Made by a program: the position numbers and the translations under genes
DNA from: Comamonadaceae bacterium
Lineage (GTDB): Bacteria; Pseudomonadota; Gammaproteobacteria; Burkholderiales; Burkholderiaceae_C
Length of the DNA stretch: 49,500 nucleotides
Direction: 5' to 3'
NCBI GenBank assembly: GCA_013823485.1
Contig: PNMF01000005.1
Coordinates: 1 to 49,500 of the forward strand
The notes under the pieces: generated by a model
The model's input: only the letters and a program-made list of their open reading frames with translations
Told to the model about the DNA's origin: nothing
Database searches by the model: none
Shown: positions 1 through 49,500 of the stretch, in pieces
Layout: every line of letters starts with the position of its first letter
Numbering within the stretch: position 1 is the stretch's first letter

Positions 1-1440
1 CGCATCAGCCGCGTGCGCCCGGCGATTCCGCCGCCCGGCGAGACCCGGCACGACTGGCGCATCGCGGTCGATCTGGCCCGCCGGCTCGAAGCCCGGCTGC
101 GGCCTGGGCAGCCCACGCTGTTCCCGTACGACCGCCCGGAGACCGTCTGGAACGAACACCGCGAAAGCACCCGGGGCCGCGATCTGGACATCACCGGCCT
201 GAGCTACGCCGCGCTGGAACAGGCGCCCCAGCAGTGGCCGCTGCCCGAAGGCCGGACCACCGGCAGGCCACGTCTGTACGAAGACGGCATCTACCCCACG
301 TCCGATGGTCGCGCACGTTTCGCCGCCCTGCCCTGGGAGCCGGTGGCCGAGGAACGGGTGTCCGACTTCCCGTTCTCGCTCACCACCGGCCGGCTGCGTG
401 ACCACTGGCACGGCATGACCCGCACCGGCACCCTGGGCCGGCTGTTCGGCCATGTGCCGGAGCCCCGCATCGACCTGCACCCGGATGACCTGCCGCCGCT
501 GGGCCTGTTGCCGGGCGATCTGGTGCAGGTCACCAGCAAGCGCGGCCGCATCGTGGTGCCGGTGCAGCCGGACGACGGCGTGGCGCCGGGCCAGGCCTTC
601 ATGGCCATGCACTGGGGCAGCGAATACCTCAGCGGCCGCGACACCGACGGCAGGCCGCTGGCCGGCGTGAATGCGCTGACCACCTCGGCGCACTGCCCGC
701 GCTCCAAGCAGCCCGAGCTGAAACACGCGGCGGTGCGCATCGAGCCGGCGCGGCTGGGCTGGTCGATGCTGGCCGCCGCCTGGCTGCCTGCCGAGAGCGC
801 CCTGTCCACCCGCGAAACCCTGCGCCACCTCATGCCCGAACTGGCCTTCGCCAGCTGCGTGCCCTTCGGCCACGACGGCACCGGCCTGCTGCTGCGCGTG
901 GCCGACACCGCGCCCCCCGAACGCGAGCTGCTGGACCGCATGACCGCCCTGCTCGGGCTGGACGACCCGGCGGCCCTGGCCTACACCGATGCCGCGCGCG
1001 GCCAATGGCGGCGGGTGCTGACCACAACCACAACCACAACCACAACCACCACCACCACCGCCGGCAGCGCCTTGAACGCCACCGAACGCCGGGTGCAGGG
1101 CTTCCTGCTGGCCGGCGACACCCGGGCCGAAGCCTGGCTGCTGCCGCTGCTGCTGCAACGCGACCCGGTGCAGGCCGATCCGCGTCGGCTGCTGTTGCCG
1201 GGCGCACAGCCGCCGCAACCGGCGCGCCCACGCAGCCCCCAGGTCTGCGGCTGCCACGCGGTGGACGCCGCCGCCATCGACACCGCCCTGTCGCAACAGG
1301 ACCCCGGGCTGGGTGAAGACGCCCGGCTCCAGGCCCTGCAGGCGGGGCTGCGCTGCGGCACCGGCTGCGGCTCCTGCGTGCCCGAACTGCGCCAGCGCAT
1401 CCGCGCCTTTCGGGCCAGCGCCGCCACCGCCACGGCCTGA
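1..1440 (+). CDS. nasA: Assimilatory nitrate reductase, C-terminal part (5' truncated by window)
   Basis: The reading frame is open from base 1, so only the last ~480 residues are present; the first listed start (GTG at 13) is not the real one. The first half resembles the C-terminal molybdopterin-dinucleotide-binding domain of molybdopterin oxidoreductases (FPFSLTTGRLRDHWHGMTRT, then DLVQVTSKRGRIVVPV). The last ~60 residues carry a BFD-type [2Fe-2S] domain (VCGCHAV ... LRCGTGCGSCVPELRQRI) with four spaced cysteines, as in bacterial NasA-type cytoplasmic nitrate reductases. Between the two lies a tract of 13 threonines. Downstream ybiB and cobA fit a nitrate assimilation locus, since SUMT makes siroheme for nitrite reductase. 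The reductase call comes from this domain order and context; another molybdopterin reductase with a BFD tail is less likely. Confidence 0.82.
   Translation, partial: RISRVRPAIPPPGETRHDWRIAVDLARRLEARLRPGQPTLFPYDRPETVWNEHRESTRGRDLDITGLSYAALEQAPQQWPLPEGRTTGRPRLYEDGIYPTSDGRARFAALPWEPVAEERVSDFPFSLTTGRLRDHWHGMTRTGTLGRLFGHVPEPRIDLHPDDLPPLGLLPGDLVQVTSKRGRIVVPVQPDDGVAPGQAFMAMHWGSEYLSGRDTDGRPLAGVNALTTSAHCPRSKQPELKHAAVRIEPARLGWSMLAAAWLPAESALSTRETLRHLMPELAFASCVPFGHDGTGLLLRVADTAPPERELLDRMTALLGLDDPAALAYTDAARGQWRRVLTTTTTTTTTTTTTAGSALNATERRVQGFLLAGDTRAEAWLLPLLLQRDPVQADPRRLLLPGAQPPQPARPRSPQVCGCHAVDAAAIDTALSQQDPGLGEDARLQALQAGLRCGTGCGSCVPELRQRIRAFRASAATATA
1021..1059 (+). repeat. In-frame ACCACA/ACC simple repeat coding poly-threonine
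   Basis: Four copies of ACCACA followed by five ACC codons encode 13 consecutive threonines in the reductase, between the molybdopterin-binding part and the BFD domain. All units are multiples of three, so slippage would change linker length without breaking the frame. The strong strand asymmetry (no G or T) makes it stand out from the surrounding GC-rich code. Confidence 0.9.
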
Positions 1441-1496
1441 GCACGGCAAGTCGGCTTATTACGGCAAGTCATCAGGCCTGGACCACAATCGCGCCC

Positions 1497-2426
1497 ATGG
1501 CTGAACCCAGCGGCATCGCCGCCTACATCAAGGAAATCGGACGCGGCAAGGACGGTGCCCGGGCCCTGTCGCGCGAGCAGGCGGCCGACCTGATGGGCCG
1601 GGTGCTGGACGGCCAGGTGTCCGATCTGGAGCTGGGTGCGTTCTGCCTGGCCATGCGCATCAAGGGCGAGACCCCGGCCGAGATGGCCGGCTTCCTGGAC
1701 GCCACCCATGCCCGCCTGCAGCGCGTGCCCGACAGCGGCCAACCCACCGTGGTGCTGCCCAGCTACAACGGCGCCCGCAAGCTGCCGGTGCTGACCCCGC
1801 TGCTGGCCCTGCTGCTGGCCCGCCGGGGTGCGGCGGTGGTGGTGCACGGCACCGCCACCGAAGACCGGCGCGTCACCAGCCAGGCGGTGCTGGCGGGCCT
1901 GGGCGTGCCGGCCCGCACCACCGTGGGGCCGGTGGCGGCCGGCGAGGTGGCCTTCCTGCCCACCGGGCTGCTGCTGCCGGGTCTGCAGCGCCTGCTCGAT
2001 GTGCGCCGCGTGGTCGGTCTGCGCAACCCGGGCCACAGCCTGGTCAAACTCATGAACCCCTGCCATGGCCCGGCGCTGGTGGTGGGCAGCTACACCCACC
2101 CCGAATACGCCATCAGCATGGCCGACACCTTTGCGCTCACCGGCACCCGCGCGCTGCTGCTGCGCGGCACCGAAGGCGAGCCGGTGGCCGACGCCCGCCG
2201 CACGCCCCGGATGGAGGCGTTCGTGGACGGCGTGCGCACCGAAGTGCAGCCCCCGCAAGACGGCCCGCTGGCCCGCCTGCCCGACCTGCCGACCGAGATC
2301 GACGCCGACGGCACGGCCGGGTGGATCACGTCGGTGCTGGACGGCCGGCGGTCGGTCCCCGAACCCATCGCCCTGCAGATGGAACACATCTTGCACCTGC
2401 TCACCCATGAACCCGCAACCCCGTGA
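1497..2426 (+). CDS. ybiB: YbiB-family anthranilate phosphoribosyltransferase-like protein
   Basis: 309 residues with the fold of glycosyltransferase family 3. An N-terminal helical domain (IGRGKDGARALSREQAADLM, then LGAFCLAMRIKGETPAEMAGF) is followed by the large domain starting near residue 80 (PTVVLPSYNGARKLPVLTPLLALLL). YbiB proteins are TrpD2 homologues reported to bind nucleic acid rather than make phosphoribosyl-anthranilate, so the enzymatic name should not be carried over. In Burkholderiales this gene commonly sits between nitrate reductase and the siroheme methyltransferase, as here. The stop codon overlaps the first candidate start of cobA, suggesting translational coupling. Its role in nitrate assimilation is unknown. 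Confidence 0.85.
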   Translation: MAEPSGIAAYIKEIGRGKDGARALSREQAADLMGRVLDGQVSDLELGAFCLAMRIKGETPAEMAGFLDATHARLQRVPDSGQPTVVLPSYNGARKLPVLTPLLALLLARRGAAVVVHGTATEDRRVTSQAVLAGLGVPARTTVGPVAAGEVAFLPTGLLLPGLQRLLDVRRVVGLRNPGHSLVKLMNPCHGPALVVGSYTHPEYAISMADTFALTGTRALLLRGTEGEPVADARRTPRMEAFVDGVRTEVQPPQDGPLARLPDLPTEIDADGTAGWITSVLDGRRSVPEPIALQMEHILHLLTHEPATP

Positions 2427-3228
2427 ACCCGGCATGAACCCGCCCACCGACTTCCGCCCCGGCACCGTCACCCTGGTCGGCGCCGGCCCGGGCGACCCGG
2501 AACTGCTCACGCTCAAGGCGGTGCGGGCCATCGCCTCGGCCACCGTGCTGCTGGTCGACGACCTGGTGGGTGACGGGGTGCTGGCCCATGCCAGCCCGAA
2601 CGCACGCATCGTGCATGTGGGCAAGCGCGGCGGCTGCAAGAGCACGCCGCAGGCCTTCATCGGCAAGCTCATGGTCATGGCGGCCCGCGAAGGTGAAGTG
2701 GTGGTTCGGCTGAAGGGCGGCGACCCGTTCATCTTCGGGCGCGGTGGCGAGGAAATGGAGCACCTGCAGGCCCACGGCATCGAGGCCCAGGTGGTCAACG
2801 GCATCACCGCCGGCCTGGGGGGCATGACGTCGCTCGGCGTGCCGCTGACCCACCGCGACCATGCCCACGGCGTGGTGTTCGTCACCGGCCATGCCAAACC
2901 CGGCGACAGCGGCACCGACTGGCAGGCCCTGGCGGCCACCGCCCGCCAGGCCCGGCTCACCCTGGTGATCTACATGGGGGTGAGCGGCGCGGCGCAGATC
3001 GAGGCCGACCTGCTCACCGGCCTGGCGCCATCCACCCCGCTGGCCATCATCCAGAACGCCACCCTGCCCGACCAGCGCCAGGCCCTGACCACGCTGGACG
3101 ACCTCTGTGCCTGCCTGCAACGCGAAGGGCTGGGCAGCCCGGCCGTGATCGTGGTGGGCGATGTGCTGCAGGGCCTGCTGTCACTGCAGGCGTCCAGCAC
3201 CGCCGAAGCGGTGCGCCACGCCGGCTGA
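2407..3228 (+). CDS. cobA: Uroporphyrinogen-III C-methyltransferase (SUMT)
   Basis: Makes precorrin-2 from uroporphyrinogen III using S-adenosylmethionine, the entry to siroheme for nitrite and sulfite reductases. The sequence has the GAGPGDPELLTLKAVRAI loop near the start, RLKGGDPFIFGRGGEE in the middle and GITAGLGGMTSLGVPLTHRD, all diagnostic of the SUMT family. It is a stand-alone enzyme without the CysG oxidase/ferrochelatase half. Two in-frame ATGs are possible (2407 and 2434). The first overlaps the ybiB stop and was chosen for coupling; the second gives a protein starting MNPPTDFRPG, closer to family N-termini. The longer listed ORF is a shadow extension into ybiB. Confidence 0.9.
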   Translation: MNPQPREPGMNPPTDFRPGTVTLVGAGPGDPELLTLKAVRAIASATVLLVDDLVGDGVLAHASPNARIVHVGKRGGCKSTPQAFIGKLMVMAAREGEVVVRLKGGDPFIFGRGGEEMEHLQAHGIEAQVVNGITAGLGGMTSLGVPLTHRDHAHGVVFVTGHAKPGDSGTDWQALAATARQARLTLVIYMGVSGAAQIEADLLTGLAPSTPLAIIQNATLPDQRQALTTLDDLCACLQREGLGSPAVIVVGDVLQGLLSLQASSTAEAVRHAG

Positions 3229-3271
3229 TGCCCGGCAGCGGCATGGCCCGCCGCTTGCTAGCCGACAGGGC

Positions 3272-4000
3272 ATGAACCTGTCCGACACCCCACCGCTCCC
3301 GCCCGCCGCCACCGAACCGCCGGCGGCCGCCACGGCGCCCGCTCAACCCTCCACCGCACCGGCCCATGCGGCCGGCCTGTCGCTGGTCAACCTGGCGGCC
3401 CGGCAGCGCATGCTGTCGCAACGCATGATCCTGCAGACCATGCTGGCCGCGCAGGGCGACGCCGAGCGCATGCAGGCGGCCCGCCGCAGCCTGCAGGTGT
3501 TTACCGAGAGCCAGGCCCATCTGGAAGCCACCCCGCGCCGCATGGAGCCGACCGCGGCACGGCGCATCGCCGGCACCTACCACGGGGCGCAGGGCGTGGG
3601 GCCGACCATCCACGGCTTCATCGAACGGGTGCGCACCACACTGGACCGCATCAGCGAGGGCAACGGCCGGCTGGCCGGGCGATCGCTGGCCGAACTGGTG
3701 CAGCTCACCGATCCGGTGCTGGACGCCCTCAACACCGCCACCACTGCCTTCGACGAGGTCGGCCGCGCGCAGTCCGAGGCGATCATGCGCGAGCTCACCG
3801 GCATCGTCACCGACATCCAGGGCATTGCGCGTGAGGCACGGGTGGTCAGCTTCAACGCCCAGGTGGTGGCGGCCCGGGCCGGCGCGCACGGCCGCGAATT
3901 CGCGGTGGTGGCCAATGTGCTGACCGACATCACCAGCGAGATCGACCGGCTCACCCGCGACGCCGCCGTGCTGGCCGACCGCAGCCGGCGCAGCGCCTGA
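3272..4000 (+). CDS. Soluble PilJ/NIT-like N-terminal domain with shortened MCP signalling tail
   Basis: 242 residues from ATG 3272. After a Pro/Ala-rich N-terminus comes LVNLAARQRMLSQRMIL, a motif typical of the PilJ type IV pili methyl-accepting N-terminal domain and resembling the nitrate-binding P-box of NarX/NarQ. The C-terminus (IQGIAREARVVSFNAQVVAARAGAHGREFAVVAN) is a diverged methyl-accepting chemotaxis hairpin tip, cut short right after it. No transmembrane segment is visible, so this is a cytoplasmic mini-receptor rather than a classic chemoreceptor. Lying directly behind nitrate reductase, ybiB and cobA, it is a candidate nitrate/nitrite-responsive regulator. Start 3272 was preferred over the 3161 extension, which is inside cobA. 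Confidence 0.75.
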   Translation: MNLSDTPPLPPAATEPPAAATAPAQPSTAPAHAAGLSLVNLAARQRMLSQRMILQTMLAAQGDAERMQAARRSLQVFTESQAHLEATPRRMEPTAARRIAGTYHGAQGVGPTIHGFIERVRTTLDRISEGNGRLAGRSLAELVQLTDPVLDALNTATTAFDEVGRAQSEAIMRELTGIVTDIQGIAREARVVSFNAQVVAARAGAHGREFAVVANVLTDITSEIDRLTRDAAVLADRSRRSA

Positions 4001-4042
4001 CGCCCGCAGCTGGCGGCCGGCGGGGCGCCTACACTGCGCGCC

Positions 4043-5245
4043 ATGCAGGAATTCGACGCCATCATCATCGGGGCCGGCGCTGCCGGCCTTTTTTGCGCCG
4101 GGGTGGCCGGCCAGCGCGGGCGGCGGGTGCTGCTGATCGACCACAGCCCCAAGGTGGCCGAGAAGATCCGCATCTCCGGCGGCGGACGCGCCAACTTCAC
4201 CAACCGCGATCTGGACCCGCACGCCCCGCACCGGCACTTCGTCAGCCGCAATCCGCACTTCTGCCGCTCGGCGCTGTCGCGCTACACGCCGGCCGACTTC
4301 ATCGCCCTGGTGCAGCGGCACGGCGTGCCCTTCCATGAAAAGCACAAGGGCCAGCTGTTCTGCGACCGCTCGGCCGACGACCTGATCCAGCTCCTGCTGC
4401 GCGAGTGCGAGGCCGGCGGCGTGACCCGCTGGCAGCCCTGCCCGGTGCAGGCGGTGCGGCAGGACGGCAACGGGCATTACGAGGTCGACACCGGCCAGGG
4501 CACGGTCCGCGCCGCTTCGGTGGTGGTGGCCACCGGCGGGCTGTCGATCCCGCAGATCGGGGCCAGCGACTTCGGCCACCGGCTGGCCGCGCAATTCGGT
4601 CTGCGGCTGGTCGACACCGGCCCCGGGCTGGTGCCGCTGACCTTCGACGCGCAGGCCTGGGCACCGTTTGCCGAACTGGCCGGACTGGCGCTGCCGGTCG
4701 AGATGGCCACCGGCGAGAAAAAACAACGCATGGCCTTCCGCGAAGACCTGCTGTTCACCCACCGCGGCCTGTCCGGGCCGGCGGTGCTGCAGATCTCCAG
4801 CTACTGGCAGCCCGGCCAGCCGGTGCGGCTCGATCTGGCGCCCGGCACCGATCTGGAGCAGGAGCTGCTGCAGGCCAAGCTGCGCTCGCGCAAGCGGCTG
4901 GCCAACGAGCTGGCCACCTGGGTACCGTCCCGGCTGGCCGACACCTGGACCGGCGCCGACCCGGACTGGCAACGCCCGGTCATGGAAACCACCGACAAGG
5001 CGCTGGCCCGGCTGGCGCAACGGCTCTCGCGCTGGGAGCTCACCCCCACTGGCACCGAGGGCTACCGCAAGGCCGAGGTCACCCTGGGGGGCGTGGACAC
5101 CCGCGACCTGTCGTCCCAGACGATGGAATCGCGCCAGAAAGGCCTGTTCTTCATCGGTGAAGTGGTCGACGTGACCGGGTGGCTGGGCGGCTACAACTTC
5201 CAGTGGGCCTGGGCCAGCGCCCACGCCTGCGCCCAGGCACTTTGA
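4043..5245 (+). CDS. HI0933/YhiN-family FAD-dependent oxidoreductase
   Basis: A 400-residue flavoprotein. The N-terminus has the dinucleotide-binding GAGAAGLFCAGVAGQRG. The HI0933-family signature RISGGGRANFTNRD follows near residue 50, and the C-terminus has the family's closing FAD contact GLFFIGEVVDVTGWLGGYNFQWAW. A central substrate-side domain contains DLLFTHRGLSGPAVLQISSY. Length matches the family. The family is widely conserved and its substrate is not established, so no reaction is assigned. The gene stands alone, with the rpsU promoter beginning 20 bases beyond its stop. Confidence 0.88.
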   Translation: MQEFDAIIIGAGAAGLFCAGVAGQRGRRVLLIDHSPKVAEKIRISGGGRANFTNRDLDPHAPHRHFVSRNPHFCRSALSRYTPADFIALVQRHGVPFHEKHKGQLFCDRSADDLIQLLLRECEAGGVTRWQPCPVQAVRQDGNGHYEVDTGQGTVRAASVVVATGGLSIPQIGASDFGHRLAAQFGLRLVDTGPGLVPLTFDAQAWAPFAELAGLALPVEMATGEKKQRMAFREDLLFTHRGLSGPAVLQISSYWQPGQPVRLDLAPGTDLEQELLQAKLRSRKRLANELATWVPSRLADTWTGADPDWQRPVMETTDKALARLAQRLSRWELTPTGTEGYRKAEVTLGGVDTRDLSSQTMESRQKGLFFIGEVVDVTGWLGGYNFQWAWASAHACAQAL

Positions 5246-5264
5246 GCATGCCGGGCCGGGCCGA

Positions 5265-5292
5265 TGGTCAAGGCCCGGCAAATGGCTATAAT
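5265..5292 (+). promoter_or_regulatory. Sigma-70-type promoter for rpsU
   Basis: A perfect -10 TATAAT (5287-5292) lies 16 bases after TGGTCA (5265-5270), which matches TTGACA at 4 of 6 positions. It sits in AT-richer sequence between the flavoprotein stop and rpsU, about 125 bases upstream of the rpsU start. That leaves a sizeable 5' untranslated leader. Confidence 0.65.
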
Positions 5293-5418
5293 CGCAGGCT
5301 TTGCTGGCAAATTCCCGTCGGCCAATACTAGTTAATGACGGGACACAACGCTGGAACGAAGGCCGGGCCCGATCTTCCCGACCATCCTCTTGCAGCACAT
5401 TCTGGAAATCACTGCCCA

Positions 5419-5631
5419 ATGACCACCATCCGTGTTAAAGACAACGAGCCGTTTGACGTTGCTCTGCGTCGCTTCAAGCGCACCATCGAGAAGCTCGGCC
5501 TGCTGACCGACCTGCGCGCCCGAGAGTTCTACGAAAAGCCCACCGCCGAGCGCAAGCGCAAGAAGGCCGCCGCCGTCAAACGCCACTACAAGCGTGTGCG
5601 TTCGATGCAGCTGCCCAAGAAGCTGTACTGA
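5419..5631 (+). CDS. rpsU: 30S ribosomal protein S21
   Basis: A 70-residue basic protein, [20 protein letters not shown] with [20 protein letters not shown], the classic S21 sequence with its lysine/arginine-rich C-terminal helix. It joins the 30S subunit and helps base-pairing of mRNA leaders with the 16S 3' end. Length is full for the family. It has its own consensus promoter and is followed by an intrinsic terminator before yqeY. In many betaproteobacteria rpsU-yqeY leads into dnaG-rpoD; here that continuation is absent. Confidence 0.97.
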
Positions 5632-5657
5632 TCCCCGCCAGGACTCCGGTCCCGGAC

Positions 5658-5693
5658 AAAAGCCCGCCAGAGGACGCTCAGGCGGGCTTTTTT
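5658..5693 (+). terminator. Intrinsic terminator after rpsU
   Basis: AAAAGCCCGCC and GGCGGGCTTTTTT form an 11-bp stem with a 12-nt loop and a run of T, 27 bases after the rpsU stop and before yqeY. It probably reduces read-through and lets rpsU be expressed far above yqeY. Confidence 0.92.
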
Positions 5694-5735
5694 GACGTCT
5701 GGGGCCCCGCCCGACACCCACCCACAGGAAACGCC

Positions 5736-6182
5736 ATGCCCATCAAGGACCAACTCGCCCAGGACATCAAGGCCGCCATGCTGGCCAAGGACAACCAGCG
5801 CCGCGACACGCTGCGCCTGCTGCAGGCCGCCATCAAGCAGCGCGAGGTGGACGAGCGCATCGAGCTCGACGACGCCGCCGTGATCGCGGTGGTCGACAAG
5901 CTGGTCAAGCAGCGCAAGGACTCGATCGCCGCCTTCGAGCAGGGTGGCCGCGCAGACCTCGCGGCCCAGGAAGCGGCCGAAATGGCCGTGCTGCAGACCT
6001 ACCTGCCGCAGCGCCTGTCGGCCGACGAGGTGGCGGCCGAAGTGCGCGCCATCGTGGCCGAGCTGGGCGCCGCCGGCCCGGGCGACATGGGCCGTGTCAT
6101 GGGTGCGGTCAAGACCCGGCTCGCCGGCAAGGCCGACATGGGCGCGGTGTCGGCAGCGGTCAAGGCGGCCCTGGCCGGCTGA
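5736..6182 (+). CDS. yqeY: YqeY/GatB-domain protein
   Basis: 148 residues beginning MPIKDQLAQDIKAAMLAKD and containing LRLLQAAIKQREVDERIEL and LQTYLPQRLSADEV, the hallmarks of the YqeY family. The fold is shared with the tail domain of GatB amidotransferase subunits, which contacts tRNA. The stand-alone protein has no settled function and may act on tRNA-linked processes. It follows rpsU, its usual partner. A good spacer and AGGAAACGCC lie ahead of the ATG. Confidence 0.92.
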   Translation: MPIKDQLAQDIKAAMLAKDNQRRDTLRLLQAAIKQREVDERIELDDAAVIAVVDKLVKQRKDSIAAFEQGGRADLAAQEAAEMAVLQTYLPQRLSADEVAAEVRAIVAELGAAGPGDMGRVMGAVKTRLAGKADMGAVSAAVKAALAG

Positions 6183-6250
6183 AACACCCCCGGGGGGTTC
6201 ACCTTCCGTCGTGGGCGTATTTTGGAAAGCCTCTGAACCAGGAGGTTTCC

Positions 6251-7468
6251 ATGACTTTTTCACGCTGGACCCGGCCTTCCCTCGCGAGGGCCACCGCCAT
6301 GGCCCTCACCGGCCTGCTGGCGCTGCCCCTGGCAGCCCAGACCCCGCCCCCCGCACCGGTCCGGATCGGCCTGATCGCGCCGCTGTCCGGGCCCTCTTCC
6401 GACTTCGGTCGCCCGGTGCTCCACGGGGCGCAGCTGGCGGTCCATGAAATCAACGCGGCCGGTGGCTACCTCGGCCGACCGGTCGAGCTGGTGGTGCACG
6501 ACGACCAGGGGCAGCCCGACGCGGGCCTGGCGGCCTCCCAGGCCATGGTGGCCTCGGGCGTGCTGGCGGCCATCGGCTTCTGCAACACCGGCGTGGCGGT
6601 GAAATCGGTCGGGGTCTTCCAGCAGGCCCGGGTGCCGCTGATCGTGCCGTGCTCGGCCGGTGCACCGGTCACGCGGCAGTTCCCGCCCTCCGGCAGCTAC
6701 ATCTTCCGCAATGCGCCCAGCGACGCGATCCAGGCGCCCTTCGTGGTCAACGACCTGATCCGGCGCGGCTGGACCCGGGTGGCGATCTTTGCGGACAAGA
6801 CACCCTATGGCGAGTCCGGCCTGCGCGACGTCGAAGCCGCGATGGCCAGCCACCAGCTCAAGCCGGTGCATGTGGAGCGCTTCGATCTCGGGGTGAAGGA
6901 CCTCACCGCCGGGTTGCAGCGGGCCCGGCAGGCCGGCGCCAACGTGATCTTCAGCTACACCGTCGGGCCCGAGAACGCCACCATCGCGCTGGGTCGGGAT
7001 GCCCTGAAATGGGAGGTTCCGCAGGTCGGGGGCTGGCCGCTGTCGTTCCCCTATTTCATCGTCGGCGGCGGATCGGCCGCCGAAGGGGCGCTGATGGCCC
7101 AGAGCTTCATCGCCGAGCCCAGCAACGAGCGCCGGGCGGCCTTTCTGGCGTCGTACTCGCGGCGCTTCCAGGGCCCGCCGGCCGTTCCCATGGCAGCGGC
7201 CCAGTCCTACGACGCGATGTACCTGCTGACCTACGCCATCTTTGCGGTGCGCAGCCAGCTGGACGGGCCGGCCATCAAGAACGCCCTGGAGAACCTGCCG
7301 CGCACCTACTACGGCGTGGTCGCCACCTACGACCGTCCTTTCACGCCGGACGACAAGGAAGCGGTGACCAGCAACATGCTGGTCATGGGCCAGGTGCGCA
7401 AGGGCAAGGTGACCTTTGCCTACCCGGAAGACGCACGGCGCAACCTGTTCATCCAGCGCAAGCGCTGA
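6251..7468 (+). CDS. Branched-chain amino acid-type ABC transporter substrate-binding protein
   Basis: A 405-residue periplasmic binding protein of the LivK/Peripla_BP_6 family. A signal peptide ends around LLALPLAAQ (~residue 30), followed by PVRIGLIAPLSGPSSDFGRP, the usual first strand and ligand loop. Later segments (IFADKTPYGESGLRDVEAA, YDAMYLLTYAIFAVRSQLDG) match the second lobe. A near-perfect Shine-Dalgarno, AGGAGGTTTCC, precedes the ATG. No permease or ATPase genes are adjacent, so it is a solo binding protein that may serve a transporter elsewhere or act as a sensor. The ligand cannot be told from sequence; this class binds amino acids, amides, urea and aromatic acids. Confidence 0.9.
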   Translation: MTFSRWTRPSLARATAMALTGLLALPLAAQTPPPAPVRIGLIAPLSGPSSDFGRPVLHGAQLAVHEINAAGGYLGRPVELVVHDDQGQPDAGLAASQAMVASGVLAAIGFCNTGVAVKSVGVFQQARVPLIVPCSAGAPVTRQFPPSGSYIFRNAPSDAIQAPFVVNDLIRRGWTRVAIFADKTPYGESGLRDVEAAMASHQLKPVHVERFDLGVKDLTAGLQRARQAGANVIFSYTVGPENATIALGRDALKWEVPQVGGWPLSFPYFIVGGGSAAEGALMAQSFIAEPSNERRAAFLASYSRRFQGPPAVPMAAAQSYDAMYLLTYAIFAVRSQLDGPAIKNALENLPRTYYGVVATYDRPFTPDDKEAVTSNMLVMGQVRKGKVTFAYPEDARRNLFIQRKR

Positions 7469-7492
7469 CCCGCCGGGGCGGGACGCGGCCGA

Positions 7493-8890
7493 TCAGCTGC
7501 CGGCCACCTTCATGCGGTTCACCAGCACGGAACCCACCGTCTTGGCGCCGTAGTTGTAGGCGTCGGCACCGATCGCCTCGATGCCCAGCAGCATGTCGCG
7601 CAGGTTGCCGGCGATGGTGATCTCCTGCACCGGGTAGGCGATCTCGCCGTTCTCGACCCAGTAGCCGGAGGCACCGCGCGAGTAGTCGCCGGTGACGTAG
7701 TTGACGCCTTGGCCCATCAGCTCGGTGACCAGCAGGCCGCGGCCCATGCGGCGGATGAGCGCGTCCAGGTCGTCCTCCGGGCGGGTGAGGCGGCTGGTCA
7801 TGACCAGGTTGTGCGAGCCGCCGGCATTGCCGGTGGTGCGCATGCCCAGCTTGCGGGCCGAATAGGTCGACAGGAAATAGCCCTTGACCCGCCCGGCCGA
7901 CACCACCTTGCGGGCACCCGTGCGCACGCCCTCGTCGTCGAACGGTGCGCTGCCCTTGCCATTGATCAGGTGCGGGTCTTCGGCGATGTCGATGTGCCGC
8001 GCCAGCGCCTGCTTGCCCAGGCTGTCGGCCAGGAAGGTGGTCTTGCGGTAGAGCGCGCCGCCGCTGGTGGCCTGCACATAGGCACCCAGCAGGCCGGCGG
8101 CCATGGGCGACTCGAACAGCACCGGGCATTCGGTGGTCGGAATCTTGCGGGCCCCCAGGCGGGCGAGCGCCCGCTGGGCGGCGTAACGGCCCACCGCTTC
8201 GGGGCTGGCCAGATCCTGCGGGGCGCGCTGGCTGCTGTACCAGAAATCGCGCTGCATCTTCGAGCCCTTGCCGGCGATCGGCGAGACCGACAGGCTGTGG
8301 CGCGAGCTGGCGTAGCCGCCGCTGAAGATGCCGGGCTTGCCGCGCTCGCCACCGCGCATGTGGGCGGTGAAGAAGTGCGACTGCTGGGCCGAGACGCCGG
8401 CGCCTTCGCTGTTGGTGATCTGGCGGCTGGTGGAGAGCGCTGCCGACTCGCATTCGAGCGCGATGCGGGCGGCCTCTTCGGAGGTGAGTGCCCAGGGATG
8501 GAACAGGTCCAGGTCGGGGTAGCTGTCGGCGATGTCCTGCGCATCCGGCAGGCCGGCCACCGGGTCTTCGGCGGTGAAGCGGGCAATGTCGAATGCCGCC
8601 TGCACCGTCTGCCGGATGGCGGCCGCGGAAAAGTCGGAGGTGGAGGCATTGCCCCGGCGTTGGCCGAGGTAGACGGTGACGCCGAGCGACTTGTCGCGGT
8701 TGCGCTCCACGTTCTCGAGCTCGCCCTTGCGCACCGAGACGCTCAGGCCGGCACCTTCGGAGACCTCGGCGGCGGCGTCGGGTGCGCCCAGACTGCGGGC
8801 GTGGGAGAGGGCCAGGTCGACCAGTTCCTCGAACTGGCTGCGGGCGTACTGGAAACCGGCAAGCGGCTGGGTGTGGGCGGGGTTTTTCAT
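7493..8890 (-). CDS. pmbA: PmbA/TldE metalloprotease-complex subunit
   Basis: 465 residues of the TldD/PmbA family. The region VSEGAGLSVSVRKGELENVE is the N-terminal beta-domain and LLVTELMGQGVNYVTGDYSRGASGYWVENG the conserved C-terminal part. PmbA (TldE) pairs with TldD to form a proteolytic complex that cleaves peptides, for example in microcin maturation and CcdA antitoxin turnover. PmbA itself lacks the HExxxH zinc motif of TldD, and I see none here. It is divergent from darP across 63 bases, a typical arrangement in beta- and gammaproteobacteria. tldD is not in the window. Confidence 0.93.
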   Translation of the reverse strand: MKNPAHTQPLAGFQYARSQFEELVDLALSHARSLGAPDAAAEVSEGAGLSVSVRKGELENVERNRDKSLGVTVYLGQRRGNASTSDFSAAAIRQTVQAAFDIARFTAEDPVAGLPDAQDIADSYPDLDLFHPWALTSEEAARIALECESAALSTSRQITNSEGAGVSAQQSHFFTAHMRGGERGKPGIFSGGYASSRHSLSVSPIAGKGSKMQRDFWYSSQRAPQDLASPEAVGRYAAQRALARLGARKIPTTECPVLFESPMAAGLLGAYVQATSGGALYRKTTFLADSLGKQALARHIDIAEDPHLINGKGSAPFDDEGVRTGARKVVSAGRVKGYFLSTYSARKLGMRTTGNAGGSHNLVMTSRLTRPEDDLDALIRRMGRGLLVTELMGQGVNYVTGDYSRGASGYWVENGEIAYPVQEITIAGNLRDMLLGIEAIGADAYNYGAKTVGSVLVNRMKVAGS

Positions 8891-8899
8891 GTCGGCCGC

Positions 8900-8905
8900 T
8901 ATGAT
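8900..8905 (+). promoter_or_regulatory. Possible -10 element for darP (TATGAT)
   Basis: TATGAT in the pmbA-darP intergenic region matches the -10 consensus at 5 of 6 positions. The overlapping TATCAT on the other strand could serve pmbA. No convincing -35 is visible for either direction, so this is tentative. Confidence 0.35.
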
Positions 8906-8953
8906 ACGGGCCGCCCTTCACCCGGCGCTGCCGCTCGCGCAGTGCCCCTGTCC

Positions 8954-9613
8954 ATGTCCCGCAAACCCACCAAAGGCTATTTCGTCCGTGGCCAGTTCGT
9001 TGCCCTGGGCAGCGAACTCGACCTGGAGCTCAAGCGCGAGCTCAAGGGTTCGGTCGACATGAGCAAGACCGACCTCAAGAAGCACAGCGACCACCTGCAG
9101 CAGCTCGGCCACGAGCTGCTCACGCTGCGCAGCGACCTCATGGCGCGGCTGGACCTGAGCGACAAGCTCAAGGACGCGCTGGCCGAGGCCCGCCGCATCA
9201 CCGACTTTGAAGGCAAGCGCCGCCAGATGCAGTTCATCGGCAAGCTGATGCGGGGCCTGGACCCCGACGCGGTGGCTGCGGTGGAAGCTGCGCTGGACGA
9301 GCAGCGCAAGCCGTCGGCCGCCGAAACGCTGCGCCTGCACCAGGCCGAACAATGGCGCGACCGCCTGATCGCCGACGACCAGGCCCTCACCGGCTGGCTG
9401 GCCATCGACACCGAAGCCGACGCCCAGCAGCTGCGCACCCTGATCCGCCAGGCCCGCAAGGACGCCCAGGCCACCGCCGCGCAGGAACGTCCGGGCGAAG
9501 CGGTGCGCCACGGCCGCGCGTACCGCGAGATCTTCCAGCAGGTCAAGGCCGCCCTGGCACGGGGCGAGGCCGAAGCCGGCACCGACACCGAGCCCTCCAC
9601 CGACCATGACTGA
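8954..9613 (+). CDS. darP: Ribosome-associated 50S assembly factor DarP (YjgA)
   Basis: 219 residues from ATG 8954; the longer ORF in the track runs antisense through pmbA. The sequence SELDLELKRELKGS ... LSDKLKDALAEARRITDFEGKRRQMQFIGKLMR is characteristic of the DUF615/YjgA family, renamed DarP for its role in late 50S subunit maturation. The second half has YREIFQQVKAAL near the C-terminus. Alpha-helical and highly charged throughout. It is divergent from pmbA and overlaps the mog start by 8 bases, so the two are probably co-translated. Confidence 0.92.
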   Translation: MSRKPTKGYFVRGQFVALGSELDLELKRELKGSVDMSKTDLKKHSDHLQQLGHELLTLRSDLMARLDLSDKLKDALAEARRITDFEGKRRQMQFIGKLMRGLDPDAVAAVEAALDEQRKPSAAETLRLHQAEQWRDRLIADDQALTGWLAIDTEADAQQLRTLIRQARKDAQATAAQERPGEAVRHGRAYREIFQQVKAALARGEAEAGTDTEPSTDHD

Positions 9614-10217
9614 CATCAGCCCCCCGGCCGATGCCGTGCGCATCGGCATCGTCTCCATCAGCGACCGGGCCAGCACCGGCGTCTACCAGGACCAGGGCCT
9701 GCCCGCCCTGCAGGACTGGCTGACCCGCGCGCTGCACAACCCGATCAGCTTCGAGCCCCGCCTCATTCCCGACGAGGCCGACCGCATCAGCGCCACGCTG
9801 ATCGAACTGGTGGAGGCCGGCTGCTCGCTGGTGCTGACCACCGGCGGCACCGGCCCGGCCCTGCGCGACGTGACCCCGGAGGCCACGCTGGCCGTGGCGC
9901 ACAAGGAAATGCCGGGCTTCGGCGAGCAGATGCGCCAGATCAGCCTGGCCTTCGTGCCCACCGCCATCCTGTCGCGCCAGGTGGCGGTGATCCGCGACCA
10001 GAGCCTCATCATCAATCTGCCCGGCCAGCCCAAGGCGATTGCCGAAACGCTGGAAGGCCTGAAGAACCCCGATGGCTCCCAGCGGGTCAACGGCATCTTT
10101 GCCGCCGTGCCCTACTGCATCGACCTGATCGGCGGGCCCTACCTGGAAACCCGCGACGAGGTCGTGAAGGCCTTCCGCCCCAAATCTGCCGTGCGCCCAC
10201 CGCGCGCGACCACCTGA
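9606..10217 (+). CDS. mog: Molybdopterin adenylyltransferase
   Basis: 203 residues beginning with RIGIVSISDRASTGVYQDQG and carrying LTTGGTGPALRDVTPEAT, the MoCF/Mog nucleotide-binding signature. Mog adenylates molybdopterin before molybdate insertion, a step needed for molybdoenzymes such as the nitrate reductase at the start of the window. Length and start match Mog rather than MoaB. The ATG lies inside the end of darP (8-base overlap). slyD follows 13 bases after the stop. Confidence 0.92.
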   Translation: MTDISPPADAVRIGIVSISDRASTGVYQDQGLPALQDWLTRALHNPISFEPRLIPDEADRISATLIELVEAGCSLVLTTGGTGPALRDVTPEATLAVAHKEMPGFGEQMRQISLAFVPTAILSRQVAVIRDQSLIINLPGQPKAIAETLEGLKNPDGSQRVNGIFAAVPYCIDLIGGPYLETRDEVVKAFRPKSAVRPPRATT

Positions 10218-10230
10218 AACGGACACCCCC

Positions 10231-10707
10231 ATGAAGATCACCAAGGACACCGTCGTCACCCTGCGCTTCAAGGCCACCGACAGCAAAGGCAAGGTGCTGG
10301 AAGACGGCAAGACCCCGCGCGCCTACCTGCACGGCGGCTACGGCAACACCCTGCCCGGCATCGAGCTGGCGCTGGAAAACCAGGAAGCGGGCTTCAGCAC
10401 GACGGTCACGCTGCAGCCCTCGCTGGCCTTCGGTGAACGCGATGAAACCCTGATCACCGCCATCCCCAAGGCCGAGTTCCCGCCCGGCGTGAAGGTGGGT
10501 GGTCAGATCGAGGGCGTGGACAACCAGGGTGTGCGCAAGGTGTTCACGGTCAAGAAGATCAAGGGCGACACGGTGCACCTGGACGCCAACCACCCGCTGG
10601 CCGGCGAAGACCTGACCTTCACCCTGACCGTGCTCGAGGTGCGCGCCGCCTCACCCGAAGAGGTGCAGCACGGCCACGCCCACGGGGCACACGGCCACCA
10701 CCATTGA
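10231..10707 (+). CDS. slyD: FKBP-type peptidyl-prolyl isomerase SlyD with His-rich tail
   Basis: 158 residues. The N-terminal FKBP half (MKITKDTVVTLRFKATDSKG, GYGNTLPGIELALENQEAG) contains the insert-in-flap domain, and residues 120-142 hold DANHPLAGEDLTFTLTVLEVR, the canonical SlyD closing strand. The C-terminus (HGHAHGAHGHHH) is a metal-binding histidine tail. SlyD combines prolyl isomerase and chaperone activity and hands nickel to hydrogenase or urease. Convergent with cysE, with only 3 bases between the stops and no terminator visible. Confidence 0.93.
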   Translation: MKITKDTVVTLRFKATDSKGKVLEDGKTPRAYLHGGYGNTLPGIELALENQEAGFSTTVTLQPSLAFGERDETLITAIPKAEFPPGVKVGGQIEGVDNQGVRKVFTVKKIKGDTVHLDANHPLAGEDLTFTLTVLEVRAASPEEVQHGHAHGAHGHHH

Positions 10708-10710
10708 GCC

Positions 10711-11481
10711 TCACTTGCCGACGAGCTGGTTGAGCTTGTCGGCCTCGAAGCACTCGGTGCGCGCAGCGTCTTTCGGCACGCAATCGCGTTCGCGGGCTTC
10801 GGCCATCTTCTCGATGGCCTGCCACAACAGCGCGATCTGGTGCTCCTGGCTGGCGGCGGAATCGACCAGACCCCGCAGCGCCTGCTGCAGCGGATCGTCT
10901 TCCTGGGTGATGCCGTAGGCCTGGAATTTGGGCGCTGCCTCGGTGACGTCGGCGCTCTCGCCGGTCTTGCTGGGGATGATGCGGGCCGGGATGCCGACCG
11001 CCGTGGCACCCGCCGGCACCGGCTTGATGACCACCGCGTTGCTGCCGATCTTGGCGCCGTCGCCGACTTCGAAGCCACCGAGCACCTTGGCCCCGGCACT
11101 CACCACCACATCGCGGCCCAGGGTGGGGTGCCGCTTGGCACCCTTGTAGAGCGAGGTGCCGCCCAGGGTCACGCCCTGGTAGATGGTGCAGCCGTCGCCG
11201 ATTTCGGCGGTCTCGCCGACCACAGTGCCCATGGCATGGTCGAAGAACACGCGGTCACCGATCTTCGCGCCGGGGTGGATCTCGATGCCGGTCAGGAAGC
11301 GGTTGATGTGCGAGATGAAGCGCCCCAGCCACAGCAGCCCGTTGTTCCAGCACCAGTGGGCCGGCCGGTGCAGCAGCACTGCGTGCAGGCCGGGATAGCA
11401 GGTCAGCACCTCGAAGGCGCTGCGCGCGGCCGGGTCGCGCTCGAGGATGCACTGGATGTCGGAGCGGAGGCGGGCAAACAT
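10711..11481 (-). CDS. cysE: Serine O-acetyltransferase
   Basis: 256 residues. The N-terminal helical domain ([20 protein letters not shown]) leads into a left-handed beta-helix of hexapeptide repeats: [58 protein letters not shown]. It acetylates serine with acetyl-CoA, the first step of cysteine synthesis. The catalytic Asp/His region (FFDHAMG) is intact. The tail past residue 180 is longer than the shortest CysE forms and includes [19 protein letters not shown], a possible coiled coil. Just downstream of trmJ on the same strand, with 9 bases between them. Confidence 0.95.
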
Positions 11482-11490
11482 GGCGGCAGT

Positions 11491-12219
11491 CTAGCCTTTT
11501 GACCGGGCGGCGGTCTGCAGCATCGCCTTGGCAACACCGCGAAGAATGTGGATTTCCTCTTCGGTCGGCGCAGCGCGGTTGAACATCTGCTGCAGGCGCG
11601 GCATGAGCTTCTTGGGCGCGGCCGGGTCGAGAAAATCCACCGCCACCAGCGCCTGCTCCAGGTGGGTCAGCATGCCGGCCACGGCAGCCGCATCGGCGGC
11701 CGGGCGTTCGGCCACCGCCGGCTGCACCGCAAATCCGCCCAGGGCCTGGCGCCAGTCATAGGCCAGCAGCTGCACCGCTGCCGCCAGGTTGAGCGAACCG
11801 AAACCGGGCGCGGTCGGGATGGAGAGCGCGACATGGCAGCGGTAGACGTCTTCGTTGCGCATGCCGAAGCGCTCGCTGCCGAACAGGAAGGCCACGCCGG
11901 CCGGCGGGTCGGCCGCGAGCGTGGCGAAATGCTCGCGCGGCGCCCGGGTGGGCGGGCCGAAATCGCGTGGCGTCATGGCGGTGGCGCACAGGTGGCTGAT
12001 GCCCTCCAGCGCCTCGTCGAGCGTGTCCACCACGCGCGCCTTCTCCAGCACGTCGATGGCGCCGCTGGCGCGCTGGATGGTTTCCTCGCGGCGCAGCACG
12101 TTGGGCCAGCGCGGGGCGACCAGCACCAGGTCGTCAAAGCCCATGACCTTCATGGCACGCGCAGCGCCCCCCACATTGCCGGCGTGGCTGGTCTGGATCA
12201 GGATGAAGCGGGTGAGCAT
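11491..12219 (-). CDS. trmJ: tRNA (cytidine/uridine-2'-O-)-methyltransferase TrmJ
   Basis: 242 residues from the ATG at 12219 (MLTRFILIQTSHAGNVGGAA); the longer listed start extends into the promoter region. It has SPOUT/TrmH motifs: NVGGAARAMKVMGFDDLVLV, VAFLFGSERFGMRNEDV and LSIPTAPGFGSLNLAAAVQLLAY. The last forms the trefoil knot with the SAM site. TrmJ methylates the ribose at position 32 of several tRNAs. Divergent from suhB, a common arrangement in Burkholderiales. Confidence 0.93.
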   Translation of the reverse strand: MLTRFILIQTSHAGNVGGAARAMKVMGFDDLVLVAPRWPNVLRREETIQRASGAIDVLEKARVVDTLDEALEGISHLCATAMTPRDFGPPTRAPREHFATLAADPPAGVAFLFGSERFGMRNEDVYRCHVALSIPTAPGFGSLNLAAAVQLLAYDWRQALGGFAVQPAVAERPAADAAAVAGMLTHLEQALVAVDFLDPAAPKKLMPRLQQMFNRAAPTEEEIHILRGVAKAMLQTAARSKG

Positions 12220-12237
12220 GGGGCGTGGCCGGGCAGG

Positions 12238-12243
12238 TAAAAT
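12238..12243 (+). promoter_or_regulatory. Likely -10 element (TAAAAT) for suhB
   Basis: TAAAAT followed by CGCGCC lies between trmJ and suhB, about 90 bases ahead of the suhB ATG. It matches the -10 consensus at 5 of 6 positions. A -35 is not convincing because it would fall in the trmJ start. Confidence 0.45.
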
Positions 12244-12333
12244 CGCGCCTATTGTCGCCGCCCGCATCGCCGTGGCCGGCTCCCCGATCCCCCGCTCTTT
12301 CGCCCGTGCGCGCTCCGCCCGGGCCTACAACCC

Positions 12334-13284
12334 ATGTCGTCCAATCTCCACCCCATGCTCAACGTGGCCATCAAGGCCGCCCGCACCGCCGGTGCCATCA
12401 TCAACCGCGCCGCGCTGGACGTGGAGTCGGTCCGGGTCTCGGTCAAGCAGACCAACGACTTCGTCACCGAGATCGATCAGGCCGCCGAGGCCGCCATCAT
12501 CGAGACCCTGCTCACCGCCTACCCCGACCACGGCATCTGGGCCGAAGAGTCCGGCCAGCGCCCGGGCAAGAAAGGTGGCGCAGACCATGTCTGGATCATC
12601 GACCCCCTGGACGGCACCACCAACTTCATCCACGGCTTCCCGGTGTACTGCGTGAGCATCGCGCTCATGGTGGGCAACCGGATCGAGCAGGCCGTGGTCT
12701 ACGACCCCACCCGCAACGACCTGTTCTGCGCCACGCGCGGACGCGGCGCCTACCTCAACGACCGCCGCATCCGGGTGGCCAAGCGCAACACGCTGCGCGA
12801 CTGCCTGATCTCCACCGGCTTTCCGTTCCGCCCGGGCGACGCCTTCCAGACCTACCTGCAGATGCTGGGCGACGTGATGCCCAAGGTGGCCGGCGTGCGC
12901 CGCCCCGGTTCGGCAGCGCTCGACCTGGCCTACACCGCGGCCGGCTTCACCGACGGCTTCTTCGAGATGGGCCTGTCGCCCTGGGATGTGGCCGCCGGCT
13001 CGCTGCTGGTCACCGAGGCCGGTGGCCTGATCGGCAACTTCACCGGCGAGTCCGACTTCCTGGAGCAGAAGGAATGCCTGGCCGCCAACCCCAAGATCTA
13101 TGGCCAGCTGATTGCGCTCACCGGCAAGTACAGCAAGTTCGCCAGCGCCGGCGACAAGGCAGCGGTGCGCCAGGCCCGCATGTCGGTGCGCCGCAAGGGC
13201 ACCACCGCCGACCTGCCGCAGGGCGCAGACCCGCAGGATCCGCCGGCCACCCCGGCGGGCGACGACACCGCCGCGCCGTTCTGA
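12334..13284 (+). CDS. suhB: Inositol-1-monophosphatase family protein SuhB
   Basis: 316 residues. The metal-binding motifs are intact: [17 protein letters not shown] near residue 90 and [17 protein letters not shown] near residue 215. In bacteria SuhB dephosphorylates inositol phosphates and also joins the rRNA transcription antitermination complex. Family members are ~265 residues, so the last ~45 ([18 protein letters not shown] and a Pro/Asp-rich end) are an extension. Convergent with the sensor kinase, 6 bases between the stops. Confidence 0.94.
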
Positions 13285-13290
13285 AGCCGC

Positions 13291-16128
13291 TCAGGCCAGC
13301 GGCAGCCTGAACCAGAAGGTGGCGCCCCGGCCGGGCGACGATTCGGCCCAGATCCGGCCCCCGTGGCGTTCGATGATCCGGGCCACGATGGCCAGCCCCA
13401 CGCCCATCCCGGGCACGGTCGAGCCCGGGTGCAGGCGCTGGAACAGGCCGAACAGCTTGCCGGCGCGGGCCATGTCGAAACCCATGCCGTTGTCGCGCAC
13501 GTAAAAGGCTTCCTGGGCGATGTCGAAGCCGATGGTCACTTGGGCACCGGCCACGTGCTGCGAGTACTTGATGGCGTTGTCCACCAGATTGCTCAGCACC
13601 TGGCGCAGCAGGATGGCGTCGCCCAGCGCCTGGGGCATGTGACCCGTCTCCACCTGCAGCGCGCCGCCCTCGGGCGTGAGCGCATCGACCACCGACCGGG
13701 CCAGCACGACCATGTCGACCGGCACCGGCACCATGTCGACCCGGACCACCCGCAGCAGCTCCAGCATGTCGGTGATCATGCGACCCATGTTGGCCGACGA
13801 CCGGGCCACCCGGGCGAACATGTCGGCCCCCTCCGGGCTCAGCCGGTCGCCCTCGGTTTCCTGCAGCACCGCCACAAAGCCGTTGACCGAGCGCAGCGGC
13901 GCGCGCAGGTCGTGGGCGATCGAATACGAGATGGTTTCCATGTCGCGCATGGAACGCTCGAGCTGCGCGGTGCGTTCCCGCACCCGCTGCTCCAGGCTGG
14001 CATTGAGCGCCCTCACCTCTTCCTGCGCGGTCACGCGGTCGGTGATGTCCAGGTGGGTGCCCGACATGTACATCACGCGGCCGTCTTCGGTGCGCCGGTG
14101 CACCCGGCCCCGGGTGTTGATCCAGATCCAGCGCCCCTGCTTGTGGCGCATGCGGATGTCGCATTCGTAGTACGGCAGCACGCCTTCGATGTGCAGATTG
14201 CTCAGGCGCAGGGCGTGCCGCAGATCGTCCGGGTGGGTCAGGCGCTCCCAGGTCTTCAGACTCACCGGCTCCAGCTCTTCGAGCGTGTAGCCGACGATCT
14301 CCGCCCAGCGGGCATCCACCCGCAAGGTGCCCGACCCCAGGTCGGCCTCCCAGATGCCGGGGCGGGTGGCTTCCAGAATCCAGGCCAGGCGCTGACGTTC
14401 GGCCTGCAGCGCGGCCTCGGACTCGCGCCGGGCGACCAGCGCACGGTGGGCCAGCACCAGCTGCCGCACCGCGCCCAGCAGGGGCTCCAGGAAGCGGATG
14501 TCCTCTTCCGAATAACCGCCCTCCTGGTTGGCCAGACCGACCATGGCCACCATGTGTTCACCCGCCATCAGCGGAATGCCCAGGAACGAGTCCATGCGCG
14601 GATGGCCGGGCGGCAGCCCGCCCCGGCGCGGATCGTCGGCCGGCTGGTTGGCAATGACGGGTTCGCGCGCCACCATGGCGTGGCCGAACAGGGTCTGCAG
14701 GTTGCGGAACACCAGGCCGGCCTCCCGGTGCTGCTGGTACATGCGGTGCGAGGCGTCGTCCCAGGAGATGTCGGTGATGGCGTGGGTGCGCAGATACGGC
14801 TGGCCGGCGGGGTCCTGCATCACCTCGCCCACAAAGCCGTACTCGCTGGCGGTGACCTTGAGGAAGGTTTCCAGCAGCCCCTCGAAGGCGCGGCGCTTGT
14901 CCTCGGCCTCGATGAACAGGGCCTGCGCCTGCCGCACCGCGTCCAGCATGCGCTGCTGCCGCTCGACCCGCTGCTGGGCCAGCCGCACCTCGGTGATGTC
15001 GGTGGTGTAGCCGTGCCAGATCACGCTGCCGTCCGGTTCGCGCTGGGGCGCCGCGTCGACCTGGTGCCAGCGCACCCCCTGCCGGGGCAGCACCACCCGG
15101 TAGGCATGGCTCCACAGCGTGAGGTCGCGGGCCGAGGCCTCCAGCGACGCCAGCGTGGGCTTGATGTCGTCGGGGTGCACCCGCGAGTACAGCCGGCGCA
15201 CATCGGCCATCAGCTCCTCGGGCGTGCATTCCAGCATGTCGATCGCGCGGTCGTTCACATAGGTGATCTGGCTGCTGCCGTCGGGCCGGCGCCGCGCCTG
15301 GTAGGTCAGGCCCGGCACCCGCTCGGCGATGTTGCGCATCAGCCGCAGCTGCTCGGCCAGTTGCAGCCGGGCCTCGCGCTCGTCGGTGATGTCGTGCACC
15401 ACGCCGAAGTCGGTCATGGGCTGACCGTCGACCAGGGTGCGGCCGACCCGGGTGCGGTACCAGCGGGTGCGGCCGTCGGGGTGCAGCCAGCGGAATTCGA
15501 CATCGCGGCCGTCGGCGGCCTCGCGGGCTTCCAGCCAGGCCGGCATGTCGTCCGGATGGATCAGGCCACGCCCCTGGCGCCGCGTGATCAGCTCCACCGG
15601 CTCCAGACCGGTCATGGCGTACATGCCGGGCGACCAGAACACGTGCTGCTCGCTGCCGGCGTTGGTCCAGTAGCCCACGCGGGCCACCTTCTCGATCTCG
15701 GCGTACAGCTCCAGCCGGTGCTGCAGCAGGCGGTTGGCTTCGGTCAGCGCCTGCTGGCTGAAACGCAGCGCCTCGTGGGTGACGGTTTCCTGAGAAGCGT
15801 CGGTGAAGATGTTGACGATCAGGGGGCCATCGGCGGAATCGACCAGCGAGGTGTGCAGCCGGACCGAATAGATGCGCCCCGGCCGCAGCATCAGCTGCAA
15901 CAGCTGCTCGTCGTTGGCGACCCGGTCGAGAAAGGCCCGGCGCTGCAGCGGGTCCGGCCAGTGGCCCAGCTCCAGCGTGGTCCGGCCGATGGCCTCTTCG
16001 CGCTGCAGACCGGTGAGTGTCAGCCAGGCCTGATTGACTTCCACCAGTCGGCCATCGCTGCGGCGGGTGACCGCCCCCGGCAAGGGCAGCCCTTCAAAAA
16101 ACGCTGCGTAAGGCAGGGGTGATGGCAT
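13291..16128 (-). CDS. Multi-PAS/GAF sensor histidine kinase
   Basis: 945 residues from ATG 16128 (MPSPLPYAAFFEGLP). Domains in order: PAS (~1-110), PAS (~150-260, FWSPGMYAMTGLEPVEL), PAS (~280-400, HPDDIKPTLASLEAS), GAF (~420-560, MDSFLGIPLMAGEHMVAMVG), PAS with PAC (~590-700, WEADLGSGTLRVDARWAEIV), then HisKA with SIAHDLRAPLRSVNGF and HATPase_c with NLVDNAIKYS, DNGMGFD and GMGVGLAIV. No transmembrane helices, so it senses cytoplasmic signals; the ligands are unknown and no heme or chromophore cysteine is obvious. No receiver domain or partner regulator is adjacent. An upstream ATG at 16188 (MFYINPGRR) is possible. The long ORF continuing to 18171 is an antisense shadow over the STING-like genes. 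Confidence 0.9.
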   Translation of the reverse strand: MPSPLPYAAFFEGLPLPGAVTRRSDGRLVEVNQAWLTLTGLQREEAIGRTTLELGHWPDPLQRRAFLDRVANDEQLLQLMLRPGRIYSVRLHTSLVDSADGPLIVNIFTDASQETVTHEALRFSQQALTEANRLLQHRLELYAEIEKVARVGYWTNAGSEQHVFWSPGMYAMTGLEPVELITRRQGRGLIHPDDMPAWLEAREAADGRDVEFRWLHPDGRTRWYRTRVGRTLVDGQPMTDFGVVHDITDEREARLQLAEQLRLMRNIAERVPGLTYQARRRPDGSSQITYVNDRAIDMLECTPEELMADVRRLYSRVHPDDIKPTLASLEASARDLTLWSHAYRVVLPRQGVRWHQVDAAPQREPDGSVIWHGYTTDITEVRLAQQRVERQQRMLDAVRQAQALFIEAEDKRRAFEGLLETFLKVTASEYGFVGEVMQDPAGQPYLRTHAITDISWDDASHRMYQQHREAGLVFRNLQTLFGHAMVAREPVIANQPADDPRRGGLPPGHPRMDSFLGIPLMAGEHMVAMVGLANQEGGYSEEDIRFLEPLLGAVRQLVLAHRALVARRESEAALQAERQRLAWILEATRPGIWEADLGSGTLRVDARWAEIVGYTLEELEPVSLKTWERLTHPDDLRHALRLSNLHIEGVLPYYECDIRMRHKQGRWIWINTRGRVHRRTEDGRVMYMSGTHLDITDRVTAQEEVRALNASLEQRVRERTAQLERSMRDMETISYSIAHDLRAPLRSVNGFVAVLQETEGDRLSPEGADMFARVARSSANMGRMITDMLELLRVVRVDMVPVPVDMVVLARSVVDALTPEGGALQVETGHMPQALGDAILLRQVLSNLVDNAIKYSQHVAGAQVTIGFDIAQEAFYVRDNGMGFDMARAGKLFGLFQRLHPGSTVPGMGVGLAIVARIIERHGGRIWAESSPGRGATFWFRLPLA

Positions 16129-16263
16129 GGCGGTTGCCGGTGGGGAGATGCCGGGGGGTTCCCGCCGGCCTGGGTTGATGTAAAACATTGTGCATGAAGC
16201 CCTGCACCACAGGGTATGGGTCAACCCGCATCCAGTGGCTGCCAGCAGCCGCGCCGAGCCCGA

Positions 16264-17145
16264 ATGAAAAATCCAGGTTTCATGCCGTTCATGCACCACG
16301 TCGGGGCCGGTCTGCTGCAGGTCATGCTGCAAGCACGATTCCTGCCCGCTGTGCTGGCCGGCGCCGCCGTCATCGGCATACAGCTCCACGCCACCTGGCA
16401 GGCCTGGTGGTACGGCGCCGAAGTGGCCTGGGCCAGCCATGCCGCCACGCTGCTGACCACACTGGCCGCGCTGTGGGTGGCGGTGGCCGTGGTGCGGGGC
16501 CAGGAGGCCGATCCGCCCGGCTCCACCAGCCTGTTCAGCGTGGCCCGGGGCCTGGCCACCGGCTACTACTTCAACTTCCTGCAACCGCTGCTGCGCAGCC
16601 TGCGGCAGGCCGGTCTGGACCCGGCCCGCACCGAGTCGCTGTTCACCCTGCAGCTCGACGGGCGCCCGCTTGACCGGCTGCCCCGGTTGCACGGCCTGGT
16701 GGTGGCCATACCATGCCAGGACCACCAGCACTGCAGCACCCCGGCGGCGGGTGCGGCGCTGATCGCGCAGCGCTGCGACGGGCTGCAGATGCACACCATC
16801 GTGTTCGACCACATCCGCCACACGCCGGACGCCGTCTGGAGCCGGCCGATCGAACTGCGCCTGCTGCGCGAGCGGGCCGACGGCCCCGCCGTCCTGCTGG
16901 ACGTGCCCACCACGCTCAACGTCATCCACGAAACGCTCAGCCACCAGACCACGGCCGACGGCCAGCCCTCGCCGGCTCAGCAGGCCACCGACCGGTTCGT
17001 GCAGGTGCTCAACGAGTTCCGCGACGTGGTGGCCCAGGTCGGCGGCGCCGATCCGTTGCGGCACCGCTCGCCCCTGCAGGTGCATGTGGTGCCGGCCGAG
17101 GTGGCCGAGCACCGCATCCGCGAACTGCTGTCCTCGGGAGCCTGA
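16264..17145 (+). CDS. Two-TM membrane protein with STING-like cyclic-dinucleotide receptor domain (first of pair)
   Basis: 293 residues from ATG 16264 (alternatives 16216, 16282). Two transmembrane helices (~24-44, ~59-78) precede a ~200-residue cytoplasmic domain that tracks STING throughout: VARGLATGYYFNFLQPLL (residues 93-110) against the VAHGLAWSYYIGYL start of human STING; a core strand GLVVAIPC; the lid and base RPIELRLLRERADGPAVLLD-VPTTL (to 218); helix DRFVQVLNEFRDVV; and final strand-helix QVHVVPAEVAEHRIRELL. D213 and T217 are spaced as in the Asp/Thr that read the ligand in bacterial STING as I recall it. These are family recollections, not a search. Its partner starts 3 bases downstream. 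The combination points to a c-di-GMP-type sensor; effector and ligand are unproven. Confidence 0.72.
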   Translation: MKNPGFMPFMHHVGAGLLQVMLQARFLPAVLAGAAVIGIQLHATWQAWWYGAEVAWASHAATLLTTLAALWVAVAVVRGQEADPPGSTSLFSVARGLATGYYFNFLQPLLRSLRQAGLDPARTESLFTLQLDGRPLDRLPRLHGLVVAIPCQDHQHCSTPAAGAALIAQRCDGLQMHTIVFDHIRHTPDAVWSRPIELRLLRERADGPAVLLDVPTTLNVIHETLSHQTTADGQPSPAQQATDRFVQVLNEFRDVVAQVGGADPLRHRSPLQVHVVPAEVAEHRIRELLSSGA

Positions 17146-17148
17146 ACC

Positions 17149-18150
17149 ATGGCCGACCCCACATCGCTGTCGGCGCGCCTGCGCGCCCTCCCCTGGACCA
17201 GCCTGCTGGCGGTCGCCATTCCACTGCTGTCGGCCGGCTTCCAGCTCTGGGCGCTGCTGGCCGGGCAGGACGCGCCGGTCTGGCTCGGCCCGATCGAGTC
17301 GCTCGGCGTGACCCTGCTGGCCCTGCTGGTGGGGCTGTGGCTGCTGGCCCGGTCGGTGCGCGACACCCGGGCCCGGGCCGACCGTTTCCACGTCGGTGAA
17401 GCCCTGGCCGTCGGGTATGGGCTCAACTTCCTGCAGCCGACCGGGTACCGGCTGGAGCCGGGCCGGCCGGCCCGCCAGCTGCTGGTGCTGGCCGACGCGG
17501 CCGGTGGCCCCGAACCGCCGGAGCCCAGCCAGGTCCGGACGCTGCTGGTCGCCCTGCCCCGGGTGGTCGACGATCTGGACAACGCCAGCATCGTGGGCTT
17601 GCGACGCGCCCTGCAGCAGGGGCTGGGGGACGGCTGGTGGATCGGGTCGGCCCGCCTGAACCAGGCCGATGCCGCCCCGGTGCCGCCCGGCCCCGACACC
17701 CTGGCCGGCAAGCCGGCGGGGCTGGCCAACGGCAGCGGCGGGGCCGGCACCGGGCGCGGCGTGGGCGTGACCGCCGTGGTGCACCGGGCCAGCGGCGCGA
17801 CGGTGCTGATCGACCTGCCGTCCACCCTGACGGTGGTGCCCCACTTCGCCCGCTTCGTGGCCGGGCAGGAACTGGACGGATCGCCCTGGGCCAACGAACT
17901 GGTGGCCGCCGGGCGCAGCACCATCGTGCGCCGCTTTGAAGCCGCCAAATTCGCCCAGGTGCTGACCGACGGGCTGGACGGCGCTGCACCCGAACCGGCC
18001 GCCGAACCCTCGGCCGAAGACCTGCTGCGGCAGCGTCTGGGGCCGCTGCGCGACCGCATCCGGCTGGTGCCGATGGAACGGCCCGACCGGCCCGAACCGC
18101 TGCTGAAAGCGGTGCAGGACGCGGTGCAGGCCCTGCGGGCAGCGGCTTGA
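17149..18150 (+). CDS. Two-TM membrane protein with STING-like domain (second of pair)
   Basis: 333 residues, 3 bases after the first STING-like gene, so almost certainly co-transcribed. TM helices lie at ~16-38 and ~52-70. The soluble domain is paralogous to its neighbour: EALAVGYGLNFLQPTG against RGLATGYYFNFLQPLL, RTLLVALPR against HGLVVAIPC, and GATVLIDLPSTLTVV against GPAVLLDVPTTLNVI, keeping Asp222 and Thr226. RRFEAAKFAQVLTDGL resembles a helix of animal STING, and the end (RIRLVPMERPDRPEPLLKAVQDAVQAL) repeats the final strand-helix. Differences are a GYG in place of GYY and a Gly/Pro-rich insert (~175-205) in the lid region. It lies 61 bases before bchI. It may form a heteromer with its partner. 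Confidence 0.68.
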   Translation: MADPTSLSARLRALPWTSLLAVAIPLLSAGFQLWALLAGQDAPVWLGPIESLGVTLLALLVGLWLLARSVRDTRARADRFHVGEALAVGYGLNFLQPTGYRLEPGRPARQLLVLADAAGGPEPPEPSQVRTLLVALPRVVDDLDNASIVGLRRALQQGLGDGWWIGSARLNQADAAPVPPGPDTLAGKPAGLANGSGGAGTGRGVGVTAVVHRASGATVLIDLPSTLTVVPHFARFVAGQELDGSPWANELVAAGRSTIVRRFEAAKFAQVLTDGLDGAAPEPAAEPSAEDLLRQRLGPLRDRIRLVPMERPDRPEPLLKAVQDAVQALRAAA

Positions 18151-18181
18151 CGCACCGCGACGGTGTGTCAACCTGACTAAG

Positions 18182-18199
18182 TGTCCACTTTGTGTGACA
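18182..18199. promoter_or_regulatory. PpsR/CrtJ-type operator upstream of bchI
   Basis: TGTCCACTTTGTGTGACA fits TGT-N12-ACA with the extended TGTC/GACA ends favoured by CrtJ/PpsR, the aerobic repressor of photosynthesis genes. It ends 12 bases before the bchI ATG. An additional half-site TGTCA lies at 18166-18170. Confidence 0.8.
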
Positions 18200-18211
18200 T
18201 ACTGAATCTCT

Positions 18212-19240
18212 ATGGCCCAGCCCTACCCTTTTTCCGCCATCGTCGGTCAGGACGAGATGAAAACCGCCATCCTGATCGCGGCGGTCGACCCCAGCATCGG
18301 CGGCGTGCTGGTGCTGGGCGACCGGGGTACCGGCAAGAGCACCGCCGTGCGGGCGCTGGCCGCCCTGCTGCCCCCCATGAAAGCGGTGGCCGGCTGCCGT
18401 TACGGCTGTGACCCGGCCGACACCTCCAGCCGCTGCGAGCAGTGCGCGGCCCTCAAGCCCGAAGGCCGCGCGCCGCGCACCCACACCATTCCGGTCCCGG
18501 TGGTCGACCTGCCGCTGGGCGCCACCGAAGACCGGGTGGTCGGTGCGCTCGACCTGGAGCGCGCGCTGTCGCAGGGGGTCAAGGCCTTCGAGCCCGGCCT
18601 GCTGGCCCAGGCGCACCGGGGCTTTCTGTACATCGACGAGGTCAACCTGCTGGAAGACCACCTGGTCGACCTGCTGATCGACGTGGCCGCCTCGGGCGAG
18701 AACGTGGTCGAGCGCGAGGGCCTGAGCATCCGCCACCCTGCGCGCTTCGTGCTGGTGGGCAGCGGCAACCCGGAAGAAGGCGAACTGCGGCCACAGCTGC
18801 TCGACCGGTTCGGGCTGTCGGTGGAGGTGCGCACCCCTGAAGGCCTGGCCGACCGGGTCGAGGTGGTGCGCCGCCGCGACGCCTACGAACAGGACCGTGC
18901 GGCCTTCGTCGAAGCCTGGAAGAAGGAAGACGAGCGCGTGCGCCGGCAGATCGTCGCCGGCCGCAAGCGGCTGGCCTCGGTCCAGGTGCCCGACGCCGCC
19001 CGGCAACGCATCTCGGCGCTCTGCATGGCCCTGGGCACCGACGGCCTGCGCGGCGACCTCACCCTCATGCGGGCCGCCCGCGCCATGGCCGCGCTCGACG
19101 GCGATGCCGAAGTGGGCGATGCCCACCTCAGGCGCGTGGCGGCACCCGCCCTGCGCCACCGCCTGCGCCGCAACCCGCTGGACAGCACCGGCTCGACCAG
19201 CCGCGTCGACCGCGCGGTGTCCGAACTGATGGGCGCATGA
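18212..19240 (+). CDS. bchI: Magnesium chelatase ATPase subunit I
   Basis: 342 residues. An AAA+ ATPase with Walker A GDRGTGKSTAVRAL and Walker B FLYIDEVNLLEDHLVD, sensor VGSGNPEEGELRPQLLDRFG, and the CRYGCDP/CEQCAAL cysteine insert found in many BchI proteins. With BchD and BchH it inserts Mg2+ into protoporphyrin IX, the first committed step to bacteriochlorophyll. Full length. The stop overlaps the bchD start as ATGA, coupling translation of the two ring-forming subunits. A PpsR/CrtJ site sits immediately upstream. Confidence 0.97.
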   Translation: MAQPYPFSAIVGQDEMKTAILIAAVDPSIGGVLVLGDRGTGKSTAVRALAALLPPMKAVAGCRYGCDPADTSSRCEQCAALKPEGRAPRTHTIPVPVVDLPLGATEDRVVGALDLERALSQGVKAFEPGLLAQAHRGFLYIDEVNLLEDHLVDLLIDVAASGENVVEREGLSIRHPARFVLVGSGNPEEGELRPQLLDRFGLSVEVRTPEGLADRVEVVRRRDAYEQDRAAFVEAWKKEDERVRRQIVAGRKRLASVQVPDAARQRISALCMALGTDGLRGDLTLMRAARAMAALDGDAEVGDAHLRRVAAPALRHRLRRNPLDSTGSTSRVDRAVSELMGA

Positions 19241-21090
19241 CCCTGACCGAGCGCCCGGCCCTCGGTGCCGATGCGGCACTGGCGGCGGCGCTGCTGGCCG
19301 TCGACCCGGCCGGCCTGGGTGGCCTGCACCTGTGCGCCGGTGCCGGCCCCGAACGCGATGCCTGGCTGGCCCTGCTGCGCCGCCTGATGCCCGCCGGCAG
19401 CCCCTGGCAGCGGGTGCCCCTGCACGCCGGCGAGTCCGCCCTGCTCGGCGGGCTCGACCTGGCCGCCACGCTGCAGGCCGCGCGCCCGGTGCTGCAGCCC
19501 GGCCTGCTGGCCCGCGCCGATGGCGGCACCCTGCTGCTGGGCAGCGCCGAACGCACGCCGACCCTGGTCGCCTCGCTGCTGGCCTCGGTGCTGGACCACG
19601 GCGAGATCCGGCTCCAGCGCGACGGCCTGTCGCAACGACAGCCCACCCGCTGGCTGCTGGTGGCCCTGGACGAGACCGTGCTCGAGAGCGACAGCCCGGA
19701 CGACGTCCTGCCCGCCGCACTGTCCGAACGGCTGGCGCTGCACCTGGACCTGCGGTCGATCCGGCCGGGGCCGCCCGGCGAAGCCCCGCCGGCCGATGCC
19801 GCCGCCGACTGGACCCACGCCGATGTGGCAGCAGCCCGCCTGCGGCTGCCGGGCGTCGAGCTGCCCGATGCCTGCCTGCAGGCCCTGTGCGCCACCGCGC
19901 TGGTCTGGGGCGTGGCCTCGCTGCGCGCACCGCTGATGGCGGTCCGGGTGGCCCGCGCCGCCGCCGCCCTGGACGGCAGCCGCACCGTGACGCAGACGCA
20001 TGCCGAGATCGCTGCCCGGCTGGTGCTGGCCCACCGCGCCACCCGCTGCCCGCCCGAGGCCACCGAGCCGGACGCCAGCGCCGAACAGCCCGAAGCCGAA
20101 GCCGGTGAACCCCAGGACAACGACCACACCCCCCGGGACACACCGCCACCCAATCCGGACGACCCCACCACCGAGTCCGCCGACAACGCCCCCGACCCGT
20201 CCGCCCGCGACCCGATGCAGGAGCGCCTGGTGGAAGCCGTGCGCGCCGTGCTGCCGACCGGGCTGCTGGCGGCGCTGCAGGCCGGCACGCTGGCCGGCCA
20301 GCCCCCCAGCCGGGGCAGCGGGCAGGCCGGCGCCGTGCTGCGCAACACCCCGCGCGGCCGCCCGATGGGCACCCGCCGGGGCGACCCCGGGCGCGGTCAG
20401 CGCCTGCATGTGCTGGACACCCTGCGGGCGGCGGCACCGTGGCAGACGCTGCGGCGTCCGCCCGGCGGGCCCGAGCGGCTGCGGGTAAGGCGCGACGACT
20501 TCCATGTGGTGCGGCACCGGCAGCACCGGCCCACCACCACCGTGTTCGTGGTGGACGCCTCCGGCTCCGCCGCCCTGCACCGGCTGGCCGAGGCCAAAGG
20601 TGCGGTCGAGCTGCTGCTGGCCGACTGTTATGTGCGGCGCGACCGGGTGGCGGTACTGGCCTTTCGTGGTCAGCAGGCCGAGGTGCTGCTGCCGCCCACC
20701 CGCTCACTGGCCCGCGCCCGACGCGAGCTGGCCGCCCTGCCCGGTGGCGGGGGCACACCGCTGGCCGCGGCCATCGACGCGGCACGCACCCTGGCGCTGC
20801 AGCTGCAACGCAGCGGCGACACGCCGGTGCTGGTGTTCCTGACCGACGGCCGGGCCAACATCGCCCACGACGGCACCCCCGGCCGCGCCCAGGCCGGGGC
20901 CGATGCCCTGACCCAGGCCGCGCTGCTGCGCGCCACCGGCCTCACCGCGCTGCTGATCGACACCTCGCCGCAACCGGCCGACGCCGCGCGCAGCGTGGCC
21001 CAGGGCATGGGGGCGCGTTATGTGCCGCTGCCCCACGCCGGCGCCACAGGCCTGTCGGCCGTGGTGCGTTCGGTGCTCCCGTCACCCTGA
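19237..21090 (+). CDS. bchD: Magnesium chelatase subunit D
   Basis: 617 residues. The N-terminal part is a degenerate AAA+ module related to BchI but without a usable Walker A. A long acidic Pro-rich linker (~270-325) follows. The C-terminal integrin-I/VWA domain has the MIDAS sequence VVDASGSAALHRL and VLVFLTDGRANIAHDG. BchD forms the platform ring with BchI and couples ATP hydrolysis to BchH. Position after bchI and before bchO is the classical bchIDO order. Confidence 0.96.
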   Translation: MTLTERPALGADAALAAALLAVDPAGLGGLHLCAGAGPERDAWLALLRRLMPAGSPWQRVPLHAGESALLGGLDLAATLQAARPVLQPGLLARADGGTLLLGSAERTPTLVASLLASVLDHGEIRLQRDGLSQRQPTRWLLVALDETVLESDSPDDVLPAALSERLALHLDLRSIRPGPPGEAPPADAAADWTHADVAAARLRLPGVELPDACLQALCATALVWGVASLRAPLMAVRVARAAAALDGSRTVTQTHAEIAARLVLAHRATRCPPEATEPDASAEQPEAEAGEPQDNDHTPRDTPPPNPDDPTTESADNAPDPSARDPMQERLVEAVRAVLPTGLLAALQAGTLAGQPPSRGSGQAGAVLRNTPRGRPMGTRRGDPGRGQRLHVLDTLRAAAPWQTLRRPPGGPERLRVRRDDFHVVRHRQHRPTTTVFVVDASGSAALHRLAEAKGAVELLLADCYVRRDRVAVLAFRGQQAEVLLPPTRSLARARRELAALPGGGGTPLAAAIDAARTLALQLQRSGDTPVLVFLTDGRANIAHDGTPGRAQAGADALTQAALLRATGLTALLIDTSPQPADAARSVAQGMGARYVPLPHAGATGLSAVVRSVLPSP

Positions 21091-21100
21091 GTCGGCCCCC

Positions 21101-22006
21101 ATGCCCCACGACCTCGACTGGCAGCGCGACGGCCCCGGCTGGCCGCACGCCGACCGCAGCCGCTTCGTGCAGGCCGGCGGCCTGCACTGGCATGTGCAGG
21201 TCTGGCCCGGCGAAGGCCACGCCGAGGGCTGCTGCCTGCTGCTGCACGGCACCGGCGCCTCCACCCACAGCTGGCGCGATCTGGCACCGCTGCTGGCGCG
21301 CCATGCCACGGTGGTGGCGGTCGACCTGCCGGGCCATGCCTTCACCGGCATGCCGCCGGGCGGAGCGGGTTCACCGCAGCTGGGTCTGCACGGCATGGCC
21401 CGGGCGCTGGGCGCGCTGCTGCAGGCGCTCGACACCCCGCCCCCCGACCTGCTGGTGGGGCATTCGGCCGGTGCGGCGGTGGCGGTGCGGATGGCGCTGG
21501 ACGGCCATGCCGACCCGCAGCGCATCGTCGGCCTGAATGCGGCCCTGCTGCCCCTGGGCGGGCTGGCCGGGCAGTGGTTTTCACCGGCAGCCAAGCTCAT
21601 GGCCGCCCTGCCGCTGGTGCCGCAGCTGTTCGCCTGGCGGGCCCGCGACCCGACGGTGCTGGCGCGGCTGCTGGAGGGCACCGGCTCGCAGCTCGACGCC
21701 ACCGGACAGGCCCTCTACCAGCGCCTGGTCAGCAGCCCGGCCCATGCGCGCGGCGCATTGGCCATGATGGCCAACTGGGATCTGCCCCGGCTGGCCGCCG
21801 ACCTGCCGCGCCTCGCGGTGCGGCTCGATCTGGTGGTGGGTGAACGCGACCACACGGTACCGCCGGCCCATGCGCCTCGCATCCTCGAAGCCCTGGCGCC
21901 CTGGGCACGCGGCCGGCTGGCGCTGCTGCCCGACCTGGGGCATCTGGCCCACGAGGAAGACCCGGTCAGTGTGGCCGCGCTGATCCTGCCCGACCCCGAC
22001 GCCTGA
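21101..22006 (+). CDS. bchO: BchO, alpha/beta hydrolase associated with Mg chelatase
   Basis: 301 residues from ATG 21101, 10 bases after bchD; the track start inside bchD is a shadow. Alpha/beta hydrolase fold: CLLLHGTGASTHSWRDLAPLL (oxyanion region), nucleophile elbow VGHSAGAAVAVRMAL, LVVGERDHTVPP (acid) and LGHLAHEEDPV (histidine). BchO is consistently linked to bchID and called a putative Mg chelatase accessory protein; its reaction is not established. The triad looks complete. Convergent with ccmI, 30 bases apart. Confidence 0.93.
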   Translation: MPHDLDWQRDGPGWPHADRSRFVQAGGLHWHVQVWPGEGHAEGCCLLLHGTGASTHSWRDLAPLLARHATVVAVDLPGHAFTGMPPGGAGSPQLGLHGMARALGALLQALDTPPPDLLVGHSAGAAVAVRMALDGHADPQRIVGLNAALLPLGGLAGQWFSPAAKLMAALPLVPQLFAWRARDPTVLARLLEGTGSQLDATGQALYQRLVSSPAHARGALAMMANWDLPRLAADLPRLAVRLDLVVGERDHTVPPAHAPRILEALAPWARGRLALLPDLGHLAHEEDPVSVAALILPDPDA

Positions 22007-22036
22007 TGCGCCTGATGCGCCCGGGCGGGCCGCGCC

Positions 22037-23356
22037 TCAGGGCTGCACCCGGTCGATCAGCACCCGCACACCCTGTGCGCTGGCGGTGAATGCCGCACTG
22101 CGGCCGAGCAGATCGCCCGGTTGCGGCAGGGCCTGGCCGGAGCGGCTGATGCGCGCTTCCACCACCACCGGCGTCTTCTGGGCGAAGTGGCTCGACAGGC
22201 TGTGGCCGGCGGCCATGGCCAGGCTGTCGTCGAGCCGGAAATCGCTGGCCTGGGCGGTGGCCGGCCGACGGATCACGGCCAGCGGCATGCGCGAAGCCGG
22301 TGCACCACCGGCACTCTGCGACGGCGCGGCGCGGGCGGTGATGAACAGGGTGTCGCCCGGCTGCAGGCGGCCCTGCAGCGCCGCAGCGAGTTCGATGCGG
22401 CCCATCAGCACGGCCGGCGGCGGTGCCGTGGGCGTGGGGGTGGCTGCGGCAGCGGGCCCTGCCGTGGCCACGACAGCCGCCAGCGGCACCGCCGGCGATG
22501 CGATGGCACCGCGCCGCTCGGCCACCGCCTGCAGGCTGCGGTCCAGGTTGGCGGCGAAGGCGCTGCCGTCGGCCACCTGGCTGCGGGCACGGCGCCAGTG
22601 CGCTTCGGCCGCTGCCATGTCCTGCCGCTCCCAGGCGGTACCACCGGCCAGTGCCAGCGCCTTGGGGTGGTCCGGGTTCAGTTGCAGCGCGCGCGCCACC
22701 AGGCGGGCGGCCTCGGCCGGCGCACCGGGGGTGCCCACCAGCCCCAGGATGTCGGCCCGGTCGGCCAGCCAGTCCACCTGATCGGGTTGCAGGGCCAGGG
22801 CGCGCTGCAGGGAGCGGTCGGCATCGGCCCAGCGCTGCAGGCCGGCCTGGGTGCGGGCCAGCATGGCCCACGCATTCGGATCGGGCGCCTGCCCGGCCGG
22901 CGGGTTCTCCAGGGCCTGGGCCATCTGACGCACCATGGCGTCGACATCGGCCAGCGTGGCCTGCGGCGATGCGCTGATGCGCTGCGCCTCGGTCTGCACC
23001 GCCTGCGGCTGCCCCAGGTGCAGGTACAGCGCGGTGGCCAGCAAGGGCACGCCCAGCAGCAGCACGCCGGCGGTGACCAGCCGGTAGGCGGTCTGGTCGG
23101 GCGGTTCGGCCTGGGCGCTGGCTTCCAGCACCCGCCGCGCCAGGTCGGCCTGGGCGCGCGCATAGGCGGTCTCGTCGATCTGGCCGGCGCGGTGTTCCGC
23201 CTCGATGCGGGCATGCTGCTCGCGCAGCAGCGCCACCGGAGCGGCACTGGCCTGCACCGAATGCGGACGCGGGCTGCGCCGCCCGTTCAGGCTGCCGAGC
23301 AACGGCCACAGCGAAGCGGCCAGCAACAGCAAGGCCAGTGCGACAAAAGCGGTCAT
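22037..23356 (-). CDS. ccmI: Cytochrome c maturation protein CcmI (TPR, apocytochrome chaperone)
   Basis: 439 residues from ATG 23356. The N-terminal CcmI-1 part has two TM helices (FVALALLLLAASLWPLLG; LVTAGVLLLGVPLLATALYL) around a cytoplasmic loop with a leucine-zipper-like stretch (ALLREQHARIEAEHRAGQID). TPR repeats follow (DPNAWAMLARTQAGLQRWAD; ALALQPDQVDWLADRADIL; LQLNPDHPKALALAGGTAW), then a C-terminal periplasmic domain after an Ala/Pro linker. CcmI delivers apocytochrome c to CcmF/H. The last gene of the ccm operon, overlapping ccmH by an ATGA. The larger ORF beginning at 23785 is a shadow through ccmH. Confidence 0.93.
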   Translation of the reverse strand: MTAFVALALLLLAASLWPLLGSLNGRRSPRPHSVQASAAPVALLREQHARIEAEHRAGQIDETAYARAQADLARRVLEASAQAEPPDQTAYRLVTAGVLLLGVPLLATALYLHLGQPQAVQTEAQRISASPQATLADVDAMVRQMAQALENPPAGQAPDPNAWAMLARTQAGLQRWADADRSLQRALALQPDQVDWLADRADILGLVGTPGAPAEAARLVARALQLNPDHPKALALAGGTAWERQDMAAAEAHWRRARSQVADGSAFAANLDRSLQAVAERRGAIASPAVPLAAVVATAGPAAAATPTPTAPPPAVLMGRIELAAALQGRLQPGDTLFITARAAPSQSAGGAPASRMPLAVIRRPATAQASDFRLDDSLAMAAGHSLSSHFAQKTPVVVEARISRSGQALPQPGDLLGRSAAFTASAQGVRVLIDRVQP

Positions 23357-23832
23357 GGTCGATCTCCCTGCGGGCCCAGCAAGCGGCGGGCGCGTTCCCA
23401 TTCGGCCGCCGACAAGGGCGGTTCTTCGCGCCGGGCCTGCAGGCGCAGCTGACGCCACAGGGCCAGCAGGCCGACCAGCAGCAGCACGAACGGCCCGACC
23501 CACAGCAGCACGGTGCTGGCCTTCAGGGGCGGGCGGTAGAGCACGAAGTCGCCATAGCGCTCGACCATGAAGCGCTGGATGTCGGCTTCGGTGCGGCCCT
23601 CGGTGAGCTGGCGCCGGATCTGGTCGCGCAGGTCCACCGCGAGTTCGGCCTGGCTGGCGGCCACGGTCTCGTTCTGGCAGACCAGGCAGCGCAGCTCCTC
23701 GGCCACCTTCAGCACGCGGGCTTCGAGCACCGGGTCGGTGACCGGGGGGCGCACCGCGCGCTCCTGCGCGGTGGCCGTTGCCCACGCCCCCATGAACAGG
23801 GCCAGCAGCAGCCAGGATCGCATCGGTGTCAT
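23353..23832 (-). CDS. ccmH: Cytochrome c maturation thiol-reductase subunit CcmH (CcmL)
   Basis: 159 residues. A signal peptide (WLLLALFMGAWATATAQ) is followed by the redox motif ELRCLVCQN, then a helical bundle and a C-terminal TM (VLLWVGPFVLLLVGLLALW). Keeps the apocytochrome CXXCH cysteines reduced for heme ligation in a complex with CcmF and CcmI. Full length for the single-domain form, the TPR half being the separate ccmI. Confidence 0.95.
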   Translation of the reverse strand: MTPMRSWLLLALFMGAWATATAQERAVRPPVTDPVLEARVLKVAEELRCLVCQNETVAASQAELAVDLRDQIRRQLTEGRTEADIQRFMVERYGDFVLYRPPLKASTVLLWVGPFVLLLVGLLALWRQLRLQARREEPPLSAAEWERARRLLGPQGDRP

Positions 23833-23836
23833 GGCA

Positions 23837-24361
23837 TCAGCCCTCCAGCTGCCGTATCAGGGGCAGCAGCGTGCCCTGCACCACCTCGGGCGTGACCGCC
23901 CCGGTGTGCTTGTGGCGGATCACGCCATCGCGGTCGATGACATAGGTTTCCGGCACGCCGTACACACCCAGATCGAGGCCGACACGCCCGTCGGCATCCA
24001 GCAGGCTGGCCCGGTAGGGGTTGCCGTGCCGACCCAGCCAGACCAGCGCGGCCTCGCGCTTGTCCTTGTAGTTCAGGCCGACCAGGGTCACGTCGGTGCG
24101 GCGGGCCATGTCGACCAGCACCGGGTGCTCGGCCTCGCAGGCCACGCACCACGAGGCCCACACATTGAGCACCCAGACCCGGCCGCGCAACTGCTCCGGC
24201 CCGAGCTGCTGCGCCGGATCGGCCAGCGTGGGCAGGCTGAAGGCGGGTGCGCTGCGCCCCACCAGCGGCGAGGGCACCTCGCGCGGGTTCTTCATCAGGC
24301 CGGCGCCCAGCAGCGCCACCAGCCCGACGAACACCAGCAGCGGCCACAGGAAGCGCTTCAT
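23837..24361 (-). CDS. ccmG: Thiol:disulfide interchange protein CcmG/DsbE
   Basis: 174 residues from ATG 24361 ([19 protein letters not shown]). An N-terminal membrane anchor is followed by a thioredoxin fold with VLNVWASWCVACEAEHPVL as active site (CVAC) and GVPETYVIDRDGVIRHKHTG as the family's cis-proline region. It reduces CcmH and apocytochrome in the periplasm. The gene overlaps ccmF (ATGA) and precedes ccmH by 4 bases. Confidence 0.95.
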   Translation of the reverse strand: MKRFLWPLLVFVGLVALLGAGLMKNPREVPSPLVGRSAPAFSLPTLADPAQQLGPEQLRGRVWVLNVWASWCVACEAEHPVLVDMARRTDVTLVGLNYKDKREAALVWLGRHGNPYRASLLDADGRVGLDLGVYGVPETYVIDRDGVIRHKHTGAVTPEVVQGTLLPLIRQLEG

Positions 24362-26361
24362 GCCAGCCCCCGCGACGCCGCCTGGCCCTGCGGCACCACC
24401 GGCCCGGGCCGCTCGGCCTCGCGGGTGCGGCGCGCCGGGCGGTAACGCCGGTCGGCGGCGGCCAGCAGGCCACCCAGCGCCATGAACAGGCAGCCGCCCC
24501 AGATCCAGTTGACCAGCGGCTTGTGGTGCAGGCGCACGCTCCAGGCGGTGCCGCTGACCGGCTCCCCCAGGGCCACGTACAGGTCGCGCAGCACGCCCCG
24601 GTCGATCGCGACTTCGGTCATGGGCATGCGGCTGACGGTGTAGATGCGGCGCTCGGGCAACAGGGTCGCCACCGCATTGCCGTCGCGCACCACGTCGATG
24701 GTGGCGCGCGCGGCGGTGTAGTTGGGCCCCTGCACCAGCTCCACGCCGCGCAGCGTGAAGCGGTGGCCGCCGGCTTCCACTGTCTGGCCCGGCTCCATGC
24801 GCACGTCCGATTCGGTGCTCAGGCTGCTGACCACGGTCACGCCGGCCACGAACACCGCCACGCCCAGGTGGGCCAGCTGCAGGCCCCACCAGGCACCGCT
24901 CTGGGCCTGAACGCGACGGCGCCAGCCCGGGCCGGGGTGGTCGCTGAGCCGCTGCCAGGCACCGGCCAGCGTGCTGGCCGCCACCCAGGCCGCCATCAGC
25001 AGGCCGAGCGCGGACAGCGGTGTCCAGCTGCCCAGCAGCAGGGCGGTGACCGTGGCCACCGCCACCGCCACCAGCGCGGCGGCCCGCAGGCGCAAGGCCA
25101 GGTCGGGCAGGCTGGCACTGCGCCAGCGGGCCAGCGGGCCGAGCCCCATCAGGAACAGGGCCGGTGCCATGAGCGGCACGAACACGGCCTGGAAGTACGG
25201 CGCGCCGACCGACAGCTTGCCCTGCCCCAGCGCATCGACCACCAGCGGGTAGAGCGTGCCCAGCAGCACGGCAGCGGCCGCGGTGAGCAGCAGCACATTG
25301 TTGGCCAGCAGGAAGGACTCGCGGCTGACCGGCTCGAAGCGGTCACCGGCACTGATGGCGGGCGCCCGCCAGGCGAACAGCGTCAGCGAGCCGCCCACCA
25401 CCAGCACCAGGAAGGCCAGGATGAACACGCCCCGCGCCGGGTCGGTGGCAAACGCATGGACCGAGCTCAGCACGCCCGAGCGCACGATGAAGGTGCCCAG
25501 CAGCGAGAGCGAAAACGCCAGGATGGCCAGCAGCACGGTCCAGCGCCGGAAGGCGCCCCGCTTCTCCGACACCGACAGCGAATGGATCAGCGCCGTGCCG
25601 ACCAGCCAGGGCATGAAGGAGGCGTTTTCCACCGGGTCCCAGAACCACCAGCCGCCCCAGCCCAGCTCGTAGTAGGCCCAGAAGCTGCCAAGCGCAATGC
25701 CCACGGTCAGGAACATCCAGGCCAGCAGCGTCCAGGGCCGCGACCAGTGCGCCCAGGCGGCATCGAGCCGGCCGGCCAGCAAGGCCGCCACCGCGAAGGC
25801 AAAGGCCACCACGAAGCCCACGTAACCCATGTAGAGCATGGGCGGGTGGATGGCCATGCCCGGGTCCTGCAGCAGCGGGTTCAGGTCCTGCCCGTCCAGC
25901 GGCGGCACGGCCAGCCGCAGGAAGGGGTTGGAGGTGAACAGGGTGAACAGCAGGAAGCCCACGCTGATCAGGCCCATGACGCCCAGCACCCGGGCGCGCA
26001 TCGGCAGGTCGAGCGCGGCGCTGCGGTGCGCCACGGCGAAGGTCCAGAGCGAGAGCACCAGCGACCACAGCAGGATCGAGCCTTCGTGGTTGCCCCACAC
26101 GGCGGTGATGCGGTAGACCAGCGGCAAGGCGGTGTGCGAATGCTGCGCCGCCAGCTGCACCGAAAAGTCGTGCGTGATGAAGGCATGGGTCAGGCAGCCA
26201 TACGACACCAGCAGCAGCAGGCAGTGCGCGGTGGCCGCCGGGGTGGCCAGCCGCATCCAGGCGCTGTTGCCGCTGTGGGCACCCCACAGGGGCAGCACCG
26301 ACTGCACCAGCGCCAGCACCAGGGCCAGCACCAGCGCGAAATGACCGAGCTCGGGGATCAT
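24358..26361 (-). CDS. ccmF: Heme lyase CcmF
   Basis: 667 residues with ~15 predicted membrane helices. The WWD heme-handling motif is [22 protein letters not shown], and conserved histidines are present ([23 protein letters not shown] follows). CcmF takes heme from holo-CcmE and attaches it to apocytochrome with CcmH/CcmI. Full length, with the periplasmic loop between the last helices (~530-620). Overlaps ccmE and ccmG through ATGA junctions. Confidence 0.97.
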
Positions 26362-26816
26362 GGGCGGCCCTCCGGGGCGACCACGGTCTGGCCGGCGCGG
26401 GCACGGGCCAGTGCGTCGGCGGCTTCGGGTGCCATGTAGTTTTCATCGTGCTTGGCCAGCACCTGATCGGCGCGGAACACGCCATCGGCACCGAGCCGGC
26501 CCTGCGCCACCACGCCCTTGCCCTCCTGGAACAGGTCGGGCAGCAGGCCGGTGTAGCTCACCGGCACTCGCTGCACCGTGTCGGTGACGGCAAAGCGGAT
26601 GGTCAGGCCCTGCGGCTCGCGCACCACGCTGCCCTCCTCGACCAGGCCGCCGACCCGGAAGCTGCGCTTGCGCGGCGCCTCGCTGGCCGCCACCTGGGTC
26701 GGGCTGTAGAAGAACACCAGATTGCTGCGGAAGGCATTCAGCACCAGGGCACTGGCAGCGCCCACGGTGCCCAGGCCCACCAGCAGGGCCAGCGCGCGGC
26801 GGCGGCGCGGCGTCAT
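26358..26816 (-). CDS. ccmE: Heme chaperone CcmE
   Basis: 152 residues: one N-terminal TM after an Arg-rich start ([20 protein letters not shown]), an OB-fold ([19 protein letters not shown]) and [12 protein letters not shown] holding the histidine that binds heme covalently and the nearby tyrosine. Carries heme from CcmC to CcmF in the periplasm. Confidence 0.96.
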
Positions 26817-27022
26817 GCCCGGCCTCCATGCAGCCGGGACGGATCGGGCGCGGACACGCCCACGCCGTCGTCAATCTCGTCCTGCATGGCGCGCTCCAGC
26901 AGGCGCCGGCGTAGCCGCAGCAGCGCCATCTCGGCCACCAGCACGGCAGCACACATGCCCAGCGATCCCCAGACATACAGACCATGGCCATCCATGGCCA
27001 GGAATTCGACAACGTGGTTCAT
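26813..27022 (-). CDS. ccmD: Heme exporter subunit CcmD
   Basis: A 69-residue single-TM protein from ATG 27022 ([20 protein letters not shown]), the typical CcmD start, with the [17 protein letters not shown] followed by a basic stretch ([11 protein letters not shown]). CcmD helps release holo-CcmE from the CcmABC transporter. The ORF track only shows it as the tail of a long shadow frame. Confidence 0.9.
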
Positions 27023-27771
27023 GCGGCCTCCGCAGATGGGTGCAGGGCCGCCCGGGCCCATTCGGTGTGGCGTTCGCGTTCCAGCAGCAGCACACGGGCC
27101 CGCGCCAGGCCCATGGCGATGCAATAGGCCCAGGCCGCCAGCGACATGAGCAGCATGCCCAGCAGCATCGGCGTGGCCATGCTGGGCGCCTTGTTCAGCG
27201 TGACGGAAGCGCCCTGGTGCAGCGTGTTCCACCACTGCACCGAGAAATAGATGATGGGCAGGTTGACCACGCCCACCAGCGCCAGCAGGCCGGCGGCGCG
27301 ATCGGCGCGGCGCGGGTCGTCGATGGCGCCGTGCAGCGCCATGAAGCCGATGTAGAGGAACAGCAGCACCAGCTCGGAGGTCAGGCGGGCGTCCCACACC
27401 CACCAGGTGCCCCAGGTGGGCTGGCCCCAGAGGGCGCCGGTCCAGAGCGCCAGGAAGGTCATGAGCGCACCGGTGGGGGCCAGGGCCAGCGCCATCACGC
27501 TGGCCAGCCGGGCATTGAAGACCAGCCCCACCCCGGCCCAGACCGCCATGACCAGGTACACGAACATCGACATCCAGGCCGCCGGCACATGCACATAGAT
27601 GATCCGGTAGGCCTCGCCCTGCTGGGCATCGCTGGGCGCCACGAAGAAGCCCACATACAGACCAAGCGCCGCCAGCACGACGGCGGCCGAGCCGAACCAC
27701 GGCACCAGCCGCCCGGCCAGCGCATGGAAGCGGGCCGGCGCCGCGAAATGGAACAGGTTGATGCGGGTCAT
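27019..27771 (-). CDS. ccmC: Heme exporter/handling protein CcmC
   Basis: 250 residues from ATG 27771 (MTRINLFHFAAPARFHAL), which has GGAG at good spacing; the ATG 18 bases earlier overlaps ccmB. Six TM helices, and the WWD motif QPTWGTWWVWDARLTSELVLL that presents heme to CcmE. The histidines flanking it (IYVHVPAAWMSM; VQWWNTLHQGAS) are conserved heme ligands. Confidence 0.95.
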   Translation of the reverse strand: MTRINLFHFAAPARFHALAGRLVPWFGSAAVVLAALGLYVGFFVAPSDAQQGEAYRIIYVHVPAAWMSMFVYLVMAVWAGVGLVFNARLASVMALALAPTGALMTFLALWTGALWGQPTWGTWWVWDARLTSELVLLFLYIGFMALHGAIDDPRRADRAAGLLALVGVVNLPIIYFSVQWWNTLHQGASVTLNKAPSMATPMLLGMLLMSLAAWAYCIAMGLARARVLLLERERHTEWARAALHPSAEAA

Positions 27772-27775
27772 GGGC

Positions 27776-28501
27776 TCACTCCAGGGCAATGCGCAAGGCT
27801 GCGCCGGTCACGGCGGGGGCCGCCAGCAGGGCCAGCAGCAGCAGCGCCCCCAGCAGCGAAAAATGGCCGACCACGTCCAGCCCGGCCAGATGGGCCTGCA
27901 CCGCGCCGGCCCCGAAAATCAGCACGGGCACCAGCAGCGGCAGCACCAGCAGCGACATCAGCACCCCGCCGCCGCGCAGGCCCAGGGTCAGCGCAGCGCC
28001 GAGCGAGCCCACCAGGCTGAGCACCGGCGAGCCCAGCAGCAATGAAGCCACCAGCACCCCGATGGCCGAGGCCGGCAGGCCGAACTGCAGCGCCAGCACC
28101 GGCGCCACCAGCACCAGCGGCAGCACGCCGGCCACCCAGTGCGCGGCCACCTTGCCCAGCACCAGCAGGGCCAGCGGGTGCGGCGAGAGCAGCAGCAGCT
28201 CCAGCGTGCCGTCGGCATGGTCGTCGGCGAACAGGCGCGAGAGCGGCAGCGTGCAGGCCAGCAGGGCCGCCACCCACACCACCCCCGGGGCCATGGTGCG
28301 CAGCAGGCCCGGCTCCGGCCCGACGCCGAGCGGGAACAGGCTCACCACCAGCACGAAGAAGACCAGCGCGGCCAGGGTGTCGGAGCGGCGGCGCAGGGCG
28401 ATGCGCAGATCGCGCTGGAAGACCGCACGCAGGCCATCGAACAGGCCGGGCAAGGCCGCGTCCGGCGCAGCGTGGTCGGCCGCGGTGGCGAGTGTGTTCA
28501 C
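27776..28501 (-). CDS. ccmB: Heme exporter membrane subunit CcmB
   Basis: 241 residues if translation starts at GTG 28501, which overlaps the ccmA stop as GTGA; no ATG is available. Typical CcmB sequence follows: VFQRDLRIALRRRSDTLAAL, FADDHADGTLELLLLSPHPL and several hydrophobic helices. About 20 residues longer at the N-terminus than compact CcmB proteins. Forms the ABC transporter core with CcmA. Confidence 0.93.
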   Translation of the reverse strand: MNTLATAADHAAPDAALPGLFDGLRAVFQRDLRIALRRRSDTLAALVFFVLVVSLFPLGVGPEPGLLRTMAPGVVWVAALLACTLPLSRLFADDHADGTLELLLLSPHPLALLVLGKVAAHWVAGVLPLVLVAPVLALQFGLPASAIGVLVASLLLGSPVLSLVGSLGAALTLGLRGGGVLMSLLVLPLLVPVLIFGAGAVQAHLAGLDVVGHFSLLGALLLLALLAAPAVTGAALRIALE

Positions 28502-29121
28502 AGCTGCAGCTCCCGGGCCGGCGGTGGCAGCGGCACGCTCTGGTGGCTGGTGAGCACCAGCAGGCCACCGCGTTGCAGGTGTTCGCCCAGGCGTTCGGAC
28601 AGCCAGCGGCAGGCGTCGGCATCGAGCGCGTTGAAAGGTTCGTCCAGCACCCACAGGGGCGTGCTGCGCGAGAGCAGCAGGCGGGCCAGGCCGCAGCGGC
28701 GACGCTGGCCCTGCGACAGGCGCCGCACCGGTGTGCGTTCGCAGCCCCGCAGACCGGCGTCGGTCAGGGCGGCGCGGGCCTCGGCACGGCTGGCGGGCCA
28801 GCCGGCCAGCAGGCTGGCCGACTGCAGGTTCTCCAGCGGGTCCAGGTCGTCCTTGAGGGCCGCCTCGTGGCCCAGGTACAGGCGTTCGCGGCACCAGCGG
28901 TCGCGCTGGCCGGCCACCGGCTCGCCGCGCCAGCGCACCTCGCCGGCACTCGGTGGCAGCAGCCCGCTGACCAGCCGCAGCAGGCTGGTCTTGCCGGCCC
29001 CGTTGGCACCGCGCACCTGCAGCCACTGCCCGGCCGAGAGCGTCAGGTCCAGCCCTTCAAACAGGGTGCGCCCGCCGCGCGTGCAAGCCACCGATTCCAG
29101 CACCAGACCGGGTGTGTTCAA
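28498..29121 (-). CDS. ccmA: Heme exporter ATP-binding protein CcmA
   Basis: 207 residues if started at TTG 29121 (LNTPGLVLESVACTRGG), preceded by GAGGAA; this is the usual CcmA length. The ATG at 29190 would make codons out of the PpsR/CrtJ site, so it was not preferred. Motifs: Walker A RGANGAGKTSLLRLVSG, signature RRLSQGQRRRCGLARLL, Walker B LWVLDEPFNALD. It powers release of holo-CcmE. First gene of the ccmABCDEFGHI operon, divergent from crtE across a regulatory region with three PpsR-type sites. Confidence 0.93.
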   Translation of the reverse strand: MNTPGLVLESVACTRGGRTLFEGLDLTLSAGQWLQVRGANGAGKTSLLRLVSGLLPPSAGEVRWRGEPVAGQRDRWCRERLYLGHEAALKDDLDPLENLQSASLLAGWPASRAEARAALTDAGLRGCERTPVRRLSQGQRRRCGLARLLLSRSTPLWVLDEPFNALDADACRWLSERLGEHLQRGGLLVLTSHQSVPLPPPARELQL

Positions 29122-29162
29122 CGGGTGTTCCTCGGGTGGGGCCTTGGCATGCCGACATGGCG

Positions 29163-29180
29163 TGTCAATTTGAGTTGACA
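29163..29180. promoter_or_regulatory. PpsR/CrtJ-type operator upstream of ccmA
   Basis: TGTCAATTTGAGTTGACA is a perfect TGTC-N10-GACA palindrome 42 bases upstream of the preferred ccmA TTG start and about 155 bases upstream of crtE. Its nearness to ccmA suggests control of the cytochrome c maturation operon; looping with the crtE sites is also possible. Confidence 0.8.
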
Positions 29181-29258
29181 CTTGTACCACACCCGTTCAG
29201 ATGACACAAACCGCCGCTGGTGGCCGGAGCGGCGTTCAAAACGGACTGCAAAAGTTCA

Positions 29259-29286
29259 TTGACATTCCGAAGTGTCATGTTAGATT
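29259..29286 (+). promoter_or_regulatory. Candidate crtE promoter
   Basis: A perfect -35 TTGACA (29259-29264) and TAGATT (29281-29286, 4 of 6 to the -10 consensus) are 16 bases apart. The -10 lies inside the first crtE PpsR/CrtJ site, which would let repressor block RNA polymerase. Confidence 0.5.
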
Positions 29287-29290
29287 GACA
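29273..29290. promoter_or_regulatory. PpsR/CrtJ-type operator 1 for crtE
   Basis: TGTCATGTTAGATTGACA matches TGT-N12-ACA with the TGTC/GACA extension. It is the first of two sites separated by 7 bases, like the paired sites known at CrtJ-controlled promoters. Confidence 0.82.
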
Positions 29291-29297
29291 CTTGATC

Positions 29298-29315
29298 TGT
29301 CGAATTCCTTTGACA
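29298..29315. promoter_or_regulatory. PpsR/CrtJ-type operator 2 for crtE
   Basis: TGTCGAATTCCTTTGACA is a second full TGTC-N10-GACA palindrome. It starts 7 bases after the previous one and ends 20 bases before the crtE ATG. Confidence 0.82.
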
Positions 29316-29335
29316 GCACCACCACCGAGGCCGCC

Positions 29336-30262
29336 ATGGACCTGATGTCACGCATACAGCCAGCGCTCGAATCGCAACTGTTGCGGGCCCACAGCCCCAG
29401 CGCCCCGCCCCGGCTGCTGGCGGCCATGCGGCACGCGGTGTTTCCGGGCGGCGCCCGCATCCGTCCGCAGCTGTGCCTGGCTGTGGCCCGGGCCTGCGGC
29501 GACAGCGCCCCGGCCCTGAGCGACGCGGCGGCGGTGGCCATCGAGCTGCTGCACTGCGCCTCGCTGGTGCACGACGACATGCCCGCCTTCGACGACGCCG
29601 ACACCCGGCGCGGCCAGCCCACGGTGCACCGGCTCTATGGCGAGCCGCTGGCCCTGCTGACCGGCGACGCCCTGATCGTGCTGGCCTACCAGGCGCTGGC
29701 CCACGGCGCCCGGCTGTCGCCCGAACACATCGACCGCCTGCCCGGCCTGCTGCAGCTGGTGTGCACCGGCACCGGCGCCCCCGACGGCATCGTGGCCGGC
29801 CAGGCCTGGGAATGCGAGCCCCAGGTGGAACTGGCCGCCTACCAGCGCGCCAAGACCGGCGCCCTGTTCGTCGCCTCCACCTGTGCCGGGGCCCTGGCCG
29901 CCGGGGCCGACCCGGCCGGCTGGCGCGCCCTGGGCGAATGCCTGGGTGAGGCCTACCAGGTGGCCGACGACATCCGCGATGTGCTGATGGAGTCCGAACA
30001 GCTCGGCAAGCCCGCCGGCCAGGACGCCACGCACCATCGGCCCAGCGCCGCCAGCGACCTCGGTCTGGGCGGCGCCATGGACCACTTTCAGGCGCTCATG
30101 TCGGCCGCGGTCGACTCGGTGCCGGCCGGTCCGGCCCGCCGCGCCATGCAGGCGCTGGTGCTGCACGAAGCGGCACGGCTGATCCCGCCGGCCACCAGCG
30201 AACGTATCGAACGCGAGCGCCGCCGGCCCACCCGCGTCATGCACCGTCCGGCCGTGGCCTGA
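29336..30262 (+). CDS. crtE: Geranylgeranyl diphosphate synthase
   Basis: 308 residues from ATG 29336; the upstream extension in the track crosses the operators. The first aspartate-rich motif is LVHDDMPAFDDADTRRG and the second YQVADDIRDVL, with GGARIRPQLCLAVA at the diphosphate-binding site. Adds isopentenyl units to make C20 GGPP for carotenoids and the phytyl chain of bacteriochlorophyll. Followed by crtF after 42 bases on the same strand. Confidence 0.95.
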   Translation: MDLMSRIQPALESQLLRAHSPSAPPRLLAAMRHAVFPGGARIRPQLCLAVARACGDSAPALSDAAAVAIELLHCASLVHDDMPAFDDADTRRGQPTVHRLYGEPLALLTGDALIVLAYQALAHGARLSPEHIDRLPGLLQLVCTGTGAPDGIVAGQAWECEPQVELAAYQRAKTGALFVASTCAGALAAGADPAGWRALGECLGEAYQVADDIRDVLMESEQLGKPAGQDATHHRPSAASDLGLGGAMDHFQALMSAAVDSVPAGPARRAMQALVLHEAARLIPPATSERIERERRRPTRVMHRPAVA

Positions 30263-30304
30263 AGCGCCGCCCGCCCGACCGCCCGACCGCCCGGCCATTC
30301 ACCC

Positions 30305-31504
30305 ATGAGCGCACTGCAACCCGCCACGCCCCCGGCGGCCGCCAGCGGCTGGAGCGAACGCTGGGCCCGGCAGGTCGACCGCTGGATGACCAGCCCGGCC
30401 CTGGGCCGCTGGGCCGGCCGCAGCGTGTTCACGCGCTGGCTGGTGCGCCGCCGCTCCCGCGAGCTGTTCGACCTCATGGCGGGGTTCGTGCATTCGCAGG
30501 TGCTGCTGGGCTGCGTGCGGCTGCAACTGTTTGAACGCCTGGCACAGCGGCCCCACACCCTGGAAGAAATCGCCGCCCGCGCCCGCGTGCCGGCGCCGCA
30601 CCTGCAGCGCCTGCTCGATTCGGCGGTGGCCCTGCGCCTGCTGGAGCCGCGCGGCGAGCGCCGTTACGGCCTGGGCCCGCTCGGGGCACCGCTGGCGGTG
30701 CACGCCGGCATCCGCGACATGGTGGAACACAACGCCACCCTCTACCGCGACCTGCACGACCCGCTGGCCCTGTTGCGCGACCCGGACGGTGCCCAGATGC
30801 ACGCCTGGTGGCCCTACACCGACCACCAGGACGGCAGCGCCCAGCCGGCAGCCCCCAGCGACCAGTTCGCGCGCTATTCGGCGCTGATGGCCAGTTCGCA
30901 GCGCTTCGTCATCGACGAAATGCTGGACAGCCACGATTTCAGCCGCCACCGCCAGGTGCTGGACGTCGGCGGCGGCCTGGGCGGCTGGGTCTGTGCGCTG
31001 GCGCGCCGCTACCCCCACCTGTCGCTGATGCATCTGGACCTGCCACCGGTGTCGGCCCTGGCGGCGCAGCGCATCGCATCGGACGGGCTGAGCGCGCGCA
31101 TTGCGTGTCACCCCGGCAGCTTCCTGCACGACCCGCTGCCCCGGGGGGCCGACCTGGTCACCTTGGTGCGGGTCGCCCATGACCACCCCGATGCCGCCGT
31201 TCGCCGGCTGCTGCGCGCCATTCACGACGCCCTGCCGGTGGGCGGGGAACTGCTGCTGGCCGAGCCGATGGCCGAGGTCGACGGGCAGCCCGCCACCCCA
31301 GACCCGTACTTCCACTTCTACCTGCTGGCCATGGGATCGGGCCGCTTGCGCACCCCGGCCGAGCTGATGCACCTCATGACCGAGGCCGGTTTTGAGGGGG
31401 TTCGTCGCCTTTCAGGCCACCAACCGGTGCACGCGACCCTGCTGTCAGGACAAAAGACTAGGTGTTTACCCTTGGAACCCGGCACAAGTGTCAATAAAGA
31501 ATGA
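30305..31504 (+). CDS. crtF: Demethylspheroidene O-methyltransferase
   Basis: 399 residues. An N-terminal winged-helix dimerization domain (LEEIAARARVPAPHLQRLLD) precedes a Rossmann methyltransferase with SAM motif VLDVGGGLGGWVCALARR and later GGELLLAEPMAEV. Methylates the 1-hydroxy group of carotenoids in the spheroidene and spirilloxanthin pathways. The last codons and stop overlap the bchC operators, so bchC can also be transcribed from inside the crtF 3' end, as in Rhodobacter. Confidence 0.95.
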   Translation: MSALQPATPPAAASGWSERWARQVDRWMTSPALGRWAGRSVFTRWLVRRRSRELFDLMAGFVHSQVLLGCVRLQLFERLAQRPHTLEEIAARARVPAPHLQRLLDSAVALRLLEPRGERRYGLGPLGAPLAVHAGIRDMVEHNATLYRDLHDPLALLRDPDGAQMHAWWPYTDHQDGSAQPAAPSDQFARYSALMASSQRFVIDEMLDSHDFSRHRQVLDVGGGLGGWVCALARRYPHLSLMHLDLPPVSALAAQRIASDGLSARIACHPGSFLHDPLPRGADLVTLVRVAHDHPDAAVRRLLRAIHDALPVGGELLLAEPMAEVDGQPATPDPYFHFYLLAMGSGRLRTPAELMHLMTEAGFEGVRRLSGHQPVHATLLSGQKTRCLPLEPGTSVNKE

Positions 31505-31506
31505 CA
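31489..31506. promoter_or_regulatory. PpsR/CrtJ-type operator 1 for bchC (overlaps crtF stop)
   Basis: TGTCAATAAAGAATGACA fits TGTC-N10-GACA. It covers the crtF stop codon and contains ATGACA (31501-31506), a 5-of-6 match to the -35 consensus. Confidence 0.85.
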
Positions 31507-31530
31507 CTACATTCTGTCAACCAATAAATA
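31501..31530 (+). promoter_or_regulatory. Candidate bchC promoter
   Basis: -35 ATGACA (31501-31506) with AT-rich CAATAAATA 16-18 bases downstream (ATAAAT/TAAATA, weak -10). This would lie between and within the two operators. The -10 assignment is uncertain. Confidence 0.4.
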
Positions 31531-31532
31531 CA
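31515..31532. promoter_or_regulatory. PpsR/CrtJ-type operator 2 for bchC
   Basis: TGTCAACCAATAAATACA fits TGT-N12-ACA, 8 bases after operator 1 and 4 bases before the bchC ATG. The 8-base spacing is the one I recall for cooperative CrtJ binding at bchC of Rhodobacter capsulatus. Confidence 0.75.
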
Positions 31533-31536
31533 CACC

Positions 31537-32508
31537 ATGAACGCCGCCGCCATCGTCTTCCAGCAACCGTGCCAGCTTTCGGTGCGGTCGCTGCCCCTGC
31601 GGGCGGCGCAGCCGGGCGACGTGGAGGTGCAGGTGGAGTACAGCGGCATCAGCACCGGCACCGAGCGCCTGCTCTGGGACGGCAGCATGCCCCCCTTCCC
31701 CGGCATGGGTTACCCGCTGGTGCCCGGCTACGAGACGGTGGGCCGCGTGGTGCGGGTGCATGGCGATCTGACCGGCCGCCAGGCCCCGGCCCTGGGCGAC
31801 CGGGTGTTCGTGCCCGGCTCCTACAGCTTTGAAGGCGTGCACAACCTGTTCGGCGGCGCCGGCTCGCGCCTGGTGGTGCCGGCCGACCGCGTGGTCCGCC
31901 TGGCACCCGACGGCAATGCCCAGGGCGCCTCGGCGGTGCTGCTGGCCCTGGCCGCCACCGCCTACCACACGGTGAGCCACGGCGGCACCCGCGAACCCGG
32001 CACGCCGCCCGACCTGATCGTCGGCCACGGTGTCATGGGCCGCCTGCTGGCCCGCCTGACGGTGGCCGCCGGTGCACCGGCCCCGGTGGTCTGGGAAACC
32101 CAGGCTGCCCGCCGCAGCGGCGCCGAGGGCTACACCGTGGTGCACCCGGACGAGGACACCACCGCGAAATACAACGCCATCTACGACGTCAGCGGCGACT
32201 CCGGCGTGCTGCACACCGTCATTCCCCGCCTGGTCAAGGGCGGCGAGGTGGTGCTGGCCGGCTTCTACCGCCAGGACCTCTCCTTTGCCTACGCACCGGC
32301 CTTCATGCGCGAGGCCACGATCCGCGTGGCCGCCGAATGGAAGCGCGCCGACCTGCTGGCCGTCACCGAACTGGTCAACACCGGCCGCCTGAGCCTGGAA
32401 GGGCTGATCACCCACACCGAATCACCGGTCCGCGCCCACGCGGCCTACGAGGCGGCGTTCGGCGACCCGCTGTGTCTGAAGATGGTCCTCGACTGGAGCA
32501 ACGCATGA
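31537..32508 (+). CDS. bchC: 3-hydroxyethyl bacteriochlorophyllide a dehydrogenase
   Basis: 323 residues, medium-chain dehydrogenase fold: VQVEYSGISTGTERLLWDG, YPLVPGYETVGRVV and the cofactor region DLIVGHGVMGRLLARLT. Oxidizes the 3-(1-hydroxyethyl) group to acetyl in bacteriochlorophyllide a formation. First gene of bchCXYZ; its stop overlaps bchX (ATGA). Confidence 0.96.
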   Translation: MNAAAIVFQQPCQLSVRSLPLRAAQPGDVEVQVEYSGISTGTERLLWDGSMPPFPGMGYPLVPGYETVGRVVRVHGDLTGRQAPALGDRVFVPGSYSFEGVHNLFGGAGSRLVVPADRVVRLAPDGNAQGASAVLLALAATAYHTVSHGGTREPGTPPDLIVGHGVMGRLLARLTVAAGAPAPVVWETQAARRSGAEGYTVVHPDEDTTAKYNAIYDVSGDSGVLHTVIPRLVKGGEVVLAGFYRQDLSFAYAPAFMREATIRVAAEWKRADLLAVTELVNTGRLSLEGLITHTESPVRAHAAYEAAFGDPLCLKMVLDWSNA

Positions 32509-33512
32509 ACGCACCTGAACTCAAAACCCATCCGGTCCACTTCCAGGAGCGGCTGCGGCAGGAGGCTTCCATCGAACCCGATCCGGTGCACACCGGCGAG
32601 GTCAAGAAAGAAACCCAGATCATTGCCATCTACGGCAAGGGCGGCATCGGCAAGAGCTTCACGCTGGCCAACCTGAGCTACATGATGGCGCAGCAGGGCA
32701 AGAAGGTGCTGCTGATCGGCTGCGACCCCAAGAGCGACACCACCAGCCTGCTGTTCGGCGGCCGGGCCTGCCCCACCATCATCGAGACCAGCAGCAAGAA
32801 GAAGCTGGCCGGCGAGGCGGTGCAGATCGGTGACGTGTGCTTCAAGCGCGACGGCGTCTACGCGATGGAACTCGGTGGCCCCGAGGTCGGTCGCGGCTGC
32901 GGCGGCCGCGGCATCATCCACGGCTTCGAGACACTGGAAAAGCTCGGCTTCCACGAGTGGGGCTTCGACTACGTGCTGCTCGACTTCCTGGGCGACGTGG
33001 TGTGCGGCGGCTTCGGTCTGCCGATTGCCCGCGACATGTGCCAGAAGGTGATCGTGGTGGCCAGCAACGACCTGCAGTCGCTGTATGTGGCCAACAACGT
33101 GTGCAGCGCGGTGGAGTACTTCCGCAAGCTCGGCGGCAACGTGGGGGTGGCCGGCATGGTCATCAACCGCGACGACGGCACCGGCGAGGCATCGGCCTTC
33201 GCCCAGGCGGTGGGCATCCCGGTGCTCTCCACCATCCCGGCCAACGACGACATCCGCCGCAAGAGCGCCAGCTACGAAATCATCGGCCGGCCCGATTCGC
33301 CCTGGGGCCCCATGTTCGCCGAGCTGGCCAGCAACGTGGCCACCTCGGTGCCCAACAAGCCCAGCCCGCTGAGCCAGGACGCCCTGCTGGGCCTGTTCTC
33401 GGCCTCCGCCACCGGCCGCGACTACGTGCTGGAGCCGGCCACGCAGTTCGACATGTGCGGCAAGACCGACACCAGCCGCCCCAGCCTTGAAGTCATCTAC
33501 GACGAGGACTGA
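32505..33512 (+). CDS. bchX: Chlorophyllide a reductase iron protein BchX
   Basis: 335 residues from ATG 32505. Nitrogenase Fe-protein-like: P-loop IYGKGGIGKSFTLANL, GCDPKSDTT, cluster cysteines in VGRGCGGRGI and GDVVCGGFGLPIARD. Passes electrons with ATP to BchYZ to reduce ring B of chlorophyllide a. An N-terminal extension of ~35 residues before the P-loop is normal for BchX. The track start inside bchC is a shadow. Confidence 0.97.
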   Translation: MNAPELKTHPVHFQERLRQEASIEPDPVHTGEVKKETQIIAIYGKGGIGKSFTLANLSYMMAQQGKKVLLIGCDPKSDTTSLLFGGRACPTIIETSSKKKLAGEAVQIGDVCFKRDGVYAMELGGPEVGRGCGGRGIIHGFETLEKLGFHEWGFDYVLLDFLGDVVCGGFGLPIARDMCQKVIVVASNDLQSLYVANNVCSAVEYFRKLGGNVGVAGMVINRDDGTGEASAFAQAVGIPVLSTIPANDDIRRKSASYEIIGRPDSPWGPMFAELASNVATSVPNKPSPLSQDALLGLFSASATGRDYVLEPATQFDMCGKTDTSRPSLEVIYDED

Positions 33513-33515
33513 TCC

Positions 33516-35060
33516 ATGAGCGGCACCACCATCCCCATCGTTCCCCTGAAAGTGCCCACGGCCATCGAGGGCGATGGCATGGGCTGCCACAGCGGCGGCG
33601 AGACCCTGCTGGCCGCGGCCCGCCAGGCCGGCAAGAGCGACGTGCTGCAGCAGTACGCCCAGGACTACCCCAAGAACCCCGACGCCGGTCCGCACGACCA
33701 GCCGCAGAGCATGTGCCCGGCCTTCGGTTCGCTGCGGGTGGGTCTGCGGATGCGCCGCACCGCCACCATCCTGTCCGGTTCGGCCTGCTGCGTGTACGGC
33801 CTGACCTTCACCAGCCACTTCTACGGTGCCCGCCGCAGCGTGGGCTACGTGCCCTTCAACAGCGAGACGCTGGTCACCGGCAAGCTGTTCGAGGACATCC
33901 GCGAGGCGGTGCACGCCATCGCCGACCCGACCCAGCTCGACGCCATCGTGGTCATCAACCTGTGCGTGCCCACCGCCAGCGGCGTGCCGCTGCAGCTGCT
34001 GCCCAAGGTGATCGACGGCGTGCGCGTCATCGGCATCGACGTGCCCGGCTTCGGCGTGCCGACCCATGCCGAGGCCAAGGACGTGCTGTCCGGCGCCATG
34101 CTGCGGTTTGCCCGGGAAGAGATCATGGCCGGGCCGGTGCAGGCACCGCGCCGTGGCCGCCAGAGCCTGCCGGCCATCACGCTGCTGGGTGAAATGTTCC
34201 CGGCCGACCCGATGCTGATCGGCCAGATGATCGCGCCCATGGGCCTCGCGGTGGGTGCCACGGTGCCGACCCGCGAATGGCGCGAGCTGTATGCCGCGCT
34301 CGACGGCGTGGCCGTGGCCGCCATCCACCCCTTCTACACCGCCAGCGTCCGCGAGTTCCAGGCCGCCGGCCGACCCGTGGTGGGCTCGGCGCCGGTGGGC
34401 ATCGACGGCACGCACGAGTGGCTGGGCGCCATCGGCGCGGCAGCAGGTGTCTCGCAGGACCGGATCGACGCCGCCCGCAACGCCACGCTGGGTGCCATCC
34501 GCGGCGTGCTGTCGCAACAGACCATCCAGGGTCGCATCACCCTCTCCGGCTACGAAGGCTCCGAACTGCTGGTGGGCCGCCTGCTGGTGGACTGCGGTGC
34601 CGACCTGCGCTACGTCGGCAGCGCCTGCCCGGCCACCCCCTGGAACCAGGCCGACGCCGACTGGCTGCGCGCCAAGGGCGTGCAGGTGCAGTTCCGCGCC
34701 TCCCTCGAACAGGACCTGGCCGCCGTGCGCGAATACCAGCCCCAGTTGGCCATCGGCACCACCCCGGTGGTGCAGGCGGCCAAGCAGGCCCGCATCCCTT
34801 CGCTGTACTACACCAACCTGATCTCGGCCCGCCCGCTCATGGGCGTGGCCGGTGCCGGTTCGCTGGTGCAGGTGATCAACGCCGCCATGGCCAACCAGCA
34901 CCGCTTCGACGCCATGGCCGACTTCTTCGGCAACGTCGGCCAGGGCGACCGCGCCGGCGTCTGGGAAGGCGTGCCGGTCGAGCACCCGGAGTTCCGCAAG
35001 GACAACCGCCGCATGCTCGACAAGCAGGCCAAAAAGCGCAAAGCCGAGGAGATGGGCTGA
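33516..35060 (+). CDS. bchY: Chlorophyllide a reductase subunit Y
   Basis: 514 residues, NifD-like fold. Cluster cysteines appear in [28 protein letters not shown] and [18 protein letters not shown]. Forms the catalytic alpha2beta2 core with BchZ, reducing the C7-C8 bond of chlorophyllide a. Only 3 bases after bchX; its stop shares bases with the bchZ start. Confidence 0.97.
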
Positions 35061-36559
35061 TGCTAGTTCTCGACCACGATCGCGCTGGCGGCTACTGGGG
35101 TGCCGTGTATGTGTTCACCGCCATCAAGGGCCTGCAGGTGGTCATCGATGGCCCGGTGGGCTGCGAGAACCTGCCGGTGACCAGCGTGCTGCACTACACC
35201 GACGCCCTGCCCCCGCACGAGCTGCCCATCGTGGTCACCGGCCTGGCCGAAGAACAGCTGGGCCGCGAAGGCACCGAAGGCGCCATGAAGCGGGCCCACG
35301 CGGTGCTCGACCCCGAGCTGCCCGCCGTGGTGGTGACCGGCTCCATCGCCGAGATGATCGGTGGCGGCGTCACCCCCGAAGGCACCGGCCTGATGCGTTT
35401 CCTGCCCCGCACCATCGACGAAGACCAGTGGCAGTGCGCCAACCGCGCCATGACCTGGCTGTGGAGCGAGTACGGCATGAAGAAGGTGCCGGCCCGCACC
35501 CCGCTGGCCGAGCGCCCGGCTGGTGAAAAGCCCAGGGTCAACATCATCGGCCCGTGTTACGGCACCTTCAACAGCCCGAGCGATCTGGCCGAGATCCGCC
35601 GCCTGGTGCAGGGCATCGGCGCCGAGGTGAACATGGTGTTCCCGCTGGGCAGCCACCTCTCCGAGGTGTCGCGCCTGGTCGAAGCGGACGTGAACATCTG
35701 CATGTACCGCGAGTTCGGTCGCCAGCTCTGCGAGGTGCTGGAGCGCCCTTACCTGCAGGCCCCCATCGGCCTGCACAGCACCACCCAGTTCCTGCGCACG
35801 CTCGGCGAGCTGCTGGGCCTGGACCCGGAGCCCTTCATCGAGCGCGAGAAGCACACCACCATCAAGCCGGTGTGGGACCTCTGGCGCAGCGTCACCCAGG
35901 ACTTCTTTGCCACCGCCAGCTTTGCGGTGGTGGCCGGCGAGACCTATGCCCGCGGCCTGCGCCACTTCCTCGAAGACGAGATGGGCCTGCCCTGCCGCTT
36001 CGCGGTGTCACGCAAGGCGGGCGAAAAGACCGACAACGCCGCCGTGCGCGAGATGGTGCAGCAGAAGATGCCGCTGATCCTGTTCGGCAGCTACAACGAA
36101 CGCATGTACCTGGCCGAAGCCGGCAGCCAGGGCCCGATGCGCTCGGCCTTCATACCGGCTTCGTTTCCCGGCGCCATCATCCGCCGCCACACCGGCACCC
36201 CCTTCATGGGCTACAGCGGTGCGACCTACCTGATCCAGGAAGTGTGCAACGCGCTGTTCGACGCGCTGTTCCACATCCTGCCGCTGGCCTCCGACATGGA
36301 CCGGGGCGAGGCCACACCGGCCCGCCTGGCCGACGGCACGGCCGGTGCCGACGACAACGCACAGACCCCCTGGGACGACGCTGCCCACGCCCGCCTGCAG
36401 GCCATCGTGGCGCTGCAGCCGGTGCTGGTGCAGATCTCGGCCGCACGCCGGCTGCGCGACGGCTCGGAGCGGCAGGCCCGCCAGGCCGGCGCGGCCCAGG
36501 TCGACACCAGTCATGTGAACAACGCCGGGCGCGAGCTCGGCCTGGGAGCCCCGGCATGA
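35060..36559 (+). CDS. bchZ: Chlorophyllide a reductase subunit Z
   Basis: 499 residues from ATG 35060, overlapping the bchY stop by one base. NifK-like: [20 protein letters not shown] holds the cluster cysteine, with [18 protein letters not shown] and [22 protein letters not shown] further on. The C-terminus has a long Ala/Asp-rich stretch before a helical end. The final gene before the puf region. Confidence 0.97.
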
Positions 36560-36585
36560 ACGCCGCCGGCTCCCCCAAGAGATGT

Positions 36586-36648
36586 CAGGGCATTTCGCCC
36601 TGGCTGCCCAGGTTGCGCGGGTTGGGCGCAACGCAGGCCATGAGGCCT
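36586..36648 (+). promoter_or_regulatory. puf upstream region: hairpins and RegA/PrrA-like box
   Basis: Three inverted repeats lie between bchZ and pufB: CAGGGC/GCCCTG (36586-36602), GTTGCGC/GCGCAAC (36612-36632) and AGGCC/GGCCT (36635-36648). The middle one, GCGCGGGTTGGGCGC (36615-36629), fits the RegA/PrrA consensus as I remember it except one position. There is no TGT-N12-ACA site here, consistent with puf control by RegA/PrrA. The repeats could also form leader RNA hairpins. Confidence 0.5.
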
Positions 36649-36667
36649 TATTGAGAAGGAGCATCAC

Positions 36668-36811
36668 ATGTCACAACGGACATCCATATCCGGCCTGACG
36701 GACGACGAGGCTCAGGAGTTCCACCAGTACTACATGCAAGGCTTTGTGGGTTTCACGGCGATTGCCGTGGTGGCCCACCTGCTGGTGTGGTTCTGGCGGC
36801 CCTGGCTCTGA
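36668..36811 (+). CDS. pufB: LH1 light-harvesting beta polypeptide
   Basis: 47 residues (too short for the ORF track): [20 protein letters not shown] then [14 protein letters not shown]. The [10 protein letters not shown]-terminus, the BChl-ligating His in AHLLVW and the WRPWL end are diagnostic of LH1 beta. A strong AGAAGGAG lies upstream. Forms the LH1 ring around the reaction centre with PufA. Confidence 0.97.
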
Positions 36812-36849
36812 TTCCATAGCCCAACCCAACCGATGAGTGGAGAACTGCC

Positions 36850-37074
36850 ATGAACGACCTGACTTTTGCGGCCCAGAAGGCATCACGCAAGGAAGACAAG
36901 CTGTCTTTCCTGCTGATCTTTGCGCCCTGTTTCCTGCTGCTGCTGTCTCTTGCCGTGCTGGGCCAACTCGTTGGCCTGCATTGGCAAGTGTGGCTGCCAG
37001 GGGCGGAGCACAAGGCCAGCATCTTTTCGGGCGTCCACGCGGCGGTCTACACCCTCATGTCTCACATCATCTAA
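36850..37074 (+). CDS. Small single-TM protein between pufB and pufA, unassigned
   Basis: 74 residues with GGAG 8 bases before the ATG and AAGGAG for pufA at its end, so it looks properly translated. A basic N-terminus (KASRKEDK) is followed by one long hydrophobic helix (~19-45, LSFLLIFAPCFLLLLSLAVL) and LHWQVWLPG, then an amphipathic tail ending YTLMSHII. The LHWQVW segment resembles the AHLLVW pigment-binding end of PufB, but without Ala at -4. Size and operon position also recall PufQ, though pufQ normally precedes pufB and I cannot match its motifs. Candidate LH1/reaction-centre accessory or assembly subunit. That it is a gene is well supported; its role is not. Confidence 0.8.
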   Translation: MNDLTFAAQKASRKEDKLSFLLIFAPCFLLLLSLAVLGQLVGLHWQVWLPGAEHKASIFSGVHAAVYTLMSHII

Positions 37075-37086
37075 GGAGCACACATC

Positions 37087-37278
37087 ATGTGGCGAATCTG
37101 GCGACTCTACGACCCGCTGCGCGCGATGGTCGTCCAAGGCGTTTTCCTGTTCACGCTGGCAGCAATGATCCACCTCATTCTGCTGAGCACGAACAAGTTC
37201 AACTGGCTCGACGGTCCCAAGGCCAAGGCGGCGTCAGCGGCAGTCATGCCTGCTGCCACCCCGGCAGCCAAGACCTGA
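37087..37278 (+). CDS. pufA: LH1 light-harvesting alpha polypeptide
   Basis: 63 residues, [20 protein letters not shown] then [20 protein letters not shown]. The WRLYDP N-terminus, TM helix, BChl ligand His in AMIHLILL and NKFNWL are classic LH1 alpha. The Ala/Lys-rich C-terminal tail is typical of the Rubrivivax type. Preceded by AAGGAG. Confidence 0.97.
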
Positions 37279-37293
37279 CTGTCATCGCGGCAC

Positions 37294-37334
37294 GCAGGTG
37301 CCGGTCCGTCACAACGGGCCGGTCCGGCACCTGC
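37294..37334 (+). promoter_or_regulatory. pufA-pufL intercistronic hairpin
   Basis: GCAGGTGCCGG (37294-37304) and CCGGCACCTGC (37324-37334) form a perfect 11-bp stem with a 19-nt loop in the pufA-pufL gap. Such structures protect the pufBA segment from 3' exonuclease, giving more LH1 than reaction-centre mRNA. It has no T-run, so it is a processing/stability element rather than a full terminator. Confidence 0.85.
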
Positions 37335-37396
37335 ACCGCACCGACTTTCGCACCAGCACAAAGAACTCCATCCACCTGAGACAGGAGGGCCGCATC

Positions 37397-38236
37397 ATGG
37401 CTATGCTCAATTTTGAAAAGAAATACCGGGTTCGAGGCGGGACCTTGGTAGGCGGCGACCTGTTCGATTTCTGGGTGGGGCCGTTCTATGTCGGCTTCTT
37501 CGGCGTGACGACCCTGTTCTTCACGCTCCTGGGCACCGCGATGATCCTCTGGGGTGCATCGCAGGGACCGACCTGGAACCTCTGGCAGATCAGCATCGCG
37601 CCCCCCGATCTTTCCTACGGCCTGCGCTTCGCGCCGCTGATGGAAGGCGGCCTGTGGCAGCTCATCACCGTCTGCGCCCTCGGCGCCTTCGGCTCATGGG
37701 CACTGCGAGAAGTCGAGATCTGCCGAAAACTCGGCATGGGCTACCACGTGCCTGTGGCCTTCTCGGTGGCCATCCTGGCGTACTTCACCCTGGTGGTGGT
37801 GCGGCCGGTGCTGCTGGGCGCCTGGGGACACGGCTTCCCCTACGGCATCTTCAGCCACCTGGACTGGGTCTCCAACGTGGGCTACCAGTACCTGCACTTC
37901 CACTACAACCCGGCGCACATGCTGGCGGTCAGCTTCTTCTTCGCCACCACCTTCGCGCTCTCGCTGCACGGCGCCCTGGTGCTGTCGGCCACCAACCCGG
38001 CGCCCGGCACCGAAGTGAAGACGCCCGAACACGAAGACACCTTCTTCCGCGACATCATCGGCTACTCGGTGGGCACCCTGGGCATCCACCGGCTGGGCCT
38101 GTTCCTGGCGCTGGCGGCCGTGCTGTTCAGTGCCCTGTGCATCGTCATCAGCGGTCCGTTCTGGAGCCGTGGATGGCCCGAGTGGTGGGGCTGGTGGCTG
38201 AACCTGCCCATCTGGTCGCAGTGGCCGCTGACCTAA
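37397..38236 (+). CDS. pufL: Photosynthetic reaction centre subunit L
   Basis: 279 residues from ATG 37397 with ACAGGAGGG upstream. Five TM helices. Markers: [42 protein letters not shown] (special-pair/accessory BChl histidines) and [16 protein letters not shown] (iron-site histidine). Binds the special pair, bacteriopheophytin and QA/QB region with PufM. Confidence 0.98.
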
Positions 38237-38252
38237 CCCCAGGGAGAACACC

Positions 38253-39230
38253 ATGGCGCAATACCAGAACCTCTTCACCACGGTCCAGGCCGTGGGCCCG
38301 CTGCACCACGGCGTGCCGCTGGGACACGGCAACAGCCCGCGCACCGGCAAGGTGCCGGCCATCGTCCACCTGTTCGGTCGCCTGGGCAACGCCCAGATCG
38401 GACCGATCTACCTGGGCGGCCTTGGCCTGGCCTCGCTGATCCTCGGACTGCTGGCTTTCAACATCATCGGCTTCAACATGCTGGCCTCGGTCAATTACGA
38501 CCCGATCCAGTTCGTGCGCCAGCTCTTCTGGCTGTCGCTGGAGCCCCCGGGACCGGAAAACGGCCTGGGCCTGGCACCGCTCAACCAGGGCGGCTGGTGG
38601 CAGATCGTCGGCTCGTTCCTGACCGTCTCCATCCTGCTGTGGTGGGCCCGCACCTACCGCCGCGCCCGCGAGCTGGGCATGGGCACCCACGTGCCATGGG
38701 CCTTTGCGGCGGCCATCTGGCTGTTCCTGGTGCTGGGCCTCTTCCGCCCGGTGCTGATGGGCAGCTGGGCCGAGGCCGTGCCCTTCGGCATCTTCCCCCA
38801 CCTGGACTGGACGGCCGCCTTCAGCCTGCGCTACGGCAACCTGTTCTACAACCCGTTCCACGCGCTCTCCATCGCCTTCCTGTACGGCTCCACCCTGCTG
38901 TTCGCGATGCACGGCGCCACCATCCTGGCGGTCGGCCGCTACGGCGGTGAACGCGAGATCGAGCAGATCACCGACCGCGGCACCGCCAGCGAGCGCGCTG
39001 CCCTGTTCTGGCGCTGGACCATGGGCTTCAACGCCACCATGGAATCCATTCACCGCTGGGCCTGGTGGTTCGCGGTGCTGTGCCCGCTCACCGGCGGCAT
39101 CGGCATCCTGCTGACCGGCACCGTGGTGGACAACTGGTACCTGTGGGCGATCAAGCACGGCGTGGCGCCGCCCTACCCGGCCGTCTTCCCCGAGGTCATG
39201 GACCCGGCCCTCATGAACGGAGGCAAGTGA
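38253..39230 (+). CDS. pufM: Photosynthetic reaction centre subunit M
   Basis: 325 residues. [20 protein letters not shown] at the N-terminus; [22 protein letters not shown] and [21 protein letters not shown] for the BChl and iron ligands; [16 protein letters not shown] in the last helix. Partner of PufL. The stop overlaps pufC as ATGA-type, coupling cytochrome synthesis. Confidence 0.98.
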
Positions 39231-40330
39231 TGAACACGACATCCCGCACCCGCCGCTGGCTTGGCCTGGCGGCACTGGCCTCCCTCACGCTGCTGGCCGC
39301 CTGCGAGCGCCCGCCCATGGAAACCGTGCAGCACGGTTACCGGGGCACCGGCATGGTCCAGGTCTACAACCCGCGCGCCCTGGTCGAGCTCGACAAGGCC
39401 AACGTGGTGCCCGAGGCCCAGCCGCCGGCCGATGCCTCCGGCCCCAAGGCCGGCGCGGTCTACCAGAACGTGCAGGTGCTGGGCGACCTCAGCGTGGGTG
39501 AGTTCACCCGTCTGATGGTGGCCATGACCGCCTGGGTCTCGCCCGAGCAGGGCTGCACCTACTGCCATGCCGGCGCCAACTTCGCGGACGACAGCCTCTA
39601 CACCAAGGTGGTGGCCCGCAAGATGGTCCAGATGACGCAGCACATCAACAGCAGCTACAAGAGCCACGTCAAGGAAACCGGCGTGACCTGCTACACCTGC
39701 CACCGTGGCCAGCCGGTGCCCAAGGAAATCTGGTTCACCGCCAAGTCCGAACCCTACGGCTCGAACTTCATGGGCGACAAGGCCGGGCAGAACACCCCGG
39801 CCGACTCGGTGGGCCTGGCTTCGCTGCCCTACGACCCGTTCACCCCGTACCTGCTGGGTGCCGAGCCGATCCGGGTGCAGCCCCAGAACGCGCTGCCCAT
39901 CAGCGGCGCCAAGGGTGAAAGCATCCAGCGCACCGAGAAGACCTATGCCCTCATGGAGCACATGTCGTCCGGCCTGGGCGTGAACTGCACCTACTGCCAC
40001 AACAGCGCCAACTTCGGCGGCTGGGAAGGTGGCCCGCCGCAGCGCGTGACCGCCTGGCACGGCATCCGCATGGCACGCGACGTGAATCTGGCCTACATGG
40101 AGCCGCTGACCGATGTCTTCCCGGCCCACCGCAAGGGCGAGCTGGGCGACGTGGCCAAGGCCAACTGCGCCACCTGCCACCAGGGTGCCTACAAGCCGCT
40201 GTTCGGCCAGTCCATGCTCAAGGACCATCCGGAACTCGCGGCCTACCGGCCCTACGCCGCCGCGCCGCCTGCGGACGCAGCGGCAGCGCCCGCGGCAGCC
40301 GAACCGGCTGCCCCGGCCACCAAACCCTGA
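39230..40330 (+). CDS. pufC: Reaction centre tetraheme cytochrome c subunit
   Basis: 366 residues. A lipoprotein signal (LTLLAACERP, lipid on Cys25) anchors it in the membrane. Four heme-attachment motifs: CTYCH, CYTCH, CTYCH, CATCH. It re-reduces the photo-oxidized special pair from periplasmic donors. An Ala/Pro-rich C-terminal tail follows residue ~340. Needs the Ccm system encoded nearby. The first three sites sit in repeat modules with upstream MVQMTQHINSSYK-type helices carrying Met ligands. Confidence 0.97.
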   Translation: MNTTSRTRRWLGLAALASLTLLAACERPPMETVQHGYRGTGMVQVYNPRALVELDKANVVPEAQPPADASGPKAGAVYQNVQVLGDLSVGEFTRLMVAMTAWVSPEQGCTYCHAGANFADDSLYTKVVARKMVQMTQHINSSYKSHVKETGVTCYTCHRGQPVPKEIWFTAKSEPYGSNFMGDKAGQNTPADSVGLASLPYDPFTPYLLGAEPIRVQPQNALPISGAKGESIQRTEKTYALMEHMSSGLGVNCTYCHNSANFGGWEGGPPQRVTAWHGIRMARDVNLAYMEPLTDVFPAHRKGELGDVAKANCATCHQGAYKPLFGQSMLKDHPELAAYRPYAAAPPADAAAAPAAAEPAAPATKP

Positions 40331-40364
40331 GCCCCCGGCCAGGTCATCCACCGGGCACCCCGAC

Positions 40365-41144
40365 ATGGCAGAGGTCGCCCAGGATGTGATCACCCTCTCG
40401 GGGGTGGTGGTGGTCGTGCTGGTGAACTACCTGCGCGAACACCAGGGCTGGGGCTGGATGCGGCTCGCCCAGGGGCCCGGCGCTCTCAAGGAGACGCCGG
40501 GTCTGTGTTTTGCCAAGGTCATGGGCAGCGGGCACGGCGGCGGCTTCGGCCTGCGGCCCAGCCCCAGCCACCAGGGCCTGATCGCGGTGTTCGACCACGC
40601 CGGCCAGGCCGCTGCCTTCCTGGACGGCGGCCATGTGCAGGCCATGCGCCAGCGCGCTGCACAGCACTGGAGCGGTCTGCTGGAGGTGGTGTCGGCACGC
40701 GGCCAATGGGACGGCCAGGCCTGGGGCTCCACCCCGGCCAGCCAGCTTGGCGAACACGCCCATGGCGATGCAGGCGCCGCACCCACACCGCTGGCCGTGC
40801 TCACCCGCGCCAGCATCCGGCCGGCCAAGGCCATGGCCTTCTGGCGCAACGCACCACCGGCCCAGAACGCCATGCAGCGGGCCGAAGGCTGCACCCTGGC
40901 CATGGGCCTGGGCGAGGCGCCGCTGGTGCGCCAGTGCACCTTCAGCCTGTGGCGCGACACCGAGGCCATGAACACCTATGCCCGGCAGGGCCCGCACCAG
41001 ACCGCCATCGAGGCGGCCTGGCGCCACCAGTATTTTTCCGAGTCGCTGTTCGTGCGCATGCGCCTGCTGCAGCAGCACGGTGCCTGGCCGGCACCCAGCG
41101 CCACCGGCGTATCAGCCTATTTCCCCCAGGAGGCCACCCCATGA
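40365..41144 (+). CDS. crtA: Spheroidene monooxygenase
   Basis: 259 residues from ATG 40365. The start VAQDVITLSGVVVVVLVNYLREH, CFAKVMGSGHGGGFGLRPSPSHQGL and AEGCTLAMGLGEAPLVRQCTFSLWRD fit the CrtA family. Uses O2 to make 2-keto carotenoids such as spheroidenone, the aerobic red pigment. Overlaps crtD at ATGA, giving the pufC-crtADC order of Rubrivivax-type clusters. Confidence 0.93.
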   Translation: MAEVAQDVITLSGVVVVVLVNYLREHQGWGWMRLAQGPGALKETPGLCFAKVMGSGHGGGFGLRPSPSHQGLIAVFDHAGQAAAFLDGGHVQAMRQRAAQHWSGLLEVVSARGQWDGQAWGSTPASQLGEHAHGDAGAAPTPLAVLTRASIRPAKAMAFWRNAPPAQNAMQRAEGCTLAMGLGEAPLVRQCTFSLWRDTEAMNTYARQGPHQTAIEAAWRHQYFSESLFVRMRLLQQHGAWPAPSATGVSAYFPQEATP

Positions 41145-42676
41145 GCACACACCGCGTGGTCGTCATCGGCGCCGGCATGGGCGGGCTGGTATCCGCACTG
41201 CAGCTCGCCGCCCAGGGCCTGGAGGTGACGGTGGTGGAAGCCGCCGCCGGCCCCGGCGGCAAGGTGCGGCAGATCGAGGTCGACGGCGCCGCCATCGACA
41301 GCGGCCCCACCGTCATGACCATGCGCTGGGTATTCGACCAGATCCTGGGCGCGGTCGGCGCCCACCTGGACACCGAGCTCAAGCTGCGCCCGCTGAGCGT
41401 GCTGGCCCGCCACTGGTGGGACGACGGCAGCAGCCTGGACCTGCACGCCGACGCCGCCCGCTCGGCCGAGGCGGTGGGCGAATTCGCCGGCGCAGCCGAA
41501 GCGCGCCGCTTTGAAGCCTTCTGTGCCCAAGCGCGCGAGGTCTACCGCACGCTCGAAGGCCCCTACATCCGCGGCCGCATGCCGGGCATGCTGGGCCTGT
41601 CGGCCCGGCTGGGCGCGCGCGGCATGGGCGTGCTGGCCGGGCTCGGCCCCATGACCAGCCTGTGGCGCAGCCTGGGCCGGCACTTCCACGATCCGCGCCT
41701 GCGCCAGCTGTTCGGCCGCTATGCCACCTACACCGGCTCGTCGCCGTGGCAGGCACCGGCCACCCTGATGCTGATCGCCCAGGTCGAGCTGGACGGCGTC
41801 TGGTCCATCGACGGCGGCATGCACGCGCTGGCGCGCTGCCTGGAGCGGCTGGCCCGCAGCCAGGGCGCGGTGTTCCGGTACCACAGCGAATGCGCCCGGA
41901 TCCAGACCGAGGGAGGCCGGGTGTCCGGCGTGCTGCTGGCCAGCGGTGAACGGCTGGCCGCCGACAGCGTGGTCTTCAACGGCGACGTGGCGGCCCTGCG
42001 CGGCGGCCTGCTCGGGCCCCAGGTGCAGGACAGCGTGCCGGCCAAGGCCCAGCCCCGTTCGCTGTCGGCCCTGACCTGGTCGATCCACACGCCCACCAGC
42101 GGCTTGCCGCTGGACCGCCACAACGTGTTTTTCCGCAGCGACTACGAGAGCGAGTTCCGCGACATCTTCGGCCGCGGCCAGCTGCCCACGCAACCCACGG
42201 TCTACGTCTGTGCCCAGGACCGGGGCACCGGCACCGTGCCCGAGGGCGCCGAGCGCCTGCTGTGCCTGGTGAACGCACCCGCCCTGGGTGACCAGCCATC
42301 CCGCTTCACTCCGCAGGAGATCGAACCATGTCAGACCGCCGCTTTCACCCTGCTGCGCCGGTGTGGGCTGCGCATCCGTCAGGCGAATCCGCCGTCGGTG
42401 CTCACCACCCCGGCGGATTTTCATCGGCTCTTCCCGGCCACCGGGGGAGCCCTGTATGGCCAGGCGACCCACGGCTGGATGTCGGCCTTCGCCCGGCCGA
42501 ACGCCGCTACGCCGGTGGCTGGCCTTTTTCTGGCGGGGGGGAGCGTCCATCCGGGTCCGGGGGTGCCGATGGCGGCCCTGTCTGGCCTTCGGGCGGCCGA
42601 GGCCCTGCTGGCGAGCCCCGCTTTGACGCGCCGGTTCCCACGGGCGGTTACCTCTGGTGGTACCTCGATGCCCTGA
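41141..42676 (+). CDS. crtD: 1-hydroxycarotenoid 3,4-desaturase
   Basis: 511 residues from ATG 41141, preceded by CCAGGAGG. FAD-binding RVVVIGAGMGGLVSALQLAAQG and the C-terminal LFLAGGSVHPGPGVPMAALSG define the CrtI/CrtD desaturase family, and the operon position separates it from CrtI. Desaturates hydroxyneurosporene-type carotenoids at C3-C4. The final 349 bases overlap the start of crtC in another frame. The track start in crtA is a shadow. Confidence 0.95.
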   Translation: MSTHRVVVIGAGMGGLVSALQLAAQGLEVTVVEAAAGPGGKVRQIEVDGAAIDSGPTVMTMRWVFDQILGAVGAHLDTELKLRPLSVLARHWWDDGSSLDLHADAARSAEAVGEFAGAAEARRFEAFCAQAREVYRTLEGPYIRGRMPGMLGLSARLGARGMGVLAGLGPMTSLWRSLGRHFHDPRLRQLFGRYATYTGSSPWQAPATLMLIAQVELDGVWSIDGGMHALARCLERLARSQGAVFRYHSECARIQTEGGRVSGVLLASGERLAADSVVFNGDVAALRGGLLGPQVQDSVPAKAQPRSLSALTWSIHTPTSGLPLDRHNVFFRSDYESEFRDIFGRGQLPTQPTVYVCAQDRGTGTVPEGAERLLCLVNAPALGDQPSRFTPQEIEPCQTAAFTLLRRCGLRIRQANPPSVLTTPADFHRLFPATGGALYGQATHGWMSAFARPNAATPVAGLFLAGGSVHPGPGVPMAALSGLRAAEALLASPALTRRFPRAVTSGGTSMP

Positions 42677-43539
42677 GCGACGACGGACAGTACGGCCTGA
42701 CCATCATTGCCTTCGTCGGCAGCGTGTTCTCGCCCTACTACGCCTGGGCAAGGCGCGGCGGCGCGCACACCAACCCCGACAACTTCTGCGCCCTCAATGT
42801 GGCGCTGTACAGCCGCCATGCCCGGCGCTGGACCATGACCGAACGCGGCGCGGCCCACAACCAGCGCGACCGCACCCACTTCAAGATCGGGCCGAGCCAG
42901 CTGCGCTGGAACGGCGACAGCCTGGTGATCGACATCGACGAGGTCGGCGTGCCGCTGCCGCGCCGGGTGCGCGGGCGCATCCAGGTGCACCCGATGCAGC
43001 TGTTCCAGTTCAGCACGCCGCTGGACGCCGCCGGCCGCCACCGCTGGGGGCCGCTGGCCCCGCAGGCGCGGGTGGAAGTCGACCTGAGCCTGCCCGAGCA
43101 GCGCTGGCGCGGCCAGGCCTACCTGGACTCGAACGAAGGCGACGAGCCGATCGACCGCGCCTTCACCGAATGGGACTGGTCGCGCAGCCTGCTGTCCGAC
43201 GGCAGCACCGCCGTGCTGTACGACCTGGAGCCCGGGCGAGACGACGGCCGCCTGCTGGCGCTGCGTTTCGGCACCGACGGCGAGGTCACGCCCTTCGATG
43301 CGCCGCCGCAGAAGGAACTGCCACGCACCGCCTGGCGGCTCGCCCGCCGGCTGCGCAGCGACGGGCCGGTGACGGTGCACGAGCAGCTGGAGGACACGCC
43401 GTTCTACCAGCGCGCCGCCCTGCGCCACAGCCTGCTGGGCGAAACCGTGACCTGCTTCCACGAGACGCTGCATGTGCCCCGGCTGGTCTCGCCGGTGGTG
43501 CAGGCCATGCTGCCCTGGCGCATGCCCCGGCGCACCTGA
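42328..43539 (+). CDS. crtC: Acyclic carotenoid 1,2-hydratase (overlaps crtD)
   Basis: 403 residues if started at ATG 42328. Conserved CrtC sequence begins near residue 110 (TGGYLWWYLDALSDDG, IIAFVGSVFSPYYAWARR, WTMTERG) and runs to the end (TVTCFHETLHVPRLVSP). It adds water at the 1,2 double bond of neurosporene/lycopene. No ATG or GTG lies between 42328 and the conserved part, and GCAGGAGATCGAACC places a strong ribosome binding site at ATG 42328, so translation begins 349 bases inside crtD. I recall the Rubrivivax enzyme as ~400 residues, which agrees. The first ~105 residues are Gly/Pro-rich and look like overprinted sequence. Confidence 0.9.
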   Translation: MSDRRFHPAAPVWAAHPSGESAVGAHHPGGFSSALPGHRGSPVWPGDPRLDVGLRPAERRYAGGWPFSGGGERPSGSGGADGGPVWPSGGRGPAGEPRFDAPVPTGGYLWWYLDALSDDGQYGLTIIAFVGSVFSPYYAWARRGGAHTNPDNFCALNVALYSRHARRWTMTERGAAHNQRDRTHFKIGPSQLRWNGDSLVIDIDEVGVPLPRRVRGRIQVHPMQLFQFSTPLDAAGRHRWGPLAPQARVEVDLSLPEQRWRGQAYLDSNEGDEPIDRAFTEWDWSRSLLSDGSTAVLYDLEPGRDDGRLLALRFGTDGEVTPFDAPPQKELPRTAWRLARRLRSDGPVTVHEQLEDTPFYQRAALRHSLLGETVTCFHETLHVPRLVSPVVQAMLPWRMPRRT

Positions 43540-43569
43540 CGGCCTTGTCGGGCGCGGCATCATCACGGC

Positions 43570-44328
43570 ATGAGACGAACCGCCCTGACCTGGCTCCTGC
43601 TGACCTGCGCCGCCCTGCCGGCCGGTGCAACCCGTCCCACCGGCGCCCCGGCCGCCCCCGAGACCGTGACCCTCGGCGCCCTGCGCTGGGACCGGACCGA
43701 GGTGAGCATCGCCCGCTTCGGCCGCTTCGTGGCCGACACCGGCACCCGCACCCGGGCCGAAGCCGAGGGTGGCGGTTTTGAATTCAGCGGTGGCTGGACC
43801 CGCCGCCCCGGCTGGACCTGGCGCATGCCGGAAGGCCGGCCGGCCAGCGACGCCCTGCCCGCCGTGCACCTGAACTTCGATGAGGCCGCCGCTTTCTGCC
43901 GCTGGGCCGGTGGCCGCCTGCCCACCGCCGCCGAGTGGGACAACGCTGCCTACACCGAGCAGCGCAGCGATCCGCCGCCGCCCCTGCAGCGCGGCACCAC
44001 CTACCCCTACCCGACCGGCAGCAGCCCGGAAGGCGCCAACACCAGCGACAACGCCGGACCGGACCGCTGGCCCACGGCCGCACCCACCGGCGCCAGCCGC
44101 GCCGGCGTGAACGGCCTGTTCGACATGGGCGCCAATGTCTGGGAATGGGCCAGCGACACCCGCCCCGGCAGCGACGGGCCCGAACGCCGGACCATGGGCG
44201 GTTCGTGGTGGTACGGCGCCAGCCAGATGCGCGCCGGGGTGGACGCCTGGAAGCCGGCGCGCTTTTACGCCGTCTACATCGGGCTGCGCTGCGTCTACCC
44301 GGCCGACGGACCGGCCCCCACCCGATGA
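43570..44328 (+). CDS. Secreted SUMF1/FGE-fold protein, function unknown
   Basis: 252 residues with a signal peptide (TWLLLTCAALPAGA). SUMF1-type fold markers: LRWDRTEVSIARFGRFVADTG, AVHLNFDEAAAFCRWAGGRLPTAAEWDNAA, GLFDMGANVWEWASDT and TMGGSWWYGASQMR ... GLRCVYP. The formylglycine-generating cysteine pair is replaced (GGSWWYGAS), so it should not make formylglycine. Related proteins of this fold act in other oxidations or in binding. It lies 30 bases after crtC and shares ATGA with bciA, so it is transcribed with pigment genes. A role in carotenoid, bacteriochlorophyll or reaction-centre assembly is inference only. Confidence 0.85.
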   Translation: MRRTALTWLLLTCAALPAGATRPTGAPAAPETVTLGALRWDRTEVSIARFGRFVADTGTRTRAEAEGGGFEFSGGWTRRPGWTWRMPEGRPASDALPAVHLNFDEAAAFCRWAGGRLPTAAEWDNAAYTEQRSDPPPPLQRGTTYPYPTGSSPEGANTSDNAGPDRWPTAAPTGASRAGVNGLFDMGANVWEWASDTRPGSDGPERRTMGGSWWYGASQMRAGVDAWKPARFYAVYIGLRCVYPADGPAPTR

Positions 44329-45326
44329 ACCCGCCCGCCGGCCTGCGCGTGCTGCTGCTGGGGGCCACCGGCACCATCGGCCAGGCGACCGCCCAGGCCC
44401 TGCGGCGCCAGGGGCATTCGGTGGTGTGTCTGGTGCGGCCGCGCAGCGGTGTGGGCGGCCGGCTCGACGCCTCGGCCGCCGCCGCGCTGCTGCCCGGCTG
44501 CACCGTGCGCACCGGCGACCCGACCCAGGCCGGCTCCGTCCTGCGCGACGGCCTGGCCGGCGAGCGCTTTGACGCGCTGGTGACCTGCATGGCCTCGCGC
44601 ACCGGTGCGCCGGCCGATGCCTGGGCCATCGACGCCGGTGCCACGCAGCAGGCAGTGCAGGCCGCACAGGCCGGGGGCGTGCCCCAGATGGTGATGCTCT
44701 CGGCGCTGTGCGTGCAGAAGCCGCTGCTGGCCTTCCAGCAGGCCAAGCTGGCGGCGGAAAAGGCATTGATCGAGTCCGGCCTGAACCACAGCATCGTGCG
44801 GCCCACCGCCTTCTTCAAATCGCTCTCCGGCCAGGTGGAACGGGTGCGGCGCGGCCAGCCCTTCCTGCTGATGGGCGATGGCCGGCTGACCGCCTGCAAA
44901 CCCGTCAGCGACCGGGATCTGGGCGACTTCATCGCCGGCTGCCTGACCGATCCCGATCGGCACCGGCGGGTGCTGCCGATCGGCGGGCCGGGGCCGGCCA
45001 TCACGCCGCGTGAACAGGGCGAACGGCTGTTCGAGCTGTTCGGGCAGAAGCCGCGTTTCCGGCAGGTGCCGGTGGCCGTGCTGGACGGCGTGATCGGGGC
45101 GCTGCGGCTGGCCTCGCGCTTCAGGCCTTCGCTGGCCGACAAGGCCGAGCTGGCGAGCATCGGGCGTTACTACGGCACCGAGTCCATGCTGGTGTGGGAT
45201 GCGGTGAACCGGCGTTACGACGAAGCCGCCACGCCTTCTACCGGCAGCGACACCCTGTGGGACCACTATGCCGCGCTGGCCCGGGGCGAAGCCCTGCCCG
45301 AGCGCGGCGACCACGCGGTGTTCTGA
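44325..45326 (+). CDS. bciA: Divinyl (bacterio)chlorophyllide a 8-vinyl reductase, BciA type
   Basis: 333 residues from ATG 44325 (overlaps the upstream stop). NAD(P)-binding RVLLLGATGTIGQATAQAL, then ALVTCMASRTGAPADAWAID, MVMLSALCVQKPLLAFQQAK, HSIVRPTAFFKSLSGQVERV and LPIGGPGPAITPREQGE, a chain of motifs that follows plant DVR and BciA closely. Reduces the 8-vinyl group with NADPH. Convergent with crtB, 10 bases apart. A BciB-type flavoprotein is not seen. Confidence 0.95.
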   Translation: MNPPAGLRVLLLGATGTIGQATAQALRRQGHSVVCLVRPRSGVGGRLDASAAAALLPGCTVRTGDPTQAGSVLRDGLAGERFDALVTCMASRTGAPADAWAIDAGATQQAVQAAQAGGVPQMVMLSALCVQKPLLAFQQAKLAAEKALIESGLNHSIVRPTAFFKSLSGQVERVRRGQPFLLMGDGRLTACKPVSDRDLGDFIAGCLTDPDRHRRVLPIGGPGPAITPREQGERLFELFGQKPRFRQVPVAVLDGVIGALRLASRFRPSLADKAELASIGRYYGTESMLVWDAVNRRYDEAATPSTGSDTLWDHYAALARGEALPERGDHAVF

Positions 45327-45336
45327 AAGCCCGGCC

Positions 45337-46452
45337 TCAGGCCGAGAGGCGTTCGCTGCCGACCGGCACCGGCACGGCGCTGTTGGCTGAAGCCACGCCC
45401 TGCTGGGCGCGCCGCTGTGCCATGCGCTGTTCCAGCCGCTGCAACTCGACCCGCTCGAACATCTCGATCATCCAGACCACGCGCGTACGCAGGGGCCGCG
45501 CCATGGCGGACGGCAGGTCATCGATGGTCGAAACATGGTCGACCAGGTAGGCCACAGCCGCCAGCGGATCGGCCTGCAGTCGGGTGCGATCGACCTGGCG
45601 CGTGCCCTGCCAGGCCTGCAGCGAAGCCTGGCCAGCCAGCACCAGCTTGCGCGCGGTGGGCACCACGCTGCGCTGCTGCATCGGGTCGATGGCCTGGCGC
45701 CGCATCTGGCGGCCGATGTCGGCATAGATCAGCCGCGCCGCAAGAATGGCGGCCCGGCAGTCGCGCGGCAGCAGGGCCACCCCCAGGGTGGCCTGCCGGT
45801 ACAGGCGGTCGGCCTCGTCGAGCAGGCGCAGCACCACCGACTGCAGGGCCGGCGAGCCGGCCGGCGCCGCCAGCCAGGCTTCCGGCTCGATGCCGGCCTG
45901 GCGCAGCCACTGGCGCGGCAGGTACAGGCGGCCGTTGCGGGCGTCGTCGCCGACATCGCGGGCAATGTTGGTGAGCTGCATGGCCACGCCCATTTCGCAG
46001 GCGCGTGCCAGGGCCTGCGGGCTGCGAACGCCCATCAGCCAGCACATCATGGCGCCCACGCTGCCGGCCACCCGGGCGCCGTAGTCGTGCACCTCTTCCA
46101 GCGTTTCGTAGGTGCGACCGGTGGCATCCCAGGCAAAGCCGTCGAGCAAGGCATCGAGCCAGGGGCGCGGCAGATCGTGCTGCTGCACCACGGCGGCCAG
46201 GGCGCGGTCTTCCACCGCCGGGCCGGGCCGCCCGGCATAGATGGCATCGAGCCGGCCGGCCAGCAAGGCGCGGCTTTCGGCCGGGGCCAGCCCGGCCTCG
46301 TCGACGATGTCGTCGGCCACGCGGCAGAAGGCGTAGAGCGCGATCGAGGCCGGTCGTACCCGCTGCGGCAGCAGGCGGCTGGCGGCAAAGAAGCTGCGCG
46401 ATCCGGTGCGCATCAGGGCCACGCAGGCCTGCAGGTCGTCGGCCTGGCTCAT
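45337..46452 (-). CDS. crtB: Phytoene synthase
   Basis: 371 residues from ATG 46452. SFFAASRLLPQRVRPASIALYAFCR, first Asp motif RVADDIVDEAG, second NIARDVGDDARNGRLYLP: all typical of CrtB. Condenses two GGPP to phytoene. About 40 residues longer at the C-terminus than short CrtB forms (Gln/Arg-rich, possibly coiled). Start overlaps the crtI stop as ATGA; the long ORF start at 47757 is a shadow. Confidence 0.96.
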   Translation of the reverse strand: MSQADDLQACVALMRTGSRSFFAASRLLPQRVRPASIALYAFCRVADDIVDEAGLAPAESRALLAGRLDAIYAGRPGPAVEDRALAAVVQQHDLPRPWLDALLDGFAWDATGRTYETLEEVHDYGARVAGSVGAMMCWLMGVRSPQALARACEMGVAMQLTNIARDVGDDARNGRLYLPRQWLRQAGIEPEAWLAAPAGSPALQSVVLRLLDEADRLYRQATLGVALLPRDCRAAILAARLIYADIGRQMRRQAIDPMQQRSVVPTARKLVLAGQASLQAWQGTRQVDRTRLQADPLAAVAYLVDHVSTIDDLPSAMARPLRTRVVWMIEMFERVELQRLEQRMAQRRAQQGVASANSAVPVPVGSERLSA

Positions 46453-48053
46453 CGGGCTGCCACCGGATGGCGTTCGCGGTGCGCCACGGCGTGCGGCACC
46501 ACCGAGTCCAGCGCCTTGGCCGACATCAGCACCCCCGGCACGCCGGCGCCCGGGTGGGTGCTGGCACCCACCATGTACAGGCTGGGCAGGTCTTCGCTGC
46601 GGTTGTGCGGGCGGAACCAGGCGCTCTGCAGCAGCAGGGGCTCCAGCCCGAAGGCCGCACCCTTGAAGGACAGCAGCCGGTCGTGGAAGTCCTGCGGCGT
46701 GGTGATGAGCGAGGCGCTGATCTCCTTCTGGAAACCCGGCAGCACGGTGTTCTCCAGCACGCGGGCCACCGCATCGCGGTAAGGGGCGGCGCGCACCGAC
46801 CAGTCGGTGCCGCTGTCCAGGTGCGGCACCGGGGCCAGCACATAGAAGGTGTCGTGCCCCGGCGGCGCCATCGACGGGTCGCTGGCGGTCGGCCGGTGCA
46901 GGTAGAGGCTGAAGTCCTCGGCCAGGTGGTGGTTCTTGAAGATGTCGGTCAGCAGCTCGCGGTAGCGCGGGCCCAGCAGCATCATGTGGTGCGGCACGTC
47001 GGGGTAGGTGCGGCGGGTGCCGAAGTACCAGACGAACAGGCTCATGGAGTAACGGCCGCGCTCGATGCGGCGGTCGGTCCAGTGGTGGCGGTGCTCGGAC
47101 TCGACCAGGTGCCGGTAGGTCCAGGCGGTGTCGGCGTTGGAGATCACGATGTCGGCGTCGATGCGCTCGCCGCTGGCCAGCGTCACGCCGCTGGCACGGC
47201 CATCCGTCACCTCGATGCGGCGCACCTCGGCGTTGCAGCGCAGCGTGCTGCCCTGCCCTTGCAGCAGGCTCACCAGGCCCTGCACCAGCCGGCCGGTGCC
47301 GCCCAGGGCCCAGTGCACGCCGAAGCGGCGCTCCAGCGCATTGATCAGGCTGTAGATGCAGGTGACCGAGAACGGGTTGCCGCCGATCAGCAGGCTCTGC
47401 AGGCTGAGCGCGGCGCGCAGCTTGGGGTGCTTCACATGGCTGGCCACCATGGCGTGCAGGCTGCGCCAGCCGCGCATCTTGAGGATCGCGGGGCTGGCCC
47501 GCAGCAGGTCGCCCACGGTGTCGAAGGCCTTGTCGCCCAGCGCCTCGAAACCCAGCTGGTAACAGCGGTCGGCCTCGGCCACGAAACGGTCGTAGCCCGC
47601 CAGGTCGGGCGCGTGGATGCGCGCGATCTCGGCGCGCTGGCGCTCCAGGTTGCCGCTGTAGTCGAAGTGGCTGCCGTCGTCGAAACGGATGCGGTAGAAC
47701 GGGTCGAGGGCCTTGAGCGTGACCTCGTCGTGGAAGTTGCGGCCGCACAGGGCCCACAGCTCCTCGAACAGGTAGGGCACGGTGATGATGGTGGGGCCGG
47801 CGTCGAACACATGGCCGGCCTGCCGGTGCACATAGGCACGGCCGCCGGGGGCGTCGAGCTTTTCCAGCACGGTCACGCGCCAGCCCTTGGCGCCCAGGCG
47901 CACCGCTGCGGCCAGACCGCCGAAGCCGCTGCCGATGACGATGGCGTGCGGCGCGTCCGGGTTGCGCCGCACGGCCGGCGCAGGGATCGGCGCCGGACCG
48001 GACGGCTCGGGAAAGCCGTCCAGAAAACCTTCAGGGGTGCGGTAAGCGTTCAT
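46449..48053 (-). CDS. crtI: Phytoene desaturase
   Basis: 534 residues from ATG 48053 (MNAYRTPEGFLDGFP). FAD-binding HAIVIGSGFGGLAAAVRLGAKG after a ~35-residue lead, and C-terminal YMVGASTHPGAGVPGVLMSAK. Carries out three (neurosporene) or four (lycopene) desaturations; Rubrivivax CrtI is known for doing both, and the crtA/C/D/F set here would use either product. Part of acsF-puhE-crtI-crtB with ATGA overlaps on both sides. Confidence 0.96.
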   Translation of the reverse strand: MNAYRTPEGFLDGFPEPSGPAPIPAPAVRRNPDAPHAIVIGSGFGGLAAAVRLGAKGWRVTVLEKLDAPGGRAYVHRQAGHVFDAGPTIITVPYLFEELWALCGRNFHDEVTLKALDPFYRIRFDDGSHFDYSGNLERQRAEIARIHAPDLAGYDRFVAEADRCYQLGFEALGDKAFDTVGDLLRASPAILKMRGWRSLHAMVASHVKHPKLRAALSLQSLLIGGNPFSVTCIYSLINALERRFGVHWALGGTGRLVQGLVSLLQGQGSTLRCNAEVRRIEVTDGRASGVTLASGERIDADIVISNADTAWTYRHLVESEHRHHWTDRRIERGRYSMSLFVWYFGTRRTYPDVPHHMMLLGPRYRELLTDIFKNHHLAEDFSLYLHRPTASDPSMAPPGHDTFYVLAPVPHLDSGTDWSVRAAPYRDAVARVLENTVLPGFQKEISASLITTPQDFHDRLLSFKGAAFGLEPLLLQSAWFRPHNRSEDLPSLYMVGASTHPGAGVPGVLMSAKALDSVVPHAVAHRERHPVAAR

Positions 48054-48808
48054 GGCATGGCCCAGGACCAGAGTTTCTGCATGGGCGAGGGAAACGCCAT
48101 GATCAGATGTTCGACGATGGCCAGCCCCAGCAGGGTGGCCAGCAGGACCCAGCCGGTGGACACCACCGTCTGCCCGTGCTGCGCCTGCCACACCAGGGCA
48201 GCCCAGACGCACACCGAGACGGCGACGCTGATGTAGTAGAAGCTGCTCAGCGAGCCGCGCCGGAAATAGCTGGCCAGGTAACGCAGCCGTGCCGGCAGGT
48301 ACTGCTCGCCGGTCTCGGGCACGCCCAGGAACAGGTTGAGCTTGGCCGAGAAGCGCATGAACCAGAGCAGCGCAAAGGTGCACAGCGCCACATGGCTGCC
48401 CTGGGCCGGCTGCATCCACCACAGCACCGCCATGTGGGCGGCCAGGGCCAGCTCGTGCCACAGAACCGCCTGGGTCGACTGCACGAAGCGCGGCCAGCCG
48501 CGCAGGCCGGTGTCCAGCGCGCGGCGGCGGGGCCCGGCCAGCCAGCCGGTCAGGAAGGCCATTTCATGCCAGCTCCACATGGCGATCACGCTGGCGAAGG
48601 CCAGGTAGGCGCCCTGTTCGGAGGGGTCGTGCATGCTCAGCCGCGCGGTCCAGAAGCTCAGGCCCAGCAGCACGGTGAGTGCGGCCATGCTCCAGGCAAA
48701 GGTGGCGGGGGGGCGCCGCACCAGCCACAGGATGGCACCCGTGCCGAACCACCAGCACAGCAGCGCAAACAGCGCCGGGGCGATGACGGTCACGAGTGCG
48801 TCGGCCAT
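48050..48808 (-). CDS. puhE: Putative photosynthetic complex assembly protein PuhE
   Basis: 252 residues, about seven TM helices and no cofactor motif. FASVIAMWSWHEMAFLTGW, TQAVLWHELALAAHMAVLWW and FMRFSAKLNLFLGVPETGEQYLP ... YLASYF resemble the DUF3623/PuhE family found beside acsF or puh genes in phototrophic proteobacteria. In Rhodobacter the equivalent affects bacteriochlorophyll levels and assembly; the mechanism is unknown. Placed 19 bases after acsF and overlapping crtI (ATGA). Confidence 0.85.
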   Translation of the reverse strand: MADALVTVIAPALFALLCWWFGTGAILWLVRRPPATFAWSMAALTVLLGLSFWTARLSMHDPSEQGAYLAFASVIAMWSWHEMAFLTGWLAGPRRRALDTGLRGWPRFVQSTQAVLWHELALAAHMAVLWWMQPAQGSHVALCTFALLWFMRFSAKLNLFLGVPETGEQYLPARLRYLASYFRRGSLSSFYYISVAVSVCVWAALVWQAQHGQTVVSTGWVLLATLLGLAIVEHLIMAFPSPMQKLWSWAMP

Positions 48809-48827
48809 GGCGCAGGCCCGGTGGCGA

Positions 48828-49500
48828 TCACCACACCGGCTGCATGCGGATCTCGCTGGGCAGCTCGTGTCGGATCACCGGTTGCAGGAACAACCGGCCG
48901 AAGGTGAAGGCCGCGCGAACCGCACAGCCGGCCAGCTGCAGCCGGCCCACCATGCCGCCCCGCGCACGGGCCCGGTCGGCCGCCAGCGAGGTCTGCAGCA
49001 GGCTCTCCAGCCCGCGGCGGAACACCGGGTTGTCGATGTCGATCTCGACCGGGAACACCTGGCGGCAGATGTCGCTGGTGATGCGGAACACCTCATAGTC
49101 GTAGGTGGTCGACTCCAGACCCATCGCCTCGTGCAGCAGCGGGCGGGTGTGGTCGCGCACGAACATGGTGGCGTACACGGCCAGGATGAAGAAGCGGATC
49201 CAGAGCTTGTTGGCACCGCGCAGCAGCTCGGGCTGGGCCCGCATGATGAGCGCGAAGGATTCACCGTGCCGGAATTCGTCGTTGCACCAGCGCTCGAACC
49301 AGCGAAAGATCGGGTGGAAGCGCTTGTCCGGGTGGCGTTGCAGCTGCCGGAAGATGGTGATGTAGCGGGCGTAGCCGATCTTCTCGGACAGGTAGGTCGC
49401 GTAGAAGATGTACTTGGGCTTGAAGTAGGTGTAGGCCTTGACCTTCTTGAGGTTGCCCAGATCGATGCCGAGGTTGAAGTCCTTGAGCGACTGGTTGATG
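48828..49500 (-). CDS. acsF: Mg-protoporphyrin IX monomethyl ester (oxidative) cyclase AcsF, C-terminal part
   Basis: The frame stays open to the window edge, so only the last 223 residues are present. The track's ATG at 49244 is internal. Upstream translation reads [21 protein letters not shown] and [20 protein letters not shown], with the diiron ligands in DEFRHG. Oxygen-dependent formation of ring E of (bacterio)chlorophyll. It marks a cluster able to make pigment under air. First known gene of the acsF-puhE-crtI-crtB set, whose promoter is outside the window. Confidence 0.96.

Follow-up and report, generated by a model that had tools for sequence, protein, structure and literature searches.

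A gene between pufB and pufA of phototrophic Burkholderiales encodes a diverged paralog of the LH1 beta polypeptide and probable non-pigmented component or assembler of the photosynthetic core

Here, we analyze a small gene that lies between the genes for the two LH1 polypeptides in a Comamonadaceae bacterium. The window, i.e., the whole stretch of 49,500 nucleotides of contig PNMF01000005.1 (assembly GCA_013823485.1), carries on its + strand the gene order pufB - ORF - pufA - pufL - pufM - pufC, with the following features in and around the antenna genes:

36668-36811, + strand: pufB, LH1 beta, short form (NCBIfam NF040862 equivalog, 2.8e-25; Pfam LHC, 5e-14)
36839-36842, + strand: GGAG ribosome box of the ORF, read from the sequence, 7 nt before the ATG
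36850-37074, + strand: gene of the ORF2/ORF74 family, 74 codons, ATG start; Q39 replaces the BChl-ligand His, and the tail, residues 50-74, is conserved
37073-37078, + strand: AAGGAG ribosome box of pufA, read from the sequence, starting inside the ORF stop codon
37087-37278, + strand: pufA, LH1 alpha (NCBIfam NF040861 equivalog, 4.7e-18)
37294-37334, + strand: strong pufA-pufL intergenic hairpin (folding energy of the region, -48.6 kcal/mol)
37397-38236, + strand: pufL, reaction-centre L subunit, its end being that of the enclosing frame

The initial annotation of this DNA had proposed that a 74-residue ORF with good ribosome binding sites separates pufB from pufA. The ORF does lie at 36850-37074, flanked by both equivalogs, with the GGAG box ahead of its ATG and the AAGGAG box of pufA at its stop codon, and its conservation (see below) sets it well apart from a chance reading frame. 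Across the family, ribosome boxes are far stronger than random sites; the mean anti-SD pairing energy is -8.2 kcal/mol for pufB, -6.8 kcal/mol for the ORF, and -7.6 kcal/mol for pufA vs. -2.2 kcal/mol at random sites. Further downstream in the window, the stop codon of pufM runs into the start codon of pufC (TGATG, 39228-39230), and the small ORF77, which Roseateles locus tags place between pufM and pufC, is absent.

The gene had been described as uncharacterized, and indeed no function is on record; however, it is not unseen, because it has already been recorded as ORF2 and as ORF74. In Rubrivivax gelatinosus, the puf operon of which was described in 1994, "ORF2" lies upstream of pufA (Nagashima 1994, as relayed by PMC12817894). 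It is the same gene, with 74 codons and a place between pufB and pufA, and the two R. gelatinosus loci that we fetched (L070, L075) match the ORF over its full length with 47-49 % identity. "ORF74" of Roseateles depolymerans lies between pufB and pufA by its locus tags (PMC10037100), and we judge it to be the same gene by place and length. PMC12817894 compared ORF2 only with alpha polypeptides, pointed out the missing His, and concluded, after testing such a derivation, that ORF2 is not the source of Gemmatimonas pufA2. Both papers leave the gene without a function; here, it is read as a paralog of pufB. In the open literature, we found no paper stating what ORF2/ORF74 is, so that an older mention of similarity to beta polypeptides is possible.

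The earlier reading had hung on the presence of the ORF in close relatives and had pointed to Rubrivivax, to which, as described above, conservation extends. The ORF is found in 15 other genomes of the window's genus with 69-92 % identity (92 % in the closest copy, that of Hydrogenophaga sp. IBVHS2, and 69-81 % in the other members), and identity to copies in other families is about 32-47 %. A scan of a species collection gave 233 stretches encoding the ORF, from which 80 loci were kept, among them those of Rubrivivax gelatinosus, R. benzoatilyticus, Hydrogenophaga flava, Limnohabitans, Piscinibacter, and Methylibium. Wherever the locus was read, the ORF sits between pufB and pufA, and its product nearly always has 73-77 aa. 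A search of a plasmid collection gave no match. Comparisons among members of the genus give a dN/dS of about 0.16-0.18, with 0.25 for the N-terminus and 0.14 for the helix and tail. W45, P50-E53, V62, V66, Y67, and M70 are invariant over 38 diverse members, and the tail is the most conserved part of the protein. This purifying selection on amino acids, together with the invariant residues, argues against the idea that the ORF is a coupling device, the translation of which feeds ribosomes to pufA while the peptide is unimportant. In 78 of 101 loci, the ribosome box of pufA does start within, and thus overlaps, the stop codon of the ORF, as such a device would have it; we nevertheless consider this explanation hardly credible.

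Some of the loci deserve separate mention. At L021, L137, L141, and L144, the operons are otherwise typical, but their PufB and PufA clearly belong to another type (NPSGLTDEECQEFH..., MWRYWRIVDPRKAII...), and the ORF is still kept between them, which suggests that the antenna genes were replaced around a retained ORF. The pufB of Piscinibacter aquaticus KACC 15278 (L078) ends in ...LVWAPAPLALN in place of ...LVWAWRPWL, probably because of a frameshift or sequencing error at its 3' end. Finally, Burkholderiales-type puf operons occur in metagenome-assembled genomes titled "Candidatus Fonsibacter lacus" (L059) and "Bordetella parapertussis" (L097); these records are probably mis-binned or mis-titled.

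Several comparisons relate the ORF protein to PufB. First, in searches of the PDB, the best matches are LH1 beta chains, whether the query is the window protein (phmmer, 4.8e-7), the R. gelatinosus copy (2.8e-10), or the family profile (5e-14). No PDB chain matched is the ORF protein itself, and the closest reaction-centre L chain, 9m8m_L, is not from a close relative. Second, hhalign aligns the ORF profile to the PufB profile at 99.6 % (E 3.2e-24), and to PufB cut before the tail at 97.5 %, with a score of 56.6 vs. a maximum of 29.2 in the nulls, for which columns were shuffled 100 times within the N-terminus, the helix, and the C-terminus. Third, a divergent ORF member matches the pufB model at 1.9e-10. 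No family member reaches the curated pufB cut-off, the best scoring 40.5 of 61 bits, and the window protein matches no family in Pfam and NCBIfam. Because the protein lacks the ligand His, the N-terminal signature, and a match above the model cut-off, we file it not as PufB but as a PufB-derived paralog. Judged by its sequence, the ORF protein is a paralog that diverged from PufB, with long-tailed PufB as the nearest form, and this relation is far firmer than could be known when it was first suspected. An origin from PufA (LH1 alpha) was also considered and rejected (profile 9 %, E 0.0037, inside the shuffled nulls).

The initial annotation had also entertained a relocated PufQ, a regulator of tetrapyrrole flux that binds ferrochelatase. 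PufQ (PF05398) resembles the ORF protein in length (72-74 aa), in having one TM helix, and in belonging to the puf operon, and the ORF profile scores 25.1 against the PufQ profile, above all 100 column-shuffled nulls (maximum 20.9). However, this similarity amounts to 46 % (E 2e-4), is confined to the N-terminal half (the first 40 residues), and is far weaker than that to PufB, to which PufQ is not detectably related by profile comparison. Moreover, the PufQ gene lies between bchZ and pufB, while the ORF follows pufB in the loci read, and a search with PF05398 found neither a match to the ORF protein nor a PufQ above cut-off in the genome. PufQ is therefore unsupported, and we regard this identity as very improbable.

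An alignment of 104 PufB and 101 ORF sequences, in which the BChl-ligand His is position 0, indicates what the ORF family has lost and what it has retained. The ligand His is present in 104/104 PufB sequences and in 2/101 ORF sequences, the latter having Gln in 80, Lys in 7, Thr in 6, and Leu or Ala in a few. The His at -18 is likewise found in all 104 PufB sequences and in none of the 101 ORF sequences, and the N-terminal signature SGLT...EFH of PufB is lost in the ORF family. By contrast, residues of the beta-type helix are retained, i.e., Ala at -4 (95/101), G/A at -1, Trp at +6 (101/101), and Trp at +9 (93/101). All 101 ORF sequences continue after the helix with PGAE, which begins the conserved tail PGAE...GVkaAVYtfMS. 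In the window, W45 and W48 of the ORF protein align with the PufB residues W(+6) and W(+9), and PufB itself has its pigment-ligand His37 intact and ends without a tail in RPWL. The likeness that had been seen between LHWQVWLP in the ORF protein and AHLLVWFW in PufB is thus out of register: H44 falls at +5 and is not conserved, and the place of the pigment His is taken by Q39. Gln can ligate chlorophyll in other proteins, so that a weak pigment site is possible in most ORF members; however, Lys, Thr, Leu, and Ala at this place in other members argue against a general pigment in the family.

The single TM helix and amphipathic C-terminal helix proposed at the outset are plausible. The AlphaFold model has helices at 5-48 and 59-73, and for the window protein, 1.3 % of shuffles attain the hydrophobic moment of the tail (family median 4 %). 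With a mean pLDDT of only 65 and no Foldseek match to the model, AlphaFold lends no structural support to a beta fold.

In some genomes that lack the ORF, PufB itself carries the tail. Among 399 genomes sampled in the order Burkholderiales, the 45 with pufL form the phototrophic set. A short PufB together with the ORF is found in 37 of these, including G110. Five genomes (G088, G308, G338, G234, and G221) have a long-tailed PufB, the tail of which aligns with the ORF tail, and no ORF; in these five, the ORF profile matches nothing except the long PufB. The remaining three belong to a single genus; their PufB is short, no ORF lies between pufB and pufA, and a small beta-like protein of another kind is encoded upstream of pufB. 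With the 36 ORF genomes other than G110, Fisher's test of ORF vs. long tail gives p of about 5e-5, kinship being ignored. Both states, a long PufB and a short PufB with the ORF, are present within a single genus (g30). Long-tailed LH1 beta polypeptides (PDB 8z81_B, 9m8m_B, and 7xxf_B; Burkholderiales G088, G234, and G221) share with the ORF protein the beta helix with W+6 and W+9, and those of Burkholderiales also share the same tail, PG..GxxSMxxGvKAA; unlike the ORF protein, all retain both His residues (the BChl ligand and the one at -18) as well as the SGLT...EFH signature. In the tree, the ORFs form one clade (100/100), which stands next to the long PufBs of one family (f30) at a weak node (85/79) based on few columns. 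The 37/5/3 split and the aligned tails suggest that a long PufB was duplicated and its halves shared out. The simplest account of these sequences seems to be a single duplication of a long PufB, after which one copy lost the tail and the other lost the pigment site.

A second small beta-like protein of 75-82 aa is encoded upstream of pufB in two gammaproteobacterial genomes (L157/L186 in G482 and L158/L173 in G575) and in one Burkholderiales genus (L133, L134, and L136; G274, G243, and G127). Pfam and NCBIfam give no meaningful match for it, and it is not clearly related to PufQ. It resembles the ORF protein in its profile similarity (98 % to both the ORF and PufB; alignment A6), in having a tail, and in lacking the N-terminal signature of PufB; it differs in lying before rather than after pufB, in its tail motif, and in forming a separate clade (98/93).

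The place of the ORF in the operon bears on its amount. In Roseateles depolymerans, ORF74 is transcribed with pufBA as the major, abundant 1-kb puf mRNA, and pufB, ORF74, and pufA are the three genes most reduced upon deletion of the sigma factor SP70 (PMC10037100). In about 100 relatives, strong folds occur in the same place between pufA and pufL (median -51.4 kcal/mol for 130 nt), and the hairpin in the window is the probable 3' boundary of an abundant pufB-ORF-pufA mRNA. Because the ORF is encoded between beta and alpha, upstream of this strong hairpin, its product should be plentiful.

Altogether, these findings point to the ORF protein as probably a non-pigmented constituent of the photosynthetic core complex or a helper in building it, and a candidate subunit of LH1 or the reaction centre, or an assembly factor, remains the best of the roles originally proposed. 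More specifically, we give about even chances to a model in which it is a non-pigmented LH1 beta paralog that acts as a beta-like subunit or assembly partner of RC-LH1 and supplies the tail in trans. By homology, it would insert into the membrane like beta, with the N-terminus in the cytoplasm and the tail in the periplasm. Its beta-type helix would pack against LH1 beta or the reaction centre without BChl a of its own, and its amphipathic tail may act in trans as the tail of long PufB would in cis, by assisting in the construction or closure of the LH1 ring.

PufX, protein-W, protein-Y (also called U), and LH1 gamma, all small non-pigmented membrane subunits of RC-LH1, resemble the proposed ORF product in role and serve as a working analogy only. 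They also differ from it: protein-W has three helices, in Rhodopila, gamma peptides and beta have opposite orientations (PMC9640540), and the gamma genes of Blastochloris lie outside the photosynthesis cluster (PMC9788563). By this analogy, the ORF protein might be a single-copy subunit that, like PufX or protein-W, replaces a pigmented alpha-beta pair and leaves a gate for quinones. A pigment-free beta-like helix could end a ring, and unrelated gap proteins occur in other RC-LH1 complexes (PMC10214105, PMC7806223). However, the ORF is situated with the abundant antenna genes, unlike pufX, which is found downstream of pufM (PMC6052148), and pufW, which has a separate locus, and some lineages with long PufB manage without the ORF. 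Given this placement of the gene, a single-copy gap protein is less likely, and we consider this role improbable.

The beta-like helix and tail might instead accompany beta, alpha, or pigment on the way into the growing ring and depart afterwards, much as a beta propeptide acting in trans. In Rps. palustris, 13 C-terminal residues of beta are missing through cleavage (PMC7806223), so that the tail may serve assembly only, and this observation fits an assembly role too. This idea also agrees with the tail being the most conserved part of the protein and with the ORF being kept where PufB and PufA differ in type. Against it, the place in the antenna segment and the good ribosome boxes suggest bulk amounts, and the helix-packing residues of beta are retained. 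We hold such a transient factor to be possible but doubtful. For the trans-acting beta-like partner, the location of the gene within the antenna segment, ahead of the pufA-pufL hairpin, favors a lasting subunit of RC-LH1 over a transient partner and several copies over one. Counted against this best reading are the three short-PufB genomes without the ORF, the weak node that joins the ORFs to long PufB, the low confidence of the AlphaFold model, and the evolutionary distances of the ORF, which correlate most with those of PufL and hardly with those of PufA once PufL is allowed for, a correlation that is weak and confounded by kinship.

Our analysis offers a testable identity for an ORF that has lacked an explanation since the R. 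gelatinosus puf operon was described in 1994 and that is present in 37 of 45 phototrophic Burkholderiales genomes sampled, a classic model organism included. The occurrence of the tail in cis (long PufB) and in trans (short PufB plus ORF), both within one genus, amounts to a natural experiment on the LH1 beta tail. Tentatively, and with somewhat less than even confidence, we suggest that betaproteobacterial RC-LH1 may contain a third subunit from the antenna operon, a pigment-free beta paralog that arose from a duplicated long PufB, with pigment site and tail divided between the copies and the tail acting in trans, a composition absent from any solved structure. Should the ORF protein prove to belong to RC-LH1, the phototrophic Burkholderiales, a large group, would have a core-complex subunit that has gone unrecorded.
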